A stretch of DNA of 64,000 nucleotides from Pseudanabaena yagii GIHE-NHR1. GTDB lineage: Bacteria; Cyanobacteriota; Cyanobacteriia; Pseudanabaenales; Pseudanabaenaceae. Position 1 is the stretch's first letter. Every line of letters begins with the position of its first letter. The stretch covers positions 560,501 to 624,500 of the forward strand of contig NZ_JAAVJL010000002.1 of NCBI RefSeq assembly GCF_012863495.1, given 5' to 3'. Shown in pieces: positions 1-64,000 of the stretch. The notes under the pieces are model-generated. The model searched no databases. It had not been told where the DNA came from and was given only the letters and a program-made list of their open reading frames with translations. A program made the position numbers and the translations under genes.

Positions 1-2109
1 TACCATGCGTGGCAAGCTACTGAGAATATCGCCTAGTGGCAACATCCGTGACCACAGCAGGTCATACCTTACTTGTTTGAGGATTTGCTGTTTGCGGCGT
101 TGGGTTTGCTGGGTTTGCTGCATTAAAATTGACATGTCACGCATCCCCTCATCCATTTGGGCAATTTCTTCGAGGGCTTCCTGAATGACGCTATATAGGC
201 GATTATAGGAATCCATTTGTAATGGATCGAAATCAGCCAGTAAATTGATAGAAGTAGATAAGTTAGTGGCTAGAGAGTTCGTATCAAATAAATTGATTGA
301 GGAAGTAGGACTAAAAGCGCTAAATGCTTGATTCCTTACCTGCGATCGCTGAGCTTTATCGAGCCAAGTTTGCAGGTTTTTTGATAGGTTCTCAAATCCC
401 TTAAACTGCTTTTGTAGGCGTTCAATTTTGGCTTGCATCTGCTGATTATGCAAAATTGAAGCATTCTCTTGGGTTACTAATTCACCCGAAAAGTTATTTA
501 ATCTTTCTAATCTTGATAGATCAACCCTGACCGTTTCCGAGATATAAGGAGTTGTTGTTTCTGAGGTTTTAGTAGTTTTTTTAGGAATAGGCTTGGTACT
601 AGGCTTGACAACTGCCCTGAAAGGCAATGCTGCCTTCTCCAGATCAATTAGAGAACTCGATATGGATGAAAGGCTTTGAGAACTTAACTCCAGTTTTGGA
701 GTAGCTGTATTTATAGAGATTTCAGGCTTGTCGGGAGGTGTAGATTCTAACCATGCTTCGGGTTCTTCTAAATCCTCTTGAGATAGAATCTGCGGAATAT
801 CATCCAGTAAAATGTTATTAGAGTCAAATTCTATAAATTCAAAGGCGGAATCTAGATCATTGTTTAAGTCATGAAAGATATTTGCTTCAGCTTCATCATG
901 AACCTCATCTAGATTTGCAGAAAAAATCTCAAAATTCTGATCAAGGCTCATATCAAAACTTGCCTCACCAAAACCATTATCGATTTCAGAGTCTGGTATT
1001 TCCGCAAATAACTCTAAATTACTTGGATTACGCCCAAAGTCTTCAAAATCTTCAAATTCTAAATTAGATTGTTGGGGGGGTGGGGAATTTATCTCTGATA
1101 AATCAATTTGCTCTAGCTCTAGCAAATTGACACTACTATCTGGCAAATCTAAATGAGAAAGATAATTTTTGCTATCTATTTCCTGTTCTAAAGCTTCAAA
1201 CCAATTGTCATGTTCTTCAAACTCTAGGTGCAATGCTTCTTCGTTTACAAGATTTTGAGTAGTGGTCTCTAGACTAGATTGAGGGTTGGGAGATTGCTTA
1301 ACTTGACTTAGTTGATCTGGAGGTTGTTTACCTGTAAGGGCAATTAGCTCTGGACTTGGCTTGCCTCCTTGATGGCGATCGCCTGCTAATACTTCTGCTC
1401 GTGCCGCCACAAAATTGGCTACCGCCACATTGCCTACCAAAATTGGATTATCGGGATTATGATCAAGGGCTTGCAAAGTTGTATGGGCGATCGCTTTAAA
1501 TCCTGATAGATTTAACAGCTCACCAATGCCGCTAAACACCTCAACCTGTGCTCTAATTTCCCCCGTAACAGGCACACCATCTGGATTCGCCAGTACATTT
1601 TGCAAGCGTAAGATTCCTTGCTGGACATCGCCATCAAAGACAATTTGGACTATATCTACGCCTAGCTCGGCTGCCGTTGGTAGTTCGGCATCCTCATCCG
1701 TATCACCCAAATAGAGCTTTAAGACATCAAATACAGGCTCCGCAGCTTCTAATGCCGAAGTCGATTCATAATGTCCCGATTGCAGTTGATCCATTAAAGG
1801 CAATCGCAAGCAGTCATAGGCTTGGAGTAGCAAGCTCTCTAAGTCAGCATCAATTTCCCCTTCAAAGCGATAGAGCGAACGAAAAACATCCTCTAATTGA
1901 TGGGCGATCGTTTTGATGCCTTCCAAATTCAGACTAGCTGCTCCTCCCTTAATGGAGTGAGCCGCCCGCATCACGGAGTGGATATTTGACGTGCTACGAT
2001 CTTCGCGGAGGGAGAGCAAACCAGTTTCAATTATCTGCAAAAATTCAGGTGCTTCTTGCTTAAAAAATTGATACGCCTGATCTTGAATTTCTGTTTCGGT
2101 ACTGTACAT
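1..2109 (-). CDS. CheA-like histidine kinase, N-terminal part (cut by window edge)
   Basis: The reading frame is open from an ATG at 2109 to the left edge, giving 703 codons, and continues outside. Residues 1-105 form an Hpt (P1) domain with the phospho-acceptor His51 in the motif AAHSIKGGAASL. A second Hpt-like helical segment may follow (about 130-230). A long acidic, Ser/Pro-rich linker (about 250-500) then leads to a helical dimerisation segment ending RMLPLGDILSSLPRMV, which is the usual entry into the CheA ATPase domain. The kinase, CheW-like and any receiver domains must lie off the window. It ends a leftward operon with two receptors, CheW, CheY and a PatA-like regulator, so it is the kinase of a pil/pix/tax-type chemosensory system controlling type IV pili or taxis. 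The family call is firm; the output is inferred. Confidence 0.9.
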   Translation of the reverse strand, partial: MYSTETEIQDQAYQFFKQEAPEFLQIIETGLLSLREDRSTSNIHSVMRAAHSIKGGAASLNLEGIKTIAHQLEDVFRSLYRFEGEIDADLESLLLQAYDCLRLPLMDQLQSGHYESTSALEAAEPVFDVLKLYLGDTDEDAELPTAAELGVDIVQIVFDGDVQQGILRLQNVLANPDGVPVTGEIRAQVEVFSGIGELLNLSGFKAIAHTTLQALDHNPDNPILVGNVAVANFVAARAEVLAGDRHQGGKPSPELIALTGKQPPDQLSQVKQSPNPQSSLETTTQNLVNEEALHLEFEEHDNWFEALEQEIDSKNYLSHLDLPDSSVNLLELEQIDLSEINSPPPQQSNLEFEDFEDFGRNPSNLELFAEIPDSEIDNGFGEASFDMSLDQNFEIFSANLDEVHDEAEANIFHDLNNDLDSAFEFIEFDSNNILLDDIPQILSQEDLEEPEAWLESTPPDKPEISINTATPKLELSSQSLSSISSSLIDLEKAALPFRAVVKPSTKPIPKKTTKTSETTTPYISETVRVDLSRLERLNNFSGELVTQENASILHNQQMQAKIERLQKQFKGFENLSKNLQTWLDKAQRSQVRNQAFSAFSPTSSINLFDTNSLATNLSTSINLLADFDPLQMDSYNRLYSVIQEALEEIAQMDEGMRDMSILMQQTQQTQRRKQQILKQVRYDLLWSRMLPLGDILSSLPRMV

Positions 2110-2127
2110 CGCTACGATCCTGCTACT

Positions 2128-4740
2128 CTAGCTAACTTTAAACTGAGATACGCTGACTTGTAACTCTTGGGCAACCTTCAGTAGTTCTCTGAAAGCATCA
2201 TGCATACTCTCAGATTGGGTAGAGTTAGTTGCAGCAATTAAAGCAACATCCTGAATGGTATGGCTAACCTCTTCTGAAGTTTTAACCTGAATAGAAGCCG
2301 ATCGCGCAATTTCTTGAACCAGTTGATTGACTCTCTGACTAGAAGCAGAGATATCAGCAAGTTTTTGGCGAGATTCCTCGACTAACTGAGATCCATTATT
2401 TACCTGTGTTGTCCCAATCTCCATCGCTTTAATCAGGTCATTGGATTGGGCTTGAATTTCTTCGATTAACTGACGGATTTCTGTGGTTGCCTTGGCGGAG
2501 CGCTGAGCTAAGGCGCGTACCTCGTTTGCAACTACCCCAAAGCCCTGACCTTCTTCACCAGCACGGGCCGCTTCAATGGAGGCATTCAACGCTAACATAT
2601 TTGTCTGAGCCGCAAAACCGCTAATTAGTTTGATTACCTTAGAAATCTTTTGGGAAGCTTCTCCTAATAGTTTTACCTTTTCGGCGGTTTCCGAAACCGT
2701 ATCGCGAATTGCCGTAATCCCTTCAACGGTACTATTCATCGCTGCATCACCTGCAACTAGGACTTGACTGGTATAGTCCACTTGCTCTTTCGCCTGAGCA
2801 GCAAAGGCTTCTACCCCTTCAATCGATTCTGTGAGGTCATGGATACGTTGTAAGGTTTGGGTAATTGCTTGTACCTGTTGATTGGCTCCACTCGATACAC
2901 TTTCCACAGTTTGCTCGTTATGGGAGATTGTTTGTGATAAAGCTTGAGAAGCTTGTTGTACTTCTAATACCAGTTTTCGCAGGTTTCTAATCGTAGAGTT
3001 ATAGGAGTCAGCGATCGTGCCGATTTCATCTTCAGTTACCTTGGCACGAATTGTTAAGTCACCACGACTGATCGGATCAACTTCGATGAGCAATTCGAGT
3101 GCTCGTTGTTGCAGGGCTTCCTTAGCTTGACGCTGTTCTTGAATCCGCAATTCCGCTTCGGTTTTGGCAACTTCCTGTCTGGCTTCGGCAATGCGTTCTG
3201 CTTCCTGCTGTTTCTCAATAATGAGAATTTCTAACTGTTCCGCCATTTTATTTAGCTCTTTGGACAAAGTGCCAATTTCATCGCGGCGATCGCTATCGGC
3301 TAGACGTTCGCCAATTTCACCACGACCAATCTTTTGGGTAAAGCCTGACAAACGACTTAAGGGACTAGCAAAGGAACTGGCAATCATGACTCCGAGAGCA
3401 CCTGCTATGACAATCGAAATTGTCGCGATCGCATAGCCAGCATTAGACAAGTTAGATAGTAATTCTTGGATTTCTGAGAGGGGACGACCAACATAGGCAA
3501 TACCAACGGGCTTAGCATTGGGATCAAGCAATTTACGGTGGTCATAGAGTGGGGCATAAAATGTTAAGTAGTTAACACCTGTAATGTTTGTCTCACCCAC
3601 ATATTGCTCTCCTTTCTGAAGCACAACATCCGACACTTCACGGGCGGCACGAGTACCGATCGCTCTAGTTTTATCAGGATTTTTGGTATTAGGATCGGTA
3701 TAGGGCACGTTGGTGCTCACTCGCCAATCTTGGGCAAAGATCGTTGCTGTCGGCATGTTGTAGCGTTTAGAAAATTTGTCAACGATGCCGTAGTTACGAT
3801 TTAACAAAGCTCCGACAACTGCCGTGCCCACAACCCGACCTTTGACCTTGATCGGATAAACCGCCATACTCACCAGTCCTGATTTGCCTTGTTCAGTGTC
3901 ATAGGTTCCTAAGGGTGCTGGTTGCTTGGATTCTTTTAAGCCTTGGGTGATTTGTGGACGGATGCCAATATTTGCTTGTTTTTCTAGACCTAAAGCCTGT
4001 AAGTCTGAGGTTTTCACTAGCTCAATGCCATACATGGGATTGCCCGTAGCGATCGCATTTTTCACAATCGGCAAGTTTGCCAAATTACTGCTCGGTAGGG
4101 CAACCTGCTGTTTATATTTCTGTGGTACGAGTTCCTCTTTATCCTTATTAACAGCAGCAAGTTGGGGATATTTGGTAAAGTCCTCATCCAAAATGATCAC
4201 ATTACCTTCAATACTGCGCCCTGTACTATCGGTGATCAATTTCACATTTTTAATAGATTCAGGATCAATCCCATCGCTACTAACTTGCAATAGGGGCTGT
4301 AGGAGAGATCGCTTTGCACTCAGATCGGCGGCATCACTCAAATCTAGTTTGGCATCTTCAACGGATTTAGCGATCGCCTCCGCATCACGCTTCGTTTCAG
4401 AATTTGTCCACATGACATATTCCGAAACGAAGAAAGAACCTTTTTCCTTTACTGTCGTGCGTAATTCCTTGAGTGATGCTTCTTCAGATGATTTAACTAA
4501 GGTCTGGGTAACTAACCATACAGGGATGCCTGCGGTTAATAAGAGTACAAGAGAGAGTTTCCATCGGACACCGACATTATTCCAAACTTGCAGAGGTAAC
4601 TTCCAAACGGGAACCTTAGATTTGGATGGAGAAACTGCAACTGCTGCGTTGGCTACAGATATTTTGGTGACTGATCTTTTCTCTGAAGTCGGCGCTACAT
4701 CTTCAGAAGGTGGTATCTCTGGTTTATCTTTTAGTAACAT
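2128..4740 (-). CDS. Methyl-accepting chemotaxis protein, second of a tandem pair
   Basis: This is an 870-residue transmembrane receptor. A Pro/Ser-rich cytoplasmic N-terminus precedes TM1 (about 61-82), a large extracytoplasmic Cache-like sensor (about 85-430) and TM2 (about 434-457). A HAMP domain (458-508), a coiled coil, a second HAMP-like segment (about 548-598) and an MCP signalling domain follow. The hairpin tip is at 709-734, with [20 protein letters not shown]. No GAF or bilin-binding Cys motif is present, so it is not a PixJ-type photoreceptor. It lies 18 bp upstream of the CheA gene and 105 bp downstream of the other receptor. From the second HAMP onward it is very like its neighbour, whereas the sensor domains differ. 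The ligand is unknown. Confidence 0.93.
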
Positions 4741-4796
4741 AATGCTCTCTAAAAATAATCATTTAATCGTTAACTGACATTAATTTCTCTATAGTC

Positions 4797-4841
4797 GGAA
4801 ATCCCCTGTGCAGATCAAACCAATTGCCGCAGAGGATTTCC
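4797..4841 (-). terminator. Imperfect hairpin after the first receptor gene
   Basis: GGAAATCC at 4797 pairs with GGATTTCC ending at 4841, with partial pairing inside. It lies between the two receptor genes, just past the stop of the upstream one, so it could reduce read-through or stabilise the mRNA end. There is no strong T-run. Confidence 0.4.
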
Positions 4842-4845
4842 ATAT

Positions 4846-7203
4846 CTACGCAACTTTGAACTGAGATACGCTTACTTGTAAATCTTGAGCAACTTGTAGC
4901 AACTCAGAGAATGATCGCGCTACTTCTTCAGATTGGTGAGAGGTGTCTTGAGCAATGACCGCAATATCTTGCATCGTCTCACCCATACGTGCGGATGTTT
5001 TCGTCTGTGTATTTGCAGCGATCGCAATTTCTTGAACGATGGAGTTAACCTGCTGGCTCACCGTTGCAATTTGGTTGAGTTTTTCACGGGCATTTTGTAC
5101 GAGTTTTGTACCTGTGACCACCTGCTCTGTACCAGTTTCCATCGCCGCTACGACTTCATTGGTTTGGGTCTGAATCTCTTCTACAAGCTGCTCGATTTCT
5201 GCCGTTGAGGTAGCGGACTGTTCCGCAAGGTCACGCACTTCTTCCGCAACTACACTAAAGCCTCGACCTTCCTCTCCTGCACGAGCCGCCTCAATCGCCG
5301 CATTTAGTGCGAGTAGGTTCGTTTGTGCCGCAAAGTTACTAATCAAGTTAACGATGCGGGAAATCTTTTGAGAAGTTTCACCAAGACGTTTGACTTTTTT
5401 TGCAGTTTCCGAAACGGTTTCACGGATCTCGGAAATACCTAATACTGTATTGTTCATCGCTTCGTCCCCTTCTTTGAGTACGACGGCAGCTACCTGCATC
5501 CCCTCCTCGGCTTGTTTAGCTTTGACCTCTACGCTTCGGCTCGACTCAGCCATCACTTTAATTTCTTCTAGAGCTGAGTTAATGGATTCCGCTTGCTTCA
5601 TTGCCTCCACAGACACCGATCGCACAGATACCTCATTACTAGTAGCGGTTTGGGTGACTGACTGAGTAGCTCCTTGTACTTCTAATACGAGCTTCCGCAA
5701 GTTACGAATAATTGCGTTGTAGGAGTCAGCGATCGTGCCTACTTCGTCAGCCGTTACGTTTGCCCGAATCGTCAAGTCACCTCGGCTAACAGGATCAACT
5801 TCCATCAACAGTTCCAAAGCTCGACGCTGCAACAGTTCCTTTTCTTGTTTTTGTTGCTCAGCACGGGCATCCGCCTCGGCACGTGCTTCTTGACGCGCAT
5901 TTTCCAGTCTTTCGGATTCTTTTTGTTGCGCTTCACTCAAGTACTTGAGCTGTTCCGCCATCCCATTAATGTTGCTGGACAAGATCCCTAATTCATCTTC
6001 GCTCTCGACAACTAGGCGCGTATCCAGATCTCCCTGACCAATTTTTTCTACCACACTAGCCGCATCTCGAATGGGTTTCACACCTCGGTTAGCGATAATT
6101 GCTGCCAGAATACCTACTAAAAGGGCAGTTATCCCAGTCCCTGTTGCTACTGTAAATAATAGATCGCGTTGGGGTTTGAAAACTGTGACGGTATCAATCG
6201 AGATAATTACTCCTAAATTGAGATTAGGCATATTGAGATAAGTAGGCAATGCAACATAAGTTATAAGTTTTTCCTTGCCAGAATCAGAACCTATAACCGT
6301 GGCTGAAGTCTTAGTATCAATCGCTGATGCTAATTGAGGAAAAATTTCCTTGGCCTGTTTATTTTCTTCATCATTTTCCTTAGCAATAAACATCTTGCCT
6401 GATCCATCAACCAAGTGATATTCATCATCATCGTTAATACTCTCTTTAACCACATCCTCTAGCTTTTCAATGGGCATTCGAGTTCGTATAACACCAATCG
6501 CCTTGTCTGAATTTACTTCTTTGACTGGGGCAGAGACAAATATACTCAGTTTTTTGGTGACAGTTGACAACTTTGGCTGACTGATAAATGGCTTACCTGA
6601 TGTAAGAGGGGTTTCAAAGTAGTCACGTCCTTTAATATTAGGTGCAGGTTCAATCGTGATCGTTGAGTAGATGGTTGTGTTTGCTGTTAAATCTGCAAAG
6701 GCAATTAGGTTATATACGCCATAAGCTCTAGCATATTCATTCAGGATTCCCTCTCGCTCAACTTGTGGAACAACTGCCTGAACCTTACGATTAGTAAAAA
6801 TAATTTGATTGGCTAGTACTTGAATATCACCATAGCGCTCATACATAAAGCGGTTGAGCTTAGAAGCAATTACGATCGCTTTTTGTTGTTGAGTGTCGCG
6901 AATCTGTTCATCCAGTGAACGGCTAGAGAAGTAGTAAGCAATACCACCGATCGCTACTACAGGCAAGGTACTGACAGCGACTGCTAGTAAGGTCACTTTT
7001 GCTCGTAAGCCCAGCGATCGCCAACTCCACCGTTTTGATTTAGACAATTTTGGACTTGAGGGTAGATCCTCTAATAAATTTTCTAGAGAAAGAGGTTCTG
7101 TTTGAGCATCATCATCAAAGTTTAGAACTCCATTTACGCTGTTGTTCTGGTCACTATTACCCGATTGAGGCTGATTTTTAGGTTGGTTATTTTGTGTTAG
7201 CAT
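4846..7203 (-). CDS. Methyl-accepting chemotaxis protein, first of a tandem pair
   Basis: This 785-residue receptor has an Asn/Gln-rich cytoplasmic N-terminus, TM1 (about 69-92), a periplasmic dCache-like sensor (about 95-345, with the motif [10 protein letters not shown] typical of double Cache domains) and TM2 (about 349-371). HAMP (372-424), a second HAMP-like segment (about 461-510) and an MCP signalling domain follow. The tip is at 624-649, with [20 protein letters not shown]. Double Cache domains usually bind small organic ligands such as amino or carboxylic acids, but the ligand here cannot be told from sequence. It follows the CheW gene in the same orientation. Confidence 0.93.
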
Positions 7204-7289
7204 CGCCTATTCTCCGCAAATATAAAAATACTGAATATACTTAAAATCAATTTCATAAATCAAAGCTCGGAAACTGTCTGGACTATTGC

Positions 7290-7814
7290 CTATGTCTGGG
7301 CAAGTTGACCGATCGCATTTCCATCTAGCACCAAAAATGTCTCGTTACTTCCATTCAGCCAATATCCTCGGCAAGCCTTCATCATGGCTGGATTTGTAAA
7401 GGTAAAACCTGAAGTCTGGATTGTATTCGTATCACATCTAATCATCTGCCCCACCCTTGACACCGCAAATCCCAGCACATGTTCTTGGCTGCGTAAAAAG
7501 ATTACATGACATCGATCTTGAAATTTCCCCTGATCATATTCCTGTGCATAGAGGGGCTTATAACCTAAGAGACTAGCTAGATCCACCACCCAGATCACGT
7601 CACCACGCCAGTTATACACCCCCATTACACTAGTCGATATACCTGCGATCGCCGTTATTTGTGACAAATTGACTTTGACAATTTCTAACAACTGCTGAGT
7701 TGGTAACAGAGCTTGTTGATCAGGTACTAACGAAAAAGTCAAAAACTGGTCAAGGGACTGCTGATATTTTGTTTGGGACAAATTTTGCGGATTCCCAATA
7801 ATTTTATTTGCCAC
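7290..7814 (-). CDS. CheW-like coupling protein
   Basis: A 174-residue protein that is a single CheW domain, with the recognisable core VYNWRGDVIWVVDLASLLGY. CheW proteins are cytoplasmic adaptors that join chemoreceptors to the CheA kinase. The start is GTG, not ATG: a near-perfect Shine-Dalgarno AGGAGGT (7823-7829 on the minus strand) lies 8 bases upstream of the GTG at 7814. The gene sits between the CheY gene and the first receptor gene. By order it corresponds to PixI/PilI-type proteins, but order alone does not set the output pathway. Confidence 0.93.
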   Translation of the reverse strand: MANKIIGNPQNLSQTKYQQSLDQFLTFSLVPDQQALLPTQQLLEIVKVNLSQITAIAGISTSVMGVYNWRGDVIWVVDLASLLGYKPLYAQEYDQGKFQDRCHVIFLRSQEHVLGFAVSRVGQMIRCDTNTIQTSGFTFTNPAMMKACRGYWLNGSNETFLVLDGNAIGQLAQT

Positions 7815-7822
7815 GGCGATCG

Positions 7823-7829
7823 ACCTCCT
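7823..7829 (-). promoter_or_regulatory. Strong Shine-Dalgarno deciding a GTG start
   Basis: AGGAGGT on the minus strand, 8 nt before the GTG of the CheW-like gene. It overlaps the stop codon of the upstream CheY gene (7828-7830), so translation of the two genes is probably coupled. Confidence 0.8.
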
Positions 7830-8193
7830 AATCCTTGACTAATAATTTGATAGTACGCACTAGTTCCGCAGCATCGATGGGTTTCGTAAGATAGGCTGAA
7901 GCTCCCTGTTTCATCCCCCAAAATTTATCCATCTCACCATTTTTAGTTGAACAAAGCACAATAGGAATATCCTTGGTTTCAGGCTTTTCCTTTAGATCGC
8001 GACATAGTTCAAAGCCACTCTCATTTGGTAAAACCACATCTAAAACAATGGCACTAGGCTTCTGCTGGTTAATCTTAGTTCTCGCTTCATCACCATTAGT
8101 TGCCAAAACGGTTGTAAAGCCAGCATTTCTGAGACTTCCTGTAATAATCTCTGCTTGGGTCAAGGTATCTTCCACTACTAAAATCGTACTCAT
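7828..8193 (-). CDS. CheY-like single-domain response regulator
   Basis: A 121-residue stand-alone receiver domain. The acidic pocket is Glu8/Asp9, the phospho-acceptor is Asp52 (motif AIVLDVVLP) and the conserved lysine is Lys104 (LTKP). It is close to PilH/PixH-type regulators, which lack an output domain and work by binding partners or draining phosphate from the kinase. It is second in the operon, 150 bp after the PatA-like gene, and its TAG stop lies inside the ribosome binding site of the CheW gene. Confidence 0.94.
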   Translation of the reverse strand: MSTILVVEDTLTQAEIITGSLRNAGFTTVLATNGDEARTKINQQKPSAIVLDVVLPNESGFELCRDLKEKPETKDIPIVLCSTKNGEMDKFWGMKQGASAYLTKPIDAAELVRTIKLLVKD

Positions 8194-8343
8194 CTCAAAT
8201 TTTTCCTTTATCTACTTTATTTGTCTAAATATTCTGAATGTTTAGTTAGGAGTACGGCATCAAATACCTTACTTCTCTATTTAATAAATGTTTGTTTGTA
8301 CTTATTGACCTTTTTAACCTTTTTTATAGAAGAGAAAATATCT

Positions 8344-9564
8344 CTATGGAGCTTCATCAGTTTGCAAAAACCTACGGAGTATTTGCAAGACTTTACTAGG
8401 ATCGGGAGGCTTACTTAAAAAGTCTGACGAGCCAGCTATTTTTGCCCGCACCCGATCAATTACCCCATCTCGCCCCGTTAGGATGACGATAGGAACTTCC
8501 TGAAAAGTAGTAGTTTTCCGCAAAAAGGTACATAGTTCATAACCATTGGTATTTGGCATGATCAAATCTAGAAAGATCAAATCAGGCTTTCGTTGTAATA
8601 GGGTACTAACACTCTGCAAAGGGTCAGTAATCCCTAAAACCTCATAACCTAATGGTTCCAAAATGCGGCGCATTTCTACTTCAACTTGAGGACTATCATC
8701 AATACAAGCAATCAATCCTCGATTTGGTGACTGATGCTTAGAAGATACCTTCCAATTGGGAGATGCCCAATCAGGAATTTCTCGGAAGGCGACGATGCCA
8801 TCGATAACTAGGGGCAATAGCGATCGCATTACCGCAATCATGGAGCAATGCATGATGATCGACAAATCCCAAAGCGTATTTGTCCCATTCAAAATCTTGT
8901 TGAGACTGTTATAGGTTTTGCTAGAAATTGCATCAGCATCTAGCATTACTTTTAACTGATCGGGATTAGCAATGTAGGGTGCGATATCAAAGGAAAACCC
9001 TTGAATCATATTTTGGACATGGGATAAACCTGCTTTATTCCATTTGTTCTGTGCTGTGATAATGCTATCTAACGTCTGCATTGTCGAAAGCGCAACAATT
9101 GGTTTAAAAGATAGAGAATCTAGAGGCTTCCATGACGCTTTGGGTTGCTTTTGTTCACTCAGGCTATAAAAGACCTCATGAATACTCGTCTGAATGATGG
9201 CACGGGCTTGCTCAGTTGTCAGTTGCTGCCCTTGAATCGCGCTCTCAATTAGCTTTAATTCCCAAGCCTCAGTTTCGGGATTAACTTTTTTGAGCAGATC
9301 TTGAATATTGATGTTGTGGGCATGTTGGCGGATTGCCCTTGCTAACCTACGCACACGATGTTTGCCACCTGTGGCATATACCAATCGACCTAGATAAAAA
9401 TATATGTTCCAGTCAGGTGCTGATTCATCTTCGTCGGTCACTACTAACTCGCCAGTAGCCTGTTGAAACAATACATGGAGATGCTTCAAATCTTGAATAA
9501 ACTTTGGAGTTAACTGTGTTGATGTATTATCCACTGGAGAAAGTTTAGTAAGGAGCATTTGCAA
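8344..9564 (-). CDS. PatA-like response regulator (N-terminal PATAN-type region plus receiver)
   Basis: A 406-residue protein and first gene of the operon. Residues 1-270 match the cyanobacterial PatA/PixG N-terminal type: a DUF4388-like start (WNIYFYLGRLVYATGG at about 52-67), then a helical region. Residues 283-400 are a receiver with Asp289/Asp290 and phospho-acceptor Asp333 (LIFLDLIMP). PatA-type proteins act in pilus control, phototaxis and, in Nostocales, heterocyst patterning. The chemosensory neighbours favour pilus or taxis control here. An AT-rich 1.1-kb region lies upstream and should hold the operon promoter. Confidence 0.88.
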   Translation of the reverse strand: MQMLLTKLSPVDNTSTQLTPKFIQDLKHLHVLFQQATGELVVTDEDESAPDWNIYFYLGRLVYATGGKHRVRRLARAIRQHAHNINIQDLLKKVNPETEAWELKLIESAIQGQQLTTEQARAIIQTSIHEVFYSLSEQKQPKASWKPLDSLSFKPIVALSTMQTLDSIITAQNKWNKAGLSHVQNMIQGFSFDIAPYIANPDQLKVMLDADAISSKTYNSLNKILNGTNTLWDLSIIMHCSMIAVMRSLLPLVIDGIVAFREIPDWASPNWKVSSKHQSPNRGLIACIDDSPQVEVEMRRILEPLGYEVLGITDPLQSVSTLLQRKPDLIFLDLIMPNTNGYELCTFLRKTTTFQEVPIVILTGRDGVIDRVRAKIAGSSDFLSKPPDPSKVLQILRRFLQTDEAP

Positions 9565-10674
9565 GAGGTTTGGAGGACGCGAGAATTAAAAATAGTGTCA
9601 GGAGTCACCTACTAAAGTGAATACTTTCCCAAAAAAAAACACATAAAACAACTTTAATATAAGCATATATAAGTATTTTAGATATTTTATTGGTTCAAGT
9701 GGGGATTTGGTAATTTAACTTTTGAGCTTGTTTTGAATAAGCTACTATACTACAATCCAATGATTTTAACTACTGTTTTAAATAATTATTTAGAATTATT
9801 TAAACACCTCTAAAGTTGACTAATCATTAAAGATAAATTTGAATGCCTGTCTGCAAATAAATTTATTTAAATTAAGAGATAAGAGAATAAATTTTAAGAG
9901 TTATACATTATTTATATGACTAACTATTGTTCTAAATTGGTGTTTTAGGAATTGATGTTTTAGGATATATTTTTTATGTGATTCATTATTAAACAAACAA
10001 ATAAATTAAATAAAATTGGTTTTTAAAAATAATTTAAATCAAGCTGTAAGTATTGAATGAATGTTAGATTATTTGCCATATAGTTTATTAACTAATTTAT
10101 CACTACATCTATAGAGAGGGAGCCTACAAAGTCTTTATAAGAAATTAGATAATCAATAAAAAATCATAGATATCCATTTATTTAATTCGCCAAAAGAATA
10201 GACTTTTGCTTATGATTTGTTTGGCAGCTAAATAACCCCCTTTCAATAATATTTCGGTACATATGAATCATCTAGATTCTTATAATATTTTTCATTTATT
10301 TAAGTCCATGACTTGTACAGTATCTACCACGTATAGCTTTCCCCCAAAGCACAAATTTGTCATCAGTACTTTGTGCTGAATTTTACCAAAATTAAATTCA
10401 AGAAGTTTCTTGTGAATTTCTAGAGATGGATTTCTTAGTTATTACTTAAATGCTTTTGACTTTTATGATATTCATAATTCTTACAGGGATGTCAAGTATC
10501 TTTATCCCCTAATAAAAGCTCAAGAATAATCGCTCTGAATATCTGTATTAACTGAATCTTTGGGCTTTTGCAGATCTCTTGTGCAAATATTTAGATAAAA
10601 ACAAGAAAATTAAAGTAAAATTTTTGATACGGGAGTGGTTGATATGGATTTTATAAAATTTTAGAGTCGAGCCT
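9565..10674. other. Long AT-rich intergenic region
   Basis: About 1.1 kb between two divergent genes. It is clearly richer in A/T than the flanks, with many TTTAAAT/AATTATTTA runs, and I find no convincing coding frame, RNA gene or long palindrome. It must contain the promoters for the leftward chemosensory operon and the rightward CBS-kinase gene. I could not place either reliably. Confidence 0.6.
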
Positions 10675-13600
10675 ATGGCTGCAAAAAATGGAGAAACATC
10701 TATGGAACAGGCTATTGTGCGTGAACCATTAACGATTTCTGCGAATGCGACAGTTGCCGAAGCGATCGCTTTAATGAGTTCAAGTACAAAAACCTGTAAC
10801 CTACTTCGCAACATTGACTCAGAGCTAAGTTTGCAATTAACCTGTGCTCAAAGTTGCATTTTGGTGACAGAGGCAAATCAATTAGTGGGGATTTTGACCG
10901 AACGAGACTTAATTAAGCTCTGTGGTCAGATTGAAAATGCTGAGCACAGTCAAGGAGCATCTTTAGGTCAAAATCTATCGGAAACAGCGATCGCGGAGGT
11001 CATGACATATCCCGTTCATTCGCTTTTAGAATGGGAATTTACTGATATATTTGTGGCTATTAACCGATTTCAGCGTTATAACGTTCGTCATTTACCGCTA
11101 GTTAACGAGCGTGGCGAAGTCTCAGGACTAATTACCCACGCAAGTTTGCGGCAATTATTACGCCCCATCGATATGTTGCGGTTGTTAGTGGCTAGTGAGG
11201 TAATGGTTACAGATGTTGTCTATGCTCAGGCAACTGATTCAGTCGCCCAGATCGCGAATTTAATGTCAGCGCATAAAGTTAGTTCTGTCGTAATTGTTGA
11301 GTCACGAAATCATAGTTTATTTCCTCTAGGAATCATTACTGAGAGTGATATCGTTCAATATTTAGCTTTGGAATTAAACCTTGCACAGACTCAAGCCCAG
11401 ATGGTGATGAGTTTTCCTGTTATCTCAGTGCCACCAGATGAAACGCTCTGGACGGTACGCGAGGTTATGCAGGAGCGCATGAGTAATCATGTAGTTGTGG
11501 CTAATCCTGATGGTGAAATGCGGGGAATTGTTACCCAAAGTTCTATTCTGAAAACTCTACAGCCGATGGAGGTTTACAAGTTAGTCTCTAAGTTAGAAGT
11601 GCAAATGTCTCAGCTAGAGCAGGAAAAAATCGAACTTCTAGAAAGTCGCAATCGGTTGTTAGAAGGTCAGGTCAAAGCAAGCACGGATGCCCTAATTGAC
11701 AGCAATGACATGTTTCGCCAATTTGCGGAAAATAATCAAGGTATCATTGTGATTCGTGAAATTGCTTCTGGCAAAGTGTTATATGTGAGTCCAGTCTATG
11801 AGGAAATATGGGGAAAATCCTGCGAAAGTCTATATCAAGATCCTAATTCTTGGTTATATTCTCTTCATCCTGATGATAGAGATCGCATTATCCAAATCTA
11901 TACAGCCAAAGCTCATACAGGATACTTTAGTGAAGAGTATCGGATTATCCGTCCTGATGGTTTGATGCGTTGGATCTGGGGAAGATGTTTTCCTGTCAAA
12001 AATACCCGTGGTGAAATCTATCGCATTGCAGCAATTATTGAGGATATTAGCGATCGCAAAAATGCAGAGATCGCCTTAAAAGAGAGTGAACAGCGCTTAA
12101 AAGCTAGTGAATTTCTATTAGGTAGTATGTTTGAATGCTCTGCTGTCGGGATGGCAATTACCGATAGTGACGGCAAATATATCAGGACTAATCCCTGTTA
12201 TCAGCAAATGGTTGGTTATTCTGAAAGTGAATTGCGAGAGATGCGATTTACAGACAATATGCTACCTGAAGATATCGAGGAAAACTTACGACTACGAGAC
12301 CGCGTCTTGACAGGAGAAAATGCCAGCTATCAAATGGAAAAGCGCCTCCTCCATAAAAATGGTCATATTATTTGGGTAAGAACTACAAGTTCTAAAATTG
12401 CTGATGATGGCAATGCACAGCCGCTCTTTATAGGGGTCATTGAAAATATTAGCGATCGCAAACAAGCTGAAGAATCTCTACAAAGTCTGGTGGAAGGAGC
12501 CTCGACACAAATAGGGGATAATTTCTTGCCTGCTTTAGTTGAATATATTGCCAATATCCTAGAAATTCGCTATGTGTCGATTACTAAGATATGTGAGGAT
12601 CGCCTCAAAATGATGGCAGTTTGGCTAGATGGTCAACTGCAACCAGTTTCAGAAACTACTATTCCCTTGGTGGATTCTCCCTGTGCTATTACTGTTGCTG
12701 AAGGTAAGTTTTACATTACGGAGCATCTACAGCAGCAATTCCCAGATTGTAATTCTATTAAACAATTGGGTGCAAATTCTTATTTAGGAATAGCCATTAA
12801 TAATAGTAAAGGTGATGTGATTGGCTGTTTATGTATCCTCAATAATCAACCTATTCAAAATATGCAACGTGCAAATGCCATGTTACAGGTATTTGCACCT
12901 AGAGTCAGTGCAGAGATGGAACGCCAAGAAGCGATCGCAGAACTGTATCATCTCAATCAACAATTAGAATCTAGAGTAGAGCAGCGCACTCGCGAACTCA
13001 AATTTGCGAACCAACAGCTTATTGTCGAAATGGCAGAACGCCAAAAATTAATTACGTTAGTGGAGAATAGCACTGACTTTATTGCTCTGGCTGACTGTAA
13101 TGGGCGACTTAATTACGTTAATAGTGCGGGACGAGAACTTTTAGGACTACCTGCTAATACTCAGTTTCTATCGATATTTGACCTGCATTTCCCTGAAGAT
13201 CATCAAGTAGTAAAACGAAATATATTAGATTTAATTGCTCAGGATGAGACATGGGAAGGGGAATTCCGTTTGCGACATTACCAAACTAATGATGTAATAC
13301 CTGTACTATTTAGTGCTTTTCCGATCCAAAATTCTTGGATTGATGAGACCTTGTCCCTTGCCTGTATTGTTAGGGATATTAGCGATCGCAAGAAATCTGA
13401 GGAAACACTGCTTACAACCAATGAAGAATTAATCAATGCCAATAAAGAGTTAGCTCGTGCGACGAGGTTGAAGGATGAGTTTCTCGCTAATATGAGCCAT
13501 GAACTGCGGACTCCCCTGAATGCAATTTTAGGAATGTCTGAGGGATTACTGTCTAGCGTATTTGGTGATTTGAATGAGCGCCAAAAGCGATCTCTAAACC

Positions 13601-14715
13601 TGATTGAAAGCAGTGGACGACATTTACTAGAGCTAATCAATGACATCTTAGATGTTGCGAAAATTGGCGCAGGTAAGATGAAATTAGATATTGCACCTGT
13701 CTCCATCGAATATCTCTGTAAGTCAAGTCTCGGCTTTGTCAAGCAAATGGCAAGCCAGAAAAATATTCAATTGCGCTTAGCCATCCAACCTGAATTAGGT
13801 TTGATCGAACTTGACGAGAGACGCATCCGCCAAGCCCTAATTAACTTATTAAGTAATGCCGTTAAATTTACGCCAGCATCGGGCAAGATCTGCTTAGAAG
13901 TTAAGTTTATTAGTTCTGAAGAAACAGCCTTACCAGTCAATGCCAATTTTCCCTACGCATTGATCTTCTCTGTTATTGATACAGGCATTGGTATTGCTCC
14001 AGAGGATATTGGTAAACTATTTCAAACTTTTGTCCAGATCGATAGCAGTTTAAGCCGACAATATACAGGTACAGGGCTAGGTCTAACTCTTGTCAAACAA
14101 ATCGCGGAGTTACATGGCGGTTGCGTCGGTGTAACGAGCCAAGTTGGTGAAGGTAGTTGCTTTTCCATCGCGTTACCCCACACAGGTAAACTTAGAAACC
14201 ATAATAATGACGATCGCTTCACCTATTCTTTGGTCAACCAAAAGCCTAACCAGAACTTGGAGGATAATTTAGACGACAATCTAAACAAAGATGGCTCGAT
14301 TTATCCCCTGATTTTGTTAGCGGAAGATAACCCAACCAATGTGGAAACTTTTGCTGATTATTTGTCGAATCGAGGATATCGCTTAATCATAGCCGCTAAT
14401 GGACAAGAGGCTGTGGATATGGCGATCGCTCACATCCCTGACCTAATTTTGATGGATATTCAAATGCCTGTGCTAGATGGGTTGGGTGCAATTAAGCAGA
14501 TTCGTGCCAATGTTGACATTCAGCATATTCCCATTATCGCGCTGACAGCCCTAGCGATGAAAAGTGATCAGGAGCAGTGCTTACAAGCAGGAGCAGATGA
14601 ATTTCTTGCTAAGCCAGTTAAACTTGCACTGTTAGCAACTACGATCCAGCAGCAGATCAACAAATCTCGAGATTACAGTACTTTGCGCTCAGAGCCGAAA
14701 CAAGAAATTTTTTAA
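10675..14715 (+). CDS. CBS-PAS-GAF hybrid histidine kinase with C-terminal receiver
   Basis: A 1346-residue soluble sensor kinase with no membrane segment. In order: four CBS repeats (about 10-300), a short coiled coil, two PAS/PAC domains (about 345-460 and 475-600, each ending in an SDRK motif), a GAF domain (about 605-755), a coiled coil, a third PAS (about 790-905), HisKA with His942 (MSHELRTPLNA), HATPase with the N box near 1056 and G boxes near 1102 and 1132, and a receiver with Asp1261 (LILMDIQMP). CBS pairs usually bind adenine nucleotides, so energy charge is a plausible input. The GAF lacks an obvious bilin-Cys context. The stop codon lies inside a 23-bp palindrome arm. Confidence 0.93.
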   Translation: MAAKNGETSMEQAIVREPLTISANATVAEAIALMSSSTKTCNLLRNIDSELSLQLTCAQSCILVTEANQLVGILTERDLIKLCGQIENAEHSQGASLGQNLSETAIAEVMTYPVHSLLEWEFTDIFVAINRFQRYNVRHLPLVNERGEVSGLITHASLRQLLRPIDMLRLLVASEVMVTDVVYAQATDSVAQIANLMSAHKVSSVVIVESRNHSLFPLGIITESDIVQYLALELNLAQTQAQMVMSFPVISVPPDETLWTVREVMQERMSNHVVVANPDGEMRGIVTQSSILKTLQPMEVYKLVSKLEVQMSQLEQEKIELLESRNRLLEGQVKASTDALIDSNDMFRQFAENNQGIIVIREIASGKVLYVSPVYEEIWGKSCESLYQDPNSWLYSLHPDDRDRIIQIYTAKAHTGYFSEEYRIIRPDGLMRWIWGRCFPVKNTRGEIYRIAAIIEDISDRKNAEIALKESEQRLKASEFLLGSMFECSAVGMAITDSDGKYIRTNPCYQQMVGYSESELREMRFTDNMLPEDIEENLRLRDRVLTGENASYQMEKRLLHKNGHIIWVRTTSSKIADDGNAQPLFIGVIENISDRKQAEESLQSLVEGASTQIGDNFLPALVEYIANILEIRYVSITKICEDRLKMMAVWLDGQLQPVSETTIPLVDSPCAITVAEGKFYITEHLQQQFPDCNSIKQLGANSYLGIAINNSKGDVIGCLCILNNQPIQNMQRANAMLQVFAPRVSAEMERQEAIAELYHLNQQLESRVEQRTRELKFANQQLIVEMAERQKLITLVENSTDFIALADCNGRLNYVNSAGRELLGLPANTQFLSIFDLHFPEDHQVVKRNILDLIAQDETWEGEFRLRHYQTNDVIPVLFSAFPIQNSWIDETLSLACIVRDISDRKKSEETLLTTNEELINANKELARATRLKDEFLANMSHELRTPLNAILGMSEGLLSSVFGDLNERQKRSLNLIESSGRHLLELINDILDVAKIGAGKMKLDIAPVSIEYLCKSSLGFVKQMASQKNIQLRLAIQPELGLIELDERRIRQALINLLSNAVKFTPASGKICLEVKFISSEETALPVNANFPYALIFSVIDTGIGIAPEDIGKLFQTFVQIDSSLSRQYTGTGLGLTLVKQIAELHGGCVGVTSQVGEGSCFSIALPHTGKLRNHNNDDRFTYSLVNQKPNQNLEDNLDDNLNKDGSIYPLILLAEDNPTNVETFADYLSNRGYRLIIAANGQEAVDMAIAHIPDLILMDIQMPVLDGLGAIKQIRANVDIQHIPIIALTALAMKSDQEQCLQAGADEFLAKPVKLALLATTIQQQINKSRDYSTLRSEPKQEIF

Positions 14716-14751
14716 AAGTGTTATAAAGTAACACTTTTAAAAAATTTCTTG
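14701..14751 (+). terminator. Perfect 23-bp-arm palindrome across the kinase stop codon
   Basis: Arms 14701-14723 and 14729-14751 are perfectly complementary around a 5-base loop. The left arm contains the last codons and the TAA (14713-14715) of the hybrid kinase, so the right arm is an inverted copy of the gene end. It probably acts as a terminator. Confidence 0.8.
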
Positions 14752-14863
14752 GAGTTAGTTTGCAATACTTGTTTCCCCACCAAAGGTAGAGAACAAGCCT
14801 CTGTAACTTACTTGCTTCAAAGGCGCTATAGCGCTTTTCATTTAATGACTAGAAATCCTAAAT

Positions 14864-14906
14864 GGTTTGTGGAAGCGCTCCCCGAAGGGGAGCGCTTCCA
14901 CAAACC
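14864..14906. repeat. Perfect palindrome, 20-bp arms, GAA loop
   Basis: Arms 14864-14883 and 14887-14906. GC-rich inner stem (GCGCTCCCC), loop GAA. Its 3' side is followed by A-rich DNA (AAAAAA), so read leftward it would have a U-tract before, not after, the stem. Function unclear. Confidence 0.75.
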
Positions 14907-14952
14907 AAAAAATATACAAATTATTTGGGACTGCTATAAGATTGATTTTTAT

Positions 14953-14980
14953 TTTCAAATGAGTATGTACTCATTTGAAA
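14953..14980. repeat. Perfect palindrome, 13-bp arms
   Basis: Arms 14953-14965 and 14968-14980 around TG. It is the third long palindrome in the 387-bp spacer between the two kinase genes. Confidence 0.7.
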
Positions 14981-14997
14981 GCTACTATTTAAATATA

Positions 14998-15077
14998 GGA
15001 CTTACAGATTTGACACAGGCAAAGCCTTCACAAAATCTACTCAAAACCTAGTCAATTCGTTAGGCTTGCGTAAGTCC
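14998..15077. mobile_element. Short MITE-like element flanked by TA
   Basis: An 80-bp segment with terminal inverted repeats GGACTTAC (14998-15005) and GTAAGTCC (15070-15077), bounded on both sides by TA. TA duplication with short inverted repeats is the pattern of IS630/Tc1-type miniature elements. There is no coding capacity. A second right end (AATTCGTTAG, then ACTTGCGTAAGTCC) lies at 27539-27561 before mnmE. Both copies lie just upstream of a gene. Confidence 0.55.
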
Positions 15078-15102
15078 TAAAATAATTGTTTAAGGGCAAT
15101 GT

Positions 15103-16173
15103 ATGAAAAATTATCCTTCAATTCTAATCGTTGACGATGAACCTAATAACTTCGATGTAATTGAAGCTCTTTTAGATAATGAAGACTATGACCTCAACTA
15201 CGCTTCTAGTGGTTACAAAGCATTGGAGCGGTTAGAGATATTTCATCCTGATGTCATCCTGCTAGATGTGATGATGCCCGAATTAAATGGAATAGATGTC
15301 TGCAAAAAAATTAAAAGCAATCCTCAGTGGAAAGCAATTCCGATCATTATGGTCACAGCTTTAACTTCTAAAGAAGATATGGCTCAATGTTTGGACGCAG
15401 GGGCAAGTGATTTTTTAAGTAAGCCTGTCAATGGACTAGAGCTACGGGCAAGAATCAAATCGATGATTCGGATTAAGCAACAGTACGACGATCTCCAATC
15501 TCTCTTACAGATGCGTGAAGATATGGTGCATATGATCGTCCATGATTTACGCAATCCCTTGACAACGATTTTGCTATCCTCAGAACTCTTAAGCGATCCG
15601 TATTTGCCTGAGTCCCGCAAGCCTGAAAAAATTGAGCGCATCACCCGTAGTGGTCATCGTCTGCAATCCCTGATCGATAGCTTGTTAATTATGGCAAAGA
15701 TCGAAGCGGGGAAAATGGTTCTCAAATATACGAGTGCCGATCTCAATCAAATGTGTACCTCAGTAATTGAAGATTTTGAAACGATCGCAGCTCAAAAGAA
15801 ATTAGAACTGAGCCTAAATTTACCAGAAAGTAAGTTAGTAAATATCGATTTACCTGTATTTCGGCGCATTCTCGATAATCTCCTATCCAATGCCATTAAA
15901 TTTTCTCCTGCGAACAGTCAAATTACGGTTAGCGTCAAATATCCTGAAATTGGGGGTGCAAGTATTAGTGTTGCCGATATGGGAGCAGGAATTAGTGATG
16001 GCAAAAAGTCAGTAATTTTTGAGAAATTTGAGATTGGCACTCCAATCCAAAGCACAGCACAGTTGGGTTTGGGGTTAGCTTTTTGTAAATTAGCGATCGA
16101 GGCTCACGGCGGCAATATCACTGTTCAAGATAATGAACCTAATGGAGCAATTTTTACTATTTCCATTCCATAA
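15103..16173 (+). CDS. Receiver-histidine kinase protein
   Basis: 356 residues. An N-terminal receiver (about 5-125, Asp11/Asp12, phospho-acceptor Asp55 in VILLDVMMP, Lys in LSKP) is joined by a coiled coil to HisKA with His147 (MIVHDLRNPLTT). A compact HATPase follows, with N box NLLSNAIKFSP and G boxes DMGAGIS and GLGLAFCKLAIEAHGG. It has no membrane segment. This layout, a receiver before the kinase, suits a second-stage kinase that takes phosphate from another sensor; the large hybrid kinase just upstream in the same orientation is an obvious candidate partner. ATG at 15103 follows a weak AGGGCAA. Confidence 0.92.
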   Translation: MKNYPSILIVDDEPNNFDVIEALLDNEDYDLNYASSGYKALERLEIFHPDVILLDVMMPELNGIDVCKKIKSNPQWKAIPIIMVTALTSKEDMAQCLDAGASDFLSKPVNGLELRARIKSMIRIKQQYDDLQSLLQMREDMVHMIVHDLRNPLTTILLSSELLSDPYLPESRKPEKIERITRSGHRLQSLIDSLLIMAKIEAGKMVLKYTSADLNQMCTSVIEDFETIAAQKKLELSLNLPESKLVNIDLPVFRRILDNLLSNAIKFSPANSQITVSVKYPEIGGASISVADMGAGISDGKKSVIFEKFEIGTPIQSTAQLGLGLAFCKLAIEAHGGNITVQDNEPNGAIFTISIP

Positions 16174-16203
16174 AAGCATTGCTTGGCAATACCTTTATGG
16201 AAT
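16165..16203 (+). terminator. Hairpin overlapping the REC-kinase stop
   Basis: ATTCCATAAA at 16165 pairs with TTTATGGAAT ending at 16203, with a GC-containing inner stem and a following TTTTTT. The left arm contains the stop codon (16171-16173). Confidence 0.75.
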
Positions 16204-16245
16204 TTTTTGATGGAATCACTTGATGGAACCGTTATCGATTTGATT

Positions 16246-17631
16246 CTATTGCCAAGTTTTGCGAAATGCTTCTACAACGCGATCCATCCCGACCGATCGC
16301 GAAGCTTTAAATAGAATTCGATCGCCACTTTCGACTTTTTGTAAGAGAGTTTGAGTAATATCATCATAGGAATGACAGGCGATCGCATATTTTAGAGAAC
16401 CATTCGCACCAGCGAGAATAGCATCTGCTTCACCATCCGCTAAGATGATTGCCCCTTCTATTCCCAATTTGCTAATTGATTCTCCAACTTGGCGATGGAG
16501 CTGTGTAGACATTTCTCCTAATTCTTTCATCGTGCCAAGTACTGCCCAATGACGTTTAGCAGGCATATCTGACAGTTGACGCAGCGCGGCGAGCATTCCT
16601 TCGGGAGAGGCATTATAGGTCTCATCAAGAATCACCACATCCTGAGGTAGTTGATATAGTTGCGCCCTACCAAAGGGAAGATCGAGCTTACCAATTCCTT
16701 GAGTTGTTTGTTGCCAATCTAGATTCAGGGCTTTGAGTACCGCTAATCCTGCGAGAAAATTCAAGGCATTATGACGACCAGGCAAAGGTAGATCCCATGT
16801 TAAGTCACCCACCTGCAAGCGATCACCAATCAGTTCCCCATTGACATCACCGACACCGAGACCATAGGTAATTGTCTTGCCTTGCCAAACCTTGCTTGCC
16901 ATTTCCAGCAATAGGGGATTACTGGCATTTAATATAGCTGTACCATCGGGAGGGGTTTCCGCAAGAAGTTCACATTTAGCCTGTGCGATCGCCTCCCGTG
17001 AGCCTAATCTACCGATATGGGCTGTACCTACATTTGTAATGACACTTACAGTCGGTAAAGTGGTGCGGGCAAGACGTTCGATTTCCCCTAAACCGCGCAT
17101 TCCCATTTCTACAACCACAAAATCATGCTGTTCAGGCGCGATCGCCAATAGGGTTTGGGCAACACCAATGTCATTGTTATGGTTGGCTTGACTTTTGTGG
17201 ACTTGCTTATCTGGTGAGACATAGCAAGCCAACATACTGGCAATAATTTCCTTAGTTGTCGTTTTGCCCACTGAGCCTGTTACGGATACTACTGGTTGCA
17301 GAAATTGCGATCGCCACCATCTTGCTAAATCTTGATAAGCTGTGAGTGTATTACTGACTGCAAGGACAGGCAAGCCCTTAGCTGCTTCTGACTTTGCCCA
17401 TTCGAGACTAACTATTGCAGCGACTGCCCCCTGCGCGATCGCTGCTGCCACAAATCCATGACCATCAAAATTTTCGCCCGTTAATGCCACAAATAATTCA
17501 CCAGCCTTAAGCTTGCGACTATCAGAAACAACGCCCCTGATCTCGATATTTTTTTGTGCAGTTTCGTCAATATTAGCTACTGTTGCTGATGTAATGGCGA
17601 TCGCTTGGCTAATCGTACAAATAAAGGTCAT
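16246..17631 (-). CDS. murF: UDP-N-acetylmuramoyl-tripeptide--D-alanyl-D-alanine ligase
   Basis: 461 residues, the usual MurF length. The enzyme adds D-Ala-D-Ala to UDP-MurNAc-tripeptide with ATP, the last cytoplasmic step of the peptidoglycan precursor. Visible motifs: substrate-binding DSR at 37-39, P-loop VTGSVGKTTTKE at 117-128, KSQANHNNDIGVAQTLL in the central domain, GMRGLGEI, and LDETYNASPEGMLAAL in the C-terminal part. All three Mur-ligase domains appear intact. It stands alone, convergent with the REC-kinase gene. Confidence 0.96.
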   Translation of the reverse strand: MTFICTISQAIAITSATVANIDETAQKNIEIRGVVSDSRKLKAGELFVALTGENFDGHGFVAAAIAQGAVAAIVSLEWAKSEAAKGLPVLAVSNTLTAYQDLARWWRSQFLQPVVSVTGSVGKTTTKEIIASMLACYVSPDKQVHKSQANHNNDIGVAQTLLAIAPEQHDFVVVEMGMRGLGEIERLARTTLPTVSVITNVGTAHIGRLGSREAIAQAKCELLAETPPDGTAILNASNPLLLEMASKVWQGKTITYGLGVGDVNGELIGDRLQVGDLTWDLPLPGRHNALNFLAGLAVLKALNLDWQQTTQGIGKLDLPFGRAQLYQLPQDVVILDETYNASPEGMLAALRQLSDMPAKRHWAVLGTMKELGEMSTQLHRQVGESISKLGIEGAIILADGEADAILAGANGSLKYAIACHSYDDITQTLLQKVESGDRILFKASRSVGMDRVVEAFRKTWQ

Positions 17632-17705
17632 GCTTGATTTTTTTTCTATTCTTAGCTGTTCTACGCTTTAGATATATTGCTTGGTACTCAACACAAAGCT
17701 AGATT

Positions 17706-17742
17706 TTGGTTAAACTAAAAGCGAAATTTTAATTTAACCAAA
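17706..17742 (-). terminator. Hairpin after the unknown gene 17765-18865
   Basis: TTGGTTAAA at 17706 pairs with TTTAACCAA ending at 17742, with further AT pairing inside. It is just downstream of the leftward gene. Confidence 0.5.
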
Positions 17743-17764
17743 AATACCTTTAGCTTTATTATTA

Positions 17765-18865
17765 TCATGCTTCAGGCAGCACATCATCACCAAACATTTC
17801 GCTTAAAGCGGTGAGATAGGGGGCAAATATGCGGATATGTTGCTCATCTAGATAACTGTGGATTTCTTGATTCAGCAATCTTAATAAAGTCCGCACTAGT
17901 TCCCAACTAACTTTTAAGGGAGGATAGAGCATTACGCAAAGGGGGAAAAGCTCTTGCTGAATAGAAGCTACACTTCTTTCAAGTACACAGAGACAGAGAT
18001 AAACTTGAAACATCTCAATATCCCGCAAGCTGGAAATTCTCACCTGTGGAGAACTTAGGACTCCGCTATGGCATTGATAATCAGCATACATAATCAATGT
18101 TTTTTGCGAAATCTGGCGAGCAATCTCACTCGTGAATGGCAAAAGTTGGCGCACCGCTTCCAATGATGCGTCCTCATATTCTAAATTTGCGGCGGCTTCG
18201 TAAGCTCTCTGCAAAGGCATATAGAGATGATCATCAATCACCTTAAAGTATGAATTCACCACCAGTTGCTCCAAGGGTTGGAGAGAGTTGAGCAGCATTT
18301 GACCACTGTAGTGAAATTGCATACTCACAAAGCCGAGGGTGCGCGGATCTTCCGATGTATATTTTTTGCGAATTTTGCCCACACTTGGCGCGATCGCCAC
18401 CGATAGCTGTCCAATTGTAGGTAGTTGGGAATAGGTTTCTAGCTTAAAATTTTGACCATTGCTAAACCAATCAAGTTCCACCAAACGATTGTCCCCATTT
18501 GTTGTATAAACCTTGAGCGCTTGATCTAATAGATCCCGCGAATCAGTAGCAATTTGCCAAGGGTCAATCAAGTCTGGAGAAATGCCATGAGATTGCAACT
18601 GACTGATTAAGAGAGTTTCAGTTTTTGCCCAAGCCTGAGCGCTAGAAAAGCGGAGGGATTGCAATAAATTGGTTGCAGTAGTTGTACGCCTTGCGGGAGA
18701 GAGAATTTCCGACAAATTATTAGACTCAAGCTCTTGTTTAGGAGCCTCAACTTGCAAATTTTGAATATACTTTTTTGCCCAAATATTTGCTAATGAGGGG
18801 ACAGAATCGTGAGTATTACTATTTAAATCCTGCGCTAGACTATCTATAAGAGTCGGTCTAATCAT
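17765..18865 (-). CDS. Conserved-looking protein of unknown function
   Basis: 366 residues with no membrane segment or signal peptide. I recognise no family. It is mostly alpha-helical by composition, with Leu/Gln-rich heptad-like stretches at about 60-110 and 195-290. A moderately conserved-looking centre contains GKIRKKYTSEDPRTLGFVSM, and the C-terminus is acidic (FGDDVLPEA). Codon use, length and the absence of overlapping frames support a real gene. It is divergent from the MOSC gene by 112 bp and downstream genes give no functional clue. Confidence 0.75.
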   Translation of the reverse strand: MIRPTLIDSLAQDLNSNTHDSVPSLANIWAKKYIQNLQVEAPKQELESNNLSEILSPARRTTTATNLLQSLRFSSAQAWAKTETLLISQLQSHGISPDLIDPWQIATDSRDLLDQALKVYTTNGDNRLVELDWFSNGQNFKLETYSQLPTIGQLSVAIAPSVGKIRKKYTSEDPRTLGFVSMQFHYSGQMLLNSLQPLEQLVVNSYFKVIDDHLYMPLQRAYEAAANLEYEDASLEAVRQLLPFTSEIARQISQKTLIMYADYQCHSGVLSSPQVRISSLRDIEMFQVYLCLCVLERSVASIQQELFPLCVMLYPPLKVSWELVRTLLRLLNQEIHSYLDEQHIRIFAPYLTALSEMFGDDVLPEA

Positions 18866-18977
18866 TTGGGTTCCAGAAAATAAAGGGTTTTGTTAAATTA
18901 ATGACATTATATTTGTTCTGACTGAGATAGTTAAGGTTTCGTTAAATTTTCTGAAAACAACTGGTTTATGGCACTTT

Positions 18978-19760
18978 ATGGCAAATCTCAGCAGAATTCT
19001 AGTTTTTCCGATTAAATCCCTCGATCCGATCGCTTTAGATGAAGTTGCCATCACTTCGGGCGGTGCATTAAAAGGTGATCGCGAGTTTGCCATGTTTGAT
19101 CAAAATGGACAGTACATTAATGGCAAGCGTAATCCCAAGATTCATTTAATTAGGGCAAGTTACGATTTAGGCGATCGGCTGGTGAGTTTGCAAATCCAAA
19201 ATCAGAGCGAAGTAGTTACTTTCCATTTAGAGCAAGAAAGAGCATCCTTAATTGATTGGCTCAGTGAGTTTTTGGGTAAACCCCTAGAACTGCGACAAAA
19301 TGTGACCAATGGTTTTCCTGATGATCCTGACGCATGGGGAGCTACAGTTGTCTCAGAAGCCTCTCTCAAAACTGTCCAAAGTTGGTATGACAATTCTCAA
19401 ATTGACCTCGAACAGATTCGTCGGCGCTTTCGTACTAACCTAGAAATTGCGGATACAGAACCTTTTTGGGAAGATCAATTATTTGCCAAATCTGGCGAAA
19501 CCGTTCCCTTTACAATCGGGGATGTCCAATTTATCGGTACAAATCCTTGTCAGCGCTGCCCTGTTCCTACACGCGATCCCTTCACTGGCGAAGTTTATCC
19601 TGAATTCCAAAAGACTTTTACTAGACTAAGAGAAGCGAATTTACCAAATAATGTCGAGCGATCGCGTTTCAATCATTTCTATCGTTTTGCGTTGAATACA
19701 CGTATTCCTTTTACAGAAGCAGGCAAAGTTTTGAGATTAGGTGATGCTGTTACCATATGA
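18978..19760 (+). CDS. MOSC domain-containing protein
   Basis: 260 residues. An N-terminal MOSC beta-barrel (about 1-95, starting ILVFPIKSLDPIAL) is followed by the MOSC domain with the conserved Cys region NPCQRCPVPTRDP (about 193-205). MOSC proteins bind the molybdenum cofactor through a cysteine and are relatives of Moco sulfurases and mARC-type reductases. MoaB lies next door on the opposite strand and a nitrate-uptake operon 10 kb away; nitrate reductase needs Moco. The exact substrate is unknown. The stop codon lies in a palindrome arm (19751-19787). Confidence 0.88.
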   Translation: MANLSRILVFPIKSLDPIALDEVAITSGGALKGDREFAMFDQNGQYINGKRNPKIHLIRASYDLGDRLVSLQIQNQSEVVTFHLEQERASLIDWLSEFLGKPLELRQNVTNGFPDDPDAWGATVVSEASLKTVQSWYDNSQIDLEQIRRRFRTNLEIADTEPFWEDQLFAKSGETVPFTIGDVQFIGTNPCQRCPVPTRDPFTGEVYPEFQKTFTRLREANLPNNVERSRFNHFYRFALNTRIPFTEAGKVLRLGDAVTI

Positions 19761-19787
19761 GTGCCACAAAGCAGCGCTCATATGGTA
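19751..19787 (+). terminator. Hairpin across the MOSC gene stop
   Basis: Arms 19751-19764 and 19774-19787, one mismatch. The left arm contains the final codons and TGA of the MOSC gene. Confidence 0.65.
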
Positions 19788-19816
19788 CTTAGGGTTGCGG
19801 ATAACAAAGTTATCTA

Positions 19817-19860
19817 GCTTCGACTCCGCTCAGCTAACGTTGGCTGAGCGAAGTCGAAGC
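19817..19860. repeat. Dispersed palindromic repeat, copy 1
   Basis: A palindrome of type GCTTCGACT(T/C)CGCTCAGC / GCTGAGCGAAGTCGAAGC centred on AACGTT. A near-identical copy is at 27371-27412. Such CTTCGACTTCGCTCAGC palindromes are familiar dispersed repeats in cyanobacterial genomes. Confidence 0.75.
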
Positions 19861-19889
19861 CATAGGTACTTTAATTAATAGCAAGTCCC

Positions 19890-20405
19890 TTAATGTAATC
19901 CTTTTAACTGGCGTACTAAATGGATGATCTCTGGCAAAATGAGCTGCTCGATCGCCAACTTCACCGCATTACTTGAACCAGGGAGCGAAAATACTAATTT
20001 GCCTTGATAAATCCCAGCTTCAGAGCGTGAGGCGATCGCCCTTGAGCCGACCTCTTGCCAACTCAGATACCGAAACATCTCCCCAAATCCGGGCAGGGTC
20101 TTTTCGAGCAACGCCGCGATCGCATCATAGGTCGTATCTCTCGGTGCAATCCCTGTTCCGCCATTGAGAATAATGGCATCAAGATCCTCAATCGCCACCA
20201 ACTTATGCATTTGCGATCGGATCTCATCAGGTTCATCTTTGACAAGCGTGTAGTATTCCAGCAAATGACCTGCATTAGTCATCGACTGTTTAATAAAGTT
20301 GCCGCTTTTGTCAGTTTCAGGTATGCGGGTATCACTAACAGTGATCACCGCAAAACGTACTTGATAGGACGGTGGATCGGGACATGGGTTTTGAGAAGGT
20401 TTCAT
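19890..20405 (-). CDS. moaB: Molybdenum cofactor biosynthesis protein MoaB
   Basis: 171 residues, the standard MoaB/MogA size. It carries the molybdopterin-binding fold signatures FAVITVSDTRIPETDKSG near the N-terminus, ILNGGTGIAPRDTTYDA (about 80-97) and VFSLPGSSNAVKLA (about 140-153). MoaB-type proteins adenylylate molybdopterin or assist metal insertion. It is monocistronic and convergent with the MOSC gene. Confidence 0.94.
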   Translation of the reverse strand: MKPSQNPCPDPPSYQVRFAVITVSDTRIPETDKSGNFIKQSMTNAGHLLEYYTLVKDEPDEIRSQMHKLVAIEDLDAIILNGGTGIAPRDTTYDAIAALLEKTLPGFGEMFRYLSWQEVGSRAIASRSEAGIYQGKLVFSLPGSSNAVKLAIEQLILPEIIHLVRQLKGLH

Positions 20406-20443
20406 TATTTTGGGAATTAATATCTATCTAATAATTCTGGAGC

Positions 20444-20470
20444 GAGTTCTTCGCCTTCGGCGAAGAACTC
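20444..20470 (-). terminator. Hairpin after the ABC-2 permease gene
   Basis: Perfect 12-bp arms (20444-20455, 20459-20470), loop TTC, 6 bp past the permease stop. Confidence 0.7.
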
Positions 20471-20476
20471 ACTCAT

Positions 20477-21274
20477 TTAAAACTGACGACGGGCAAAAAT
20501 GAGAATGGCGATCGCTAGAGTTAATAACGCATAACTCAGGATATAAATACCATTGCTGAGCATATCGGCTAAGCTTGGCAGGATGTTATATACTGCTTCA
20601 TTCTTGAGGTTAGCACGGGATAAATCAGGCAAAATCATATAAAAAGTACGAGTAACCGCTTGTAAGCTTGGATTTTTAGATATTTCGCCTAAAAGCAGCA
20701 AGTCACGGCTAAAGTTGCCAATGACATAGGCAGCAAGGGTTAGTAAAGAGGCAATGAGAGAACCTGTAAATGTGCCAAAGAAAATTGCGATCGCGCCTAA
20801 CAGCATAATCTGCCAAAAGATGAAAAAGTTCGCTGTGAGAATCGCAGGAATCGGAATGGTAATTTGCTTGATGGTCATCAAGATAATAAAAATGATGCTC
20901 ATAATCGATACGAGCGCACCGACTACCGCACTCAACCCCAAATGCTTACCAAGGACAAACTCGGCTCGGTGCATTGGTTTAGCAATGAGAATAAAAATGG
21001 TACGCTTATCGATTTCTTTATTGATCAGATTTGTTCCAACCAATACCGCCACAATTAAGCTCACTACCTCGATCGCTGCGATACCCGTATCGACAATCAT
21101 TTTTGCCGATGAGTCATAGGAAAACTCTGGCAGCATCATCATCGCTGACACCACAATTAAGGTGTATAGCAAAGAAAGATAAAGCACCTGCTCACGCACT
21201 GTTTCGCGAAAGACATTGGTAGCGATCGCCCAAATGCGACCTAAACTTAGACTCAGGTTCAGGCTAAAGTTCAT
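20477..21274 (-). CDS. ABC-2 type transporter permease
   Basis: 265 residues with six predicted membrane segments. An early motif, LVGTNLINKEIDKRTIFILI (about 80-99), is typical of ABC-2 membrane proteins that work with a separate ATPase. No ATPase gene lies next to it. Cyanobacterial homologues are annotated as ABC transporter permeases of unknown cargo. It is preceded by a tandem 46-bp repeat region and cobH. Confidence 0.85.
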   Translation of the reverse strand: MNFSLNLSLSLGRIWAIATNVFRETVREQVLYLSLLYTLIVVSAMMMLPEFSYDSSAKMIVDTGIAAIEVVSLIVAVLVGTNLINKEIDKRTIFILIAKPMHRAEFVLGKHLGLSAVVGALVSIMSIIFIILMTIKQITIPIPAILTANFFIFWQIMLLGAIAIFFGTFTGSLIASLLTLAAYVIGNFSRDLLLLGEISKNPSLQAVTRTFYMILPDLSRANLKNEAVYNILPSLADMLSNGIYILSYALLTLAIAILIFARRQF

Positions 21275-21319
21275 AGGTCTACAAAATCCTCATAAGTCCT
21301 AACATCATCACATTTTACA

Positions 21320-21453
21320 GTGATTTGAGTGAGTGCGCCCCTTTGGGGCGCACTCACTATCCTAAGTGATTTGAGTAAGTACACTCCTTTGAGACGCACT
21401 CACTATCCTAAGTGATTTGAGTTAAGTGCACCTCTTTGGGATGGCATTCATAT
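21320..21453. repeat. Tandem repeat, about 46 bp x 3, with internal palindrome
   Basis: Units starting GTGATTTGAGT begin at 21320, 21366 and 21412. The first contains a perfect 13-bp-arm palindrome (21329-21357, loop TTT). The later units are progressively diverged, so the palindrome is degraded in them. Intergenic between the permease and cobH. Confidence 0.8.
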
Positions 21454-21477
21454 ACTTGACACACCAAAGTAATCTTT

Positions 21478-21524
21478 GCCCTCACCCCTAGCCCCTCTCC
21501 CGCAGGAGATAGGGGTGAGGGGTG
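21478..21524. repeat. CCCTCTCC-type palindromic repeat, copy 1
   Basis: A palindrome of the form CCCTCACCCCTAGCCCCTCTCC...GGGGTGAGGG. Related copies are at 31336-31372 and 45541-45578. It is a dispersed intergenic repeat located after cobH. Confidence 0.7.
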
Positions 21525-21540
21525 CGTCAAGTTATCCTAC

Positions 21541-22152
21541 CTAGTTACCATAGGCTTGCCATGCTAAGCTAACCAGTGCATTAAATATGGCAGATGCTGC
21601 GATCGCATTTCCCTTACGCCCATCGACTCGAATATGGGGAATTTGTGAATCATGGAGCCGTGACTTAATCACGTCATTATCAATAAAGCCAGCAGGCGCA
21701 CCAATCACTAAGGCGGGTTTAACTTCCTCAACTTCGATCAAATCGACAAGAGTTGCCAAAGCAGGCTGAGACTCCCCAATCACAAATATGGCTTCAGGAT
21801 AGCGCTTCGCTAAGGTCTCAATTCCCCAAGCTGCCTGAGTTTTTCCCTTTTGCGGACGGGTGATCGCATCAACACCACAATAAATAGGATTAGCAAAGGT
21901 ATCACAGACCTTGGGAAAGATTGCTGCCTGCACAGTAGGAACATCAACAACAACCGTAGTACGTGCTGCTAGAGCTGAGGCTCCCGCTTGCAAAGCCTGC
22001 TCTGAAAACCTTACAAGATTTTTATACTCAAAATCTGCGGTGGCATAAATTACTTGGCGCACAATTTCATATTCGGATGGTGATAGTGAGTGTTCACCAA
22101 TTTCTTGATCAATGATTGCTAAGCTTTGTGCATCAGTAATATGCCATTCCAT
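21541..22152 (-). CDS. cobH: Precorrin-8X methylmutase
   Basis: 203 residues, the normal CobH/CbiC length. The enzyme moves a methyl group from C-11 to C-12 of precorrin-8X in cobalamin synthesis. Supporting segments: IVRQVIYATADFEYKNLVRF near the N-terminus, containing the His/Arg region of the family, then IYCGVDAITRPQKGKTQAAWGI and LVIGAPAGFI. No other cobalamin gene and no cobalamin riboswitch is visible nearby, so the gene is isolated from its pathway. Confidence 0.93.
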   Translation of the reverse strand: MEWHITDAQSLAIIDQEIGEHSLSPSEYEIVRQVIYATADFEYKNLVRFSEQALQAGASALAARTTVVVDVPTVQAAIFPKVCDTFANPIYCGVDAITRPQKGKTQAAWGIETLAKRYPEAIFVIGESQPALATLVDLIEVEEVKPALVIGAPAGFIDNDVIKSRLHDSQIPHIRVDGRKGNAIAASAIFNALVSLAWQAYGN

Positions 22153-22314
22153 AGATTTTGTTCAACATCTAAATTGAATATATATTTGAGTTATGAACGT
22201 ACCATGAGTTGCGAGCAAAGTTAAGGCAATAATTATAATGAAAGCGAAAGATGCCCCTAGCAGAGATGCTTTTGTGTGTTTAATCTTACAGCCTGTTGAG
22301 GCTTTGAGTAGTAT

Positions 22315-22363
22315 AGAAATATTTTTGAAAGCGGCGCTTCGCGCCGCTTTCAAAAATATTTCT
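22315..22363 (-). terminator. Perfect 23-bp-arm palindrome after the GGDEF gene
   Basis: Arms 22315-22337 and 22341-22363, loop TTC. GC-rich centre and AT-rich base, located 31 bp past the GGDEF gene stop. Confidence 0.75.
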
Positions 22364-22393
22364 GGGTTTTAAGTAAGCGCAAAGCGCTGTAGT

Positions 22394-23422
22394 TTAATCT
22401 TTGACTAATTCACTTTGGCGTACACAATTGCGTCCTTCTGCCTTGGCAACATATAAAGCGCGATCGGCGGATTTAAGGAGCAAATTTATTGCCTGAGTAT
22501 GTTGGTGGGGAAAAAGCGTCGCGACACCGCAGCTAATCGTTACATAGGGCGCAACTTTAGAATAACCATGTGGTAACTGGAGCGATCGCACCAATTCTGT
22601 CGCATTCGTAGCAACATTCATACCACCTTCTTGATCTGTATTTGGTAACACAATCACAAACTCTTCACCTCCATAGCGAGCGACTAAATCCGCAGGACGA
22701 TTAGTCGCTTTGCTAATAGCTTGAGCAACAGCTTGCAAACAAAGATCCCCTTCTTGATGCCCGTAATTATCGTTATAGTTTTTAAAAAAATCGATATCGC
22801 ATAAAACTAAGGAAATGGGGACTTTTTCCCTACTAGAACGCTTAAATTCCTGTTCTAGATATTCATCTAAACATCGGCGATTGGCAACCTGTGTCAAGCC
22901 ATCGATGGAGACTAAGCGTTGAAGTTCTTTGACAACTACAGCCAAACGTCGATTTGCGGCTTCTAATTGCTGGCGCAAATTTGCTTGTTCCAGTAAGCGC
23001 CTTACCCTCTGGCGCAATACTGCCCAATGAATTGGCTTAGTGACATAATCCGAAGCCCCCACTTCATAGGCGCGATCAACGGACTCACGATCCTCAAGTG
23101 CCGTAATAATTAAAATAGGCGTATGATCCCCATGAGGTAGCTTTTGGAGTCTTGAACAGCATTCAAAACCGTCCAAAACAGGCATCATCGCATCTAGCAA
23201 AATCATATCTGGTTGATACTCTTGATAAAGCTTTAATGCTTCTAGCCCATCTGCCGCCTCAACTACCCGATAGTTTTCGCGCTCCAAATAACGCACCAAA
23301 ATTTTTCGCATAAACATATCGTCATCCACAATTAAAATCAGTGCGGGTTCGGATGCTGCTATCTCGGAAATATTTTCTTCTTGAGGTGGATGCTTATTGT
23401 TATCGCGATCTTCGGTTGTCAT
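22394..23422 (-). CDS. Receiver-GGDEF diguanylate cyclase
   Basis: 342 residues. A receiver (about 28-145, phospho-acceptor Asp77 in MILLDAMMP, Lys in YVTKP) is followed by a short coiled coil and a GGDEF domain (about 175-335) with an intact catalytic GGEEF (ARYGGEEFVIVLP). The enzyme makes cyclic di-GMP from GTP when its receiver is phosphorylated, as in PleD/WspR types. It lies 46 bp downstream of the hybrid kinase gene in the same direction, so that kinase is the likely phosphate source. Confidence 0.94.
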   Translation of the reverse strand: MTTEDRDNNKHPPQEENISEIAASEPALILIVDDDMFMRKILVRYLERENYRVVEAADGLEALKLYQEYQPDMILLDAMMPVLDGFECCSRLQKLPHGDHTPILIITALEDRESVDRAYEVGASDYVTKPIHWAVLRQRVRRLLEQANLRQQLEAANRRLAVVVKELQRLVSIDGLTQVANRRCLDEYLEQEFKRSSREKVPISLVLCDIDFFKNYNDNYGHQEGDLCLQAVAQAISKATNRPADLVARYGGEEFVIVLPNTDQEGGMNVATNATELVRSLQLPHGYSKVAPYVTISCGVATLFPHQHTQAINLLLKSADRALYVAKAEGRNCVRQSELVKD

Positions 23423-23468
23423 TACATAACTGGACGGTATTGGACAAAACTAGGCAGGGGAAATTGCA

Positions 23469-26400
23469 CTAATTGTATTTTTCATGTTCTAACTCAGTCT
23501 TAACGCTTGCGTACTCGTCAGCTATTTTATTGATTTTGGTATCTAAATCCTCATAGTTTTGGTTACGGAGATTTATCTCGAGATCACGACATAGTTCTGA
23601 TAGATCCTCTGCGCCAATAACACCGCTACTAGATTTTAAGGTGTGAGCTGTACGCAACATCAAATCAAAATTTTGCTGTGCAAAGCTAGTATATAACTCT
23701 TGGAGGAGCGATCGCGTATTATCTAGGTAACTATCGATTAGCTCACTCAAAAACGATGGATCTTCACCGCCAATATCATTAGCGGCTTCATGCAGAGTGC
23801 CGATGTTAATCGATGATGGCATAGATATATTAGGGGTAACTGGCTGAGATTCTAGCAAAACTCGTACCAGTTCACCATTTTGAATTGGTTTACTGAGGTA
23901 GTCATCCATACCTGCTGCCAAACAAACCTCGCGATCGCCTTGCATAGCATTTGCTGTCATCGCAACTATACGCGGTCTATGAACTAACTTCCCATTTTGT
24001 AAGTTCTCATATATTCGTTTTGTCGCTTCTAAACCATCCATTTCTGGCATCTGCATATCCATAAAGACAACATCATAGGTTTGATGGTAGAGAGCAGCTA
24101 AAACCTCTAATCCATTTGCCACAACATCTGCCCGATAGCCCATCCTCTGTAAGATATGGACAGCAACCTTTTGATTGATTACATTATCCTCTGCCAATAA
24201 AATTCGTAATGGATGATTTCTTGCCATCCTTGGATCAAAAGCATAATTCTGTTGATAGCGTTCAGAATTAATATGACTGGTAATTGAGCCTGTGAATGGA
24301 TATTTAGTCGCAAGAGAACTACCATTGTTACTGGGTGAATAGGCAAAATTTGTTACGGGGGCGGTAATCGTAAAGTAGAAGGTAGAACCTTGTTGATTCT
24401 GACTTTCTACCCACATTGTGCCGCCCATGAGTTCGCATAGTCGCTTACTGATGGCTAAGCCTAGACCTGTACCACCATATTGTCTGGTTGTTGAGGCATC
24501 CACTTGGCTAAAGGGTTGAAATAGTCGATGTAGGCGATCGCTAGGAATACCGATACCAGTATCTTTGACAGCAAACTGGATTGTACGCAATAGCTGTGAT
24601 TCTTCGCGATGATTTCTGAGATCACAGCGCTCATAATGTGAGATTGGTGACTGGGTAACTGAAATATTGACAGAACCTTGACTTGTAAATTTAATGGCAT
24701 TGCCAATCAAGTTGGCTAATACTTGGCGCAATCGGGTCATATCACCAATTACGAGAAGTTCCACGTCGGGATGGATTAAATAGCCTAATTCAATACCTTT
24801 TTCGACTGCCTTTGCCGATAGCAACTCGATGGTATCTTCTAAACAAACTCGCAAATCAAAGCTTTGTTCTTCTAATTCTAAATGCCCTGATTCAATTTTA
24901 GAAAAGTCCAAGATATCATTAATAATTGTCAGCAGGGTATTGCCCGCATTCCTGACGATTTCAACAAATTCTCGCTGTTCCTTATTTAAATTGGTATCTA
25001 ATAAAACTCCTGTCATACCAATTACTGCATTCATAGGAGTCCGAATTTCATGGCTCATAGTTGCCAAAAATTCACTCTTAGAACGATTCGCGGCTTCAGC
25101 AATAATCTTTGCTTCTTCTAATTCAGCATTTTGCTTAATTAATTGCTGTCTTTGGCGAGTTTCCTGCATCAGTAAATGGGCTTGGGACAGAGCAATGCTG
25201 ACTTGATTCGCCACCGATTCTAGTAACTGCTTTTCCTCAATTGTCCATTTATGAAAACTATTACAATGGTGCAATACAATGATTCCATTTGTTAATCCGT
25301 GGGATGAAGTCCGAATGGTTAATAGCGATCGCAACTGCATACGATAAAATAAATCGCCAAATTCATCTAACTCAGGTTCGGTATAAACATTCGTAATAGC
25401 GATCGCTTGATCTTGGCTAGCAATCCTTTGACCAAAGGCACTATTTAACAGAGGTATTTCAATATCTTTAACAGAAAAAATCCTCTCAGATAACTGTTCT
25501 GACATGAGAGAGATTGTTGGTTGAGAGAATTGTTTTTGCTCCTTGTTAACTGATGGATATTCCAAGCGATAGATGAGACAACGACTCGCATGAAAAGCCA
25601 ATTGAATCTGACGAGCCGCAGTTTGGAAAATACTCTCAACATCAAGACTCTGACGAATTTCATCGGTAATTCGATTTAGCAAAATAGTGAGGCGCATTTG
25701 CCTTTTTAAATCTTTTTCTGCTTCTTTGCGCTCAGTGATATCCGTTTGAATACCAATAAAATGTGTTACTTTACCATGTTCATCGAAGATGGGAGAAATA
25801 TTGAGTTCATTCCAAAACAATGTGCCATCTTTGCGGTAGTTTCTAATCACCACAGTACAAGGATTACCCGCAGCAACCGCTTCACGAATCAGCTCTTTCT
25901 CAGGTTGAAAAACATCATCGCCCTGTAAAAAACGACAATTCTTTCCCATCACATCATTAGCGGAATAACCAGTGATTTTTTCAAAGGCAGAATTGACGTA
26001 AACAATCGGATTATTCAGCATACGGCTGTCCGTAATCACAATCCCATTGTGGCTTGCAGCGATCGCCCTTTCCCTTAAGCGCAAAATTTCTTCAATGCGT
26101 TTGCGATCGCTAATATCAAAGCGAATTGCTAAGTATTGGGTAGGTTTACCTTGTTCATCCTGCAACGGAATGATCGTACTGTCTGTCCAATAGTAATTGC
26201 CGTCTTTAGATTGATTCCGAATTTCACCACGCCAAACCTTACCACTAGCGATCGTATCCCATAAATTAGTAAAAAATTCTTGGGAATGATATTGAGAATT
26301 AAGTAGCCGATGGTTTTGACCTAACAGCTCAGCTTCGGTATATCCAGATATTTCACAAAATTTACTATTGGCATAGGTAATATTTCCCTGCAAATCCGTC

Positions 26401-26996
26401 ACAGCTACTATCGCTGCTTGATCAAGGGCAAATTTCTGAAATGCTAATTCATGTAATATCTTTTGGAGCTTTTGCTCAGATTGCTTCCGCTTGGTAATAT
26501 CATTGGCGATGCCTAGAAAGCCAGTAATTTCATTGTCTCCATTACGCAAGACAGAGATAGAAAGGGTTACTGGAAACCGTGAGCCATCCTTACGGATATA
26601 TGTCCATTCCCCTTCATCGATTTGTCCTAGTTTTGCTTTGGCAACAAACACGTCAAAACCTGCGTCAATAGGAACTCCCAACTCTTCAGTTAAGGCGATC
26701 GCCTTTTGTTTGATCTCTTCAAGATCATGAAAACATTCAGGCGTAAATTTGCCGACTAATTCCGATGCGGAATATCCCAACCAATTCTCAGCCGTTTTGT
26801 TAAAAACACTAATCACCCCATCTACGGTTGTGGCAATAATTGAATAGTTCGCACTATCCAAAATTGCTTGATGCAATCCTAAAGATTCTTGAATGTTTTT
26901 TTTCGATGATGATTTTTTGGTAGTAACTTTCTTAGAAGATTTGCCACGATGGCTTTCTGGGTAAGTCGGTAAGTCACCATTCATAAGTGTCAGCAT
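23469..26996 (-). CDS. PAS-PAS-PAS-GAF hybrid histidine kinase with receiver and Hpt
   Basis: 1175 residues, soluble. After a Lys/Ser-rich N-terminus come three PAS/PAC domains (about 40-170, 180-300, 305-425) and a GAF domain (about 445-605). HisKA follows with His649 ([15 protein letters not shown]), then HATPase, a receiver with Asp980 (VVFMDMQMP) and a C-terminal Hpt with His1118 ([13 protein letters not shown]). All phosphorelay residues are present, so phosphate could pass His649-Asp980-His1118 to the receiver of the adjacent diguanylate cyclase. The third PAS has the LOV-like motif [11 protein letters not shown] (Asn-Cys-Arg-Phe-Leu), so blue-light flavin sensing is plausible. Confidence 0.94.
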
Positions 26997-27259
26997 AATT
27001 CAATAAAACCCAGATGCAAAAGTGCTCGAAACATTGACGAGAGATTAGCTATAGGTAATGAGCTTAAAGTCTTAAAAAAAGCTCCCCCCATTAGTATGAA
27101 ATACAATCTTTATCCCCAATCTACAGCCATTTTAGTCTTGTAATCATTCTAATTCTAAATTCTATTTTAATTCTTATGAATCAATAATTAGCCAAAAAAT
27201 TAATGAAAGTTTGCTTTAATCAGGTTTAAGTAGCTGGGTGCAATTAAATCTAAAACCCC

Positions 27260-27298
27260 AAAACCTGTGGCGCACGCTGCGAGTACGCCACAGGTTTT
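27260..27298. repeat. Palindrome, 13-bp arms
   Basis: AAAACCTGTGGCG (27260-27272) pairs with its complement ending at 27298, loop of about 13 bases. Intergenic. Confidence 0.65.
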
Positions 27299-27370
27299 AG
27301 TTCTATTTTTTAATTACGCCTAGGTAATTAATCAATTGTCAATGAGTATTTACTCATGCTAAGTGGCTAA

Positions 27371-27412
27371 CGGCTTCGACTTCGCTCAGCCAACGTTGGC
27401 TGAGCGAAGTCG
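27371..27412. repeat. Dispersed palindromic repeat, copy 2
   Basis: A perfect palindrome of the CTTCGACTTCGCTCAGCC / GGCTGAGCGAAGTCGAAG type centred on AACGTT. It matches 19817-19860. Confidence 0.75.
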
Positions 27413-27460
27413 AAGTCATATAAACTCGGTGGTACCTTTTTTCGTCAAGTCCCTAGGCAC

Positions 27461-27521
27461 AATCAAAACCCGATTTTTTGTGGTGTGGCTTTGTCACACT
27501 ACAAAAAATCGGGTTTTGATT
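27461..27521. repeat. Long hairpin before mnmE
   Basis: Twenty-one-base outer arms (27461-27481 and 27501-27521) pair exactly. After one mismatch GTGTG/CACAC pairs, leaving a 7-base loop. T-rich inner stem. Confidence 0.7.
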
Positions 27522-27538
27522 AAATCACAGAACCTTAA

Positions 27539-27561
27539 ATTCGTTAGACTTGCGTAAGTCC
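27539..27561. repeat. Right end of a MITE-like element
   Basis: AATTCGTTAG then ACTTGCGTAAGTCC, followed by TA. Nearly identical to the right end of the element at 14998-15077. No matching left end could be found upstream, so it may be a solo or truncated end. Confidence 0.5.
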
Positions 27562-27580
27562 TATTTATCAATAAGTTTAA

Positions 27581-28969
27581 ATGAGTCTATCTGATACGAT
27601 CGCAGCGATCGCTACGGCGATTTCCCCACAACAGGGAAGTGTGGGCATTGTGAGATTATCGGGTGATCGCGCAGAGGCGATCGCTAGGCAAATCTTTTAT
27701 GCAAGAGGTAAACAGGTGTGGGAAAGCCACCGTATCCTCTATGGCTATATCAAAAATCCATTAACCAAAGCCACAATTGATGAAAGTCTATTGTTATTGA
27801 TGAAGGCTCCTCGTTCCTTTACCCGTGAGGATGTAGTGGAATTTCACTGTCATGGAGGCATTATGGCAGTGCAACAGGTATTGAATCTCTGTTTAGAGCA
27901 TGGTGCAAGACTAGCGGAAGCAGGAGAGTTTAGTTTACGCGCTTTTCTCAATGGCAGAATCGATCTAACGCAAGCTGAAAGCATTAATGATCTGGTGGGT
28001 GCAAAATCTGCACAGGCGGCTCAATCAGCGATCGCATCTCTAAGGGGTAAACTCGCGCATTCTCTTAAATATTTGCGGAGTAAATGTTTGAATGTCTTAA
28101 CGGAAATTGAAGCGCGGATTGATTTTGAAGATGATTTACCTCCGCTTGATGTGGAATGGGTAAAGACAGAAATTGGGATGGTTGCACAGGAGTCACAACA
28201 AATTTTAGCAACTGCGGATCGGGGTGAGCTATTACGCACAGGCTTAAAAGTTGCCATCGTTGGTCGTCCCAATGTGGGTAAATCAAGTTTACTCAATGCA
28301 TGGAGCCGAAGTGATCGCGCGATCGTGACAGATTTACCAGGAACTACTCGTGATGTGGTGGATTCGCAATTAGTAGTTGGAGGTATTCCCATTCAAGTTC
28401 TTGATACGGCAGGAATTAGGGAAACAGAGGATGTCGTCGAGAAAATTGGTGTGGAGCGATCACGCCAAGCGGCTCAGTCGGCGGATTTGGTCTTAATGGT
28501 GATTGATGCCAGTATTGGTTGGATTGAGAAAGATAAAGAGATTTATAACATCGTTAGCGATCGTCCTTTGATCTTAGTAATGAATAAGATAGATCTTGCT
28601 CTCACCTCCCATGCTCCTCTCCTACAGGATCATGGACTAGGGAGTGGGAGTATTGCCATTGTCAAAACCGCAGCTTCTCAAAATCAAGGTATTGAGGATT
28701 TAGAAGCAGCAATTCTTAAATGTATTCAGCAGGATGCGATCGCGGCGGCGAACCTCGATGTTGCGATTAATCAACGCCAAAAAGCTTGTTTACTCAGGGT
28801 TGTGCAATCTTTAGATAATGTTAAAATTGCAATTACAGATCAGTTACCGCTTGATTTTTGGACAATTGATTTACGTGATGCCATTAGTGCGATCGGTGAA
28901 ATCACAGGCGAGGAGGTAACAGAATCAGTTCTCGATCAAATCTTCAGTCGCTTCTGTATCGGTAAGTAA
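27581..28969 (+). CDS. mnmE: tRNA modification GTPase MnmE
   Basis: 462 residues, full length. MnmE with MnmG makes 5-carboxymethylaminomethyl-uridine at tRNA wobble position 34. The N-terminal folate-binding domain begins [20 protein letters not shown]. The G domain holds G1 [11 protein letters not shown] (about 228-238), G2/G3 DLPGTTRDV and DTAGIRE, and G4 NKID. The C-terminus ends FCIGK, with the catalytic-site Cys of the family. The next gene starts 7 bp downstream. Confidence 0.97.
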
Positions 28970-28976
28970 AATAGCC

Positions 28977-29393
28977 ATGTTCGGTTTTGCCATTTTATCT
29001 GTTTTGATAAATCTATTAGTAGGTTTAGCGCTTCTTTTCTGCTTGATTTTTATTGTCAATGTGATAGTGCATCGCTCATTGAAATTTCATAGAACAAAAT
29101 GGAATTATTGGGGAGCGATATGGGGAACAATCTTTGCTACAAGCGTATTAGGCACTCTATGGAATTTGAGCCAAGGTGCAAATGCTAAATATGGTTGGTA
29201 TGATAACTTTATCCATATGCCTGTCTACGGAGCTTTATTTGGAGGATATTTGGGATGGATGATGGGCGAGCAAATCTTGGGTAAAGCACCAAAAAATATC
29301 CGAACTTGGCTATTAGGACTTAGTATCGCGATCGCTATTGCTGCTTTCTATGGATATCTCTACACAGGAGCAATCAGCTATGGGGATAGTTAA
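28977..29393 (+). CDS. Small membrane protein of unknown function
   Basis: 138 residues with about four hydrophobic segments (1-28, 42-62, 78-93, 108-128). I recognise no family. Its ATG is 7 bp after the mnmE stop, so it is almost surely co-transcribed and perhaps translationally coupled. It is followed at once by a hairpin terminator (29394-29428). No catalytic motif is seen. Confidence 0.75.
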   Translation: MFGFAILSVLINLLVGLALLFCLIFIVNVIVHRSLKFHRTKWNYWGAIWGTIFATSVLGTLWNLSQGANAKYGWYDNFIHMPVYGALFGGYLGWMMGEQILGKAPKNIRTWLLGLSIAIAIAAFYGYLYTGAISYGDS

Positions 29394-29428
29394 AATCAAC
29401 AAGAAGTGCAAAGCAATTCTTGTTGATT
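29394..29428 (+). terminator. Hairpin after the small membrane gene
   Basis: AATCAACAAGAA (29394-29405) pairs with TTCTTGTTGATT ending 29428, with TGC/GCA inside. It directly follows the stop codon. Confidence 0.7.
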
Positions 29429-29432
29429 AGTC

Positions 29433-30284
29433 TCAAGGATTGCAATAGGAGCAATACATCGGATCGGCAAATTGTTTTCCATCGGGAAATATAAACTCTT
29501 GTTGAAACTCACAGCGATCGCATTTGTATAAATGGGCGCGAATAGATTGAGTTGGCAATCCACAAAGCTCACAGGGTAAACCTTTTAATCGTTTGACAAT
29601 ATCAAAATTCACAAAATCACAATTAGGACAGAGTTGTTGTAATTTGCGAACCAGATCTTCCGTCGCTTTGGCAATATTATTCATGCGGGTGGGATTGTAG
29701 AGCGCTCGCATATCGGTTTCTATATGAATTGTGGGATATGTTCTCAGTAATTCCATTACATTCTCTTTGAGAAATTCTATCGAATTAATTCCCTTATATA
29801 TTGACTGCTTTGCCGATGTCTGAGCATCTGGCATTAAGACAACTGCATGATCAGGAAAGCCTATTTTGAGCGCAAATTCGTAGGCTTGCTCGTAGCTAGA
29901 AATCTCTTGATGGCGAAAATTTGTATCTGTCGAGAGGGATTCACCATATACGGTGAAATCATGCTTCTGATCCATTAATAAAACCAGTTCTCGATTGTAA
30001 GCTATGCCTAAAATTGGATGGGGGAAGAAGCTACCTTCACTGGCGATCGCTAAATCAGCATTAGTTATTTCTAAGGCTCTCGCCGCCTTGATTTTAGCGG
30101 TTTCGATTTGATTGGCAGGGCGATCAATATCGCGAGTAAATGTACCAAACAAGTCGCTATTAAAATCCTGTGGAACTGTAACTTTAATCCCTAAAGAAGC
30201 TTGTAAGATTGGCGCGATCGCTAATTCCTTGTGGTGCATGGTGGCAATTACGGCTAAGCGATCGGTAAATTCGATGGCAGTCAT
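29433..30284 (-). CDS. Probable DUF6671-family protein with C-terminal zinc-ribbon cysteines
   Basis: 283 residues from the chosen ATG at 30284. An upstream in-frame ATG at 30338 is rejected because its extra 18 residues are encoded by a palindrome (30314-30350). The body begins FTDRLAVIATMHHKELAIAP and contains DLAIASEGSFFPHP and ELVLLMDQK. The C-terminus has four CxxC-type pairs (CPNC, CELC, CDRC, CSYC), suggesting two zinc ribbons. I believe this resembles DUF6671, of unknown function, but this is from memory. It is monocistronic. Confidence 0.75.
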   Translation of the reverse strand: MTAIEFTDRLAVIATMHHKELAIAPILQASLGIKVTVPQDFNSDLFGTFTRDIDRPANQIETAKIKAARALEITNADLAIASEGSFFPHPILGIAYNRELVLLMDQKHDFTVYGESLSTDTNFRHQEISSYEQAYEFALKIGFPDHAVVLMPDAQTSAKQSIYKGINSIEFLKENVMELLRTYPTIHIETDMRALYNPTRMNNIAKATEDLVRKLQQLCPNCDFVNFDIVKRLKGLPCELCGLPTQSIRAHLYKCDRCEFQQEFIFPDGKQFADPMYCSYCNP

Positions 30285-30313
30285 CACTTTAACTATCTTG
30301 TGGCAAAACAAAA

Positions 30314-30350
30314 ATTTTCGGTGGTGTGGCACAGCCACACCACCGAAAAT
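30314..30350. repeat. Perfect 17-bp-arm palindrome
   Basis: Arms 30314-30330 and 30334-30350, loop ACA. It lies between the 5' end of the DUF6671-type gene and nrtD. It rules out the longer start of the former. Confidence 0.75.
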
Positions 30351-30435
30351 CTATTCTACAAATTTTGGTGTGATCGCTAGCTGCGAAATTAGGCATGATG
30401 GGGTTAGCCGATAATTTCACTAGACGTAAATACAA

Positions 30436-30465
30436 TATTTCCTGCGCCTGAAGGCGCAGGAAATA
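30436..30465 (-). terminator. Hairpin ending the nrt operon
   Basis: Perfect 14-bp arms (30436-30449, 30452-30465), two-base loop, 3 bp beyond the nrtD stop. Confidence 0.75.
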
Positions 30466-30468
30466 CGA

Positions 30469-31302
30469 TTACTCATCATGAGCAAAGCGGTTGTATAGGA
30501 AGTCTAGAGCTGTATTACGGAGATCATAATATAAAGGATCTTCCATGATTTGGGCGCGATCGCGTGGACGAGGGAAAGGAATTCGCATGATTTCACCAAT
30601 GTTAGCAGCAGGTCCATTGGTCATCATTACTAGGCGATCAGCTAGGAACAATGCTTCATCGATATCGTGGGTAATCATCAATACCGTGCAGCGATGCTCT
30701 GTCCAAATTTGTAATAGCTCCTCTTGCAGTTCCTCTTTGGTAATTGCATCCAATGCGCCAAAGGGTTCATCAAGAATGAGAACTTCAGGACGGATTGCCA
30801 AGGCACGGGCGATCGATACCCGTTGCTTCATCCCCCCTGAAATTTGGGTGGGCTTTTTCTCCGCAGCTTCGCTCAAGCCCACCATGGCGAGGTGATGGCG
30901 GACAATATCATTTTTCTCGCCCTTAGAGAGGTTGGGATTAACGGAGTCAACGGCAAGCATGACATTTTCATAAACCGTTAGCCAAGGCAATAGCGCGTAG
31001 CCTTGGAATACGACCATGCGATCGGGACCAGGTTTGGTAATCAATTTGCCATTAACCGTTACTTCCCCAACGGATGGCTTAGAAAAACCACCTACCATGT
31101 TCAAAAGAGTCGATTTACCACAGCCAGAGTGACCAATTAAGCAAATAAATTCGCCTTCTTGAATATGTAGGTTTACATCTTTCAGAACGACATATTCACC
31201 CTTAGGCGTAGGATAGATTTTAGAAACGTTTTCAATACGAAGGAAAGATTCTTGGGGTGGAATCGTAGCGATTGTGCTTTTGTCAAGAGTTGTTTGGGTC
31301 AT
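30469..31302 (-). CDS. nrtD: Nitrate ABC transporter ATP-binding protein NrtD
   Basis: 277 residues, a single ABC ATPase. Walker A GHSGCGKSTLL, signature SGGMKQR, Walker B VLILDEPFGALDA and the H-loop MITHDIDEA are all intact. In cyanobacteria NrtD pairs with NrtC at the NrtB permease to drive high-affinity nitrate/nitrite uptake. It is the last gene of the leftward operon, 72 bp after nrtC with a CCCTCTCC-type repeat in the gap. The lack of a solute-binding extension marks it as NrtD rather than NrtC. Confidence 0.95.
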   Translation of the reverse strand: MTQTTLDKSTIATIPPQESFLRIENVSKIYPTPKGEYVVLKDVNLHIQEGEFICLIGHSGCGKSTLLNMVGGFSKPSVGEVTVNGKLITKPGPDRMVVFQGYALLPWLTVYENVMLAVDSVNPNLSKGEKNDIVRHHLAMVGLSEAAEKKPTQISGGMKQRVSIARALAIRPEVLILDEPFGALDAITKEELQEELLQIWTEHRCTVLMITHDIDEALFLADRLVMMTNGPAANIGEIMRIPFPRPRDRAQIMEDPLYYDLRNTALDFLYNRFAHDE

Positions 31303-31335
31303 AGTTTTCTGTAATAAATGTCTAAAACTTTCTTA

Positions 31336-31372
31336 CTCCCCCTCTCCTATGGGAGAGGGGCTAGGGGGTGAT
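31336..31372. repeat. CCCTCTCC-type palindromic repeat, copy 2
   Basis: CCCCCTCTCC-TATG-GGAGAGGGG and flank, between nrtC and nrtD. Related to 21478-21524 and 45541-45578. Confidence 0.65.
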
Positions 31373-31374
31373 GG

Positions 31375-33372
31375 CTAAGCAACCATTCGTACTGATTCCA
31401 TCGCAATTTCTGCCATGGTGATATTGCGCTTAATGTCTAGATGATTGAGATAGCCAATGGGATCTTCAGCATTAAAGGGAATATCATCAAAGAGTTGAAT
31501 CGCATTGCGGCTGTAAGTGATGTCCGTTAGACCAAGTTCACGAGCAGCAGTGCTGAATACGCCAACGCGACAGGTTTTCTCTAATACTTCTACCCAGTTA
31601 CGAGGGAAGGGAACATCACCCCAACGCGCCATCTGGGTAATGTGCCAGAGATGCTCAGAACGGCTCGGACGGTTAACACCAGCACCATAGAACTGGTGGT
31701 GAGCAGGTTCGCGCATGGGGGTGTCGATCGCACAGGTAACATCATCAGGGTTGCCCAAGTGGATGTAATTAACATTAGTGCTGACATAGGCGCGACGGGA
31801 GAGAATCTGGCGGATCTCTTCAGCATTATTGGGATCAGCGCAGTACATGCAAGCTTCTAGCAGTGCCTTAACGAGAGCGATGTGGGTGTTCGGATAGGCG
31901 TTTGCCCAGTCTTCGCGCACACCAAGAACTTTTCCGGGGTGACCATTCCAAATTTCGAGGTCAGTGGCAACGGTGAATCCGATATTTTCCATAGCAGCAC
32001 GGAAGTTCCAAGGTTCACCAACACAGAATCCATCGATACTACCTGCTTTAAGGTCAACTACCATCTGTGCAGGAGGAATGGTTTTTAGTTCCACATCGAG
32101 ATCGGGGTCGATGCCACCTGCGGCTAGCCAATAACGGAGCAGCAGATTATGCATCGATGAAGGATGGACTACGCCCATGCGGTGTTGACGATCGCGAGTA
32201 TTTTGCAACATCGCTTTGAAATCAGCGAGGGTATGAATGCCGCGATCATAGAAATGCTTATCGAGGGTAATTGCGTTACCATTACGGGTCATGGTTAGAG
32301 CAGTGACGATGGGCTTGCAAGCGCCAGCACCACCGAGGGTGAGCCACATTGGTAGACCTGAAGGCATTTGCGCCGCATCGAGATATCCACCCGAAATCCC
32401 ATCGACAATACCACGCCAACTGGTTTCACGAACAAGGGAAACTTCATCGAGTCCATGCTTCTCAAAGAAGCCTTTTTCCTTAGCGACAGCGATCGGCGCA
32501 CAGGCAGTTAAGGGAACGAAGCCGATCTCTAAGTTGACTTTTTCTAATCCGTGACGAGCAACAGTGGCAACCTTACGGGCATTTAGTTTCTTGACGCGCT
32601 TTTGTTGGTTCAAGAAATAGATAATTTCGCTACGGAGACTGTAGTAACTAGGATGGTTAACTGCTTCCATGCGCTGACGGGGACGGGGAATGTCAACTTC
32701 CAAAATGCCGCCAATTTTCGAGGCGGGACCATTGGTCAACATCACAATGCGATCGCTCAGTAATACCGCTTCATCAACATCGTGGGTAACCATTACGGCT
32801 GTGATCTGGTCTTCATTACAGATCTGCATCAACTTTTCTTGCAGATTACCGCGAGTCAGTGCATCCAAAGCGCCAAAGGGTTCATCAAGGAGCAAGAGTT
32901 TGGGACGGACTGCTAAGGCGCGGGCGATCGCTACCCGTTGGCGCATTCCACCTGATAACTGTGTGGGTGGCTTATCGATCGCATGGGCAAGTCCCACCAT
33001 ATTTACATAGCGCTCAACTAGATCATGACGCTCACCCTTGGGCAAATGGGAAAGCACTTCGTCAACGGCAAGAGCCACATTTTCGCGCACCGATAGCCAA
33101 GGCAAGAGCGAATAGTTTTGGAATACCACCATGCGATCGGGGCCGGGACGAGATACACGCTCATCTTCGAGCATGACTACACCGCCAGTGGGTAAGTCTA
33201 GCCCTGCAATCATATTGAGCAAGGTTGACTTGCCACAACCAGAGTGACCGATCAGAGAAATAAATTCACCTTTCTTTATTTGGAGGTCAATTCCTTTAAG
33301 GGCAATATATTCTTTTCCGCCACCCAAGGGAAATGTTCTCTCTACCTGATCAACTAAAACAAAATCCTGCAT
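31375..33372 (-). CDS. nrtC: Nitrate ABC transporter ATPase fused to a binding-protein domain, NrtC
   Basis: 665 residues. Residues 1-260 are an ABC ATPase (Walker A GHSGCGKSTLL, signature SGGMRQR, Walker B LLLLDEPFGALDA). Residues 280-660 are an NrtA-like solute-binding domain, beginning LEIGFVPLTACAPIAVAKEK, with no signal peptide, so it is cytoplasmic. This fusion is diagnostic of cyanobacterial NrtC, where the extra domain is known to regulate transport in response to nitrogen status. It lies between nrtB and nrtD. Confidence 0.97.
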   Translation of the reverse strand: MQDFVLVDQVERTFPLGGGKEYIALKGIDLQIKKGEFISLIGHSGCGKSTLLNMIAGLDLPTGGVVMLEDERVSRPGPDRMVVFQNYSLLPWLSVRENVALAVDEVLSHLPKGERHDLVERYVNMVGLAHAIDKPPTQLSGGMRQRVAIARALAVRPKLLLLDEPFGALDALTRGNLQEKLMQICNEDQITAVMVTHDVDEAVLLSDRIVMLTNGPASKIGGILEVDIPRPRQRMEAVNHPSYYSLRSEIIYFLNQQKRVKKLNARKVATVARHGLEKVNLEIGFVPLTACAPIAVAKEKGFFEKHGLDEVSLVRETSWRGIVDGISGGYLDAAQMPSGLPMWLTLGGAGACKPIVTALTMTRNGNAITLDKHFYDRGIHTLADFKAMLQNTRDRQHRMGVVHPSSMHNLLLRYWLAAGGIDPDLDVELKTIPPAQMVVDLKAGSIDGFCVGEPWNFRAAMENIGFTVATDLEIWNGHPGKVLGVREDWANAYPNTHIALVKALLEACMYCADPNNAEEIRQILSRRAYVSTNVNYIHLGNPDDVTCAIDTPMREPAHHQFYGAGVNRPSRSEHLWHITQMARWGDVPFPRNWVEVLEKTCRVGVFSTAARELGLTDITYSRNAIQLFDDIPFNAEDPIGYLNHLDIKRNITMAEIAMESVRMVA

Positions 33373-33384
33373 TTTAAAATTCTC

Positions 33385-33612
33385 CAGATATAACCATCAC
33401 AATTTGTAAAAATTCGTAGGGGCAAAGCATTAACGCCACAACTTCTGAAATTACAGACAACTTTGAATCGTTAAATGCTTTGCCCTTAACCTTGACCATC
33501 CACCGATAACTTCCAAGCCGCAGCAATAATTCATTGGTGGATGGCATAAAGGTCTGAGCATTGGCGATACAGTTTTTGTGGTGAATTTTGGAAATAATCG
33601 CGCCAATGCTCA
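33385..33612. repeat. Inverted-repeat cluster between nrtB and nrtC
   Basis: About 230 bp without a gene. It contains GGGGCAAAGCATT (about 33419-33431) against AATGCTTTGCCC (about 33474-33485), a GACCATCCACC/GGTGGATGGC pair (33496-33545) and a GAGCATTGGCG/CGCCAATGCTC pair (33556-33610). These could form several hairpins in the operon mRNA and set the relative yield of permease and ATPase. Confidence 0.55.
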
Positions 33613-33616
33613 ACCC

Positions 33617-34459
33617 CTACTTCTGTTCTTCAGGCAAGATCACATTTTGGAGCCATGCTACAGCGCGATCGAGAATCAAGCCCACAGCACCGATGTAAAC
33701 CAGAGCCAAGATAACTTCGCCCACCTTGTCATTGGTGTAGGAGTTCCAGATGAAGAAACCGATACCGACAATACCTGACATGATGATTTCCGCAGCAATA
33801 ATTGCGAGCCATGCGAGACCGATGGAAATGCGTAAACCTGTGAAGATATAGGGAAGTGCAGAAGGAATCAAAATCTTGAAGAAATACTTTTGCTTAGACA
33901 GTTGCAGCACTCGCGAAACGTTGCGATAGTCTTGGGGGATTTGCTTAACACCAACGGCAGTATTTAATAGGATCGGCCAAACAGCAGTGATGAAGATAAC
34001 GAACAATGCAGCAGGTTCATTTTGACGGAGAGCAGCAAGTGCGATCGGAACCCATGCCAAAGGTGGCACTGTTCGCAAAAATTGGAATAATGGATCGAGT
34101 GCTTTATCAATAACCGCATTAGTACCAACTAGAATCCCGACACTAATACCGACGATCGCTGCAAGTGAGTAGCCCTTGGCAACACGCTCAAAGCTAGCGA
34201 GAGTCTGCCAGAATAGTCCTTTGTCTGTACCACCGCGATCGAAGAAAGGATAAAGCAACAGGTTACGAGTGGACTTTTCAGCCATGATATTCCAAGGTCC
34301 GGGCAACTTGATCAAACCAATGCTAGAAAGAAGTTGCCAAACAATTAAAAATCCGAGAATCCCAACAATTGGGAGCGCCCAATTCTGAGCATTCTTTTCC
34401 CAAAACTTCGATAGCGATCGCCCAAAGCTACTGTTACGATTACCAATACTTGCTGCCAT
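33617..34459 (-). CDS. nrtB: Nitrate ABC transporter permease NrtB
   Basis: 280 residues, the usual NrtB length, with about six membrane segments. The EAA-type loop appears in the segment QIPQDYRNVSRVLQLS, followed by ALPYIFTGLRISIGLAW, typical of the NrtB/SsuC/TauC permease family. It forms the inner-membrane channel. It is transcribed with nrtC (downstream) and a porin gene (upstream, 107 bp away across a hairpin). Confidence 0.95.
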   Translation of the reverse strand: MAASIGNRNSSFGRSLSKFWEKNAQNWALPIVGILGFLIVWQLLSSIGLIKLPGPWNIMAEKSTRNLLLYPFFDRGGTDKGLFWQTLASFERVAKGYSLAAIVGISVGILVGTNAVIDKALDPLFQFLRTVPPLAWVPIALAALRQNEPAALFVIFITAVWPILLNTAVGVKQIPQDYRNVSRVLQLSKQKYFFKILIPSALPYIFTGLRISIGLAWLAIIAAEIIMSGIVGIGFFIWNSYTNDKVGEVILALVYIGAVGLILDRAVAWLQNVILPEEQK

Positions 34460-34514
34460 AAACTTGCTGCTCCTACTCTATGTTGATAATTAATTAAATT
34501 TAGTCTTCGTAATC

Positions 34515-34551
34515 ACGGTTTATAAACTATTCGAGATAGCTTATAAACCGT
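34515..34551 (-). terminator. Hairpin after the porin gene
   Basis: ACGGTTTATAA pairs with TTATAAACCGT, with CTAT/ATAG inside. It lies 16 bp past the porin stop and before nrtB. Probably a partial terminator or mRNA stabiliser inside the operon. Confidence 0.6.
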
Positions 34552-34566
34552 CAAAGATAAAAAGTC

Positions 34567-36291
34567 TTAGAATGTGAATGTTGTCCGAACTACACCAACC
34601 GTTGCTGTAGGTGCATTATTGATACCTTCGGGATTAAACACAAAGAACACCCCTGGGGTAATGCTGATATTTTTGGACAATTTAAAATTGAAATAACCTT
34701 CTAAATGGTATGGAGTTGCAGTAGCTCCAGTTGGAATAGTGGCAATACCACCAACTGCATTACGTGCTAGAGGCTGTCCAAAGAGAATGCCAGCCGTGTT
34801 GCCTTCCTTAAAGACATCACTGAAATGGAATCCTGTCATCCAACTAGTAAAGGTAGTGGAAGCATCCTTATTAGTAAGATTGGAAAAGATCCATGCGCCA
34901 GATAGGTTAAAAGCAATCTTGGGAGTAATCCGCCATGTCAAAGTCGAACCAATAGAATTCAATTTGATTGGGTCAGCTAATACGCCTCCATTAATTGCTC
35001 CAATGTCTGCGGAAGCTAAGCCAGTTCCCAAGATATTGATCTGGTGGTAGCTATTGGCATAGTTAAGACCGATATCAAGATTGGAAGTGGGCTTGAGGGT
35101 TAATTGAGCAGCCGCAATGGTGCTACCACCAAAGAAGCCTGCACCCAGCAAAGTAGTGGGGCTGTTAGTCGCGATCGCAGAGTTAACACTGCCGTATAAA
35201 GCTCGAAAATCAACCTTATCAGAAGGAGTCCAGATGAAACCAACGGCAGCAGCTAGCCCAGTACCAGATGTACCTCCAGATACACGGGTCGCAGCATTTA
35301 AACCTTGACCAAAACGGGAGATAGAGCCTTGACCTTCACTAGCAAAAGGGCTAATCGCTGGGAAAGCATCGGAAACTTCGGCGTTAGAACCTGCAAATAA
35401 AGTCAACTTATCCGCAACTGGAAAAATGTAGAGAAGCTTGTACAGATTGACCGAGTTGGCGGCTGCTGTATTAGAGTTAGATGGATTGAAATTGAGGAAT
35501 TGATTCTCAAATCCCAATCGGACATTGGAACTACCGGTATTAGGGTCGGAGGCATAGCCTAAAGGTACAGCAAGACTGTTGATATTGCTCGCTTGTAATC
35601 CAGTAATCAACAGGTCTTTTCCAGAGAAACTGGTCAATAAATTTAGGCGTACACGGTTATTAAAAACAATGTTGGTATTTGTGCCACCAGTAGGATTTGC
35701 TCCTGTTGCGCCCGATACACTGAAAATTGCTTCGCCACTTAGTTTAGTTGTAGTGGAGAACTGTTGCGCTTCTAGTTTGGCAGTTTTCGCATCAAGGGCA
35801 TCAACTCGACCACGGAGGGTTGCGAGTTCGGCGGCAAATTCCTCTTGAAGCTTTTGTAAAGTTGCGAGGTCTTCTTTGCTAACCTTGTCAGCTAATCCCG
35901 CCGAAATAATCTCATTGATTTTATCAAGACAAGTATTTAAACCAGCCGCAAACTCATAGCGGGAGGTCGCTTGTTTGCCACGAAATGTGCGATCGGGATA
36001 GCCTGCGATGCAGCCATAGCGCTCAACTAGCGATTGTAATGCGGTAAAAGCCCAATCCGTAGGACGCACATCTGATAGTTGAGAAACAGAGGTTACATTC
36101 TGAGCAATGGGATCTGTAGCGATCGACTTCAGTTGAGTTTCATTAGAAACTGGAGGAATAGAAGCTGTTGTTTCAGTTAATTTAACTGTTGAAGAGTTAG
36201 CAGGATTTGCCTCCGCTGATAGCGACATCGCCCCCAAAGATAAAGGCAAGCTGAGTAGAAGCAATCCAAGTTTACTGGGATGAATTTTCAC
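34567..36291 (-). CDS. SLH-domain OprB-family outer-membrane porin
   Basis: 574 residues. A signal peptide (about 1-28) is followed by an SLH domain (about 70-125, with DVRPTDWAFTALQSLVERYG and GYPDRTFRGKQ), a coiled coil (about 130-175) and a beta-barrel domain (about 180-574) ending in an aromatic FTF, as outer-membrane proteins do. This is the standard cyanobacterial porin layout: SLH binds peptidoglycan-linked pyruvylated polymer and the barrel passes small solutes. Its place between nrtA and nrtB, in the same orientation, suggests nitrate or nitrite entry through the outer membrane. That role is inferred from position. Confidence 0.93.
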   Translation of the reverse strand: MKIHPSKLGLLLLSLPLSLGAMSLSAEANPANSSTVKLTETTASIPPVSNETQLKSIATDPIAQNVTSVSQLSDVRPTDWAFTALQSLVERYGCIAGYPDRTFRGKQATSRYEFAAGLNTCLDKINEIISAGLADKVSKEDLATLQKLQEEFAAELATLRGRVDALDAKTAKLEAQQFSTTTKLSGEAIFSVSGATGANPTGGTNTNIVFNNRVRLNLLTSFSGKDLLITGLQASNINSLAVPLGYASDPNTGSSNVRLGFENQFLNFNPSNSNTAAANSVNLYKLLYIFPVADKLTLFAGSNAEVSDAFPAISPFASEGQGSISRFGQGLNAATRVSGGTSGTGLAAAVGFIWTPSDKVDFRALYGSVNSAIATNSPTTLLGAGFFGGSTIAAAQLTLKPTSNLDIGLNYANSYHQINILGTGLASADIGAINGGVLADPIKLNSIGSTLTWRITPKIAFNLSGAWIFSNLTNKDASTTFTSWMTGFHFSDVFKEGNTAGILFGQPLARNAVGGIATIPTGATATPYHLEGYFNFKLSKNISITPGVFFVFNPEGINNAPTATVGVVRTTFTF

Positions 36292-36329
36292 GGTTAATTT
36301 TCCTCACACAATATTTTTTAATTTGTTTG

Positions 36330-36357
36330 TAGATCTAGATCTAAAGATCTAGATCTA
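36330..36357 (-). terminator. Perfect palindrome between nrtA and the porin gene
   Basis: Arms 36330-36342 and 36345-36357, made of alternating AGATCT units. It lies just after the nrtA stop and may let nrtA be made in excess of the downstream genes. Confidence 0.65.
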
Positions 36358-36374
36358 TTTGAAGGCTCATAAGC

Positions 36375-37721
36375 CTAAGCCTTCTTGATCTTTAGGCTAT
36401 CGAGATAGGCTTGAGGATTTTCGGGGTCGAACTTTACACCATCAAAGAATTCCTCAATACCGCGAGAGGTGCTAGCGGGAATATCAGGGAAACCTGCTTC
36501 CTTAGCAGCTTCCCGCCAAAGATCCTCACGGTTGACCTTTTTAATCAAATCCTTAGCGGTGGCTAGTGCTGATTTGGGTAAGAAGCCCCAACGCACGCTC
36601 TCGGTCAGGAACCAAAGGTCATGACTTTGATAGGGATAAGAGACATTTCCTTTCGCATCTTTCCAGTAGAGAGGAGCCATGCTCTTGTCATCGATAATGC
36701 GACCATCGCCCATGTCGTACTTGCCCATCATGGGATCTTCAAGGATCTCAGGAGCAACGCCAAAATAGTTTTTGGTGGCAACAATTTGGACAAGTTCTTT
36801 GCGATTGTCGAAGTTGTCGCACCATTGCTGAGCTTCCATAATTGCTTTAAGCAAAGCCTTGGTTGCCTTAGGGTTCTTATCTACCCAGTCTGCACGCATC
36901 GCCAAATATTCTTCAGGATGTCCCTTCCAAATTTCGGCAGTGAGAGCAGGAATGAAGCCAATCTTCTCTTTAACGATGCGATAGGGCCAAGGGTCGCCTG
37001 TGCTGAAGGCATCCATTGTGCCAGTTTTCATATTGGCTACGGTTTGTGCCGCAGGAACAGTCAACAATTCGATATCTGTATCAGGATCGACTCCATTGGC
37101 AGCTAACCAGTAGCGAATCCAGAACTCTTGATTTGCTTTAGGGAAGGTGTAAGCAGCTTTGAATTTTGCGCCTTCAGCTTTAGTCTTCTCAAAGAAATCT
37201 TTTGCTTTATCGATTTTCAGCGTCAAGCCCTTATCTTTGTGCTTACCTGCCACAGCGATCGCATTACCCTGTGTATTTAACTGCAACAGTACATACATAG
37301 GGATTTTGAGGTTATCGGTGATAATTCCTTCGGAAATCAAATAGGGCATTGGCATTTGCCATTGACCACCATCGATACCACCTGCAGAGGATCCAATTTT
37401 GACGTTATCTCTCGCTGCGCCCCAGTTGGCTTGCTTGGAGATTTCTACATCGGTCATGCCATATTTCGCAAAGAATCCCTTCTCTTTAGCAATAATTAAT
37501 GGTGCTGCTTCGATAATGGGTAGGTAGCCTAGTCTGACTTTTGTAGTTTCAGGAACTTGTTCAGGGGGCAGGTTAATTTTAGTAGCATTAGCAGAACTTA
37601 TAGTTGGGGTATCCTCGGGAGGGTTGCCTAGACATCCTTTAAGAAGTACCGAACTAAGAGCTGTAGCTCCAGCCGTAGCTATAAATCGTCGCCGTGAAAT
37701 GTTGTTTTTTAAATTAGACAT
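36375..37721 (-). CDS. nrtA: Nitrate-binding lipoprotein NrtA
   Basis: 448 residues. The N-terminus is a Tat-type lipoprotein signal: SRRRF at 9-13, a hydrophobic stretch and lipobox LLKGC with Cys30. The mature part is a periplasmic solute-binding protein of the NrtA/SsuA type ([52 protein letters not shown]). It captures nitrate/nitrite and delivers it to NrtB. As first gene it follows a 296-bp divergent promoter region. I find no perfect NtcA site there. Confidence 0.96.
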
Positions 37722-38017
37722 AACTTATTAAGTGATTCGCAAGAACGATTGATTTATCTCTATTGGTATCTTAGAGTGAAGAGCAAATAGAGTAAAGTCT
37801 ATTATTCTTATAATAAAGATAAGTTTTAATCTATGTATTTTCTTGCTAAGGTGAACTATAGGTTGTTCTATATAGTTGCCATGCTAATTTCGCCACAATT
37901 ATGCTCCTATGCCTGCTAAATCTAGCTTTTAGCAATAAATCCCATAGATTAGATAGATAAATAAACCTAATCATTCAGCCCAATCAATCCCCTAAGTCAA
38001 CTCAACAATCAAAAGCC
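37722..38017. promoter_or_regulatory. Divergent promoter region of nrtA and the Fe-S membrane protein gene
   Basis: 296 bp, AT-rich. It must hold both promoters. GTA-N8-TAT at 37792-37805 is a partial match to the NtcA consensus GTA-N8-TAC, but no full match exists. Left unassigned beyond its role as promoter region. Confidence 0.5.
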
Positions 38018-40786
38018 ATGTTTTACAACATATCTGAGCAGCAAATACGAAAAGTACGTTGGGTATTAACTTGTGCTTGGTTACTTCTCATAGCTTCCCT
38101 CTTTTATGATCCGATTTCTCCTTTAATTACAACTCCAAATCAAACTTGGAGTCCTTTTCGCATCAAGCCCGAAGATTGCATATCTGTCCAAAATTCTTGT
38201 TTGGAATTGCAACCCTATCCCCTTGGCGCACCAATATTTTGGGGCATAATTGTACCTAGCGCTATTTTTATCTTATTGGTATTTGGGCATGAGCTATGGC
38301 GGCGGATCTGTCCTTTATCCTTCCTATCGCAAATTCCTCGCGCTTTAGGATGGCAAAGACAAATCAAAAGAACTGATAGCAAAACAGGGAAAGTTCGTTA
38401 TGAAATTCCCAAAGTCAAAAAGGATTCTTGGCTAGGCAAAAACTATCTATACCTTCAGTTTGGACTGCTATTTGTGGGTTTATGTAGTCGGATTTTGTTT
38501 ATTAATGGCAATGCGATCGCTCTAGGTTTATGGCTACTGATGACGATCGCCGCAGCTATCACCGTCGGCTATCTCTATGGCGGTAAGACTTGGTGTAATT
38601 ACTTCTGTCCGATGGCTCCTGTCCAGAAAATCTATGCGGAACCATCCTCTCTCTTGGGGACTAAGGCTCATATGAGCGAAGTGCCAATTACTCAATCAAT
38701 GTGTCGCACGATTACCAATGAAGGCAAAGAGCAGAGTGCTTGTGTTGCCTGCCAAAATCCCTGTATCGATATCGATTCTGAGCGTTCCTATTGGGATGGT
38801 ATTGAGAAGTCTGAAACTCAATTTCTTTACTACTGCTATCTAGGGTTAGTAGTGGGCTATTTCTTTTATTACTACCTCTATGCAGGCAGTTGGGACTACT
38901 ACTTTTCAGGGGCTTGGGCGATGGAGGGCAACTCCATTCAACAATTACTATCCTCTGGATTTTATCTGTACAATCAAGCGATTCCTATTCCCAAAATTTT
39001 AGCCGTACCGCTAACCTTGGGCTTATTTACAGGACTGGGCTATATCTTTGGCACTCTGAGCGAACGTCTTTATCGTTCCTATCTCCTTTTCTCTAAACAA
39101 AAAACTTCTAATTTACAGATTCGCCATCACTTATTTAGCGTCACTACTTTTATTGCTTTCAATCTATTTTTTATTTTTGGTGGTCGTCCTTTCATTCGCC
39201 TACTACCCAACTTTTTCCAAGAAACCATTGATGTATTGGTGGTCTTAGTCAGTACTTTGTGGCTAGCTCGTACCCTCAAGCGTGATCCTGAACTCTATGC
39301 AAGGGAAGGATTGGCAGGTAGATTCCGCAAGCAGTTATTGAAGATGAATTTCCCCCTTAACCAATACTTTAGCGATCGCGATGTGGATGATCTCAATCCC
39401 CATGAAGTCTATGTGTTGGCAAAGGTTTTGCCAGGATTTACCAAGCAAAAGCGCTATGAAGCCTATAAAGGGGTACTGCGCGAATCCTTGGAAGAGGGTT
39501 ATACCAATTCTGCTAGTAGTTTGGAACTGTTAAGGCAATTACGCACAGAGTTAGATATTTCCGATACCGAACACCGTAATCTCCTCGAAGAGTTAGGTGT
39601 GGAAGATCCTCAACTCCTCGACCCTAATCGACAACGTAACCTTGAGAACTTAGTCCGCATTTCGGGCTATCGCAAGGCTCTTGAGCGCTTGGTTTATCTC
39701 CAAAATCTAGATACCAATACTGCCTCACAGCAATTGGCTCAAACCTATAATATCACGCCTACGGAGGAGCAAGAAATTACCCAAGGTTTTGATCACGATG
39801 CGTCTCTAAAGCAAAAGTCCTATTTCTATCTCGATCGCCTTGCCCAGCTATTACAGTCTTACCACAACCTCAATCAACCTTGCCTCTTAGAACATCGTCC
39901 TGCCGTCTCACTATTACTAGAAGCTATCTCCCGTAAAAAGAGAATTTTGGTATTAGCGTTGCTAGAGGCGATCTCTAGTCTCAATACCTCTGAAGGTAAT
40001 GAGATTGCCAGTAATTTGGGTAAGCTCTCGCCTACGGTTTTGGGAGATATCCTCGAAGAACCCAACTCTGTTTGGTTTCATAAAATTCCATCAACCCAGA
40101 TTAACTTACTGAGGCTATCCTCAGAAAATATGACTTGCTCAGTGGCGATCGCAGTTTCTGAGGTGGTTGATACCCTAACGGATCTGCTACAAGAACCAAA
40201 CCCTTTAATTCAAGCCGTAAGCTTGTATTTATTGCAGATTTTAGATTTTGCGGCGAGTCGAGTTGCTGCGGTTGAAATCGAAAGCCAGCATCGCTTAGTT
40301 CAAGAGATGATCACCTTAATTCTCAAGAGTACGCACTCCTTGCCTTTGGCGAATTTTGAGAAATTAGAACGAGTGGTATATCTATTCAATAGTGACTTTT
40401 TCCATTCTCTCGACAATGAAATTTTGATTGAGTTAAGCGATCGCGCCTATGTCAAATCGTACCTAGAGAATGAACATATTACTGAGGTTGGTGATACTTG
40501 TCGAGAGTTGCTACTGCTAATTGAGGGCAATGTGGAAATTAGGATCATCCGTGCCGATCAATCCGAAACAATCTCAAATCTTGTATCAGGGAAAGTTTTA
40601 GATGAATTAGAAGTGTTAACCCATACTAATTTGACAGGTACGATCACGGCAAAGTCTTCACCAACTAGAGTTTTGGCAATTCCTGTTGATACCTTTGATG
40701 ACCTCATGGAGCGCGATCATAGTTTAGCCCTAAAGGTCTTAGAACTAGAGAGTATTCGTCTTAAAACCCTCCTTAGTAGAGAGTAA
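38018..40786 (+). CDS. NapH/NosR-like Fe-S membrane protein with C-terminal cNMP-binding-like domain
   Basis: 922 residues. The N-terminal 430 residues hold six or more membrane segments and cysteine motifs of the NapH/NosR/RdxA type: CP at 98-99, CNYFCP at 193-198 and CVACQNPC at 242-249. They probably bind 4Fe-4S clusters and move electrons across the membrane. Residues 440-780 are helical and HEAT-like, without a known fold. Residues 800-922 resemble a cyclic-nucleotide-binding/CRP-type beta-barrel (LLLLIEGNVEIRI, VLAIPVDTFDDLM). It is divergent from nrtA, so a link to nitrate metabolism is possible but unproven. It has its own strong terminator. Confidence 0.85.
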   Translation: MFYNISEQQIRKVRWVLTCAWLLLIASLFYDPISPLITTPNQTWSPFRIKPEDCISVQNSCLELQPYPLGAPIFWGIIVPSAIFILLVFGHELWRRICPLSFLSQIPRALGWQRQIKRTDSKTGKVRYEIPKVKKDSWLGKNYLYLQFGLLFVGLCSRILFINGNAIALGLWLLMTIAAAITVGYLYGGKTWCNYFCPMAPVQKIYAEPSSLLGTKAHMSEVPITQSMCRTITNEGKEQSACVACQNPCIDIDSERSYWDGIEKSETQFLYYCYLGLVVGYFFYYYLYAGSWDYYFSGAWAMEGNSIQQLLSSGFYLYNQAIPIPKILAVPLTLGLFTGLGYIFGTLSERLYRSYLLFSKQKTSNLQIRHHLFSVTTFIAFNLFFIFGGRPFIRLLPNFFQETIDVLVVLVSTLWLARTLKRDPELYAREGLAGRFRKQLLKMNFPLNQYFSDRDVDDLNPHEVYVLAKVLPGFTKQKRYEAYKGVLRESLEEGYTNSASSLELLRQLRTELDISDTEHRNLLEELGVEDPQLLDPNRQRNLENLVRISGYRKALERLVYLQNLDTNTASQQLAQTYNITPTEEQEITQGFDHDASLKQKSYFYLDRLAQLLQSYHNLNQPCLLEHRPAVSLLLEAISRKKRILVLALLEAISSLNTSEGNEIASNLGKLSPTVLGDILEEPNSVWFHKIPSTQINLLRLSSENMTCSVAIAVSEVVDTLTDLLQEPNPLIQAVSLYLLQILDFAASRVAAVEIESQHRLVQEMITLILKSTHSLPLANFEKLERVVYLFNSDFFHSLDNEILIELSDRAYVKSYLENEHITEVGDTCRELLLLIEGNVEIRIIRADQSETISNLVSGKVLDELEVLTHTNLTGTITAKSSPTRVLAIPVDTFDDLMERDHSLALKVLELESIRLKTLLSRE

Positions 40787-40791
40787 ATACC

Positions 40792-40836
40792 AATGGTAAG
40801 GATGGGCGGCGCTTCGCACCGCCCATCCTTACCATT
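40792..40836 (+). terminator. Strong terminator of the Fe-S membrane protein gene
   Basis: Perfect 18-bp arms (40792-40809, 40819-40836), 9-base loop, followed by a run of T. Confidence 0.88.
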
Positions 40837-40960
40837 TTTTTAGGACTACCCCAAATTGTTGTGATGCCAGAATAGCAGTCGGCATAACAATCTGGGTTTT
40901 AGGCTATATTTTTAAGTAATTCTAAGCAATTCGCTGACCAACAACCTTCTAGAAATCTTC

Positions 40961-41926
40961 ATGAAACCAACTGTTAGTCTTTTACATACCTCTAGCTATG
41001 AAATTGCATCGCTTATGCAGTCTCTAGAGGCTGTACTTGCACCCCTAGGAGGTATGTCCAGCATCGTCAAAGCAGGCGATCGCGTTCTCCTCAAGCCCAA
41101 TTTACTTACAGGCTCACGTCCTACCAAAGAATGCACCACCCGACCTGAATTGGTATATTGTGTTGCCAAGATGGTGATCGATGCTGGTGGTAGACCATTT
41201 TTAGGTGATAGCCCTGCCTTTGGTAGTGTCAAAGGAATTGCTAAAGCTAATGGTTTATTACCCCTTGCGGAAGAACTAGGAATTCCCATCGTAGAGTTTC
41301 ATGGCAAGCGCTACGAAACGGACGGGGAAGGAGAACTACATAATCTCCGTCTGAGTAAAGAAGCGATGGATGCGGATGTGGTGATCAATTTGCCCAAAGT
41401 AAAATCGCATATGCAACTCACCCTTACCCTTGGTGTGAAAAATCTTTTTGGATGTGTACCGGGGAAAATGAAAGCTTGGTGGCATATGGAAGCAGGTAAG
41501 GATGTGAATCGTTTCGCACAAATGTTAATTGAGACAGCACGTACAATTAATCCTGAACTGACGATCATCGATGGTATTGTCGGACATGAGGGCAATGGAC
41601 CTAGTGCTGGAGAGCCAAAAGAGTTGGGGGTTTTAGCAGCTTCCCGTGATGTTTTTGCCCTCGATCGCGTTATGGTAGAGATTCTTGGTGTAAATCCCCT
41701 CGATGTGCCAACGGTTGCCGCCTCGATCCGTACAGGACTATGCAGCGATCTAGATGCTATTGACATTGTTGGTGATCAGATCGAGCAGTTACAAATCCCT
41801 GACTGGCAATTACCTACAACAATGATGGCGATCGATTTTGAGTTACCTAGAGTAGTACGATCAACCTTTAAACATCTATATATTAAGTTCATCAAAGAAC
41901 CGCTTAGCACCTATGCCCGCACCTAA
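40961..41926 (+). CDS. DUF362-family protein
   Basis: 321 residues. It matches the DUF362 layout: VLLKPNLLTGSRPTKECTT near residue 44, DVVINLPKVKSHMQLTLTL (about 144), GVKNLFGCVPG (about 158) and GPSAGEPKELGVL (about 212). The function of DUF362 is not established. Many members carry ferredoxin domains, but this one lacks CxxCxxC motifs. Its end overlaps the next gene by 14 bp, so the two are probably coupled. Confidence 0.9.
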   Translation: MKPTVSLLHTSSYEIASLMQSLEAVLAPLGGMSSIVKAGDRVLLKPNLLTGSRPTKECTTRPELVYCVAKMVIDAGGRPFLGDSPAFGSVKGIAKANGLLPLAEELGIPIVEFHGKRYETDGEGELHNLRLSKEAMDADVVINLPKVKSHMQLTLTLGVKNLFGCVPGKMKAWWHMEAGKDVNRFAQMLIETARTINPELTIIDGIVGHEGNGPSAGEPKELGVLAASRDVFALDRVMVEILGVNPLDVPTVAASIRTGLCSDLDAIDIVGDQIEQLQIPDWQLPTTMMAIDFELPRVVRSTFKHLYIKFIKEPLSTYART

Positions 41927-42299
41927 CAGCCCGCCGCTAATTTTAGTGGTCGAAGATGCCCCTGACAACCAAGTTTTGGTGGAGCAGGTGTTTCAAGATT
42001 CAGGCTATAACGTCACCTGTATCCAAGATGGTCAAGCGGCGTTAGATTGGCTGGGAAAAAATCACCCCGATCTAATTTTGCTTGATCTATCTTTGCCAGA
42101 AATCGATGGCTGGGAAATTGCGAGACAACTCAAAGCTAGCGATCGCACATCAAATATTCCGATCGTGGCGGTAACTGCTCATGCGATGAAAGGTGATAAA
42201 GAATCGGCGATCGCATCGGGTTGTGATGATTATCTGACAAAGCCTTTAGATATTGATTTGTTAGAAGCCTGTGTCAAACAATGGCTAGACAGGAAATAA
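41913..42299 (+). CDS. Single-domain response regulator
   Basis: 128 residues, one receiver domain. Acidic pocket Glu14/Asp15, phospho-acceptor Asp58 (LILLDLSLP), Lys in YLTKP. It has no output domain, so it acts by protein contact. Its ATG lies inside the end of the DUF362 gene (14-bp overlap). A hairpin at 42298-42333 follows. The cognate kinase is not evident. Confidence 0.93.
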   Translation: MPAPNSPPLILVVEDAPDNQVLVEQVFQDSGYNVTCIQDGQAALDWLGKNHPDLILLDLSLPEIDGWEIARQLKASDRTSNIPIVAVTAHAMKGDKESAIASGCDDYLTKPLDIDLLEACVKQWLDRK

Positions 42300-42333
42300 G
42301 AGCAGGGTAGTGATTTCCACTACTCTGCTTTTG
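42298..42333 (+). terminator. Terminator after the receiver gene
   Basis: AAGAGCAGGGTAGTG pairs with CACTACTCTGCTTTT, one mismatch, ending in T. Confidence 0.75.
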
Positions 42334-42560
42334 TCAATGAACCTCAAAACAAAAGCCTATAGTTATATATAACTTAGACTAAGATTTAGAGAGAGTTTAA
42401 AGTTAAAAAAGCTTTACAACTTCATTTAATAAATTCCATATATTTTTTCAAAACTTATTTATTCGCATTATTTACATTAAAACGACAGAGATACATCCAT
42501 TGGTTGTGTTTCTGCCAAATCGCAAAAATTTATAAATCATCAAATTTAGGAAACTGTTTT

Positions 42561-43574
42561 ATGTCTGGTCGTGTTGGAGTACTACTGTTAAATTTAGGAG
42601 GTCCTGAGAAGTTAGATGATGTCTACCTTTTCTTGTATAACCTGTTCGCCGATCCAGAAATTATTCGCCTACCGATTCCCTTCTTACAAAAGCCGATCGC
42701 TTCCTTAATAGCTGCTAGTCGCGCTCCCATTAGTCAAGAAAATTACCGCATGATTGGTGGTGGTTCACCCCTACGACAAATCACCGAAGAGCAAGGCGAA
42801 AATATCGAAAATGTCTTGCAGCGTAATGGGATTGAGGCAAAGGTGTATGTCGGTATGCGCTACTGGCATCCCTACACTACTGAAGCAATCGCTAAAATTA
42901 AACAGGATGGCATTACTCGCCTTGTGGTATTGCCTCTATATCCTCAATACTCGATCAGCACCAGTGGCTCTAGCATTAAGCAACTCGATGAACTCTGGGA
43001 AAATGATCCTGAACTACAAGCGATCGAGCGCATCACGATCCAATCTTGGTACGATCGCGCTGGCTACATTCGTGCCATGAATGAGTTGATCGATGCTAAG
43101 TTACAAAGCTTTGCTGATCCTGAGAATGTGCATATCTTCTTCAGTGCTCACGGTGTACCCGTAAAATATGTCACCGAATACAATGATCCCTATCAATCGG
43201 AAATGGAAAATTGTGTCGATGCCATCATGAAAGCAATCCGTCGTGATTATCATCGCTACAATGCCCATACCCTCGCCTATCAAAGTCGTGTTGGTCCTGT
43301 GGAATGGTTGCAACCCTATACCGAAGAAGCAATTCACAATCTTGCTAAACGCGGCATTAAGGATCTCTTAGTTGTTCCCATCAGTTTTGTTTCTGAACAT
43401 ATTGAGACCTTACAAGAGATTGATATTGAATATCGTGAAGTTGCCGAAGAAGCAGGTATTCATAATTTTGATCGCGTTCCTGCTTTAAATAGCCACCCAA
43501 TCTTTATCAACGATCTCGCTGAGTTGATTATGGAATCTCTCGGCACAACAAAAATGGCAGCAGTTCCCGCCTAA
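42561..43574 (+). CDS. hemH: Ferrochelatase
   Basis: 337 residues from the ATG at 42561 ([16 protein letters not shown]), preceded by TTAGGAAA. A longer frame from 42504 adds 19 residues without family similarity and is rejected. Ferrochelatase inserts Fe2+ into protoporphyrin IX. Motifs: [39 protein letters not shown], the catalytic His in [25 protein letters not shown] and [14 protein letters not shown]. It ends at [11 protein letters not shown] and lacks the C-terminal chlorophyll-a/b-binding-like helix found on most cyanobacterial ferrochelatases. Confidence 0.95.
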
Positions 43575-43599
43575 ACGTAACGCGAGTTCGAGATAATTT

Positions 43600-43677
43600 T
43601 GAGAATAGGGTTTGCTACGCAAACCCTATTCTCAGTAAAAGCCTTGCTTAGCAAGGCTTTTACTGAGAATAGGGTTT
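43600..43677 (+). terminator. Two overlapping, mutually exclusive hairpins after hemH
   Basis: Hairpin 1: 16-bp arms 43600-43615 and 43619-43634. Hairpin 2: 27-bp arms 43621-43647 and 43651-43677, loop TTA. They share 43621-43634, so only one can form at a time. Confidence 0.75.
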
Positions 43678-43716
43678 TGAAAATTTGTCAGCTTCACCCA
43701 AACTGACGTTAAACGT

Positions 43717-43745
43717 AAAAAGCCCTGCTTAGTGCAGGGCTTTTT
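43717..43745 (-). terminator. Terminator of the tRNA-Leu gene
   Basis: AAAAAGCCCTGC pairs with GCAGGGCTTTTT around a 5-base loop. Read leftward from the tRNA it ends in a T-run. It also has a T-run rightward, so it is bidirectional. Confidence 0.85.
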
Positions 43746-43760
43746 TGTAAAGTCATAAAG

Positions 43761-43843
43761 TGGGGGTGAAGGGACTTGAACCCTTACGACCTTGCGGTCA
43801 ACGGATTTTAAGTCCGTAGCGTCTACCATTCCGCCACACCCCC
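43761..43843 (-). tRNA. tRNA-Leu (anticodon UAA), no intron
   Basis: 83 nt, without an encoded CCA. Acceptor stem GGGGGTG/CACCCCC with discriminator A. The anticodon stem ACGGA/TCCGT encloses loop CTTAAAA, anticodon TAA. It has a long variable arm (ACCGCAAGGTC), as in class II tRNAs, and a T-arm AAGGG-TTCAAGT-CCCTT. The anticodon loop is continuous, so the group I intron present at this position in many cyanobacteria is missing. Confidence 0.95.
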
Positions 43844-43920
43844 GAAAGGCTTTGTTATTCTAACCCAAAATGCGTAACTTTAACATCAGAATTTTGATAA
43901 TTTGCAAAATCATCTAGCGA

Positions 43921-43961
43921 AATCAACTTAAAGCCTTATTTGGTAAGGCTTTAAGTTGATT
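43921..43961. repeat. Perfect palindrome, 18-bp arms
   Basis: Arms 43921-43938 and 43944-43961, loop TTTGG, followed by TTTTG. Intergenic between the tRNA and the Trp-repeat gene. Confidence 0.7.
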
Positions 43962-43978
43962 TTTGATCAAACGAACCA

Positions 43979-44029
43979 CAAGATATTTTTTAAAAGGCTT
44001 GCGAAGCAAGCCTTTTAAAAAATATCTTG
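43979..44029. repeat. Perfect palindrome, 24-bp arms
   Basis: Arms 43979-44002 and 44006-44029, loop GAA. Among the longest perfect stems in the window. It is 63 bp beyond the stop of the leftward Trp-repeat gene and may terminate it. Confidence 0.75.
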
Positions 44030-44092
44030 GTTTGGTTTTGAGCGCAAAGCGCTGTAAGTTATCTGTATCGAGGCTTCGCCACGACAAAAATT

Positions 44093-44422
44093 TTATTCGT
44101 TGTCCCATTTGTCTTGGGTATAACCAAGTTCAGTGGCGGCAGCTTGTTCTTCACTAGTTAACTCTTCCCAAGATTTGTCCGCAGACGCAGGAATGTCATC
44201 TTCTCCTTCCCAGCTAGATTGAGTCCAACCTAATACTCCCCAAAGTTTTTGGTCTTCACTGGATAAGTCATCCCATTCAGGAAAATCCAGTCCGTCATCC
44301 CAATTTTCTTCATTCCAGCCTAATTGAGTCCAGAGATCTTGTTCAGCGCTGGTCAGATCGCTCCAACTTAGTTCACTCCAGAATTCATTAGGATCACCAG
44401 TTACTTTACGGATAGTAGTCAT
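44093..44422 (-). CDS. Small acidic protein of three Trp-rich repeats
   Basis: 109 residues, very acidic. Three repeats of about 33-38 residues share the pattern W-x-(D/E)-L-(T/S)-S-x-(E/D)-Q-x(6-7)-LG(W/Y)-x(4)-W. They run WSDLTSAEQ...LGW (about 20-40), WDDLSSEDQ...LGW (about 50-70) and WEELTSEEQ...LGY (about 85-105). There is no signal peptide or membrane segment. I do not recognise a named family. The even spacing suggests a helical repeat used for binding. It is monocistronic. Confidence 0.82.
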   Translation of the reverse strand: MTTIRKVTGDPNEFWSELSWSDLTSAEQDLWTQLGWNEENWDDGLDFPEWDDLSSEDQKLWGVLGWTQSSWEGEDDIPASADKSWEELTSEEQAAATELGYTQDKWDNE

Positions 44423-44510
44423 AAAAACTTGCTCACAAATTAGAGTTCATCTGGATTTCATCATAGTTTTTGTGAGTCTTGAGAAGCAACAGTTAAAACT
44501 TAACCTAAGA

Positions 44511-44541
44511 AGAAGAGGTCGTGCTTTGCACGACCTCTTCT
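44511..44541. repeat. Palindrome before the Trp-repeat gene
   Basis: 14-bp arms with loop TTT (44511-44524, 44528-44541). It is directly followed by the FTR1 terminator palindrome. Confidence 0.65.
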
Positions 44542-44588
44542 CAATAAAGTTGAAATGGGCTGCAAAGCAGCCCATTTCAACTTTATTG
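44542..44588 (-). terminator. Perfect 22-bp-arm palindrome across the FTR1 stop
   Basis: Arms 44542-44563 and 44567-44588, loop AAA. The stop codon (44583-44585) lies in one arm, so the other arm is an inverted copy of the gene end. Confidence 0.8.
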
Positions 44589-45515
44589 GTTTGAATTGTT
44601 TGGAACTAGTCGCTTGCCTAAGCTGCGGTAATAGATTGTGCCAACGATCGCAAAAAAAGCAACATAGGCGATCGCCTGTACTAAATAAAGCTTATCGGTG
44701 TAGCCAAATAATGAACTGAAAATTACCCCAGGAAATTTTTCGGCGGGTAATACTTTGGTGGTGTTCCAAACCATATTGCCGAGGATGCAGGAATGCTCGC
44801 GGGCAAAATGCTCATAAAAGAAGCAGATGGACTCGGACTTGCGATCGCTTTGAGAAAGAATTCGTAACGCCGTATCAAAATGTCCGAGGGCGGAAATGAC
44901 TAAACCTGAGACAATCGCAAGGAGCATGAAGCCCATAATTTTGAAGAAAGCGCGGATATTAATTTGGATACCAAATTTAAATAATCCGATCGCGATCGCT
45001 GTGGCGGCTAAGATGCCACTGACTGCTCCGAGAGCTGGCATAAATCCTTCTTGGAATTTGGCAGAAATAAATAGAACAACTTCAAAACCTTCGCGCAAAA
45101 TTGCAAACAGGATTAAGCCAAAAATTCCCAAGCCTGCTTTTTTGCCTTTACCTAAAACACTATTTAATGAGCCTTCAATTTCTCCCTTCATGGCGCGACT
45201 CTGTTTCGTCATCCAGATCAACATCCATGTCAACATAGCGATCGCTGCAACGCTAAATAAACCTTCGAGCAATGGTTCAAATACTGCTGATAGTTCGGGG
45301 TTACTTGTACCGACACTTTGCATAAACCAATTAAAGAGAATGCCGACGATCGCACTAATTACGAGTCCAGTACCAATCCCTGCAAATACCCATTTATTTA
45401 GATGTGATCGCTTAGCACGTTTGAGATATGCCATAACGATGCCAATTACCAATGCTGCTTCAACACCTTCGCGCAGGGTAATTACAAAAGTTGGAAGAGT
45501 TAAACTGATGTCCAT
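44583..45515 (-). CDS. FTR1-family iron permease
   Basis: 310 residues with seven membrane segments. Both REGxE iron-handling motifs are present: LREGVEAALVIG near residue 14 and LREGFEVVLFIS near residue 140. FTR1/EfeU permeases import Fe3+ produced by a partner ferroxidase. It is the last gene of a leftward operon with a multicopper oxidase and a lipoprotein, matching the Fet3-Ftr1 logic. A CCCTCTCC-type repeat fills the 66-bp gap to the lipoprotein gene. Confidence 0.94.
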   Translation of the reverse strand: MDISLTLPTFVITLREGVEAALVIGIVMAYLKRAKRSHLNKWVFAGIGTGLVISAIVGILFNWFMQSVGTSNPELSAVFEPLLEGLFSVAAIAMLTWMLIWMTKQSRAMKGEIEGSLNSVLGKGKKAGLGIFGLILFAILREGFEVVLFISAKFQEGFMPALGAVSGILAATAIAIGLFKFGIQINIRAFFKIMGFMLLAIVSGLVISALGHFDTALRILSQSDRKSESICFFYEHFAREHSCILGNMVWNTTKVLPAEKFPGVIFSSLFGYTDKLYLVQAIAYVAFFAIVGTIYYRSLGKRLVPNNSNQ

Positions 45516-45540
45516 AAAGTTTTGAGATAAAAAGTGTCAA

Positions 45541-45578
45541 TTCCCCTCTCCCAGTGGGAGAGGAGCTAGGGGTGAGGG
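45541..45578. repeat. CCCTCTCC-type palindromic repeat, copy 3
   Basis: Stem CCCCTCTCCCA-GTGGGAGAGG with the CTAGGGGTGAGGGG tail. Same family as 21478-21524 and 31336-31372. Here it separates two genes of the iron operon. Confidence 0.65.
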
Positions 45579-45581
45579 GAT

Positions 45582-46658
45582 CTACGATTTTGCGTAAACT
45601 TTCGTAGCGGCTTGCTCGTTGCCTTTAATTAGTTCTGCCATATCCGCAACGGACAGCACTGGCTTGTCTGGGGCGATAGCACTAGGATATGCCGACTTGA
45701 GCTTTTCTAAACTTGCCGTAAATTGTTTGTGAACATCAGGATGTTGCTTTTCCATTGCTGATGCGATGCTCTTGTACAACTGCTCCACATAAATAGTGAA
45801 ACCTCGCGAATCTTGATACTCAATAATTTCTTTGATTTTGTCATTGGCGATCGCTGCACGATATTCCGTACCCGCCGTATCGAGAATTGTATTGATTACT
45901 TGGAGGGAAAACTTCGGTGATTGACGTTGAGTTTCGGGAATTGCCGCGATCGCTGAGTCAATACTAGCTATTGCGTCATTATATTTAGCGGCAATACTAG
46001 GATCGTTGGGCTTGGACTTGACCAACTGCTGCAAATCCATCAATGGCTGTTTAAATTCTTTGACCTTGCGTTCTTTGAGTTGTCCTTCCACATCCGCATA
46101 AATTTCTTCGACAGGATGCTCAATATGGGGAAGTGCTTGGTCAGGTTTCTGAAGATCTAACAATTCCTTCGCCACAATCATGTGACCTTTCATCAAACCA
46201 AGTTTAGTCAAATAATCAACATCTTTAGCTTCACCAGTTAGCTCTATAGTTTCCGTGCCAACCATATCTTTGATTTGAGCAAACTGTTCTGCCGTGACCA
46301 CTTTCTTAGTCACTAGGTCTTCCACCTTCGTATAGGGACGCGCCGCTTGAATTTTGTTGGATAAACCTGCAATTCCTAACTTTGCTTCAACCTTATCAAG
46401 TTCAGACAAAATCGCTTCGTTGATATTGATCTTGGCTTTGTTGTGACTAGGTGTCATCGCGTCTTTTTGAGTCCCAGATTTAGACTCGGTTTTAGACTCA
46501 ATGGTTGCAGGATTAGAAGGAATAGAAGCTTTCGGCTCATTGCTACATGCCGCGATCGCGATCGCACTAACTAAGGATAGGGTGAACAATAGGAAAAAGG
46601 CTTTGCTTTTGACTAAAGCTTTCAAGGCTCGACTAATGAAAGAAATAATTGCGGACAT
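45582..46658 (-). CDS. Helix-hairpin-helix lipoprotein of the iron-uptake operon
   Basis: 358 residues. Lipoprotein signal with lipobox ending AIAAC (Cys38). Residues 75-135 form a ComEA-like helix-hairpin-helix region (KININEAILSELDKVEAKLG, ITAEQ-like second half). Residues 145-350 are helical, with GHMIVAKELLDL and PHIEHPVEEIY, reminiscent of the EfeO/imelysin-like domains that bind metals next to FTR1 permeases. That likeness is partial. It sits between the multicopper oxidase and FTR1 genes, so it probably helps pass iron to the permease. Confidence 0.8.
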   Translation of the reverse strand: MSAIISFISRALKALVKSKAFFLLFTLSLVSAIAIAACSNEPKASIPSNPATIESKTESKSGTQKDAMTPSHNKAKININEAILSELDKVEAKLGIAGLSNKIQAARPYTKVEDLVTKKVVTAEQFAQIKDMVGTETIELTGEAKDVDYLTKLGLMKGHMIVAKELLDLQKPDQALPHIEHPVEEIYADVEGQLKERKVKEFKQPLMDLQQLVKSKPNDPSIAAKYNDAIASIDSAIAAIPETQRQSPKFSLQVINTILDTAGTEYRAAIANDKIKEIIEYQDSRGFTIYVEQLYKSIASAMEKQHPDVHKQFTASLEKLKSAYPSAIAPDKPVLSVADMAELIKGNEQAATKVYAKS

Positions 46659-46789
46659 GAAAGTAACTAAGGGTTAATTAAGGGATGTTAGATGAATGAA
46701 ATAATGATTGCTAGATAATGCAACTAATTTGCAATAACTGATTTAACCCTATTAGAGCATAATCTTGCAAGTAATTCTCAATAAATCTT

Positions 46790-46829
46790 GGTTGTAAATC
46801 TTTTGCCTACAGGTAAAACATTTACAACC
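46790..46829 (-). terminator. Hairpin abutting the multicopper oxidase stop
   Basis: 19-base arms with two mismatches (46790-46808, 46811-46829), ending exactly beside the stop codon at 46830. Confidence 0.65.
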
Positions 46830-47879
46830 CTAAGCGACTACATTAAATAAGCCCATACAACCTGCCTCTGCGATCGCATCTTGATGCGGATGAAACATAT
46901 ATTTTCCCGTAAAGCGATATTGCAACTCTAAAATATGCCTTTCCGCAGTCCCCATCGTGATTACATCCGTTTCCTCTGTGGGAGTCATGCCGCGTCCTGT
47001 GCGATAGACCTGAAATATATTCGCATGGACATGAAAAGTCGCCGCAGGGTCAAACTCAATCATATTAAGGACATATAAACGCAATAGCTGATTTTGCTGC
47101 ACAGCGATCGGTTGCTGCATATAGAAATGGGGCAAACCATTAAAGGCATACATCTCATTGCGGCCATCTCCATCAATGTCATAGCCGCCCATGATGAGCA
47201 CCAACTCATCCGCAGGAGGTCGTGGCGTTGGCGGATCGACAATAAACATTCCGTACAAGCCTTTACCAATATGCCTTGCCACAGGTGCAACATGGCAGTG
47301 ATACAAATGCACTCCGTAGGGCTTAGCCTCAAATTCATAAATTGTGGCTGCACCATTGCGAATTGGTTTTACTCCATCCATTTCTGAAGCATGTTCACCG
47401 TGAAAGTGCAATGAATGGGCATGTCCTGCCTGATTGGAAAAAGCAATCCGCACGTGATCGCCTTCTGTTGCTCTCAAGGTTGGACCAGGAACGCGATCGT
47501 TTACATTCCAAGTAATGAAGTCCGTTGAGGCATTTAATTTAACTGTTTTACTTTTGGCTGTTAGCTCAAATTCGCGCACTGTGCGCCCATTTTCTTGACT
47601 AACTTTGCCGTAATCAAACTCTCGCAATGCGGCGATCGGATCGAGTCCACTAGTCTTAATTCTGGTCTGAGCCGCTTCGTTGAGCGACATCGGCGGAATC
47701 ACAATCTTTTTAGGTGTAGGTTGATTATTCTCGTTGTTGCGATTTGAAATGATGGGACTACAAGCGATCGCGCCACCAATTAACCCAATACCTCCAAGCC
47801 CAAGTTCTAATATTTTTCGACGTTGACGATCCATTAATCCTACTTGCAAATAGTTCCTATTTACCTTAACAAATTTCAC
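46830..47879 (-). CDS. Two-domain multicopper oxidase (probable ferroxidase)
   Basis: 349 residues. A lipobox-like GGAIAC (Cys40) follows a short basic N-terminus, and an ATG at 47834 would give a more typical signal. Two cupredoxin domains are visible. Copper motifs: HSLHFHGEH, YHCHVAPVARHIGKGLYGMF, FHVHANIF and MFHPHQDAIAEAGCMGLF. The type 1 Cys-His pair is in domain 1 only, as in two-domain oxidases or NirK-like proteins. With FTR1 and the lipoprotein downstream, oxidation of Fe2+ for uptake is the best reading; nitrite reductase activity is less likely. Confidence 0.85.
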   Translation of the reverse strand: MKFVKVNRNYLQVGLMDRQRRKILELGLGGIGLIGGAIACSPIISNRNNENNQPTPKKIVIPPMSLNEAAQTRIKTSGLDPIAALREFDYGKVSQENGRTVREFELTAKSKTVKLNASTDFITWNVNDRVPGPTLRATEGDHVRIAFSNQAGHAHSLHFHGEHASEMDGVKPIRNGAATIYEFEAKPYGVHLYHCHVAPVARHIGKGLYGMFIVDPPTPRPPADELVLIMGGYDIDGDGRNEMYAFNGLPHFYMQQPIAVQQNQLLRLYVLNMIEFDPAATFHVHANIFQVYRTGRGMTPTEETDVITMGTAERHILELQYRFTGKYMFHPHQDAIAEAGCMGLFNVVA

Positions 47880-48271
47880 TTAACTTTGAATATTTGTCAT
47901 AAAGCGATCGCGCAATAAAAACAGTGACTTTGAAAAAATAATTTAACAAGCTATTTTTAGCCTTATTCTAGGAATTCAAGACTTGTAATTAGACTTAAAA
48001 ATAGACTTACTTAAATCATAGTTAGACTACATGCCTAAAATGATAGAAGAGAGATTTTTGGGTATCCTCTCTTTCTTCTTTAAACGTTTTAGCCGCGCAT
48101 AAATTTATAAGCTTGCGAATTTAGTTGAATCCTTACATAGCAACTTAGCTTACGATAATGGTTATTTACGCAAGCACGGGTATTTGATTGCTGTTCAAAA
48201 TACTAAAGTGCTTGTATATAGCGGATTTTGGGGATCGTTGTATCTTTACGCAAGCTAGCTAATTTAGTAAG
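47880..48271. other. Intergenic region at the left border of the island
   Basis: 391 bp, AT-rich, without a gene. It holds a hairpin-like AGAGAG/CTCTCT pair near 48047-48085, degenerate TTTACGCAAGC motifs (48165-48175, 48245-48255) and the left flanking repeat 48224-48268. It must also hold the promoter of the iron operon. Confidence 0.55.
48224..48268. repeat. Left flanking repeat of the island
   Basis: GATTTTGGGG-ATCGTTG...TTTAC..AAGCTA..TAATTT..TAAGCT aligns to 60291-60340 at about 40 of 50 positions in the same orientation. It may be an attachment-site remnant or a dispersed MITE-like repeat. Its GCTAGC arms could also terminate the leftward island operon. Confidence 0.45.
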
Positions 48272-48574
48272 CTAGCCTTTCTTTAGGTGAATGATCTGGT
48301 CGATGGTAACTACCCAAGATTGTTGAATTACCTTGTTTTCGACCTCGATCAAGTCTCCTTTGACGGAAATTATTTGCGCCCAAAAGCGTTTTTTCTTGAC
48401 CAAAATTAGCACTTGATCGCCTGTGGATAAGCTTTCGATTTTTGGATTTTCGATAAAAATGCTTTCTATAATGGAGGCTTGCGAATTCGATGGTTCTAGC
48501 TCGTAAGCTGTGCGTAGAAAGGCATCTGATAAATTTTTAAACAGCTTAGCTGCAATTTCCTTAAGCTCACTCAT
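48272..48574 (-). CDS. Small island protein, unknown
   Basis: 100 residues, no signal or membrane segment. The N-terminal half is helical (MSELKEIAAKLFKNLSDAF). The second half, with LSTGDQVLILVKKKRFWAQI and SVKGDLIEVENKVIQQSW, reads like a small beta-barrel of SH3/KOW kind. It starts 2 bp after the primase-helicase stop, so it is the last gene of the replication operon. No family recognised. Confidence 0.7.
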   Translation of the reverse strand: MSELKEIAAKLFKNLSDAFLRTAYELEPSNSQASIIESIFIENPKIESLSTGDQVLILVKKKRFWAQIISVKGDLIEVENKVIQQSWVVTIDQIIHLKKG

Positions 48575-48576
48575 AT

Positions 48577-51507
48577 CTAAATAACCCTGATTTCATCACG
48601 AGAAAAATGATTGCCTTGAACCCACTTGGGACACTCTACAAAATATTTCAATCCCATTCGGGCGGTAATAGTCCCAGTGGCTCCTACAAAAAATCCTTTC
48701 ACCACTTCAACGCGATCACCAATTTCTGGGCGATCTCCTTGCTTAAATGATTTTTTCTGCAAGTAATTATTAGTGACACACAAATTTGGTTCACCTTGGT
48801 TCATTGGTTCACTAATGGCGTGGTTGTCAGTTTTTTTTGCTTCACCGTCAAAATAATTTGGTTCACCCATCGATTTTGGTTCACCAGCTAAATTATTTGC
48901 AGTGTTATTAATTTGGTTCACCAAAAATGAATCAAATAAATTTGGTTCACCTTTTGGTTCATCGGTTGAAATACTCTCTATATCTTGATTTTTTTCTTCA
49001 GGTGAATCAAATGAATCAAAATCATGAGAAATTGCAAAATTTATAGATTGAATACCATAGACTAGAAAACCGTGCTTTGTCCTTTGGCTGAAACGCGCTC
49101 TTGGAAAGATTTTGGTTAACCCTTGTTTCATTAGCCTTGGTGCTTTTATCCAAGGATCGAAACGATTGCCATCGTCAAGCCAATCAAGTCGCTCTTTACC
49201 TTTGTCAGTGGTTTCAATATCTAAAATGCCTTGATCGACATACCAAGATTTAAGGCTTTCATAAAGATCGCCAATTTTGATGCATCCATCTCCCTGCTCT
49301 AATTTGATATCGGTAGCCCATCTAATTAGATGGCAGCTTGCCTCTTTCGCTTCTTGAATTGCGCCCGCCAAAGGTTTGTAGTCAATGCCATCTTGCATAA
49401 GTCTCACCAGTGCATCTAGTAGGCGATTTAGTAAGGATGGACAGACTTGATTTTGAAGAAATTCAGGGTCGTTTTTGAATCGTGGATCGGCGGGTAGTTC
49501 GTCTGGTGATTGCGGGTCGCTGGTGAAGGTCTTCGCAAATTTGACGATCGCATATCTTGACTCAATGGCTTTTTGTGCGCCAACAATTGACGGTGCTTCG
49601 TTACAGTTCAAAAGCACGATACAGGCGGGTTTGATGTCATAGTCATCTACGTTTTTACGTTCGATGTCGATTGGATCGCCAGTAAGCACATTCTTGAGAG
49701 ATTGCAGACTGTCAAGGCTTAAGCGTGAGTGATTTTCTGATGCCCAGTTGATGCGACTGTATTCCAGCTTGGCAAGTGGGAACTTTTTGCCCTCATCGTA
49801 TTGTTGGAAGTCGCGAAGCGAACAACCTGTAATACCACGGGAAAATATTTCGGCGATCGCTTCTCTGAGTGTGTCTTTACCGTTGGAACCATCACCTTGG
49901 AGAAGCAAGCCACGTAGACGATCTGGCATGACTTTACGCACATTTGCCAAGTCAAAAGAGGCAGCTATGGTTTTCAGAAATACGTCTCGCTGTGCATCAT
50001 CAAGGGCAATTAGTAGGCGATCGCAGGTTTCAGGATCGGCTTTTGGGTCATATCTGACTTTGGAGCAGTAGGTATAAACCATGTTTGGATGATGGTTTTT
50101 AAGTTTCCAAGTTGGTGTTTTGCCTTCCCATTCAATAGTTAAAACACCGTTGGCAAGGTTTAAACCTGTGGGATTTACGGTTGTAGGGTCAACACCAAAG
50201 CCAACTTTCACCCATTTCATTACAGCATTGACGCTTTGCTCATTGGCATATTTGTAGGTGCGCTTATTGGTGCGGTCATCGTAGACCAGAAACTTATTGC
50301 AAAATTCACTGATGCGACGCTTTTCGACTGGATCGGGACTGACTTCGTAATGTGTGCCTGTCCAATAATGCAAGGTGTCATTAATACAAACCCAGTGTTT
50401 ATCACTGAATAGTTTTTTCTGGGCAATTTGGTTGAAATGCTCAGAGATAGGCGGCTCGTCGGGGTCGTATCGGTCTAGATGGATAATTTCCTGCTCTGTT
50501 TCCTGTGTGGCGCTTTGCGCCGCCTCTGTAATTTCCTCTGAAACAACATCAATAGTATTTTCAGTCTTTGAAGCTTTGATAAGCATTTCAAGGTATTGAT
50601 CGCCAAATTCCTTGAATCCGTCGGTGATGTCATACCCATTTTTGGGATTTTCGGGCGCTGGTACAGTGGCGACAAATGCGCGATCGCCAATTGCCTCGGC
50701 AAGTTTCTTGGCTCCATCCTGTCCAGCCCGTCGCCCTTTGTTATCGGGGTAATCCAAATCATAAAAAATCACGATGCGATCGTATTGGTCCAGGGGTGAT
50801 AAATCTTTAGGAATGCCACCAGCACCACAGGTCGCTGTGGCTACGCTGATATTTGATTGCTCGTTGTAAAGTTTCTGACCCAATAGCAGGGCATCCCATT
50901 CACCCTCACAAATCCATAACTCTTTGCCGTCTGGTTGATGGGTAAAGTACCAGCGTGCGGTGACGTTTGGCTGTGACATTGGTTGATCGGGGCGATCTTC
51001 TTCTGGCAACCATTTATTAGGGAAATACTTGCCAAGCCATTTACCCGCCTCGATTTCGTAGGGGATAAACAGGCATGGTGTAGGTTTCCACTCTTCACCA
51101 TATTTAAAATTTTTGAAGGTGTAGCCAATCTTGAAATACTCAATGGTGCGAAGCTCTAATCCTCTATCAAGTAGATATTGCAATGCTTTTGGGGCGGTTT
51201 TTGAAGTTTTCCCGCGCAGCAATCTTGATGATGATTCGATGTTTTCATCGGTTTGGTAAACGATTTCTTTTTGTGGTTTGGCTGTGGGGATGTAGGTTTT
51301 CTCAAGTGGCTTCGCGTCGCCGATCGCTTCTCTGATTTGCTCGGTTGTGCAGCCTCGATGACATTTGTAAGCACCATGATCGGCGGGGTCAAGTGATACC
51401 GATAGGTTGTATTTGCGGTAGCCTTCACCTTTAGTTAGTAGGCATGAGGGGCATATTGCACGCCCTGTTTTGTTGAATTGAACGTGGTCAAAGATTGAAA
51501 ATGGCAT
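48577..51507 (-). CDS. Primase-helicase (zinc finger, TOPRIM, D5/SF3-like ATPase)
   Basis: 976 residues from the ATG at 51507; a 51-base longer frame starting at 51558 lacks family features. An N-terminal CHC-type zinc finger (CPSC ... CHRGC) precedes a TOPRIM fold (LWICEGEWDALL near residue 200; VIFYDLDYPDNKG near 250). A D5-type N-domain and an SF3-like ATPase follow, with Walker A GDGSNGKDTL near 545 and VLLNCNEAPSIVG near 640. The C-terminus has several G-E-P-(N/K) repeats and a KOW-like end. Such enzymes start replication of phages, satellites and plasmids. It is the largest gene of the island. Confidence 0.9.
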   Translation of the reverse strand: MPFSIFDHVQFNKTGRAICPSCLLTKGEGYRKYNLSVSLDPADHGAYKCHRGCTTEQIREAIGDAKPLEKTYIPTAKPQKEIVYQTDENIESSSRLLRGKTSKTAPKALQYLLDRGLELRTIEYFKIGYTFKNFKYGEEWKPTPCLFIPYEIEAGKWLGKYFPNKWLPEEDRPDQPMSQPNVTARWYFTHQPDGKELWICEGEWDALLLGQKLYNEQSNISVATATCGAGGIPKDLSPLDQYDRIVIFYDLDYPDNKGRRAGQDGAKKLAEAIGDRAFVATVPAPENPKNGYDITDGFKEFGDQYLEMLIKASKTENTIDVVSEEITEAAQSATQETEQEIIHLDRYDPDEPPISEHFNQIAQKKLFSDKHWVCINDTLHYWTGTHYEVSPDPVEKRRISEFCNKFLVYDDRTNKRTYKYANEQSVNAVMKWVKVGFGVDPTTVNPTGLNLANGVLTIEWEGKTPTWKLKNHHPNMVYTYCSKVRYDPKADPETCDRLLIALDDAQRDVFLKTIAASFDLANVRKVMPDRLRGLLLQGDGSNGKDTLREAIAEIFSRGITGCSLRDFQQYDEGKKFPLAKLEYSRINWASENHSRLSLDSLQSLKNVLTGDPIDIERKNVDDYDIKPACIVLLNCNEAPSIVGAQKAIESRYAIVKFAKTFTSDPQSPDELPADPRFKNDPEFLQNQVCPSLLNRLLDALVRLMQDGIDYKPLAGAIQEAKEASCHLIRWATDIKLEQGDGCIKIGDLYESLKSWYVDQGILDIETTDKGKERLDWLDDGNRFDPWIKAPRLMKQGLTKIFPRARFSQRTKHGFLVYGIQSINFAISHDFDSFDSPEEKNQDIESISTDEPKGEPNLFDSFLVNQINNTANNLAGEPKSMGEPNYFDGEAKKTDNHAISEPMNQGEPNLCVTNNYLQKKSFKQGDRPEIGDRVEVVKGFFVGATGTITARMGLKYFVECPKWVQGNHFSRDEIRVI
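48785..48962. repeat. Iteron-like direct repeats TTTGGTTCACC
   Basis: Exact TTTGGTTCACC starts at 48785, 48857, 48875, 48912 and 48941, with related TTGGTTCA(C/T) at 48796, 48804 and 48954. All are in one orientation, inside the 3' part of the primase-helicase gene, where they encode the G-E-P-N repeats. A candidate replication origin. Confidence 0.6.
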
Positions 51508-51591
51508 GATTTTTCGTGCATGGATGAAATTTTGTACAAAAAAAATGGCGATCGCCACTTCACTGGGTAAAGTTGCGATCGCGTGAATTGG

Positions 51592-51822
51592 TTAGTCTTT
51601 TTTGAAGCAATAAATTCTTAGGAAGAGGTCAAGCTGTGTTGGGTCGTTTTGCACAATTTCAATGTTTTTGATGAGTTCATCTAGGATCATCTCCGTCGAA
51701 ATAACTTCAAATCTTGATTGAATGTCGGCGGGAAAGTTTGCCTCGTGTCGCTTTCGCAAGTCATCCAGTATTGCTAGATGTCGTTGAGCTTGCTTTAAAA
51801 CTCCTGTGATATCGACTTTCAT
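51592..51822 (-). CDS. Small helical island protein, unknown
   Basis: 76 residues from the ATG at 51822 (MKVDITGVLKQAQRHLAILD). This start overlaps the upstream stop as ATGA (51819-51822), which supports it over a longer frame from 51858. The protein is helical and charged, with no recognised domain. It is coupled to the gene before it and lies 84 bp before the primase-helicase start. Confidence 0.7.
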   Translation of the reverse strand: MKVDITGVLKQAQRHLAILDDLRKRHEANFPADIQSRFEVISTEMILDELIKNIEIVQNDPTQLDLFLRIYCFKKD

Positions 51823-52265
51823 GCTGCTAATCCCTCGTCTAGTGCGTCGTACATCCAATTTGGGTCGAGTACATCTTGAATAGCGGCTTCCTCGTCGATA
51901 AGGATTGCTTCAAATTCGCCGCACGCTTCTCCATCGCATTGCTCAGCAGGTAGATCACCACATGGGCAAAACTCATAAAGCTCCTCTCTAAGCTCGTCGG
52001 CAGCATCTTCTAGTTTTTGTTGCTCCGAATCGAGTATCAAATGTGATTTCAGAGAGTGGGCAAGGCATTCAATAATGGTTAGGCTGTCGATGATGGTTAA
52101 GGATTTAATCCATTGAGTAGCATCAGCGCTTAGGTTTAGTACTTTGAATCCCTCTTGTGCTTGTAGTACTGAGTCTGTGAGTTCGTTGAGTAGCACCGCT
52201 TGGGGGGTTAACTCAAGGGAAAAGACTTCTTTGGCGATCGCTTCACTTGGTAGAACGTTACTCAT
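51819..52265 (-). CDS. Acidic island protein, unknown
   Basis: 148 residues, strongly acidic. A cysteine cluster CPCGDLPAEQCDGEACGEF (about residues 97-115) could bind a metal. The N-terminal part is helical. There is no recognised family. It overlaps both neighbours: 8 bp with the gene upstream and ATGA with the gene downstream. Such tight packing is usual in phage early operons. Confidence 0.72.
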   Translation of the reverse strand: MSNVLPSEAIAKEVFSLELTPQAVLLNELTDSVLQAQEGFKVLNLSADATQWIKSLTIIDSLTIIECLAHSLKSHLILDSEQQKLEDAADELREELYEFCPCGDLPAEQCDGEACGEFEAILIDEEAAIQDVLDPNWMYDALDEGLAA

Positions 52266-52539
52266 GATTCACCTCTTGCACTGGTACGGTGTGCAGGAAT
52301 GCAAGGCGATCGCTTAACCAGCGCAATAAATCAACTTTTTTCTCAGTCGATAGCATATCTATCTCTGAACAAGTGTTGTAATGAAGCACGTAATTCACAA
52401 AATCAGTGCGGTGTCTGATTGCTGAGACTAAATCGTGTACCACTTCAAGTAAGGCTTTGTCGCTTAGCTTTGAGATTTCTGCTTCAGTCTGTTCTGATAG
52501 CTGCAAGCCGTAGTAGCCTGCGGGTTGTGGGAATGCCAT
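52258..52539 (-). CDS. Small island protein, unknown; first gene of the replication operon
   Basis: 93 residues, helical, starting MAFPQPAGYYGLQLSEQTEA. No recognised family. It is first of the leftward operon (four small genes and the primase-helicase). Two copies of the palindromic operator (52561-52578 and 52600-52617) lie directly upstream of its start, so the nearby helix-turn-helix proteins probably control the operon. Confidence 0.7.
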   Translation of the reverse strand: MAFPQPAGYYGLQLSEQTEAEISKLSDKALLEVVHDLVSAIRHRTDFVNYVLHYNTCSEIDMLSTEKKVDLLRWLSDRLAFLHTVPVQEVNHE

Positions 52540-52560
52540 TGGTAGTTACTCCTAAATAGG

Positions 52561-52578
52561 GTTGTAAGTTTTTACAAC
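52561..52578. promoter_or_regulatory. Operator O1, GTTGTAA-N4-TTACAAC
   Basis: A perfect 18-bp dyad 22 bp upstream of the start of the 93-residue gene. Confidence 0.7.
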
Positions 52579-52579
52579 T

Positions 52580-52807
52580 TCATTTCAAATTAACACAGGG
52601 TTGTAAATTCTTACAACTATTTTGCCGTCTAATAACAATTGCCTCCAAAACCTTATAACTAGGCATTCCCAATGTTTCGCCTAACCTATTCAAAGTCTTT
52701 TCAGACAATAGCTGACCACTTAGATAGCGGCTAAGGTTTTCCTTTGCTATACCTGAAACTCTTGCCAGTTCTCCTATTGGAGTATTTAAAAACTCTTCTA
52801 TAGTCAT
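52580..52807 (-). CDS. Helix-turn-helix regulator (leftward)
   Basis: 75 residues, a small XRE-like DNA-binding protein. The HTH is at about 11-50: IGELARVSGIAKENLSRYLS, then KTLNRLGETLGM. It is divergent from a second HTH gene by 116 bp, the classic layout of a repressor/antirepressor switch. Operator copies overlap its start codon (52805-52822) and its last codons (52600-52617), implying self-control and control of the downstream operon. With so small a protein, dimer formation on the 18-bp dyad is expected. Confidence 0.82.
   Translation of the reverse strand: MTIEEFLNTPIGELARVSGIAKENLSRYLSGQLLSEKTLNRLGETLGMPSYKVLEAIVIRRQNSCKNLQPCVNLK
52600..52617. promoter_or_regulatory. Operator O2, GTTGTAA-N4-TTACAAC
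   Basis: A second perfect dyad, 39 bp from O1 centre to centre, located inside the last codons of the leftward HTH gene. Confidence 0.68.
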
Positions 52808-52886
52808 GTAGTTTTTTACAACTCAAAAATCATTTCTATGATAAACCCTTTGAGTTGTAAAAATAAGCATTGTAAGAATCTACAAC
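52805..52886. promoter_or_regulatory. Divergent promoter with partial operators
   Basis: TTACAAC half-site with a poor left arm at 52805-52822 (overlapping the leftward start codon), a lone GTTGTAA at 52854-52860 and a near-perfect ATTGTAA-GAAT-CTACAAC at 52869-52886. The graded match quality suggests sites of different affinity. Confidence 0.6.
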
Positions 52887-52923
52887 CCTAAGCGATAATT
52901 AATTACCACTAAAAACTAAAAAT

Positions 52924-53154
52924 ATGAATCACAGAGAGGCTCTCGCTGAGGTCATAGAAAAATTTGCAATCAAGGCTTCGGATATTGCCCAGAGTGCGCA
53001 CATTGAAGAGGCTCAATTCAGTCGTTTTAAAACTGGAAAGTCAGGGCTGAACCTTGCCACGTGGGAACATATAGTAGAAGCATTACCCCACAAAGCTAGA
53101 GCCTACTTATATTTTTTGTTGGCAACAAATGACGAGACAAAGCCAGCCGCGTAG
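52924..53154 (+). CDS. Helix-turn-helix regulator (rightward)
   Basis: 76 residues. The HTH at about 16-45 (IKASDIAQSAHIEEAQFSRF) resembles Cro/CI-type small regulators; the C-terminus is helical. It is the divergent partner of the leftward HTH gene. A near-perfect operator lies 38 bp upstream. It starts a rightward group of three small genes ending in a hairpin terminator. Confidence 0.8.
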   Translation: MNHREALAEVIEKFAIKASDIAQSAHIEEAQFSRFKTGKSGLNLATWEHIVEALPHKARAYLYFLLATNDETKPAA

Positions 53155-53160
53155 AAATTA

Positions 53161-53379
53161 ATGCCAGAAAATATTTACATTAGAGCGCTGATTGTAGTTG
53201 CTGTTGCGTTCATTGCAGTACAGGGAACAGCGTGGTTAATTCGGCAAATCTACTTTGTGATCAATGACTTGGATAATTGGGCGATTTGGATGCTGAGATA
53301 TCCTACATCCGCCGCAGGTTTCGCCATAGTTGCAGGTGTTGTCTACTTGGTAGTATCAAAATCTTTGAAGAAAGAATAG
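53161..53379 (+). CDS. Small membrane protein of the island
   Basis: 72 residues with two membrane segments (about 8-28 and 48-67) separated by a short charged loop. No recognised family. It starts 6 bp after the HTH gene stop. Size and layout would fit a holin or immunity protein, but nothing specific supports either. Confidence 0.65.
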   Translation: MPENIYIRALIVVAVAFIAVQGTAWLIRQIYFVINDLDNWAIWMLRYPTSAAGFAIVAGVVYLVVSKSLKKE

Positions 53380-53389
53380 GTGCTTACCA

Positions 53390-53629
53390 ATGAGCTTGTT
53401 TTTAGGTTTGGTGTGTTTTGCGATCGCGCTGATAGCCCTGTGGGTAATAGTCAAAGAAAGTCAGAGAGGACAGCGCGTAAACCGAAAATCAAACGTACCT
53501 GAAGGGATAGCGGCTGACTTTAAACTCTTGATGTTAAGGATTGAGGATACTTTTAGTACCAAAAAACGTAGACGAGGCAAGTCTGAACAGCGCTCAAGGA
53601 TTGATAGAGATACGGGCAGATATTTATAA
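53390..53629 (+). CDS. Small membrane-anchored basic protein of the island
   Basis: 79 residues with one N-terminal membrane segment (about 2-22) and a basic cytoplasmic tail rich in Arg/Lys (KKRRRGKSEQRSR). It lies 10 bp after the previous gene. The tail could bind DNA at the membrane, which is only a suggestion. A hairpin terminator at 53635-53665 closes the operon. Confidence 0.65.
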   Translation: MSLFLGLVCFAIALIALWVIVKESQRGQRVNRKSNVPEGIAADFKLLMLRIEDTFSTKKRRRGKSEQRSRIDRDTGRYL

Positions 53630-53634
53630 ACGAG

Positions 53635-53665
53635 AAAGGCGATCGCTAATTTAGCGATCGCCTTT
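53635..53665. terminator. HIP1-containing hairpin, copy 1
   Basis: 15-bp arms AAAGGCGATCGCTAA and complement, then TTTTT. A bidirectional terminator between the rightward group and the leftward gene 53666-53935. The 31-bp sequence recurs exactly at 53948-53978. Confidence 0.82.
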
Positions 53666-53935
53666 TTAAATAATTACTTTTTTCTTGATTAGCCCAAACT
53701 TTAGATAGGTTTTGAGCATCCATAAAAATTTAGAGCTTTTGCGTCGGGGCTTCAGTCTTGCGGCTCGCACAACGTCAAAGCCAACATGATTGACTTTTGA
53801 TAGCTTTTCAGCGTCGGCAATCGCTGTATCTTTGTCTCTGTATATATGTCCGCAAGGCACTCCAGCCTCCTTACAGCACAACGCACCTCGGAACGGAGCT
53901 ATGCCACTTCTTGATTTTTTACGGATTATGTACAT
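53666..53935 (-). CDS. Small basic protein of the island, unknown
   Basis: 89 residues, basic (C-terminus KFLWMLKTYLKFGLIKKK). Cysteines in GALCCKEAGVPCGHIYRD (about 18-35) with His could form a metal site. No family recognised. It stands alone, bounded on both sides by identical 31-bp HIP1 hairpins; its stop codon abuts one of them. Confidence 0.6.
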   Translation of the reverse strand: MYIIRKKSRSGIAPFRGALCCKEAGVPCGHIYRDKDTAIADAEKLSKVNHVGFDVVRAARLKPRRKSSKFLWMLKTYLKFGLIKKKVII

Positions 53936-53947
53936 ACCAAAATTATA

Positions 53948-53978
53948 AAAGGCGATCGCTAATTTAGCGATCGCCTTT
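53948..53978 (-). terminator. HIP1-containing hairpin, copy 2
   Basis: Identical in all 31 bases to 53635-53665. It ends the leftward structural operon, 4 bp past the stop at 53983. Confidence 0.78.
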
Positions 53979-53982
53979 ATTG

Positions 53983-54141
53983 TTATGTAATTTTTACTGC
54001 TCTAAATTTGATATCTCGATAGGCTTTTTTCAAAAAAGATACCTCTGCCTCAACTGTCTTCTTATCGTACTGATGTTTGTTGTATCTCACCCACACACTA
54101 GCCTGCTCAAATCTTGTTACCTGTTTTTCGATTGCATACAT
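53983..54141 (-). CDS. Very small gene, last of the leftward structural operon
   Basis: 52 residues (MYAIEKQVTRFEQ ... DIKFRAVKIT), charged and helical. It starts 5 bases after the stop of the preceding gene and ends just before a terminator. That packing, plus normal codon use, supports a real gene despite its size. Function unknown. Confidence 0.6.
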   Translation of the reverse strand: MYAIEKQVTRFEQASVWVRYNKHQYDKKTVEAEVSFLKKAYRDIKFRAVKIT

Positions 54142-54146
54142 TTCTG

Positions 54147-54596
54147 TTAAAAGCTCAATCTCAACCTTCCCATACTATCAGGAACACAATCAAACGGGAA
54201 AACATAGCGCACCGTCTGGACTTCCACCGCTTCGACCTCTACAAGCTCATTGACTACAACAGTCTGATATTGCTGATACTCCAAAACCAAAGCAGGATCG
54301 CTCGTTGTGCCATCCTCATTTATCACGCTTTGGTAAACCTCAGTACTACCCACTATCACCTGTTGAATTGTGCCAACAATATACGACGGGTAAAACTCAG
54401 TGTATGAGCTTTCAGTAACAAACAAACCATTAACACTATAAGCATTCGCATTAAAATCAGCGACGATTTGCATACTGTTCTTTCTGTCGCGATAGGGATA
54501 TTTACCATAGTTTTGATAATTAAAATCCCTCTCCAAAAAATAGAGATTGATACTGTTATTAAATACATCCCTCATCGCATCAGAAATAGCACTCAT
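54147..54596 (-). CDS. Probable virion-operon protein, unknown
   Basis: 149 residues from the ATG at 54596, which overlaps the upstream TGA as ATGA (54593-54596). The sequence is beta-rich and aromatic (YFLERDFNYQNYGKYPYRDR), with a Val/Glu-rich stretch near 115-130. No recognised family. By position it belongs with the 646-residue and tail-fibre-like proteins. Confidence 0.68.
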   Translation of the reverse strand: MSAISDAMRDVFNNSINLYFLERDFNYQNYGKYPYRDRKNSMQIVADFNANAYSVNGLFVTESSYTEFYPSYIVGTIQQVIVGSTEVYQSVINEDGTTSDPALVLEYQQYQTVVVNELVEVEAVEVQTVRYVFPFDCVPDSMGRLRLSF

Positions 54597-56533
54597 AAAG
54601 CAATACTCCAATCAGGAGAAAGTTTAGTTTGACCAGTCGAAAAGAAGTCTAAACGGATAGGCTTAATTGTAGTCTTCTTGATTCCCTTTCGAGTTCCAGT
54701 ATGGACAATATCGCCGCGGAGCCGCGGGTTAATCAGCTTCTCAAATTCATTAACTATCCGTTTCGCTTCCGCTTCCGTTGATGCATACACCTGAACCTTT
54801 GAATTGTCCTTGCAGACATAGATAGCGCTATGTTCTCCTTTATTAAATTGCGATAGATTTGGCTTCACTCCCTTTGCTCCGTTGTAATGAGGAATGCTGT
54901 GCTGGTAGTAAGTGTCGGTAAACTTCCCATTCACAAATTCACGATAGAGAACTACCGCTTGCGGTCTTTGTCCTACCCTCACTTGCCAGTATTCGGGGAC
55001 AGTCAGAACCTTATCATTTAGGCTGCATTCTCTTGACCTAATTTCTAGCAATTCCTTAAAGCTTGCCTTGGTTTTCTCCTTATCTTTTGGTAATACCTGA
55101 ATCGTAATTTGTTTAGTCTTAGCTGTCCCGTTTGTCTCGTTACAACCATCAAAAATATCAACAGTTAAATCAACAAAACACTTAGCCAAATTTTCACAAG
55201 AAAACTGACAATCTGTTTGTTTAAACCTATCTTTAGTAGTTTGCTCGACTACCTTGGCAGCATCTTGCGCCGCCTGCTCTGCCTGCTTGATTTGCTCCTT
55301 AAGTTTGCTAACCACATCATCAGGACTGCCTGTCTTCGGTGTTTGAGGCGTAAAGTTTGGAGAGGGAGCCGATCCACTGCTAGGGCTAGGAGAAGATTTT
55401 ATTTGCGTATTTGGCGGCGCGATCGCAGGTTGTGGCGTGAAATTTGGCGCAACTGGTTGCGGTGCTAGGCTAGGGTTCGCATTTTTATTAAGCAATCCCT
55501 TCAGAGCGTCCAAGATATCGCCATTCTGTTGGCTAATGCCATTGACGCTATTTTTTAAATCCTCCAACCGACCGATCGCATCACCAATAGCATTAGGGTC
55601 AAAGGATGGGTTAGGTGCGCTGCCATCGTTGTTTACTATCGGTTTATATTCTGGGTTTCCCTCTGGCTGCCCATCGTTGCGAAATACCCTGTAAATTTGT
55701 GCTACTGGGTTCGCTCCAAAATTATAGATCTGTGTCCACCTTACCCCATCTATATAAAGATCGAGAATTTGACCTGTCCCGCGCAAAGTTACTGATCCTG
55801 CGATCGGTCCAGTAACTAAAGCGCCTTGCTCTCGAATTTGTTGCTCAGTTGGGGGCGTTTCCGATCCTAATGCGCCTTCAGGAGGGTGGTATCTCGGCGG
55901 CGCATCACTGTAGAAAACAACAAACCCCACCCTGTATTGAACGCCAGCACTCTGTCCGCCAGAAAATGGGGCTGCTGAAGAGCTAGCGATGTTGTTCTTA
56001 CTGCCAAAAAATAACCCCATCAATGGTTTACCTAAGAGGGAGAGGAATAGCCCTCCAGCTTTTGCGTAAGGGTTAGGAGCCGCCAGCAATCCTAGAGACA
56101 GAGCATCTACAGCCGCCTCAGCCGCCGCCTCAGGGCTTTTTGTTTTCGCGAAATTAGCCAAATCACCGCCAATCGTCGCCGCCGCTTGGGCGATCGCCGC
56201 CGCTTTGCCGAGATTATTTATCCCATTGCCAATTTTTTCGCCGTATCTTGCTGGGGTTGGTGTTGATTGCTTTGGGGCTGGGTTCGGATACTTTGCCGCT
56301 CCCCTACTTGCAGATGGCGCATTAAAAGCATTCTCTAAATCTTGTGGACTAGTCTTTGGGGGCTGTCTAAGCAGTCCATTATCCGCAGGTATTGGTGTTG
56401 ATTTTGTTTGTGACGGAGTTTTGGGGTCTGGTTGTTGCGTTGGAGTTGCAGGGTATTGGGTTCCACTGTATCTGTTGTACGATGGCGAATTTAATGCCTT
56501 ATTCAAGGCTGCTATTTCTGCGGGTGTTGCCAT
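54593..56533 (-). CDS. Large Pro/Ala-rich probable structural protein
   Basis: 646 residues. The first 110 are Pro/Ser/Thr-rich and probably disordered. A hydrophobic stretch follows (about 135-180, with ALSLGLLAAPNPYAKAG and LFLSLLGKPLMGLFFG) that could insert in a membrane. A middle beta-rich part (195-300), a second Pro/Ser-rich linker (355-405), a coiled-coil-like segment (410-440) and a Cys-containing C-terminal domain (CQFSCENLAKC near 450) complete it. No named family. The layout resembles minor virion or DNA-delivery proteins of membrane-associated phages; this is inference. Confidence 0.7.
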   Translation of the reverse strand: MATPAEIAALNKALNSPSYNRYSGTQYPATPTQQPDPKTPSQTKSTPIPADNGLLRQPPKTSPQDLENAFNAPSASRGAAKYPNPAPKQSTPTPARYGEKIGNGINNLGKAAAIAQAAATIGGDLANFAKTKSPEAAAEAAVDALSLGLLAAPNPYAKAGGLFLSLLGKPLMGLFFGSKNNIASSSAAPFSGGQSAGVQYRVGFVVFYSDAPPRYHPPEGALGSETPPTEQQIREQGALVTGPIAGSVTLRGTGQILDLYIDGVRWTQIYNFGANPVAQIYRVFRNDGQPEGNPEYKPIVNNDGSAPNPSFDPNAIGDAIGRLEDLKNSVNGISQQNGDILDALKGLLNKNANPSLAPQPVAPNFTPQPAIAPPNTQIKSSPSPSSGSAPSPNFTPQTPKTGSPDDVVSKLKEQIKQAEQAAQDAAKVVEQTTKDRFKQTDCQFSCENLAKCFVDLTVDIFDGCNETNGTAKTKQITIQVLPKDKEKTKASFKELLEIRSRECSLNDKVLTVPEYWQVRVGQRPQAVVLYREFVNGKFTDTYYQHSIPHYNGAKGVKPNLSQFNKGEHSAIYVCKDNSKVQVYASTEAEAKRIVNEFEKLINPRLRGDIVHTGTRKGIKKTTIKPIRLDFFSTGQTKLSPDWSIAL

Positions 56534-56536
56534 GTT

Positions 56537-57736
56537 TTATGCGTAAAGAATGATTGCGTTTACTCCACCCGATGCTGTGCGGGTAACTGTTTGAGTGCCT
56601 GTCGTACTTGCGTAAGTTACTTGATAATTAGCATCAGATTTTTTGTACGAATCACCCAAAAGCTCAAACATTTGGATCTCACCGATCCTTAAAAGCCCAC
56701 CGGGTACTGTAATACCTGTGACATTCAGCCTGTAATAGCGATAGGCAACACTGTTTGTAAAGTCAAAAACCTTCGGTGTTGCTCCTACCCATCCCGAAAT
56801 GTTTGATTGCGAATCCAACGTTACCCAATCAGTATTGTTTAGGCTTCCCTGAAAAGTCCACTGCTTTGGAGTATTAGAGTTAACAATGCTCACGTTTGAC
56901 GGGAATATTGAATACCGACGAACAACTTTGCTAGCAGATCCAAAATCCAAAGCTATCCAGTCACTCGATAAAGCTCCGCTACTAGCAAAATCAGGCTCGT
57001 TCGGTACTTGACCATCAAAGCAACGCCAAGCCCCATACGAGCTATCGTACTGACTGCTAGAACTTGCGATGATTGGAGATAGCGAGGAGTTTGATGTCAT
57101 GTTTGACGGTGAAACCTGATTGTATCCAACCTGCTCAAATATGCCCAAAACTACACCATTGACTGTTGTTGATTGCCCTTGAGAAATGGATACTGATTGG
57201 GATTTTACCGAGAATCCATTTATTTCTGTTTTTAATGCATAGGCTGATAAGTCTGGTAATTGGGATGTTAGGGCATAGTTCGCCAAAGCTGTTGCTAGCT
57301 GCGAATTGCTGACATAGTTAGAAAGATTGGGAATGTCGATAAGTCTCGCGTAAGGAGCTAGATCGGGCAATTGCGAGATTAGGGCATAGGCTGACAGGTC
57401 AACGGCTCCACCAGAAGATTCTGACGACACATATAGGCTGAGAGTGTAATCGTCAATAAACCGACTCACAGGCACAAATAGGAAATTTGCACACTCAGAC
57501 ATATCTAGGGGGATAGTCTGGCGTTGGCTGACGATTGGGTATGGTTTAGAACGCCGAAGAGATGCGTCAACCTGATATAGAAAACCCAATAGGATCGGCT
57601 GTGCTGTGTTGTCCACAATGCCATCTACGATGGTTTCTAGATACGCTTTCGCCAAATTTGTCGCGGTATTTGGGATAGTGATCACACCTTGCAAAAAGTT
57701 GTGAGCGTCGCTGTAAATCTGAGTGAATAAGGTCAT
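56537..57736 (-). CDS. Tail-fibre-like protein with an F5/8C domain
   Basis: 399 residues. Residues 105-175 carry repeats of the form YAL-SQLPDLxxYA (ALISQLPDLAPYARL, ALTSQLPDLSAYALK), a pattern common in trimeric phage tail fibres. Residues 205-360 match an F5/8 type C (discoidin) fold: AWRCFDGQ, WIALDFGSA, KQWTFQGSLNNTDWVTLD, YRYYRLNV and GEIQMFEL. Such domains bind sugars. The best reading is a host-recognition protein. It lies 3 bp before the 646-residue gene and 3 bp after the 108-residue gene. Confidence 0.82.
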   Translation of the reverse strand: MTLFTQIYSDAHNFLQGVITIPNTATNLAKAYLETIVDGIVDNTAQPILLGFLYQVDASLRRSKPYPIVSQRQTIPLDMSECANFLFVPVSRFIDDYTLSLYVSSESSGGAVDLSAYALISQLPDLAPYARLIDIPNLSNYVSNSQLATALANYALTSQLPDLSAYALKTEINGFSVKSQSVSISQGQSTTVNGVVLGIFEQVGYNQVSPSNMTSNSSLSPIIASSSSQYDSSYGAWRCFDGQVPNEPDFASSGALSSDWIALDFGSASKVVRRYSIFPSNVSIVNSNTPKQWTFQGSLNNTDWVTLDSQSNISGWVGATPKVFDFTNSVAYRYYRLNVTGITVPGGLLRIGEIQMFELLGDSYKKSDANYQVTYASTTGTQTVTRTASGGVNAIILYA

Positions 57737-57739
57737 AGC

Positions 57740-58066
57740 TTAGGAGTTGTAATTATTGGATGCTGTAGCCGTTCCGATTTCTTGCGTTGCAAGCCATTCC
57801 TTAGTACTTCCATCGCGCCCAAAGTTCGGATCAACGGTTAGATAAATCGAAAAAAGCTTGGTGTTACTGCCGTTGGCAGCCTTAAAAGCATTTTTCTGGA
57901 CTCGTTTGACTGGATCGGCATTTGCCACGGGATAAAAATCGCTGTTACCGTACAAATCCCACATCTGCTCTAAGCACCATGTTAGGCATTTTTCGACTGT
58001 ATCGACGTTGTCAGGGAGTCTCATTTGAGAGCTTGTTGGTGTGCCACTACGGACAAATGCAGTCAT
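57740..58066 (-). CDS. Small protein, first of the leftward structural operon
   Basis: 108 residues, no membrane segment. It contains VEKCLTWCLEQMWDLYG (about 24-40) and FSIYLTVDPNFGRDG. No family recognised. Its start faces the divergent promoter region 58067-58278. Confidence 0.68.
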   Translation of the reverse strand: MTAFVRSGTPTSSQMRLPDNVDTVEKCLTWCLEQMWDLYGNSDFYPVANADPVKRVQKNAFKAANGSNTKLFSIYLTVDPNFGRDGSTKEWLATQEIGTATASNNYNS

Positions 58067-58278
58067 ATGTTTTTAGATAAATTTTGTCGGTTTTCGTGAC
58101 GCGGATTTTAGTTCAAAAATATTTTTTTTCGCAAACGGAAAGACATCCTTGGATACTACTATCCAAGGATGTGACGGGTATTTAAAAGTGTTGCAAAATA
58201 TAGGCTGTAGCGATTTGCGAGTATTTCGCCTTGGATATAGCTTGGCTATGCAAGTTTAGTCAAAGCAAACCCAAAAAA
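58067..58278. promoter_or_regulatory. Divergent promoter region of the structural operons
   Basis: 212 bp between leftward and rightward virion-type genes. It holds a perfect palindrome with 13-bp arms (58143-58155 and 58160-58172, loop CTAC), a candidate operator or signal. It does not match the GTTGTAA operator, so late control may be separate. Confidence 0.55.
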
Positions 58279-58785
58279 ATGACTGCATATACCCCTACAG
58301 GTTCTTCTCTTAAGTCCACAAATATTGCAGGTGCTTTCGTTGAAGTATCGCGTTTATTGAACCAAGCAGAAATTACTCGCAACGCGGCTAACCCTGCTCT
58401 TGCGCCAAAGAATAACATTACAATGACTGCCTCTTTCGATGGCAACGTATTTGCCATTAACGCGGCTATACCCATTCAGACTTCCTTGGATTCAAGCGGT
58501 AAGTTGGTTGTCGATGCCAGTGACTATCTAGGCTCTACCTACAGCGCTTTCACCGTCGGCACTGGTGATGCTAAGTCCACCGATCTGCCTAGTGCATTCC
58601 TTGAAATTGCTCAATTGTTGGCAGCAGCAGAGAAGTCTGTAACACCTACAACCGATCAGCCTAACAACATCACCATTGATGTGTCCTTAGAAACAGGCTT
58701 GGCAACGATCGCCGCAAACATCCCTTTCACTCCTACCCTTGGCAGTGCTGGTGAAGTTACCCTCACCGCAGTTAACTACGTGTAG
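58279..58785 (+). CDS. Protein with two tandem homologous halves, candidate coat protein
   Basis: 168 residues from the ATG at 58279 (MTAYTPTGSSLKS); the longer frame from 58231 adds an unrelated 16 residues. The two halves repeat: KSTNIAGAFVEVSRLLNQAE / KSTDLPSAFLEIAQLLAAAE, then KNNITMTASFDGNVFAINAA / PNNITIDVSLETGLATIAAN, then IPIQTSL / IPFTPTL. Each is a helix followed by beta strands. No Cys, no signal peptide. It is the first gene of the rightward structural operon. Simple, repeated, Ala/Thr-rich composition would suit an abundant coat subunit; this is inference. Confidence 0.78.
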   Translation: MTAYTPTGSSLKSTNIAGAFVEVSRLLNQAEITRNAANPALAPKNNITMTASFDGNVFAINAAIPIQTSLDSSGKLVVDASDYLGSTYSAFTVGTGDAKSTDLPSAFLEIAQLLAAAEKSVTPTTDQPNNITIDVSLETGLATIAANIPFTPTLGSAGEVTLTAVNYV

Positions 58786-58852
58786 GCGACTGGCTTAGGG
58801 CTGTCTGAGTCCTAAGCCTTCCATCAATCTTTGAAATTTAAAGGGAAAATTT

Positions 58853-59314
58853 ATGGCGACTACTCGCAAAAGTAGACCAGCGACAGGGCGGCGAGTTCCT
58901 CTTGTCTTTGGCTCAAAAAAGACTAAGAAGTCTGGAAAAGAAGTAACAGTTCAATTGATCGGCAAAGTTCCAGAAAGCACTATCAAGGCTTTGGATATCA
59001 AGTTAAAACCCGCGACAGCCGCCGCAAAGGATGCAAAGCTTATTAAAGCCAAGAATGGAGCTTTGTATCTACCCCGATCTGGAGGTACAGCCAGTGGACG
59101 GAGATCTATGCTGTGTAGTGCCGACGGTATCTCATGGTATTCAGTGGTAGTGCCAAATGGTTGCTCGTATTCGCTAGCCAAGACTGTTTTGGCGAAAAAC
59201 AGCAAAGCGGTAGCATTCAAAACCGTTGCAGGTGGCACTCAGATTGTTGGTGATGCTAGCAAGGTCAAGGCAAAGCCAAAATCTAGCGCAAAGAAACCAG
59301 CCGCAGGTAAATAG
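58853..59314 (+). CDS. Basic protein with Lys-rich tails
   Basis: 153 residues, strongly basic. The N-terminal tail (RKSRPATGRR) and C-terminal tail (KAKPKSSAKKPAAGK) flank a beta-rich core with SADGISWYSVVVPNGCSYSL. The tails suggest nucleic-acid binding, as in packaged DNA-binding or inner capsid proteins. No family recognised. RBS-like AAAGGGAAA precedes the ATG. Confidence 0.72.
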   Translation: MATTRKSRPATGRRVPLVFGSKKTKKSGKEVTVQLIGKVPESTIKALDIKLKPATAAAKDAKLIKAKNGALYLPRSGGTASGRRSMLCSADGISWYSVVVPNGCSYSLAKTVLAKNSKAVAFKTVAGGTQIVGDASKVKAKPKSSAKKPAAGK

Positions 59315-59320
59315 AGCATC

Positions 59321-59698
59321 ATGGGCAATATAAGGCTTTTGTATCGTGGCACAGTGAATTTCTCGATCAAGCGTGAGTTTGCTGTGCCAATTCAGTTCAC
59401 ACAGCCTAAATTGCTCATAGAAGTATCGGCTGCAAGGGTTCCTCAAGCTACTTTTGGCACTCTACAGTCGATACTTTTTATCCCAGAGCTAGGCTTTACA
59501 AGTGGCAAGGCTCAATCAATCAAATTCGATAAAAATATGATTGAAATTGATGTGCAATTTGCCACGAATTATCGATTGATCTTTGCCCCTTACAGCAAGA
59601 TTAGAGGCAATGTAAACATCAGTATTTATGAGCCTTTGTACGCTCAAAATGTACAGGTTCTGAATGTTGGACAAAATATATTTATAGGGAGTCTATAG
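59321..59698 (+). CDS. Beta-rich island protein, unknown
   Basis: 125 residues, mostly short beta strands (NIRLLYRGTVNFSIKREF, LLIEVSAARVP, MIEIDVQFATNYRLIF). No signal peptide, no family recognised. It lies 6 bp after the basic protein gene. The fold type would suit a virion structural component. Confidence 0.68.
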   Translation: MGNIRLLYRGTVNFSIKREFAVPIQFTQPKLLIEVSAARVPQATFGTLQSILFIPELGFTSGKAQSIKFDKNMIEIDVQFATNYRLIFAPYSKIRGNVNISIYEPLYAQNVQVLNVGQNIFIGSL

Positions 59699-59700
59699 CA

Positions 59701-59934
59701 ATGCCTCCATTCGTAATTGAAGCTAGTGTTCTCCTTGCGATATTGGGAACATCAGTTAAGATAACTAACTCAATAAATCGAATCGAACAAGCTCAGAAAC
59801 AGGGATACACAGAGCTTGTAGGACACGTAAATGTGTTGAGGACTAAGATTGAGTTTTTAGAGAGAGAAAGTCTTGAACTCAAGAATGAGATAAAGGAATC
59901 AAGACGGCATAGGTATTCCGATCCAAATTCCTAG
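59701..59934 (+). CDS. Membrane-anchored coiled-coil protein
   Basis: 77 residues. A short N-terminal hydrophobic stretch (about 3-20) is followed by a coiled coil (about 25-70) with heptads such as VNVLRTKIEFLERESLELKN. It starts 2 bp after the preceding stop. The layout fits a small phage membrane protein. It ends in a 4-bp overlap with the convergent gene. Confidence 0.65.
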   Translation: MPPFVIEASVLLAILGTSVKITNSINRIEQAQKQGYTELVGHVNVLRTKIEFLERESLELKNEIKESRRHRYSDPNS

Positions 59935-60191
59935 ATCGTCTTTGGATTGACAAAATTTTCGAGTTTATATACCAGTTGGCAAAAGTTTGCCTCACCCATT
60001 GCAAAGGGAGCAACTTTAATCTTTTTCTCTATCAGTTTTGCGTTTCCCACACTGTCAAAAGATGCTTTCCAGTTAGATAGCAATGCTGTAATTAAATAAA
60101 CCTCATCATGTGTCAGCTTTGCGAGTGGGATTGTATTTTTTAGCGATCGTCTACTGCGTTTCTGTTGCTTAGTTAATTTTTTCGATTCCAT
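59931..60191 (-). CDS. Small basic protein at the island's right end
   Basis: 86 residues. The N-terminus is very basic (MESKKLTKQQKRSRRSLKN), the rest mixed helix. No family recognised. Its ATG (60189-60191) forms the foot of a 57-bp hairpin, so translation may be controlled by that structure. Confidence 0.62.
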   Translation of the reverse strand: MESKKLTKQQKRSRRSLKNTIPLAKLTHDEVYLITALLSNWKASFDSVGNAKLIEKKIKVAPFAMGEANFCQLVYKLENFVNPKTI

Positions 60192-60245
60192 ACTAAAAAG
60201 TCCTACAGCGAGACTGATAGTCTCATTGTAGGACTTTTTAGTATG
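60189..60245. repeat. 57-bp nested hairpin including a start codon
   Basis: Perfect 19-bp outer arms (60189-60207, 60227-60245) and a perfect 6-bp inner stem (GAGACT 60210-60215 / AGTCTC 60219-60224, loop GAT), with 2-nt unpaired flanks between. Confidence 0.85.
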
Positions 60246-60290
60246 TTTTTTGATTCTAGTTTAATAAACTAAAACCTTTGCCTAGAGCTT

Positions 60291-60340
60291 GATTTGGGGA
60301 ATCGTTGGTTATTTACATAAGCTAAATAATTTCATAAGCT
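60291..60340. repeat. Right flanking repeat of the island
   Basis: GATTTGGGGAATCGTTG...TTTACATAAGCTA...CATAAGCT aligns with 48224-48268 in direct orientation. It contains a TAAGCT/AGCTTA dyad. Confidence 0.45.
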
Positions 60341-60389
60341 TATGTGTTATGTACGTATTTTGATGGGACTTACACAAGCGAGCACAAAG

Positions 60390-60427
60390 CAAGAACAACC
60401 TTAACCAATTGGTTAAGGTTGTTCTTG
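60390..60427 (-). terminator. Perfect 38-bp palindrome
   Basis: Fully self-complementary with no spacer (centre AATT). It lies 35 bp past the FecR-gene stop and is a probable terminator. Confidence 0.75.
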
Positions 60428-60462
60428 TGATGATTTTCATAAAATTTGCTGGCTCTTGGCTT

Positions 60463-61221
60463 TTAGCTTTTCTTTTTTTGAGAAGCAGTTTCCAAGCTAG
60501 CTTGTCCGGGGATTAATTTATCGATGATTGGTTGAGTGGGTAGAGGCATTTTAAAGCTGCGTAGTAAGGAACTCTTTTGAGCCGCATGATCTTTCCACTC
60601 TTTCAAGCTTAAACGGCGGACAACTGGAGGCTTAGTATCATTTGGTTTGACCAAAATTTCCTCACCAGTCAACAACACAATTTCCTTTGACTGATTAGGT
60701 AACTTCACCGATACCGTTCCTTCCCAAGAGAAAAACCTGACACCTTGATTGATATCCTTAGGAATTTCCACAAAAGCTGTTGTGCCACGGATAGCTGCGG
60801 TTGCATAAGGCGTAGAAATTTCTGTGGGAACTTTTAAACCAGGTTTAATCCAAGTAATCATCTTGCCAGACTTTAGGTGCAATCGATTTTGAGGTTGGAT
60901 TTGTAAAATGGAATCACCACCAATCCGAAAGCCCACACCATTATTAAACTCAACCTGCGTTTTGCCATTTGCCTCAGTACGAACTGTATCAGCTACATAT
61001 AAATCCATTCCTAATTGAGCATCAATTTCTTTGGACTGCGGATTTTGTTGAGATGCGACAAACACTGGCTTATCTTCGATCAATGACACCTTCGCGATCG
61101 CTTGATTTGTAGGAGCATTACTTGTAGAGCTAGGTACAGGAGAGCTAGGAGTTGGACTAGGTTGAGACTCACATCCAAATAAAGCGATCGCAGCAGCAGC
61201 TATGAATAGATAACTTTTCAT
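60463..61221 (-). CDS. FecR-domain lipoprotein
   Basis: 252 residues. Lipoprotein signal with lipobox ALFGC (Cys17), then a Pro/Ser linker. A FecR-type domain (about 45-195) follows, with DTVRTEANGKTQVEFNNGV, LKSGKMITWIKPG and IRGTTAFVEI. FecR domains elsewhere sense or scaffold at the envelope. No sigma factor or TonB receptor is nearby, so a role in iron signalling is not supported here. Confidence 0.88.
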   Translation of the reverse strand: MKSYLFIAAAAIALFGCESQPSPTPSSPVPSSTSNAPTNQAIAKVSLIEDKPVFVASQQNPQSKEIDAQLGMDLYVADTVRTEANGKTQVEFNNGVGFRIGGDSILQIQPQNRLHLKSGKMITWIKPGLKVPTEISTPYATAAIRGTTAFVEIPKDINQGVRFFSWEGTVSVKLPNQSKEIVLLTGEEILVKPNDTKPPVVRRLSLKEWKDHAAQKSSLLRSFKMPLPTQPIIDKLIPGQASLETASQKKKS

Positions 61222-61313
61222 TACTACATCTCAAGGAAAGGTGAAACAGTAGACTGATGGTTGCATATCTACCATGAGCAAGCAAGTGTACTTTATGCGT
61301 AATTCTTATGAAT

Positions 61314-61346
61314 AGATTGTGGCGAGGCTTTGCCTCGCTACAATCT
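61314..61346 (-). terminator. Hairpin abutting the methyltransferase stop
   Basis: 15-base arms with one mismatch (61314-61328, 61332-61346), loop TTT. Ends exactly beside the stop at 61347. Confidence 0.7.
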
Positions 61347-62000
61347 TTACGGATGCTTTTCGGCAATGACTCTTACTTGATACCAAGTCCGTTCAATTCT
61401 CCCGAAAATGCGACAGGCTATTTCAAATAGAGGTCTTCCACCAATTTTGGCGATTAGTTGGTACTTCGGAGGCCATTTGTGAATGTAAGGTTTGGACTCA
61501 ATTACTGAAAATCCCGCCTCAGTGAAAAGATTGCCAATGCACATGGGACTCCAGCTAAAAAGATGATGATTAATATCATTGGGCTTATAGCTGTAGGAAA
61601 TTGATTCACAGGGAACAACAAAAATGATTTTGCCGCCAGTCTTTAGTTTTTTATATAGTGACTTGAGTTCTTGAAGTGGTTGTAGAGTATGTTCTAAAGC
61701 ATTGTCAGAAATGATGACATCAACATACTCATCTGGGATTTCATCGACACTGCGAAACATCTCCAGCCCATTTTTCTTAGCTGCGGCTGCGGCTGCTGGA
61801 TTTACCTCAACTCCCACTTTTTTAGCACATTGGATATTTCTCAAGAGAAATCCCCCACCGCAGCCAAAGTCTAAGACTTCACTATGCTCTGATATGTATT
61901 TAATAAATTTGGTTTGATTTGCCCATCCTCCAAACTCACCAATCGGAGCTTGCCAGTCAAAATATTGGTCATCATAGTGGCTGCTAATCAAATCGGACAT
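61347..62000 (-). CDS. Class I SAM-dependent methyltransferase
   Basis: 217 residues. Motif I VLDFGCGGGFLLRN (about 43-57), an acidic residue after beta-2 (VGVEVNP), motif post-I and VDVIISDNALEHTLQP (about 97-112) are those of the UbiE/Methyltransf_11 type. The substrate is unknown. It is single, between the mini zinc-finger gene and the FecR gene. Confidence 0.9.
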   Translation of the reverse strand: MSDLISSHYDDQYFDWQAPIGEFGGWANQTKFIKYISEHSEVLDFGCGGGFLLRNIQCAKKVGVEVNPAAAAAAKKNGLEMFRSVDEIPDEYVDVIISDNALEHTLQPLQELKSLYKKLKTGGKIIFVVPCESISYSYKPNDINHHLFSWSPMCIGNLFTEAGFSVIESKPYIHKWPPKYQLIAKIGGRPLFEIACRIFGRIERTWYQVRVIAEKHP

Positions 62001-62057
62001 TATTGCTCCTAGTCGTGATATTTCAAGTGAGGTATAGCAAATTATATAGAATCTTCT

Positions 62058-62258
62058 TTATTTCTTATCCTCTAGTTCTATTTTTCCTGTGCCACTGCAA
62101 AATGAACAGTTTTCTTCTCGTTGAATTTCTCCAGAACAATCGCGCAGTTCGATATAGCCTTTACCTTCACAGTGATGACAAGGTTTGGCTATTTGTTGTA
62201 GAGATGTAAGGCGATCGCCTATTAATTTTTCTGGCATATTTTTAAATTCTTGTTCCAA
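62058..62258 (-). CDS. Mini-protein with two CxxCxGxG motifs
   Basis: 66 residues. CHHCEGKGYIEL and CSFCSGTGKIEL form a DnaJ-type zinc site. Cyanobacteria have several such stand-alone mini-proteins; the role is unclear, and helper in folding or redox control is possible. The start may also be the Met at residue 8. Confidence 0.78.
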   Translation of the reverse strand: MEQEFKNMPEKLIGDRLTSLQQIAKPCHHCEGKGYIELRDCSGEIQREENCSFCSGTGKIELEDKK

Positions 62259-62280
62259 AAAGGTGTACTTATTAACTTAT

Positions 62281-62628
62281 TTACCAAGGGCGAATTATTA
62301 AATGGCTCAACCATTTTAAGACTTCCCAAATCAATTGCCAAAGAATTGCAACTCCTAGAATGATTTCTAAGGTAAGGGCTAATACAGTTAGTGTTAAAGC
62401 GATGATAGTAATCGCTTTATTCTGATGTTTTCTATTTCCCAGCAATGCTAAAAAAAATACTATCGTAGCGATCGCACCACGAAATGCCCACAGAGTAACG
62501 ATAACGGAGTCTTCTACTTTACCTTGAATCTTTACGGTGGTAATCGCGATTGCTATATCAACAATTGCTAAGACTAATGCGAGAAAGCTATAGCTATTAC
62601 GGTTCAGAAATATAGCTAATTTATACAT
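62281..62628 (-). CDS. Small membrane protein, unknown
   Basis: 115 residues with three membrane segments (about 12-34, 45-62, 70-98). No recognised family and no motif. It lies 22 bp upstream of the CxxCxGxG gene in the same direction. Confidence 0.7.
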   Translation of the reverse strand: MYKLAIFLNRNSYSFLALVLAIVDIAIAITTVKIQGKVEDSVIVTLWAFRGAIATIVFFLALLGNRKHQNKAITIIALTLTVLALTLEIILGVAILWQLIWEVLKWLSHLIIRPW

Positions 62629-62740
62629 TGCCCAATACTGAATGTAGAAGTACTGTACTTATCTCATCTGGTCATACTCTTCTGGCACTGCGTGGATAAA
62701 TGATTTGATGGTGTCTGCTTTATCTAGATCACCACAGAAT

Positions 62741-63703
62741 TTATTCTAAATCAACTAAACTCAGCCTTGAGGTTTGCTCTTTCATACCTAGAGAAACTTC
62801 CAACTTTTTCAAAAGCTCTACTGTTACTTCTGCAAAGGCTTTTGCGCCGCCTGAATTTGGATTAGATAGTGATACAGGGATAAAATCGTCTACAGCTTTG
62901 GCGATATTTACATCATTGGGAATTTTCGTTTTAAAAATTTTAGCACTACTAAAATCGGCACTTACCCGATCCATGACCTTATTGTAGTAGCGGCTCAGAG
63001 TAAAGCCCGCAGACAGACTGAAGACGATTCCTAATAGTTGAATATTCACCGACTTATCATCACGATAGACTTCTCTCAACTTCTCAATACGTCTTTCTAA
63101 TAGCTGAATACCCACTACAGAGAGAGGTTCAGGTCTAGCTGGCATCAGGTAATAGTCACTAGCGACTATACTACTGCGCGTAATCAAATTATAGCCAGGG
63201 GCACAATCCAGAATGATGAAATCGTAGTTTTTAATTGCAGGTGCAAGAATAGCTCTGATTAAGCCTTGCTCAAATTTGCTCCATGTCTGTTGGAAGGTTT
63301 GCTTTTCTTCGTATAAAAGCGATCGGTTGTAGAGCATCTCTGAAACCAGAAACTCATCATATAGGTCTATATCTCCCACTAGGAGATCTAAGCCTTGAAC
63401 CTTGCAAACATGGGGAATGACCAGATCTTTAACTTGGTAAATTTTTTCTTCGGGGTCGTTAACTTGGACTCCGTAACGGGTGATCGCTTGGCTAACTAAA
63501 TGTCTTAGGGTTCGGTTTTCTTTACGACATTTAGCAAACTCAGCTGGGGAAATCATGCTCAGAGTGGCACTGATTTGGGTATCTAAATCGACGACTAAAA
63601 CCTTTTTGCGATGGATTTTCGCCAAACAGGTGGCAATATTGACGGTTAAGGTGGTTTTACCTACACCACCCTTCATATTGACTGTCGCGATTACTTGAGC
63701 CAT
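62741..63703 (-). CDS. ParA-family partition ATPase
   Basis: 320 residues. Deviant Walker A NMKGGVGKTTLTVNI (about 8-22), DLDTQISATL (Walker A'), and IILDCAPGYN as Walker B. ParA proteins move DNA or protein cargo. No ParB gene or parS cluster is visible in the window, so the partner is unknown. The C-terminal extension (KKLEVSLGMKEQTSRLSLVDLE) is typical of no particular subgroup I recognise. Confidence 0.92.
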   Translation of the reverse strand: MAQVIATVNMKGGVGKTTLTVNIATCLAKIHRKKVLVVDLDTQISATLSMISPAEFAKCRKENRTLRHLVSQAITRYGVQVNDPEEKIYQVKDLVIPHVCKVQGLDLLVGDIDLYDEFLVSEMLYNRSLLYEEKQTFQQTWSKFEQGLIRAILAPAIKNYDFIILDCAPGYNLITRSSIVASDYYLMPARPEPLSVVGIQLLERRIEKLREVYRDDKSVNIQLLGIVFSLSAGFTLSRYYNKVMDRVSADFSSAKIFKTKIPNDVNIAKAVDDFIPVSLSNPNSGGAKAFAEVTVELLKKLEVSLGMKEQTSRLSLVDLE

Positions 63704-63838
63704 ATTTTTATACCCAGTTATACCCAGTTTAAATACCCACCGAAAGCTGATCTGCCAAATCAGACATTTTCAGACACTTTGCGCCGTTTATCCTAAATCA
63801 CTTTGAGTGAGTTAACAATACACCATTCGATTACAAAT

Positions 63839-63872
63839 ACAGAAAGTGGTAGCCAAGGCTACCACTTTCTGT
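63839..63872 (-). terminator. Perfect 16-bp-arm palindrome after the edge gene
   Basis: Arms 63839-63854 and 63857-63872, two-base loop. One arm ends within the stop codon of the partial gene (63872-63874). Confidence 0.75.
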
Positions 63873-64000
63873 TAATTAAGGTTGGGATTTACAATATGAC
63901 CTCTAGTTGGGTCGGGTATAAACAGTCCCAGACGTAGCGATCGCAACATGGCTTCCCAGACTTCACGCATCTGTTCTTCGCCTTCTATCCAATAGTCAAA
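63872..64000 (-). CDS. C-terminal fragment of a gene cut by the right edge
   Basis: Open on the minus strand from the window edge to TAA at 63872-63874, giving 42 residues ending PTRGHIVNPNLN. Too short to identify. The hairpin that starts at its stop codon supports a true gene end. Confidence 0.6.
   Translation of the reverse strand, partial: FDYWIEGEEQMREVWEAMLRSLRLGLFIPDPTRGHIVNPNLN

Follow-up and report, generated by a model that had tools for sequence, protein, structure and literature searches.

A 12-kb mobile element in a Pseudanabaena chromosome, a candidate non-tailed provirus beside a dif-like site

Gene content of the element

A discrete element of ~12 kb was found at 48.2–60.3 kb in the 64,000-nucleotide stretch of DNA analysed here (the window), which is from the chromosome of a Pseudanabaena-type cyanobacterium and spans positions 560501–624500 of contig C2 in genome G000. 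The open reading frames (ORFs) of the element were numbered ps01 to ps20 from left to right, and every ORF recorded in an initial annotation, made without database searches, was found at its coordinates (Table 1). The only known domains recognised using Pfam and PHROGs were in a primase-helicase, in HTH proteins with weak matches and in an F5/8C fibre protein. No match to integrase, terminase, portal or capsid families was obtained for any of the 20 ORFs in either library, as had been noted, and no meaningful score for a site-specific recombinase was returned. Using the same libraries, no relaxase or secretion genes were recognised in the element, and there was no match to Zot, the assembly ATPase (Zot/pI-type) of Inoviridae. 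An FtsK/HerA packaging ATPase of the Tectiliviricetes type (Asemoviridae, Autolykiviridae, Corticoviridae) was likewise not found in the element by Pfam, PHROGs or an ATPase survey, and terminase, portal and HK97-type capsid (Caudoviricetes) were absent from both the element and the scanned proteins of its relatives.

The product of ps02, initially annotated as a zinc finger-TOPRIM-D5/SF3 primase-helicase, was confirmed as a primase-helicase by Pfam matches to D5_N, DUF5906 and, weakly, Toprim_3, and by matches to PHROG DNA primases with E-values down to 1.9e-32. Its dN/dS of ~0.17–0.19 indicates purifying selection; for most genes of the element this ratio could not be computed because synonymous sites were saturated. 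A search of viral contigs with the primase retrieved only distant primases (24–31% identity), which were set aside. A divergent HTH pair with operators had also been proposed, and this was borne out in that the HTH matches, though weak, can be recognised and the inverted repeat TTTTTTACAACTCAAA / TTTGAGTTGTAAAAA lies in the 116 bp separating ps06 and ps07.

The gene order is shared with three other Pseudanabaena genomes (loci L023–L025), in which the ps20–ps12 block and the primase end are kept, far more than would be expected by chance. The search for this gene order in other genomes and viromes that had been suggested was thus successful within the genus but not in the IMG/VR scans described below. 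When the genus was searched with the DNA of the whole element, the primase/replication half was found to share 83–88% identity with its relatives whereas the virion half shared 64–71%, a mosaic pattern typical of phages; in this search, the CRISPR-spacer signal was swamped by dispersed HIP1-type palindromes.

Table 1. Features of the element and its left flank (coordinates in the window)
Feature	Coordinates	Strand or type	Basis or comment
Candidate chromosomal dif site	48148..48175	+	GCTTACGATAA-TGGTTA-TTTACGCAAGC, 11+6+11 bp
Probable relic of another family element's right end	48176..48229	.	TTTGATTGCTGTTCAAAATACTAAA...; resembles right ends of L023, L024
Whole element	~48228-60322		Boundaries refined via att-like sites
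Left att-like site	48228..48255	+	dif-like centre and right arm, degenerate left arm
ps01, small protein	48272..48574	-	Downstream of primase; ORF; kept in L023-L025
ps02, TOPRIM and D5/SF3 primase-helicase	48577..51507	-	Sole ATPase of element; Pfam, PHROGs
ps03-ps05, small overlapping ORFs of replication operon	51592..52539	-	ORF list and synteny
ps06, HTH protein	52580..52807	-	HTH_3 9.8e-4; relative in L066 2e-15
Divergent promoter/operator region	52808..52923	inverted repeat	Sequence
ps07, divergent HTH protein	52924..53154	+	HTH_26 0.007; relative in L066 4.9e-22
ps08, ps09, small membrane-type proteins	53161..53629	+	Sequence and synteny; ps09 family in 11 loci
ps10, ps11, small ORFs	53666..54141	-	ORF list and synteny
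ps12, distant relative of coat candidate ps16	54147..54596	-	Clusters with ps16; matched by ps16 profile
ps13, Pro-rich protein	54593..56533	-	In 42/45 ps16 loci
ps14, fibre protein with F5/8C domain	56537..57736	-	Pfam, PHROGs
ps15, conserved small protein	57740..58066	-	22/45 loci
ps16, duplicated 80-aa domain, 168 aa	58279..58785	+	Candidate major coat protein
ps17, strongly basic protein	58853..59314	+	Basic families adjoin ps16 in 39/45 loci
ps18, conserved small protein	59321..59698	+	28/45 loci
ps19, N-terminal hydrophobic segment and coiled coil	59701..59934	+	Sequence; 13 loci
ps20, small ORF	59931..60191	-	ORF list and synteny
Right att-like site	60295..60322	+	GGGGAATCGTTGGTTATTTACATAAGC

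A module of putative virion genes

The two halves of ps16, noticed previously as a two-half repeat protein, are 34% identical (E = 6e-12) in the window copy, and members of the family have either a single ~80-aa domain or a fused pair. The one dN/dS comparison that could be computed gave ~0.17, indicating purifying selection. In the structural model (pLDDT 78.8, pTM 0.76), a helix followed by three strands occurs twice, and comparison of this model with virion folds (Foldseek, VIA) found nothing above background (best Z 3.5). With regard to a double jelly-roll, ps16 is hence without a significant fold match, and the other proteins are without confident models. The ps13 product includes a hydrophobic helical segment, a coiled coil and a conserved C-terminal domain, and only this last domain was modelled with a confident fold; as confidence was low elsewhere, the fold search was uninformative. 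The comparison of predicted structures with virus folds that had been recommended gave no significant match. A tail-fibre/F5-8C assignment for ps14 was upheld by PF00754 (7.9e-8) and by PHROG tail-type families (1e-20 to 1e-23).

Inferences drawn from conservation, composition and gene neighbours make ps16 a candidate major coat protein, ps13 a candidate entry or vertex protein and ps17 a candidate genome-condensing virion protein. A minor virion protein is the candidate assignment for ps18, the weak match of which to CTXphi pIII-N1 (E = 0.006) was below the cut-off and is not relied on. The position of ps19 is that of a holin/spanin-like protein, and its function is inferred. PDB profile searches returned chance-level matches only, and no endolysin was recognised in the window copy. 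Matches of the structural-type genes to ordinary chromosomal families would have refuted the initial interpretation, and none was found in Pfam or PHROGs.

Distribution and mobility of the family

A ps16 profile identified relatives in 36 of 390 cyanobacterial genomes, representing 24 of 160 genera, and ps13 alone matched 10 of 97 related genomes. Across 45 ps16 loci, the genes for ps13, the basic protein, ps18-type proteins and ps15 are mostly neighbours of ps16, and their frequencies (Table 1) are lower bounds because contig ends cut some loci. The HMMs were built from sequences of the same 45 loci, which deprives their E-values, but not the co-occurrence, of independence. A weak ps13 match in G074 (L031) was rejected as a composition match, since its neighbours are ordinary chromosomal genes and the other genes of the element are absent.

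Relatives encode endolysins of three unrelated classes (phrog_90, 6.4e-35; Peptidase_M15_3, 2.6e-19; GH19, 4.2e-11), and the fibre genes beside the core vary, with F5/8C domains, collagen or tail-fibre repeats; both observations favour a lytic virus that forms particles. Their extra genes also include those for FHA proteins, and one family element resides in a 178-kb cyanobacterial plasmid that carries MobC and a relaxase not in the module but in the plasmid sequence around it. The primase-helicase was the only Walker-A ATPase found when 15 element ranges were surveyed. An FtsK-like ATPase is present in the relative L027 only, at a contig edge, suggesting that a packaging motor may exist in some members.

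A search of 50,697 phage records yielded no relative, and neither did IMG/VR scans with four alignments (three of ps16 and one of a basic-protein family); the pattern-first method used for IMG/VR can miss divergent relatives. The lack of a particle or virome record, of a virion-fold match for ps16 and of an endolysin in the window copy was counted against a virus.

In genome G306, an 18,288-bp contig (L070) is an exact but circularly permuted match to a chromosomal copy, which is flanked by identical 50-bp repeats within tRNA-Cys sequence. The contig contains the joined attP and has a one-base overlap between its ends, as circular assemblies do. This relative is present both integrated in the tRNA-Cys gene and as an excised circle, demonstrating its mobility. 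Several relatives with a tyrosine integrase adjoin tRNA-Leu, -Glu, -Met or -Cys genes.

Integration site of the window copy

The element is inserted at a 28-bp dif-like site, which lies to its left and has arms that, read directly, are complementary at 8 of 11 positions. The 26-bp core of this site was found in exactly one copy in 21 of 26 genomes of the genus when up to 3 mismatches were allowed, and a control pattern gave 0. A relaxed pattern added a site in G023 and G025, with few matches outside the genus. In the hybrid att sites at both ends of the element, the centre and right arm are retained and the left arm is degenerate, indicating a dif mimic in the element; TLCphi, one of the integrative mobile elements exploiting Xer (IMEX), carries a dif mimic with one divergent arm (PMC5357621). 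The short segment following the dif-like site is probably a relic, judging from its likeness to the right ends of two relatives.

Related elements abut the dif-like site or its hybrid in G008, G017, G024 and G018, and in G017 and G024 a second related element is found head to head across the site. In G014 and G005 the site is empty and has the same neighbours, one gene of the multicopper-oxidase type and one of the FecR type (names taken from reading of the sequence). In the element-free genomes G014, G005 and G023, a distance of 5–6 kb separates the site from two genes, one of the ParA type and one for a tyrosine recombinase of 509–530 aa. This double-domain recombinase was detected in 6 of 6 same-genus genomes searched, with 80–96% identity to the copy in the window genome, which is 518 aa long and encoded at 626159–627712 of the same contig as the window, and a few other cyanobacteria have a version of 322–372 aa. 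In the XerS/difSL and XerH/difH systems, a single recombinase acts at a resolution site that is genetically linked to its gene (PMC5357621), and the Pseudanabaena arrangement differs from these in its 5–6 kb spacing and its larger, double-domain protein of 509–530 aa, the function of which is inferred.

An element can expose such a system, as Legionella LME-1 revealed a previously unknown dif/Xer system (PMC9765430). In a systematic survey, dif could be predicted for most bacterial phyla but for none of the cyanobacteria covered (PMC3025954). The findings strongly suggest that the 28-bp site is the chromosomal dif, but this is not functionally proven, and sampled GC skew in the complete genome G002 was uninformative, giving no terminus signal. 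As the dif-like site is unique and the recombinase gene is linked to it, the early guess that host recombinases integrate the element is well supported, and the window copy was very probably integrated by an Xer-type mechanism, with the action of the recombinase itself inferred. A fixed place in all relatives without any mobile counterpart would have refuted the initial interpretation; tRNA or dif-like sites, an excised circle and empty sites were found instead. The block itself is discrete and mobile, and the family to which it belongs appears to be undescribed.

Nature of the element

The proposal of a small temperate virus or satellite of an undescribed type in the initial annotation is supported, with the choice between the two remaining. 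The block is best explained as an integrated temperate non-tailed provirus of an undescribed cyanobacterial family, with a probability of roughly 0.6, the particle being inferred and not shown. Vibrio phage NO16, of the proposed Asemoviridae, is similarly a temperate non-tailed provirus, of ~10 kb, with dif-like sites and presumed use of host Xer. However, NO16 encodes a packaging ATPase and a capsid protein of the double jelly-roll type (PMC9966536), whereas no packaging ATPase was found in the window element, the coat candidate of which is modelled as a twice-repeated unit of a helix plus three strands. The IMEX (CTXphi, VGJphi, TLCphi, GGI), which carry a dif mimic (PMC5357621), and LME-1 (PMC9765430) are inserted at dif by host Xer, as is inferred for the window element, but the latter has unrelated genes, a cyanobacterial host and no Zot-type ATPase.

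The chief rival, though unlikely, is a self-replicating phage satellite that is packaged by the terminase and capsid of a helper, with the module serving to remodel or decorate the particle of that helper. Satellites such as P4, PICI and the tycheposons of picocyanobacteria are of similar size and have a primase-helicase and a repressor switch, and the ~12-kb length, D5/SF3-type primase-helicase and HTH switch seen here resemble those of the P4/PICI type. The failure to find a packaging ATPase, terminase or capsid also fits. However, the family has its own conserved morphogenesis-like module and fibre and, in relatives, an endolysin, and the endolysins, varied fibres and uniform multi-gene module exceed the usual satellite cargo. 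In PHROGs, moreover, the module proteins show no resemblance to proteins known to remodel capsids or to derive from helpers.

Less likely again is a non-viral integrative element or plasmid in which the module builds a surface or transfer structure (an appendage, vesicle or DNA-transfer apparatus). While a place on the cell surface is conceivable for the Pro-rich and F5/8C proteins, and one family member is in a plasmid and FHA proteins accompany relatives, endolysins and phage-type fibre repeats lie beside the module, no relaxase or secretion genes were recognised in the window element using Pfam and PHROGs, and the MobC and relaxase of the plasmid are outside the module. A decayed tailed prophage that has lost its terminase, portal and capsid is very improbable despite fibre domains related to tailed-phage tail proteins, as the same gene set without these three functions recurs across many genera under purifying selection and the family has intact integrase members and an excised circle.

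For a provirus, the following cycle can be proposed. HTH control would keep the provirus silent, and upon induction a host Xer-type recombinase, probably the double-domain tyrosine recombinase, would recombine the flanking sites to release a circle, which the primase-helicase would replicate with the host polymerase. The ps16 product would then polymerise as the coat and the basic protein condense the DNA, with ps13 and ps14 acting in entry and attachment. As no dedicated packaging motor was found, the genome would probably be enclosed while the particle assembles, not pumped into a shell made beforehand, and lysis proteins, as in relatives, would release the particles. A broader reading is held only tentatively, at somewhat under even odds, namely that the family is a widespread temperate cyanobacterial virus lineage with an unseen coat fold, in which one or two 80-aa domains each consist of a helix plus three strands, and with a motor-less virion, the Pseudanabaena branch of which is integrase-free and located at an unidentified cyanobacterial dif.

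If the element is a virus, ~1 in 11 of the sampled cyanobacterial genomes carries traces of a group that protein-family libraries, phage records and the IMG/VR scans have not revealed and that may have a new coat fold and lack a motor. Whatever the answer to the virus question, the insertion point provides a concrete, testable candidate for the cyanobacterial dif and its recombinase, and the dif question left open in cyanobacteria by the failure of the earlier survey (PMC3025954) is now directly testable.

Features in and around the window element and its relatives
Feature	Location	Details
Double-domain tyrosine recombinase gene	G000:C2:626159-627712 (L164:4160-5713)	Immediately right of window
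HIP1-type palindromes, GGCGATCGC...GCGATCGCC	window 53626-53665 and 53948-53984	Flank small ORF ps10 on each side
FHA-domain protein	L070:505-1116	PF00498 match, 7.5e-16
Tandem array	L091:1-6700 (G333:C4)	985-bp unit, ~7 copies, head-to-tail
FtsK-like ATPase	L027:18173-19840 (-)	Edge of related element
L125	CP150887.1	178 kb cyanobacterial plasmid; related module and site-specific integrase

The double-domain tyrosine recombinase is conserved. In sister genomes without the element, the dif-like site is 5-6 kb away from its gene, which adjoins a ParA-type gene. This protein is a candidate for the Xer recombinase of Pseudanabaena.

Copies similar to the palindromes were found scattered across the genus. 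An FHA-domain protein was found in a subset of elements (the excised circular relative L070, and L077, L088, L089, L091 and L093), mostly close to a ps09-type membrane protein. Each unit of the L091 array contains a ps09-family membrane-protein gene, and the array adjoins a family element flanked on both sides by integrase genes. The FtsK-like ATPase, with hydrophobic segments at its N-terminal end, was the only possible translocase found near the family.

As the module in L125 lies inside a plasmid, family elements enter plasmids too.
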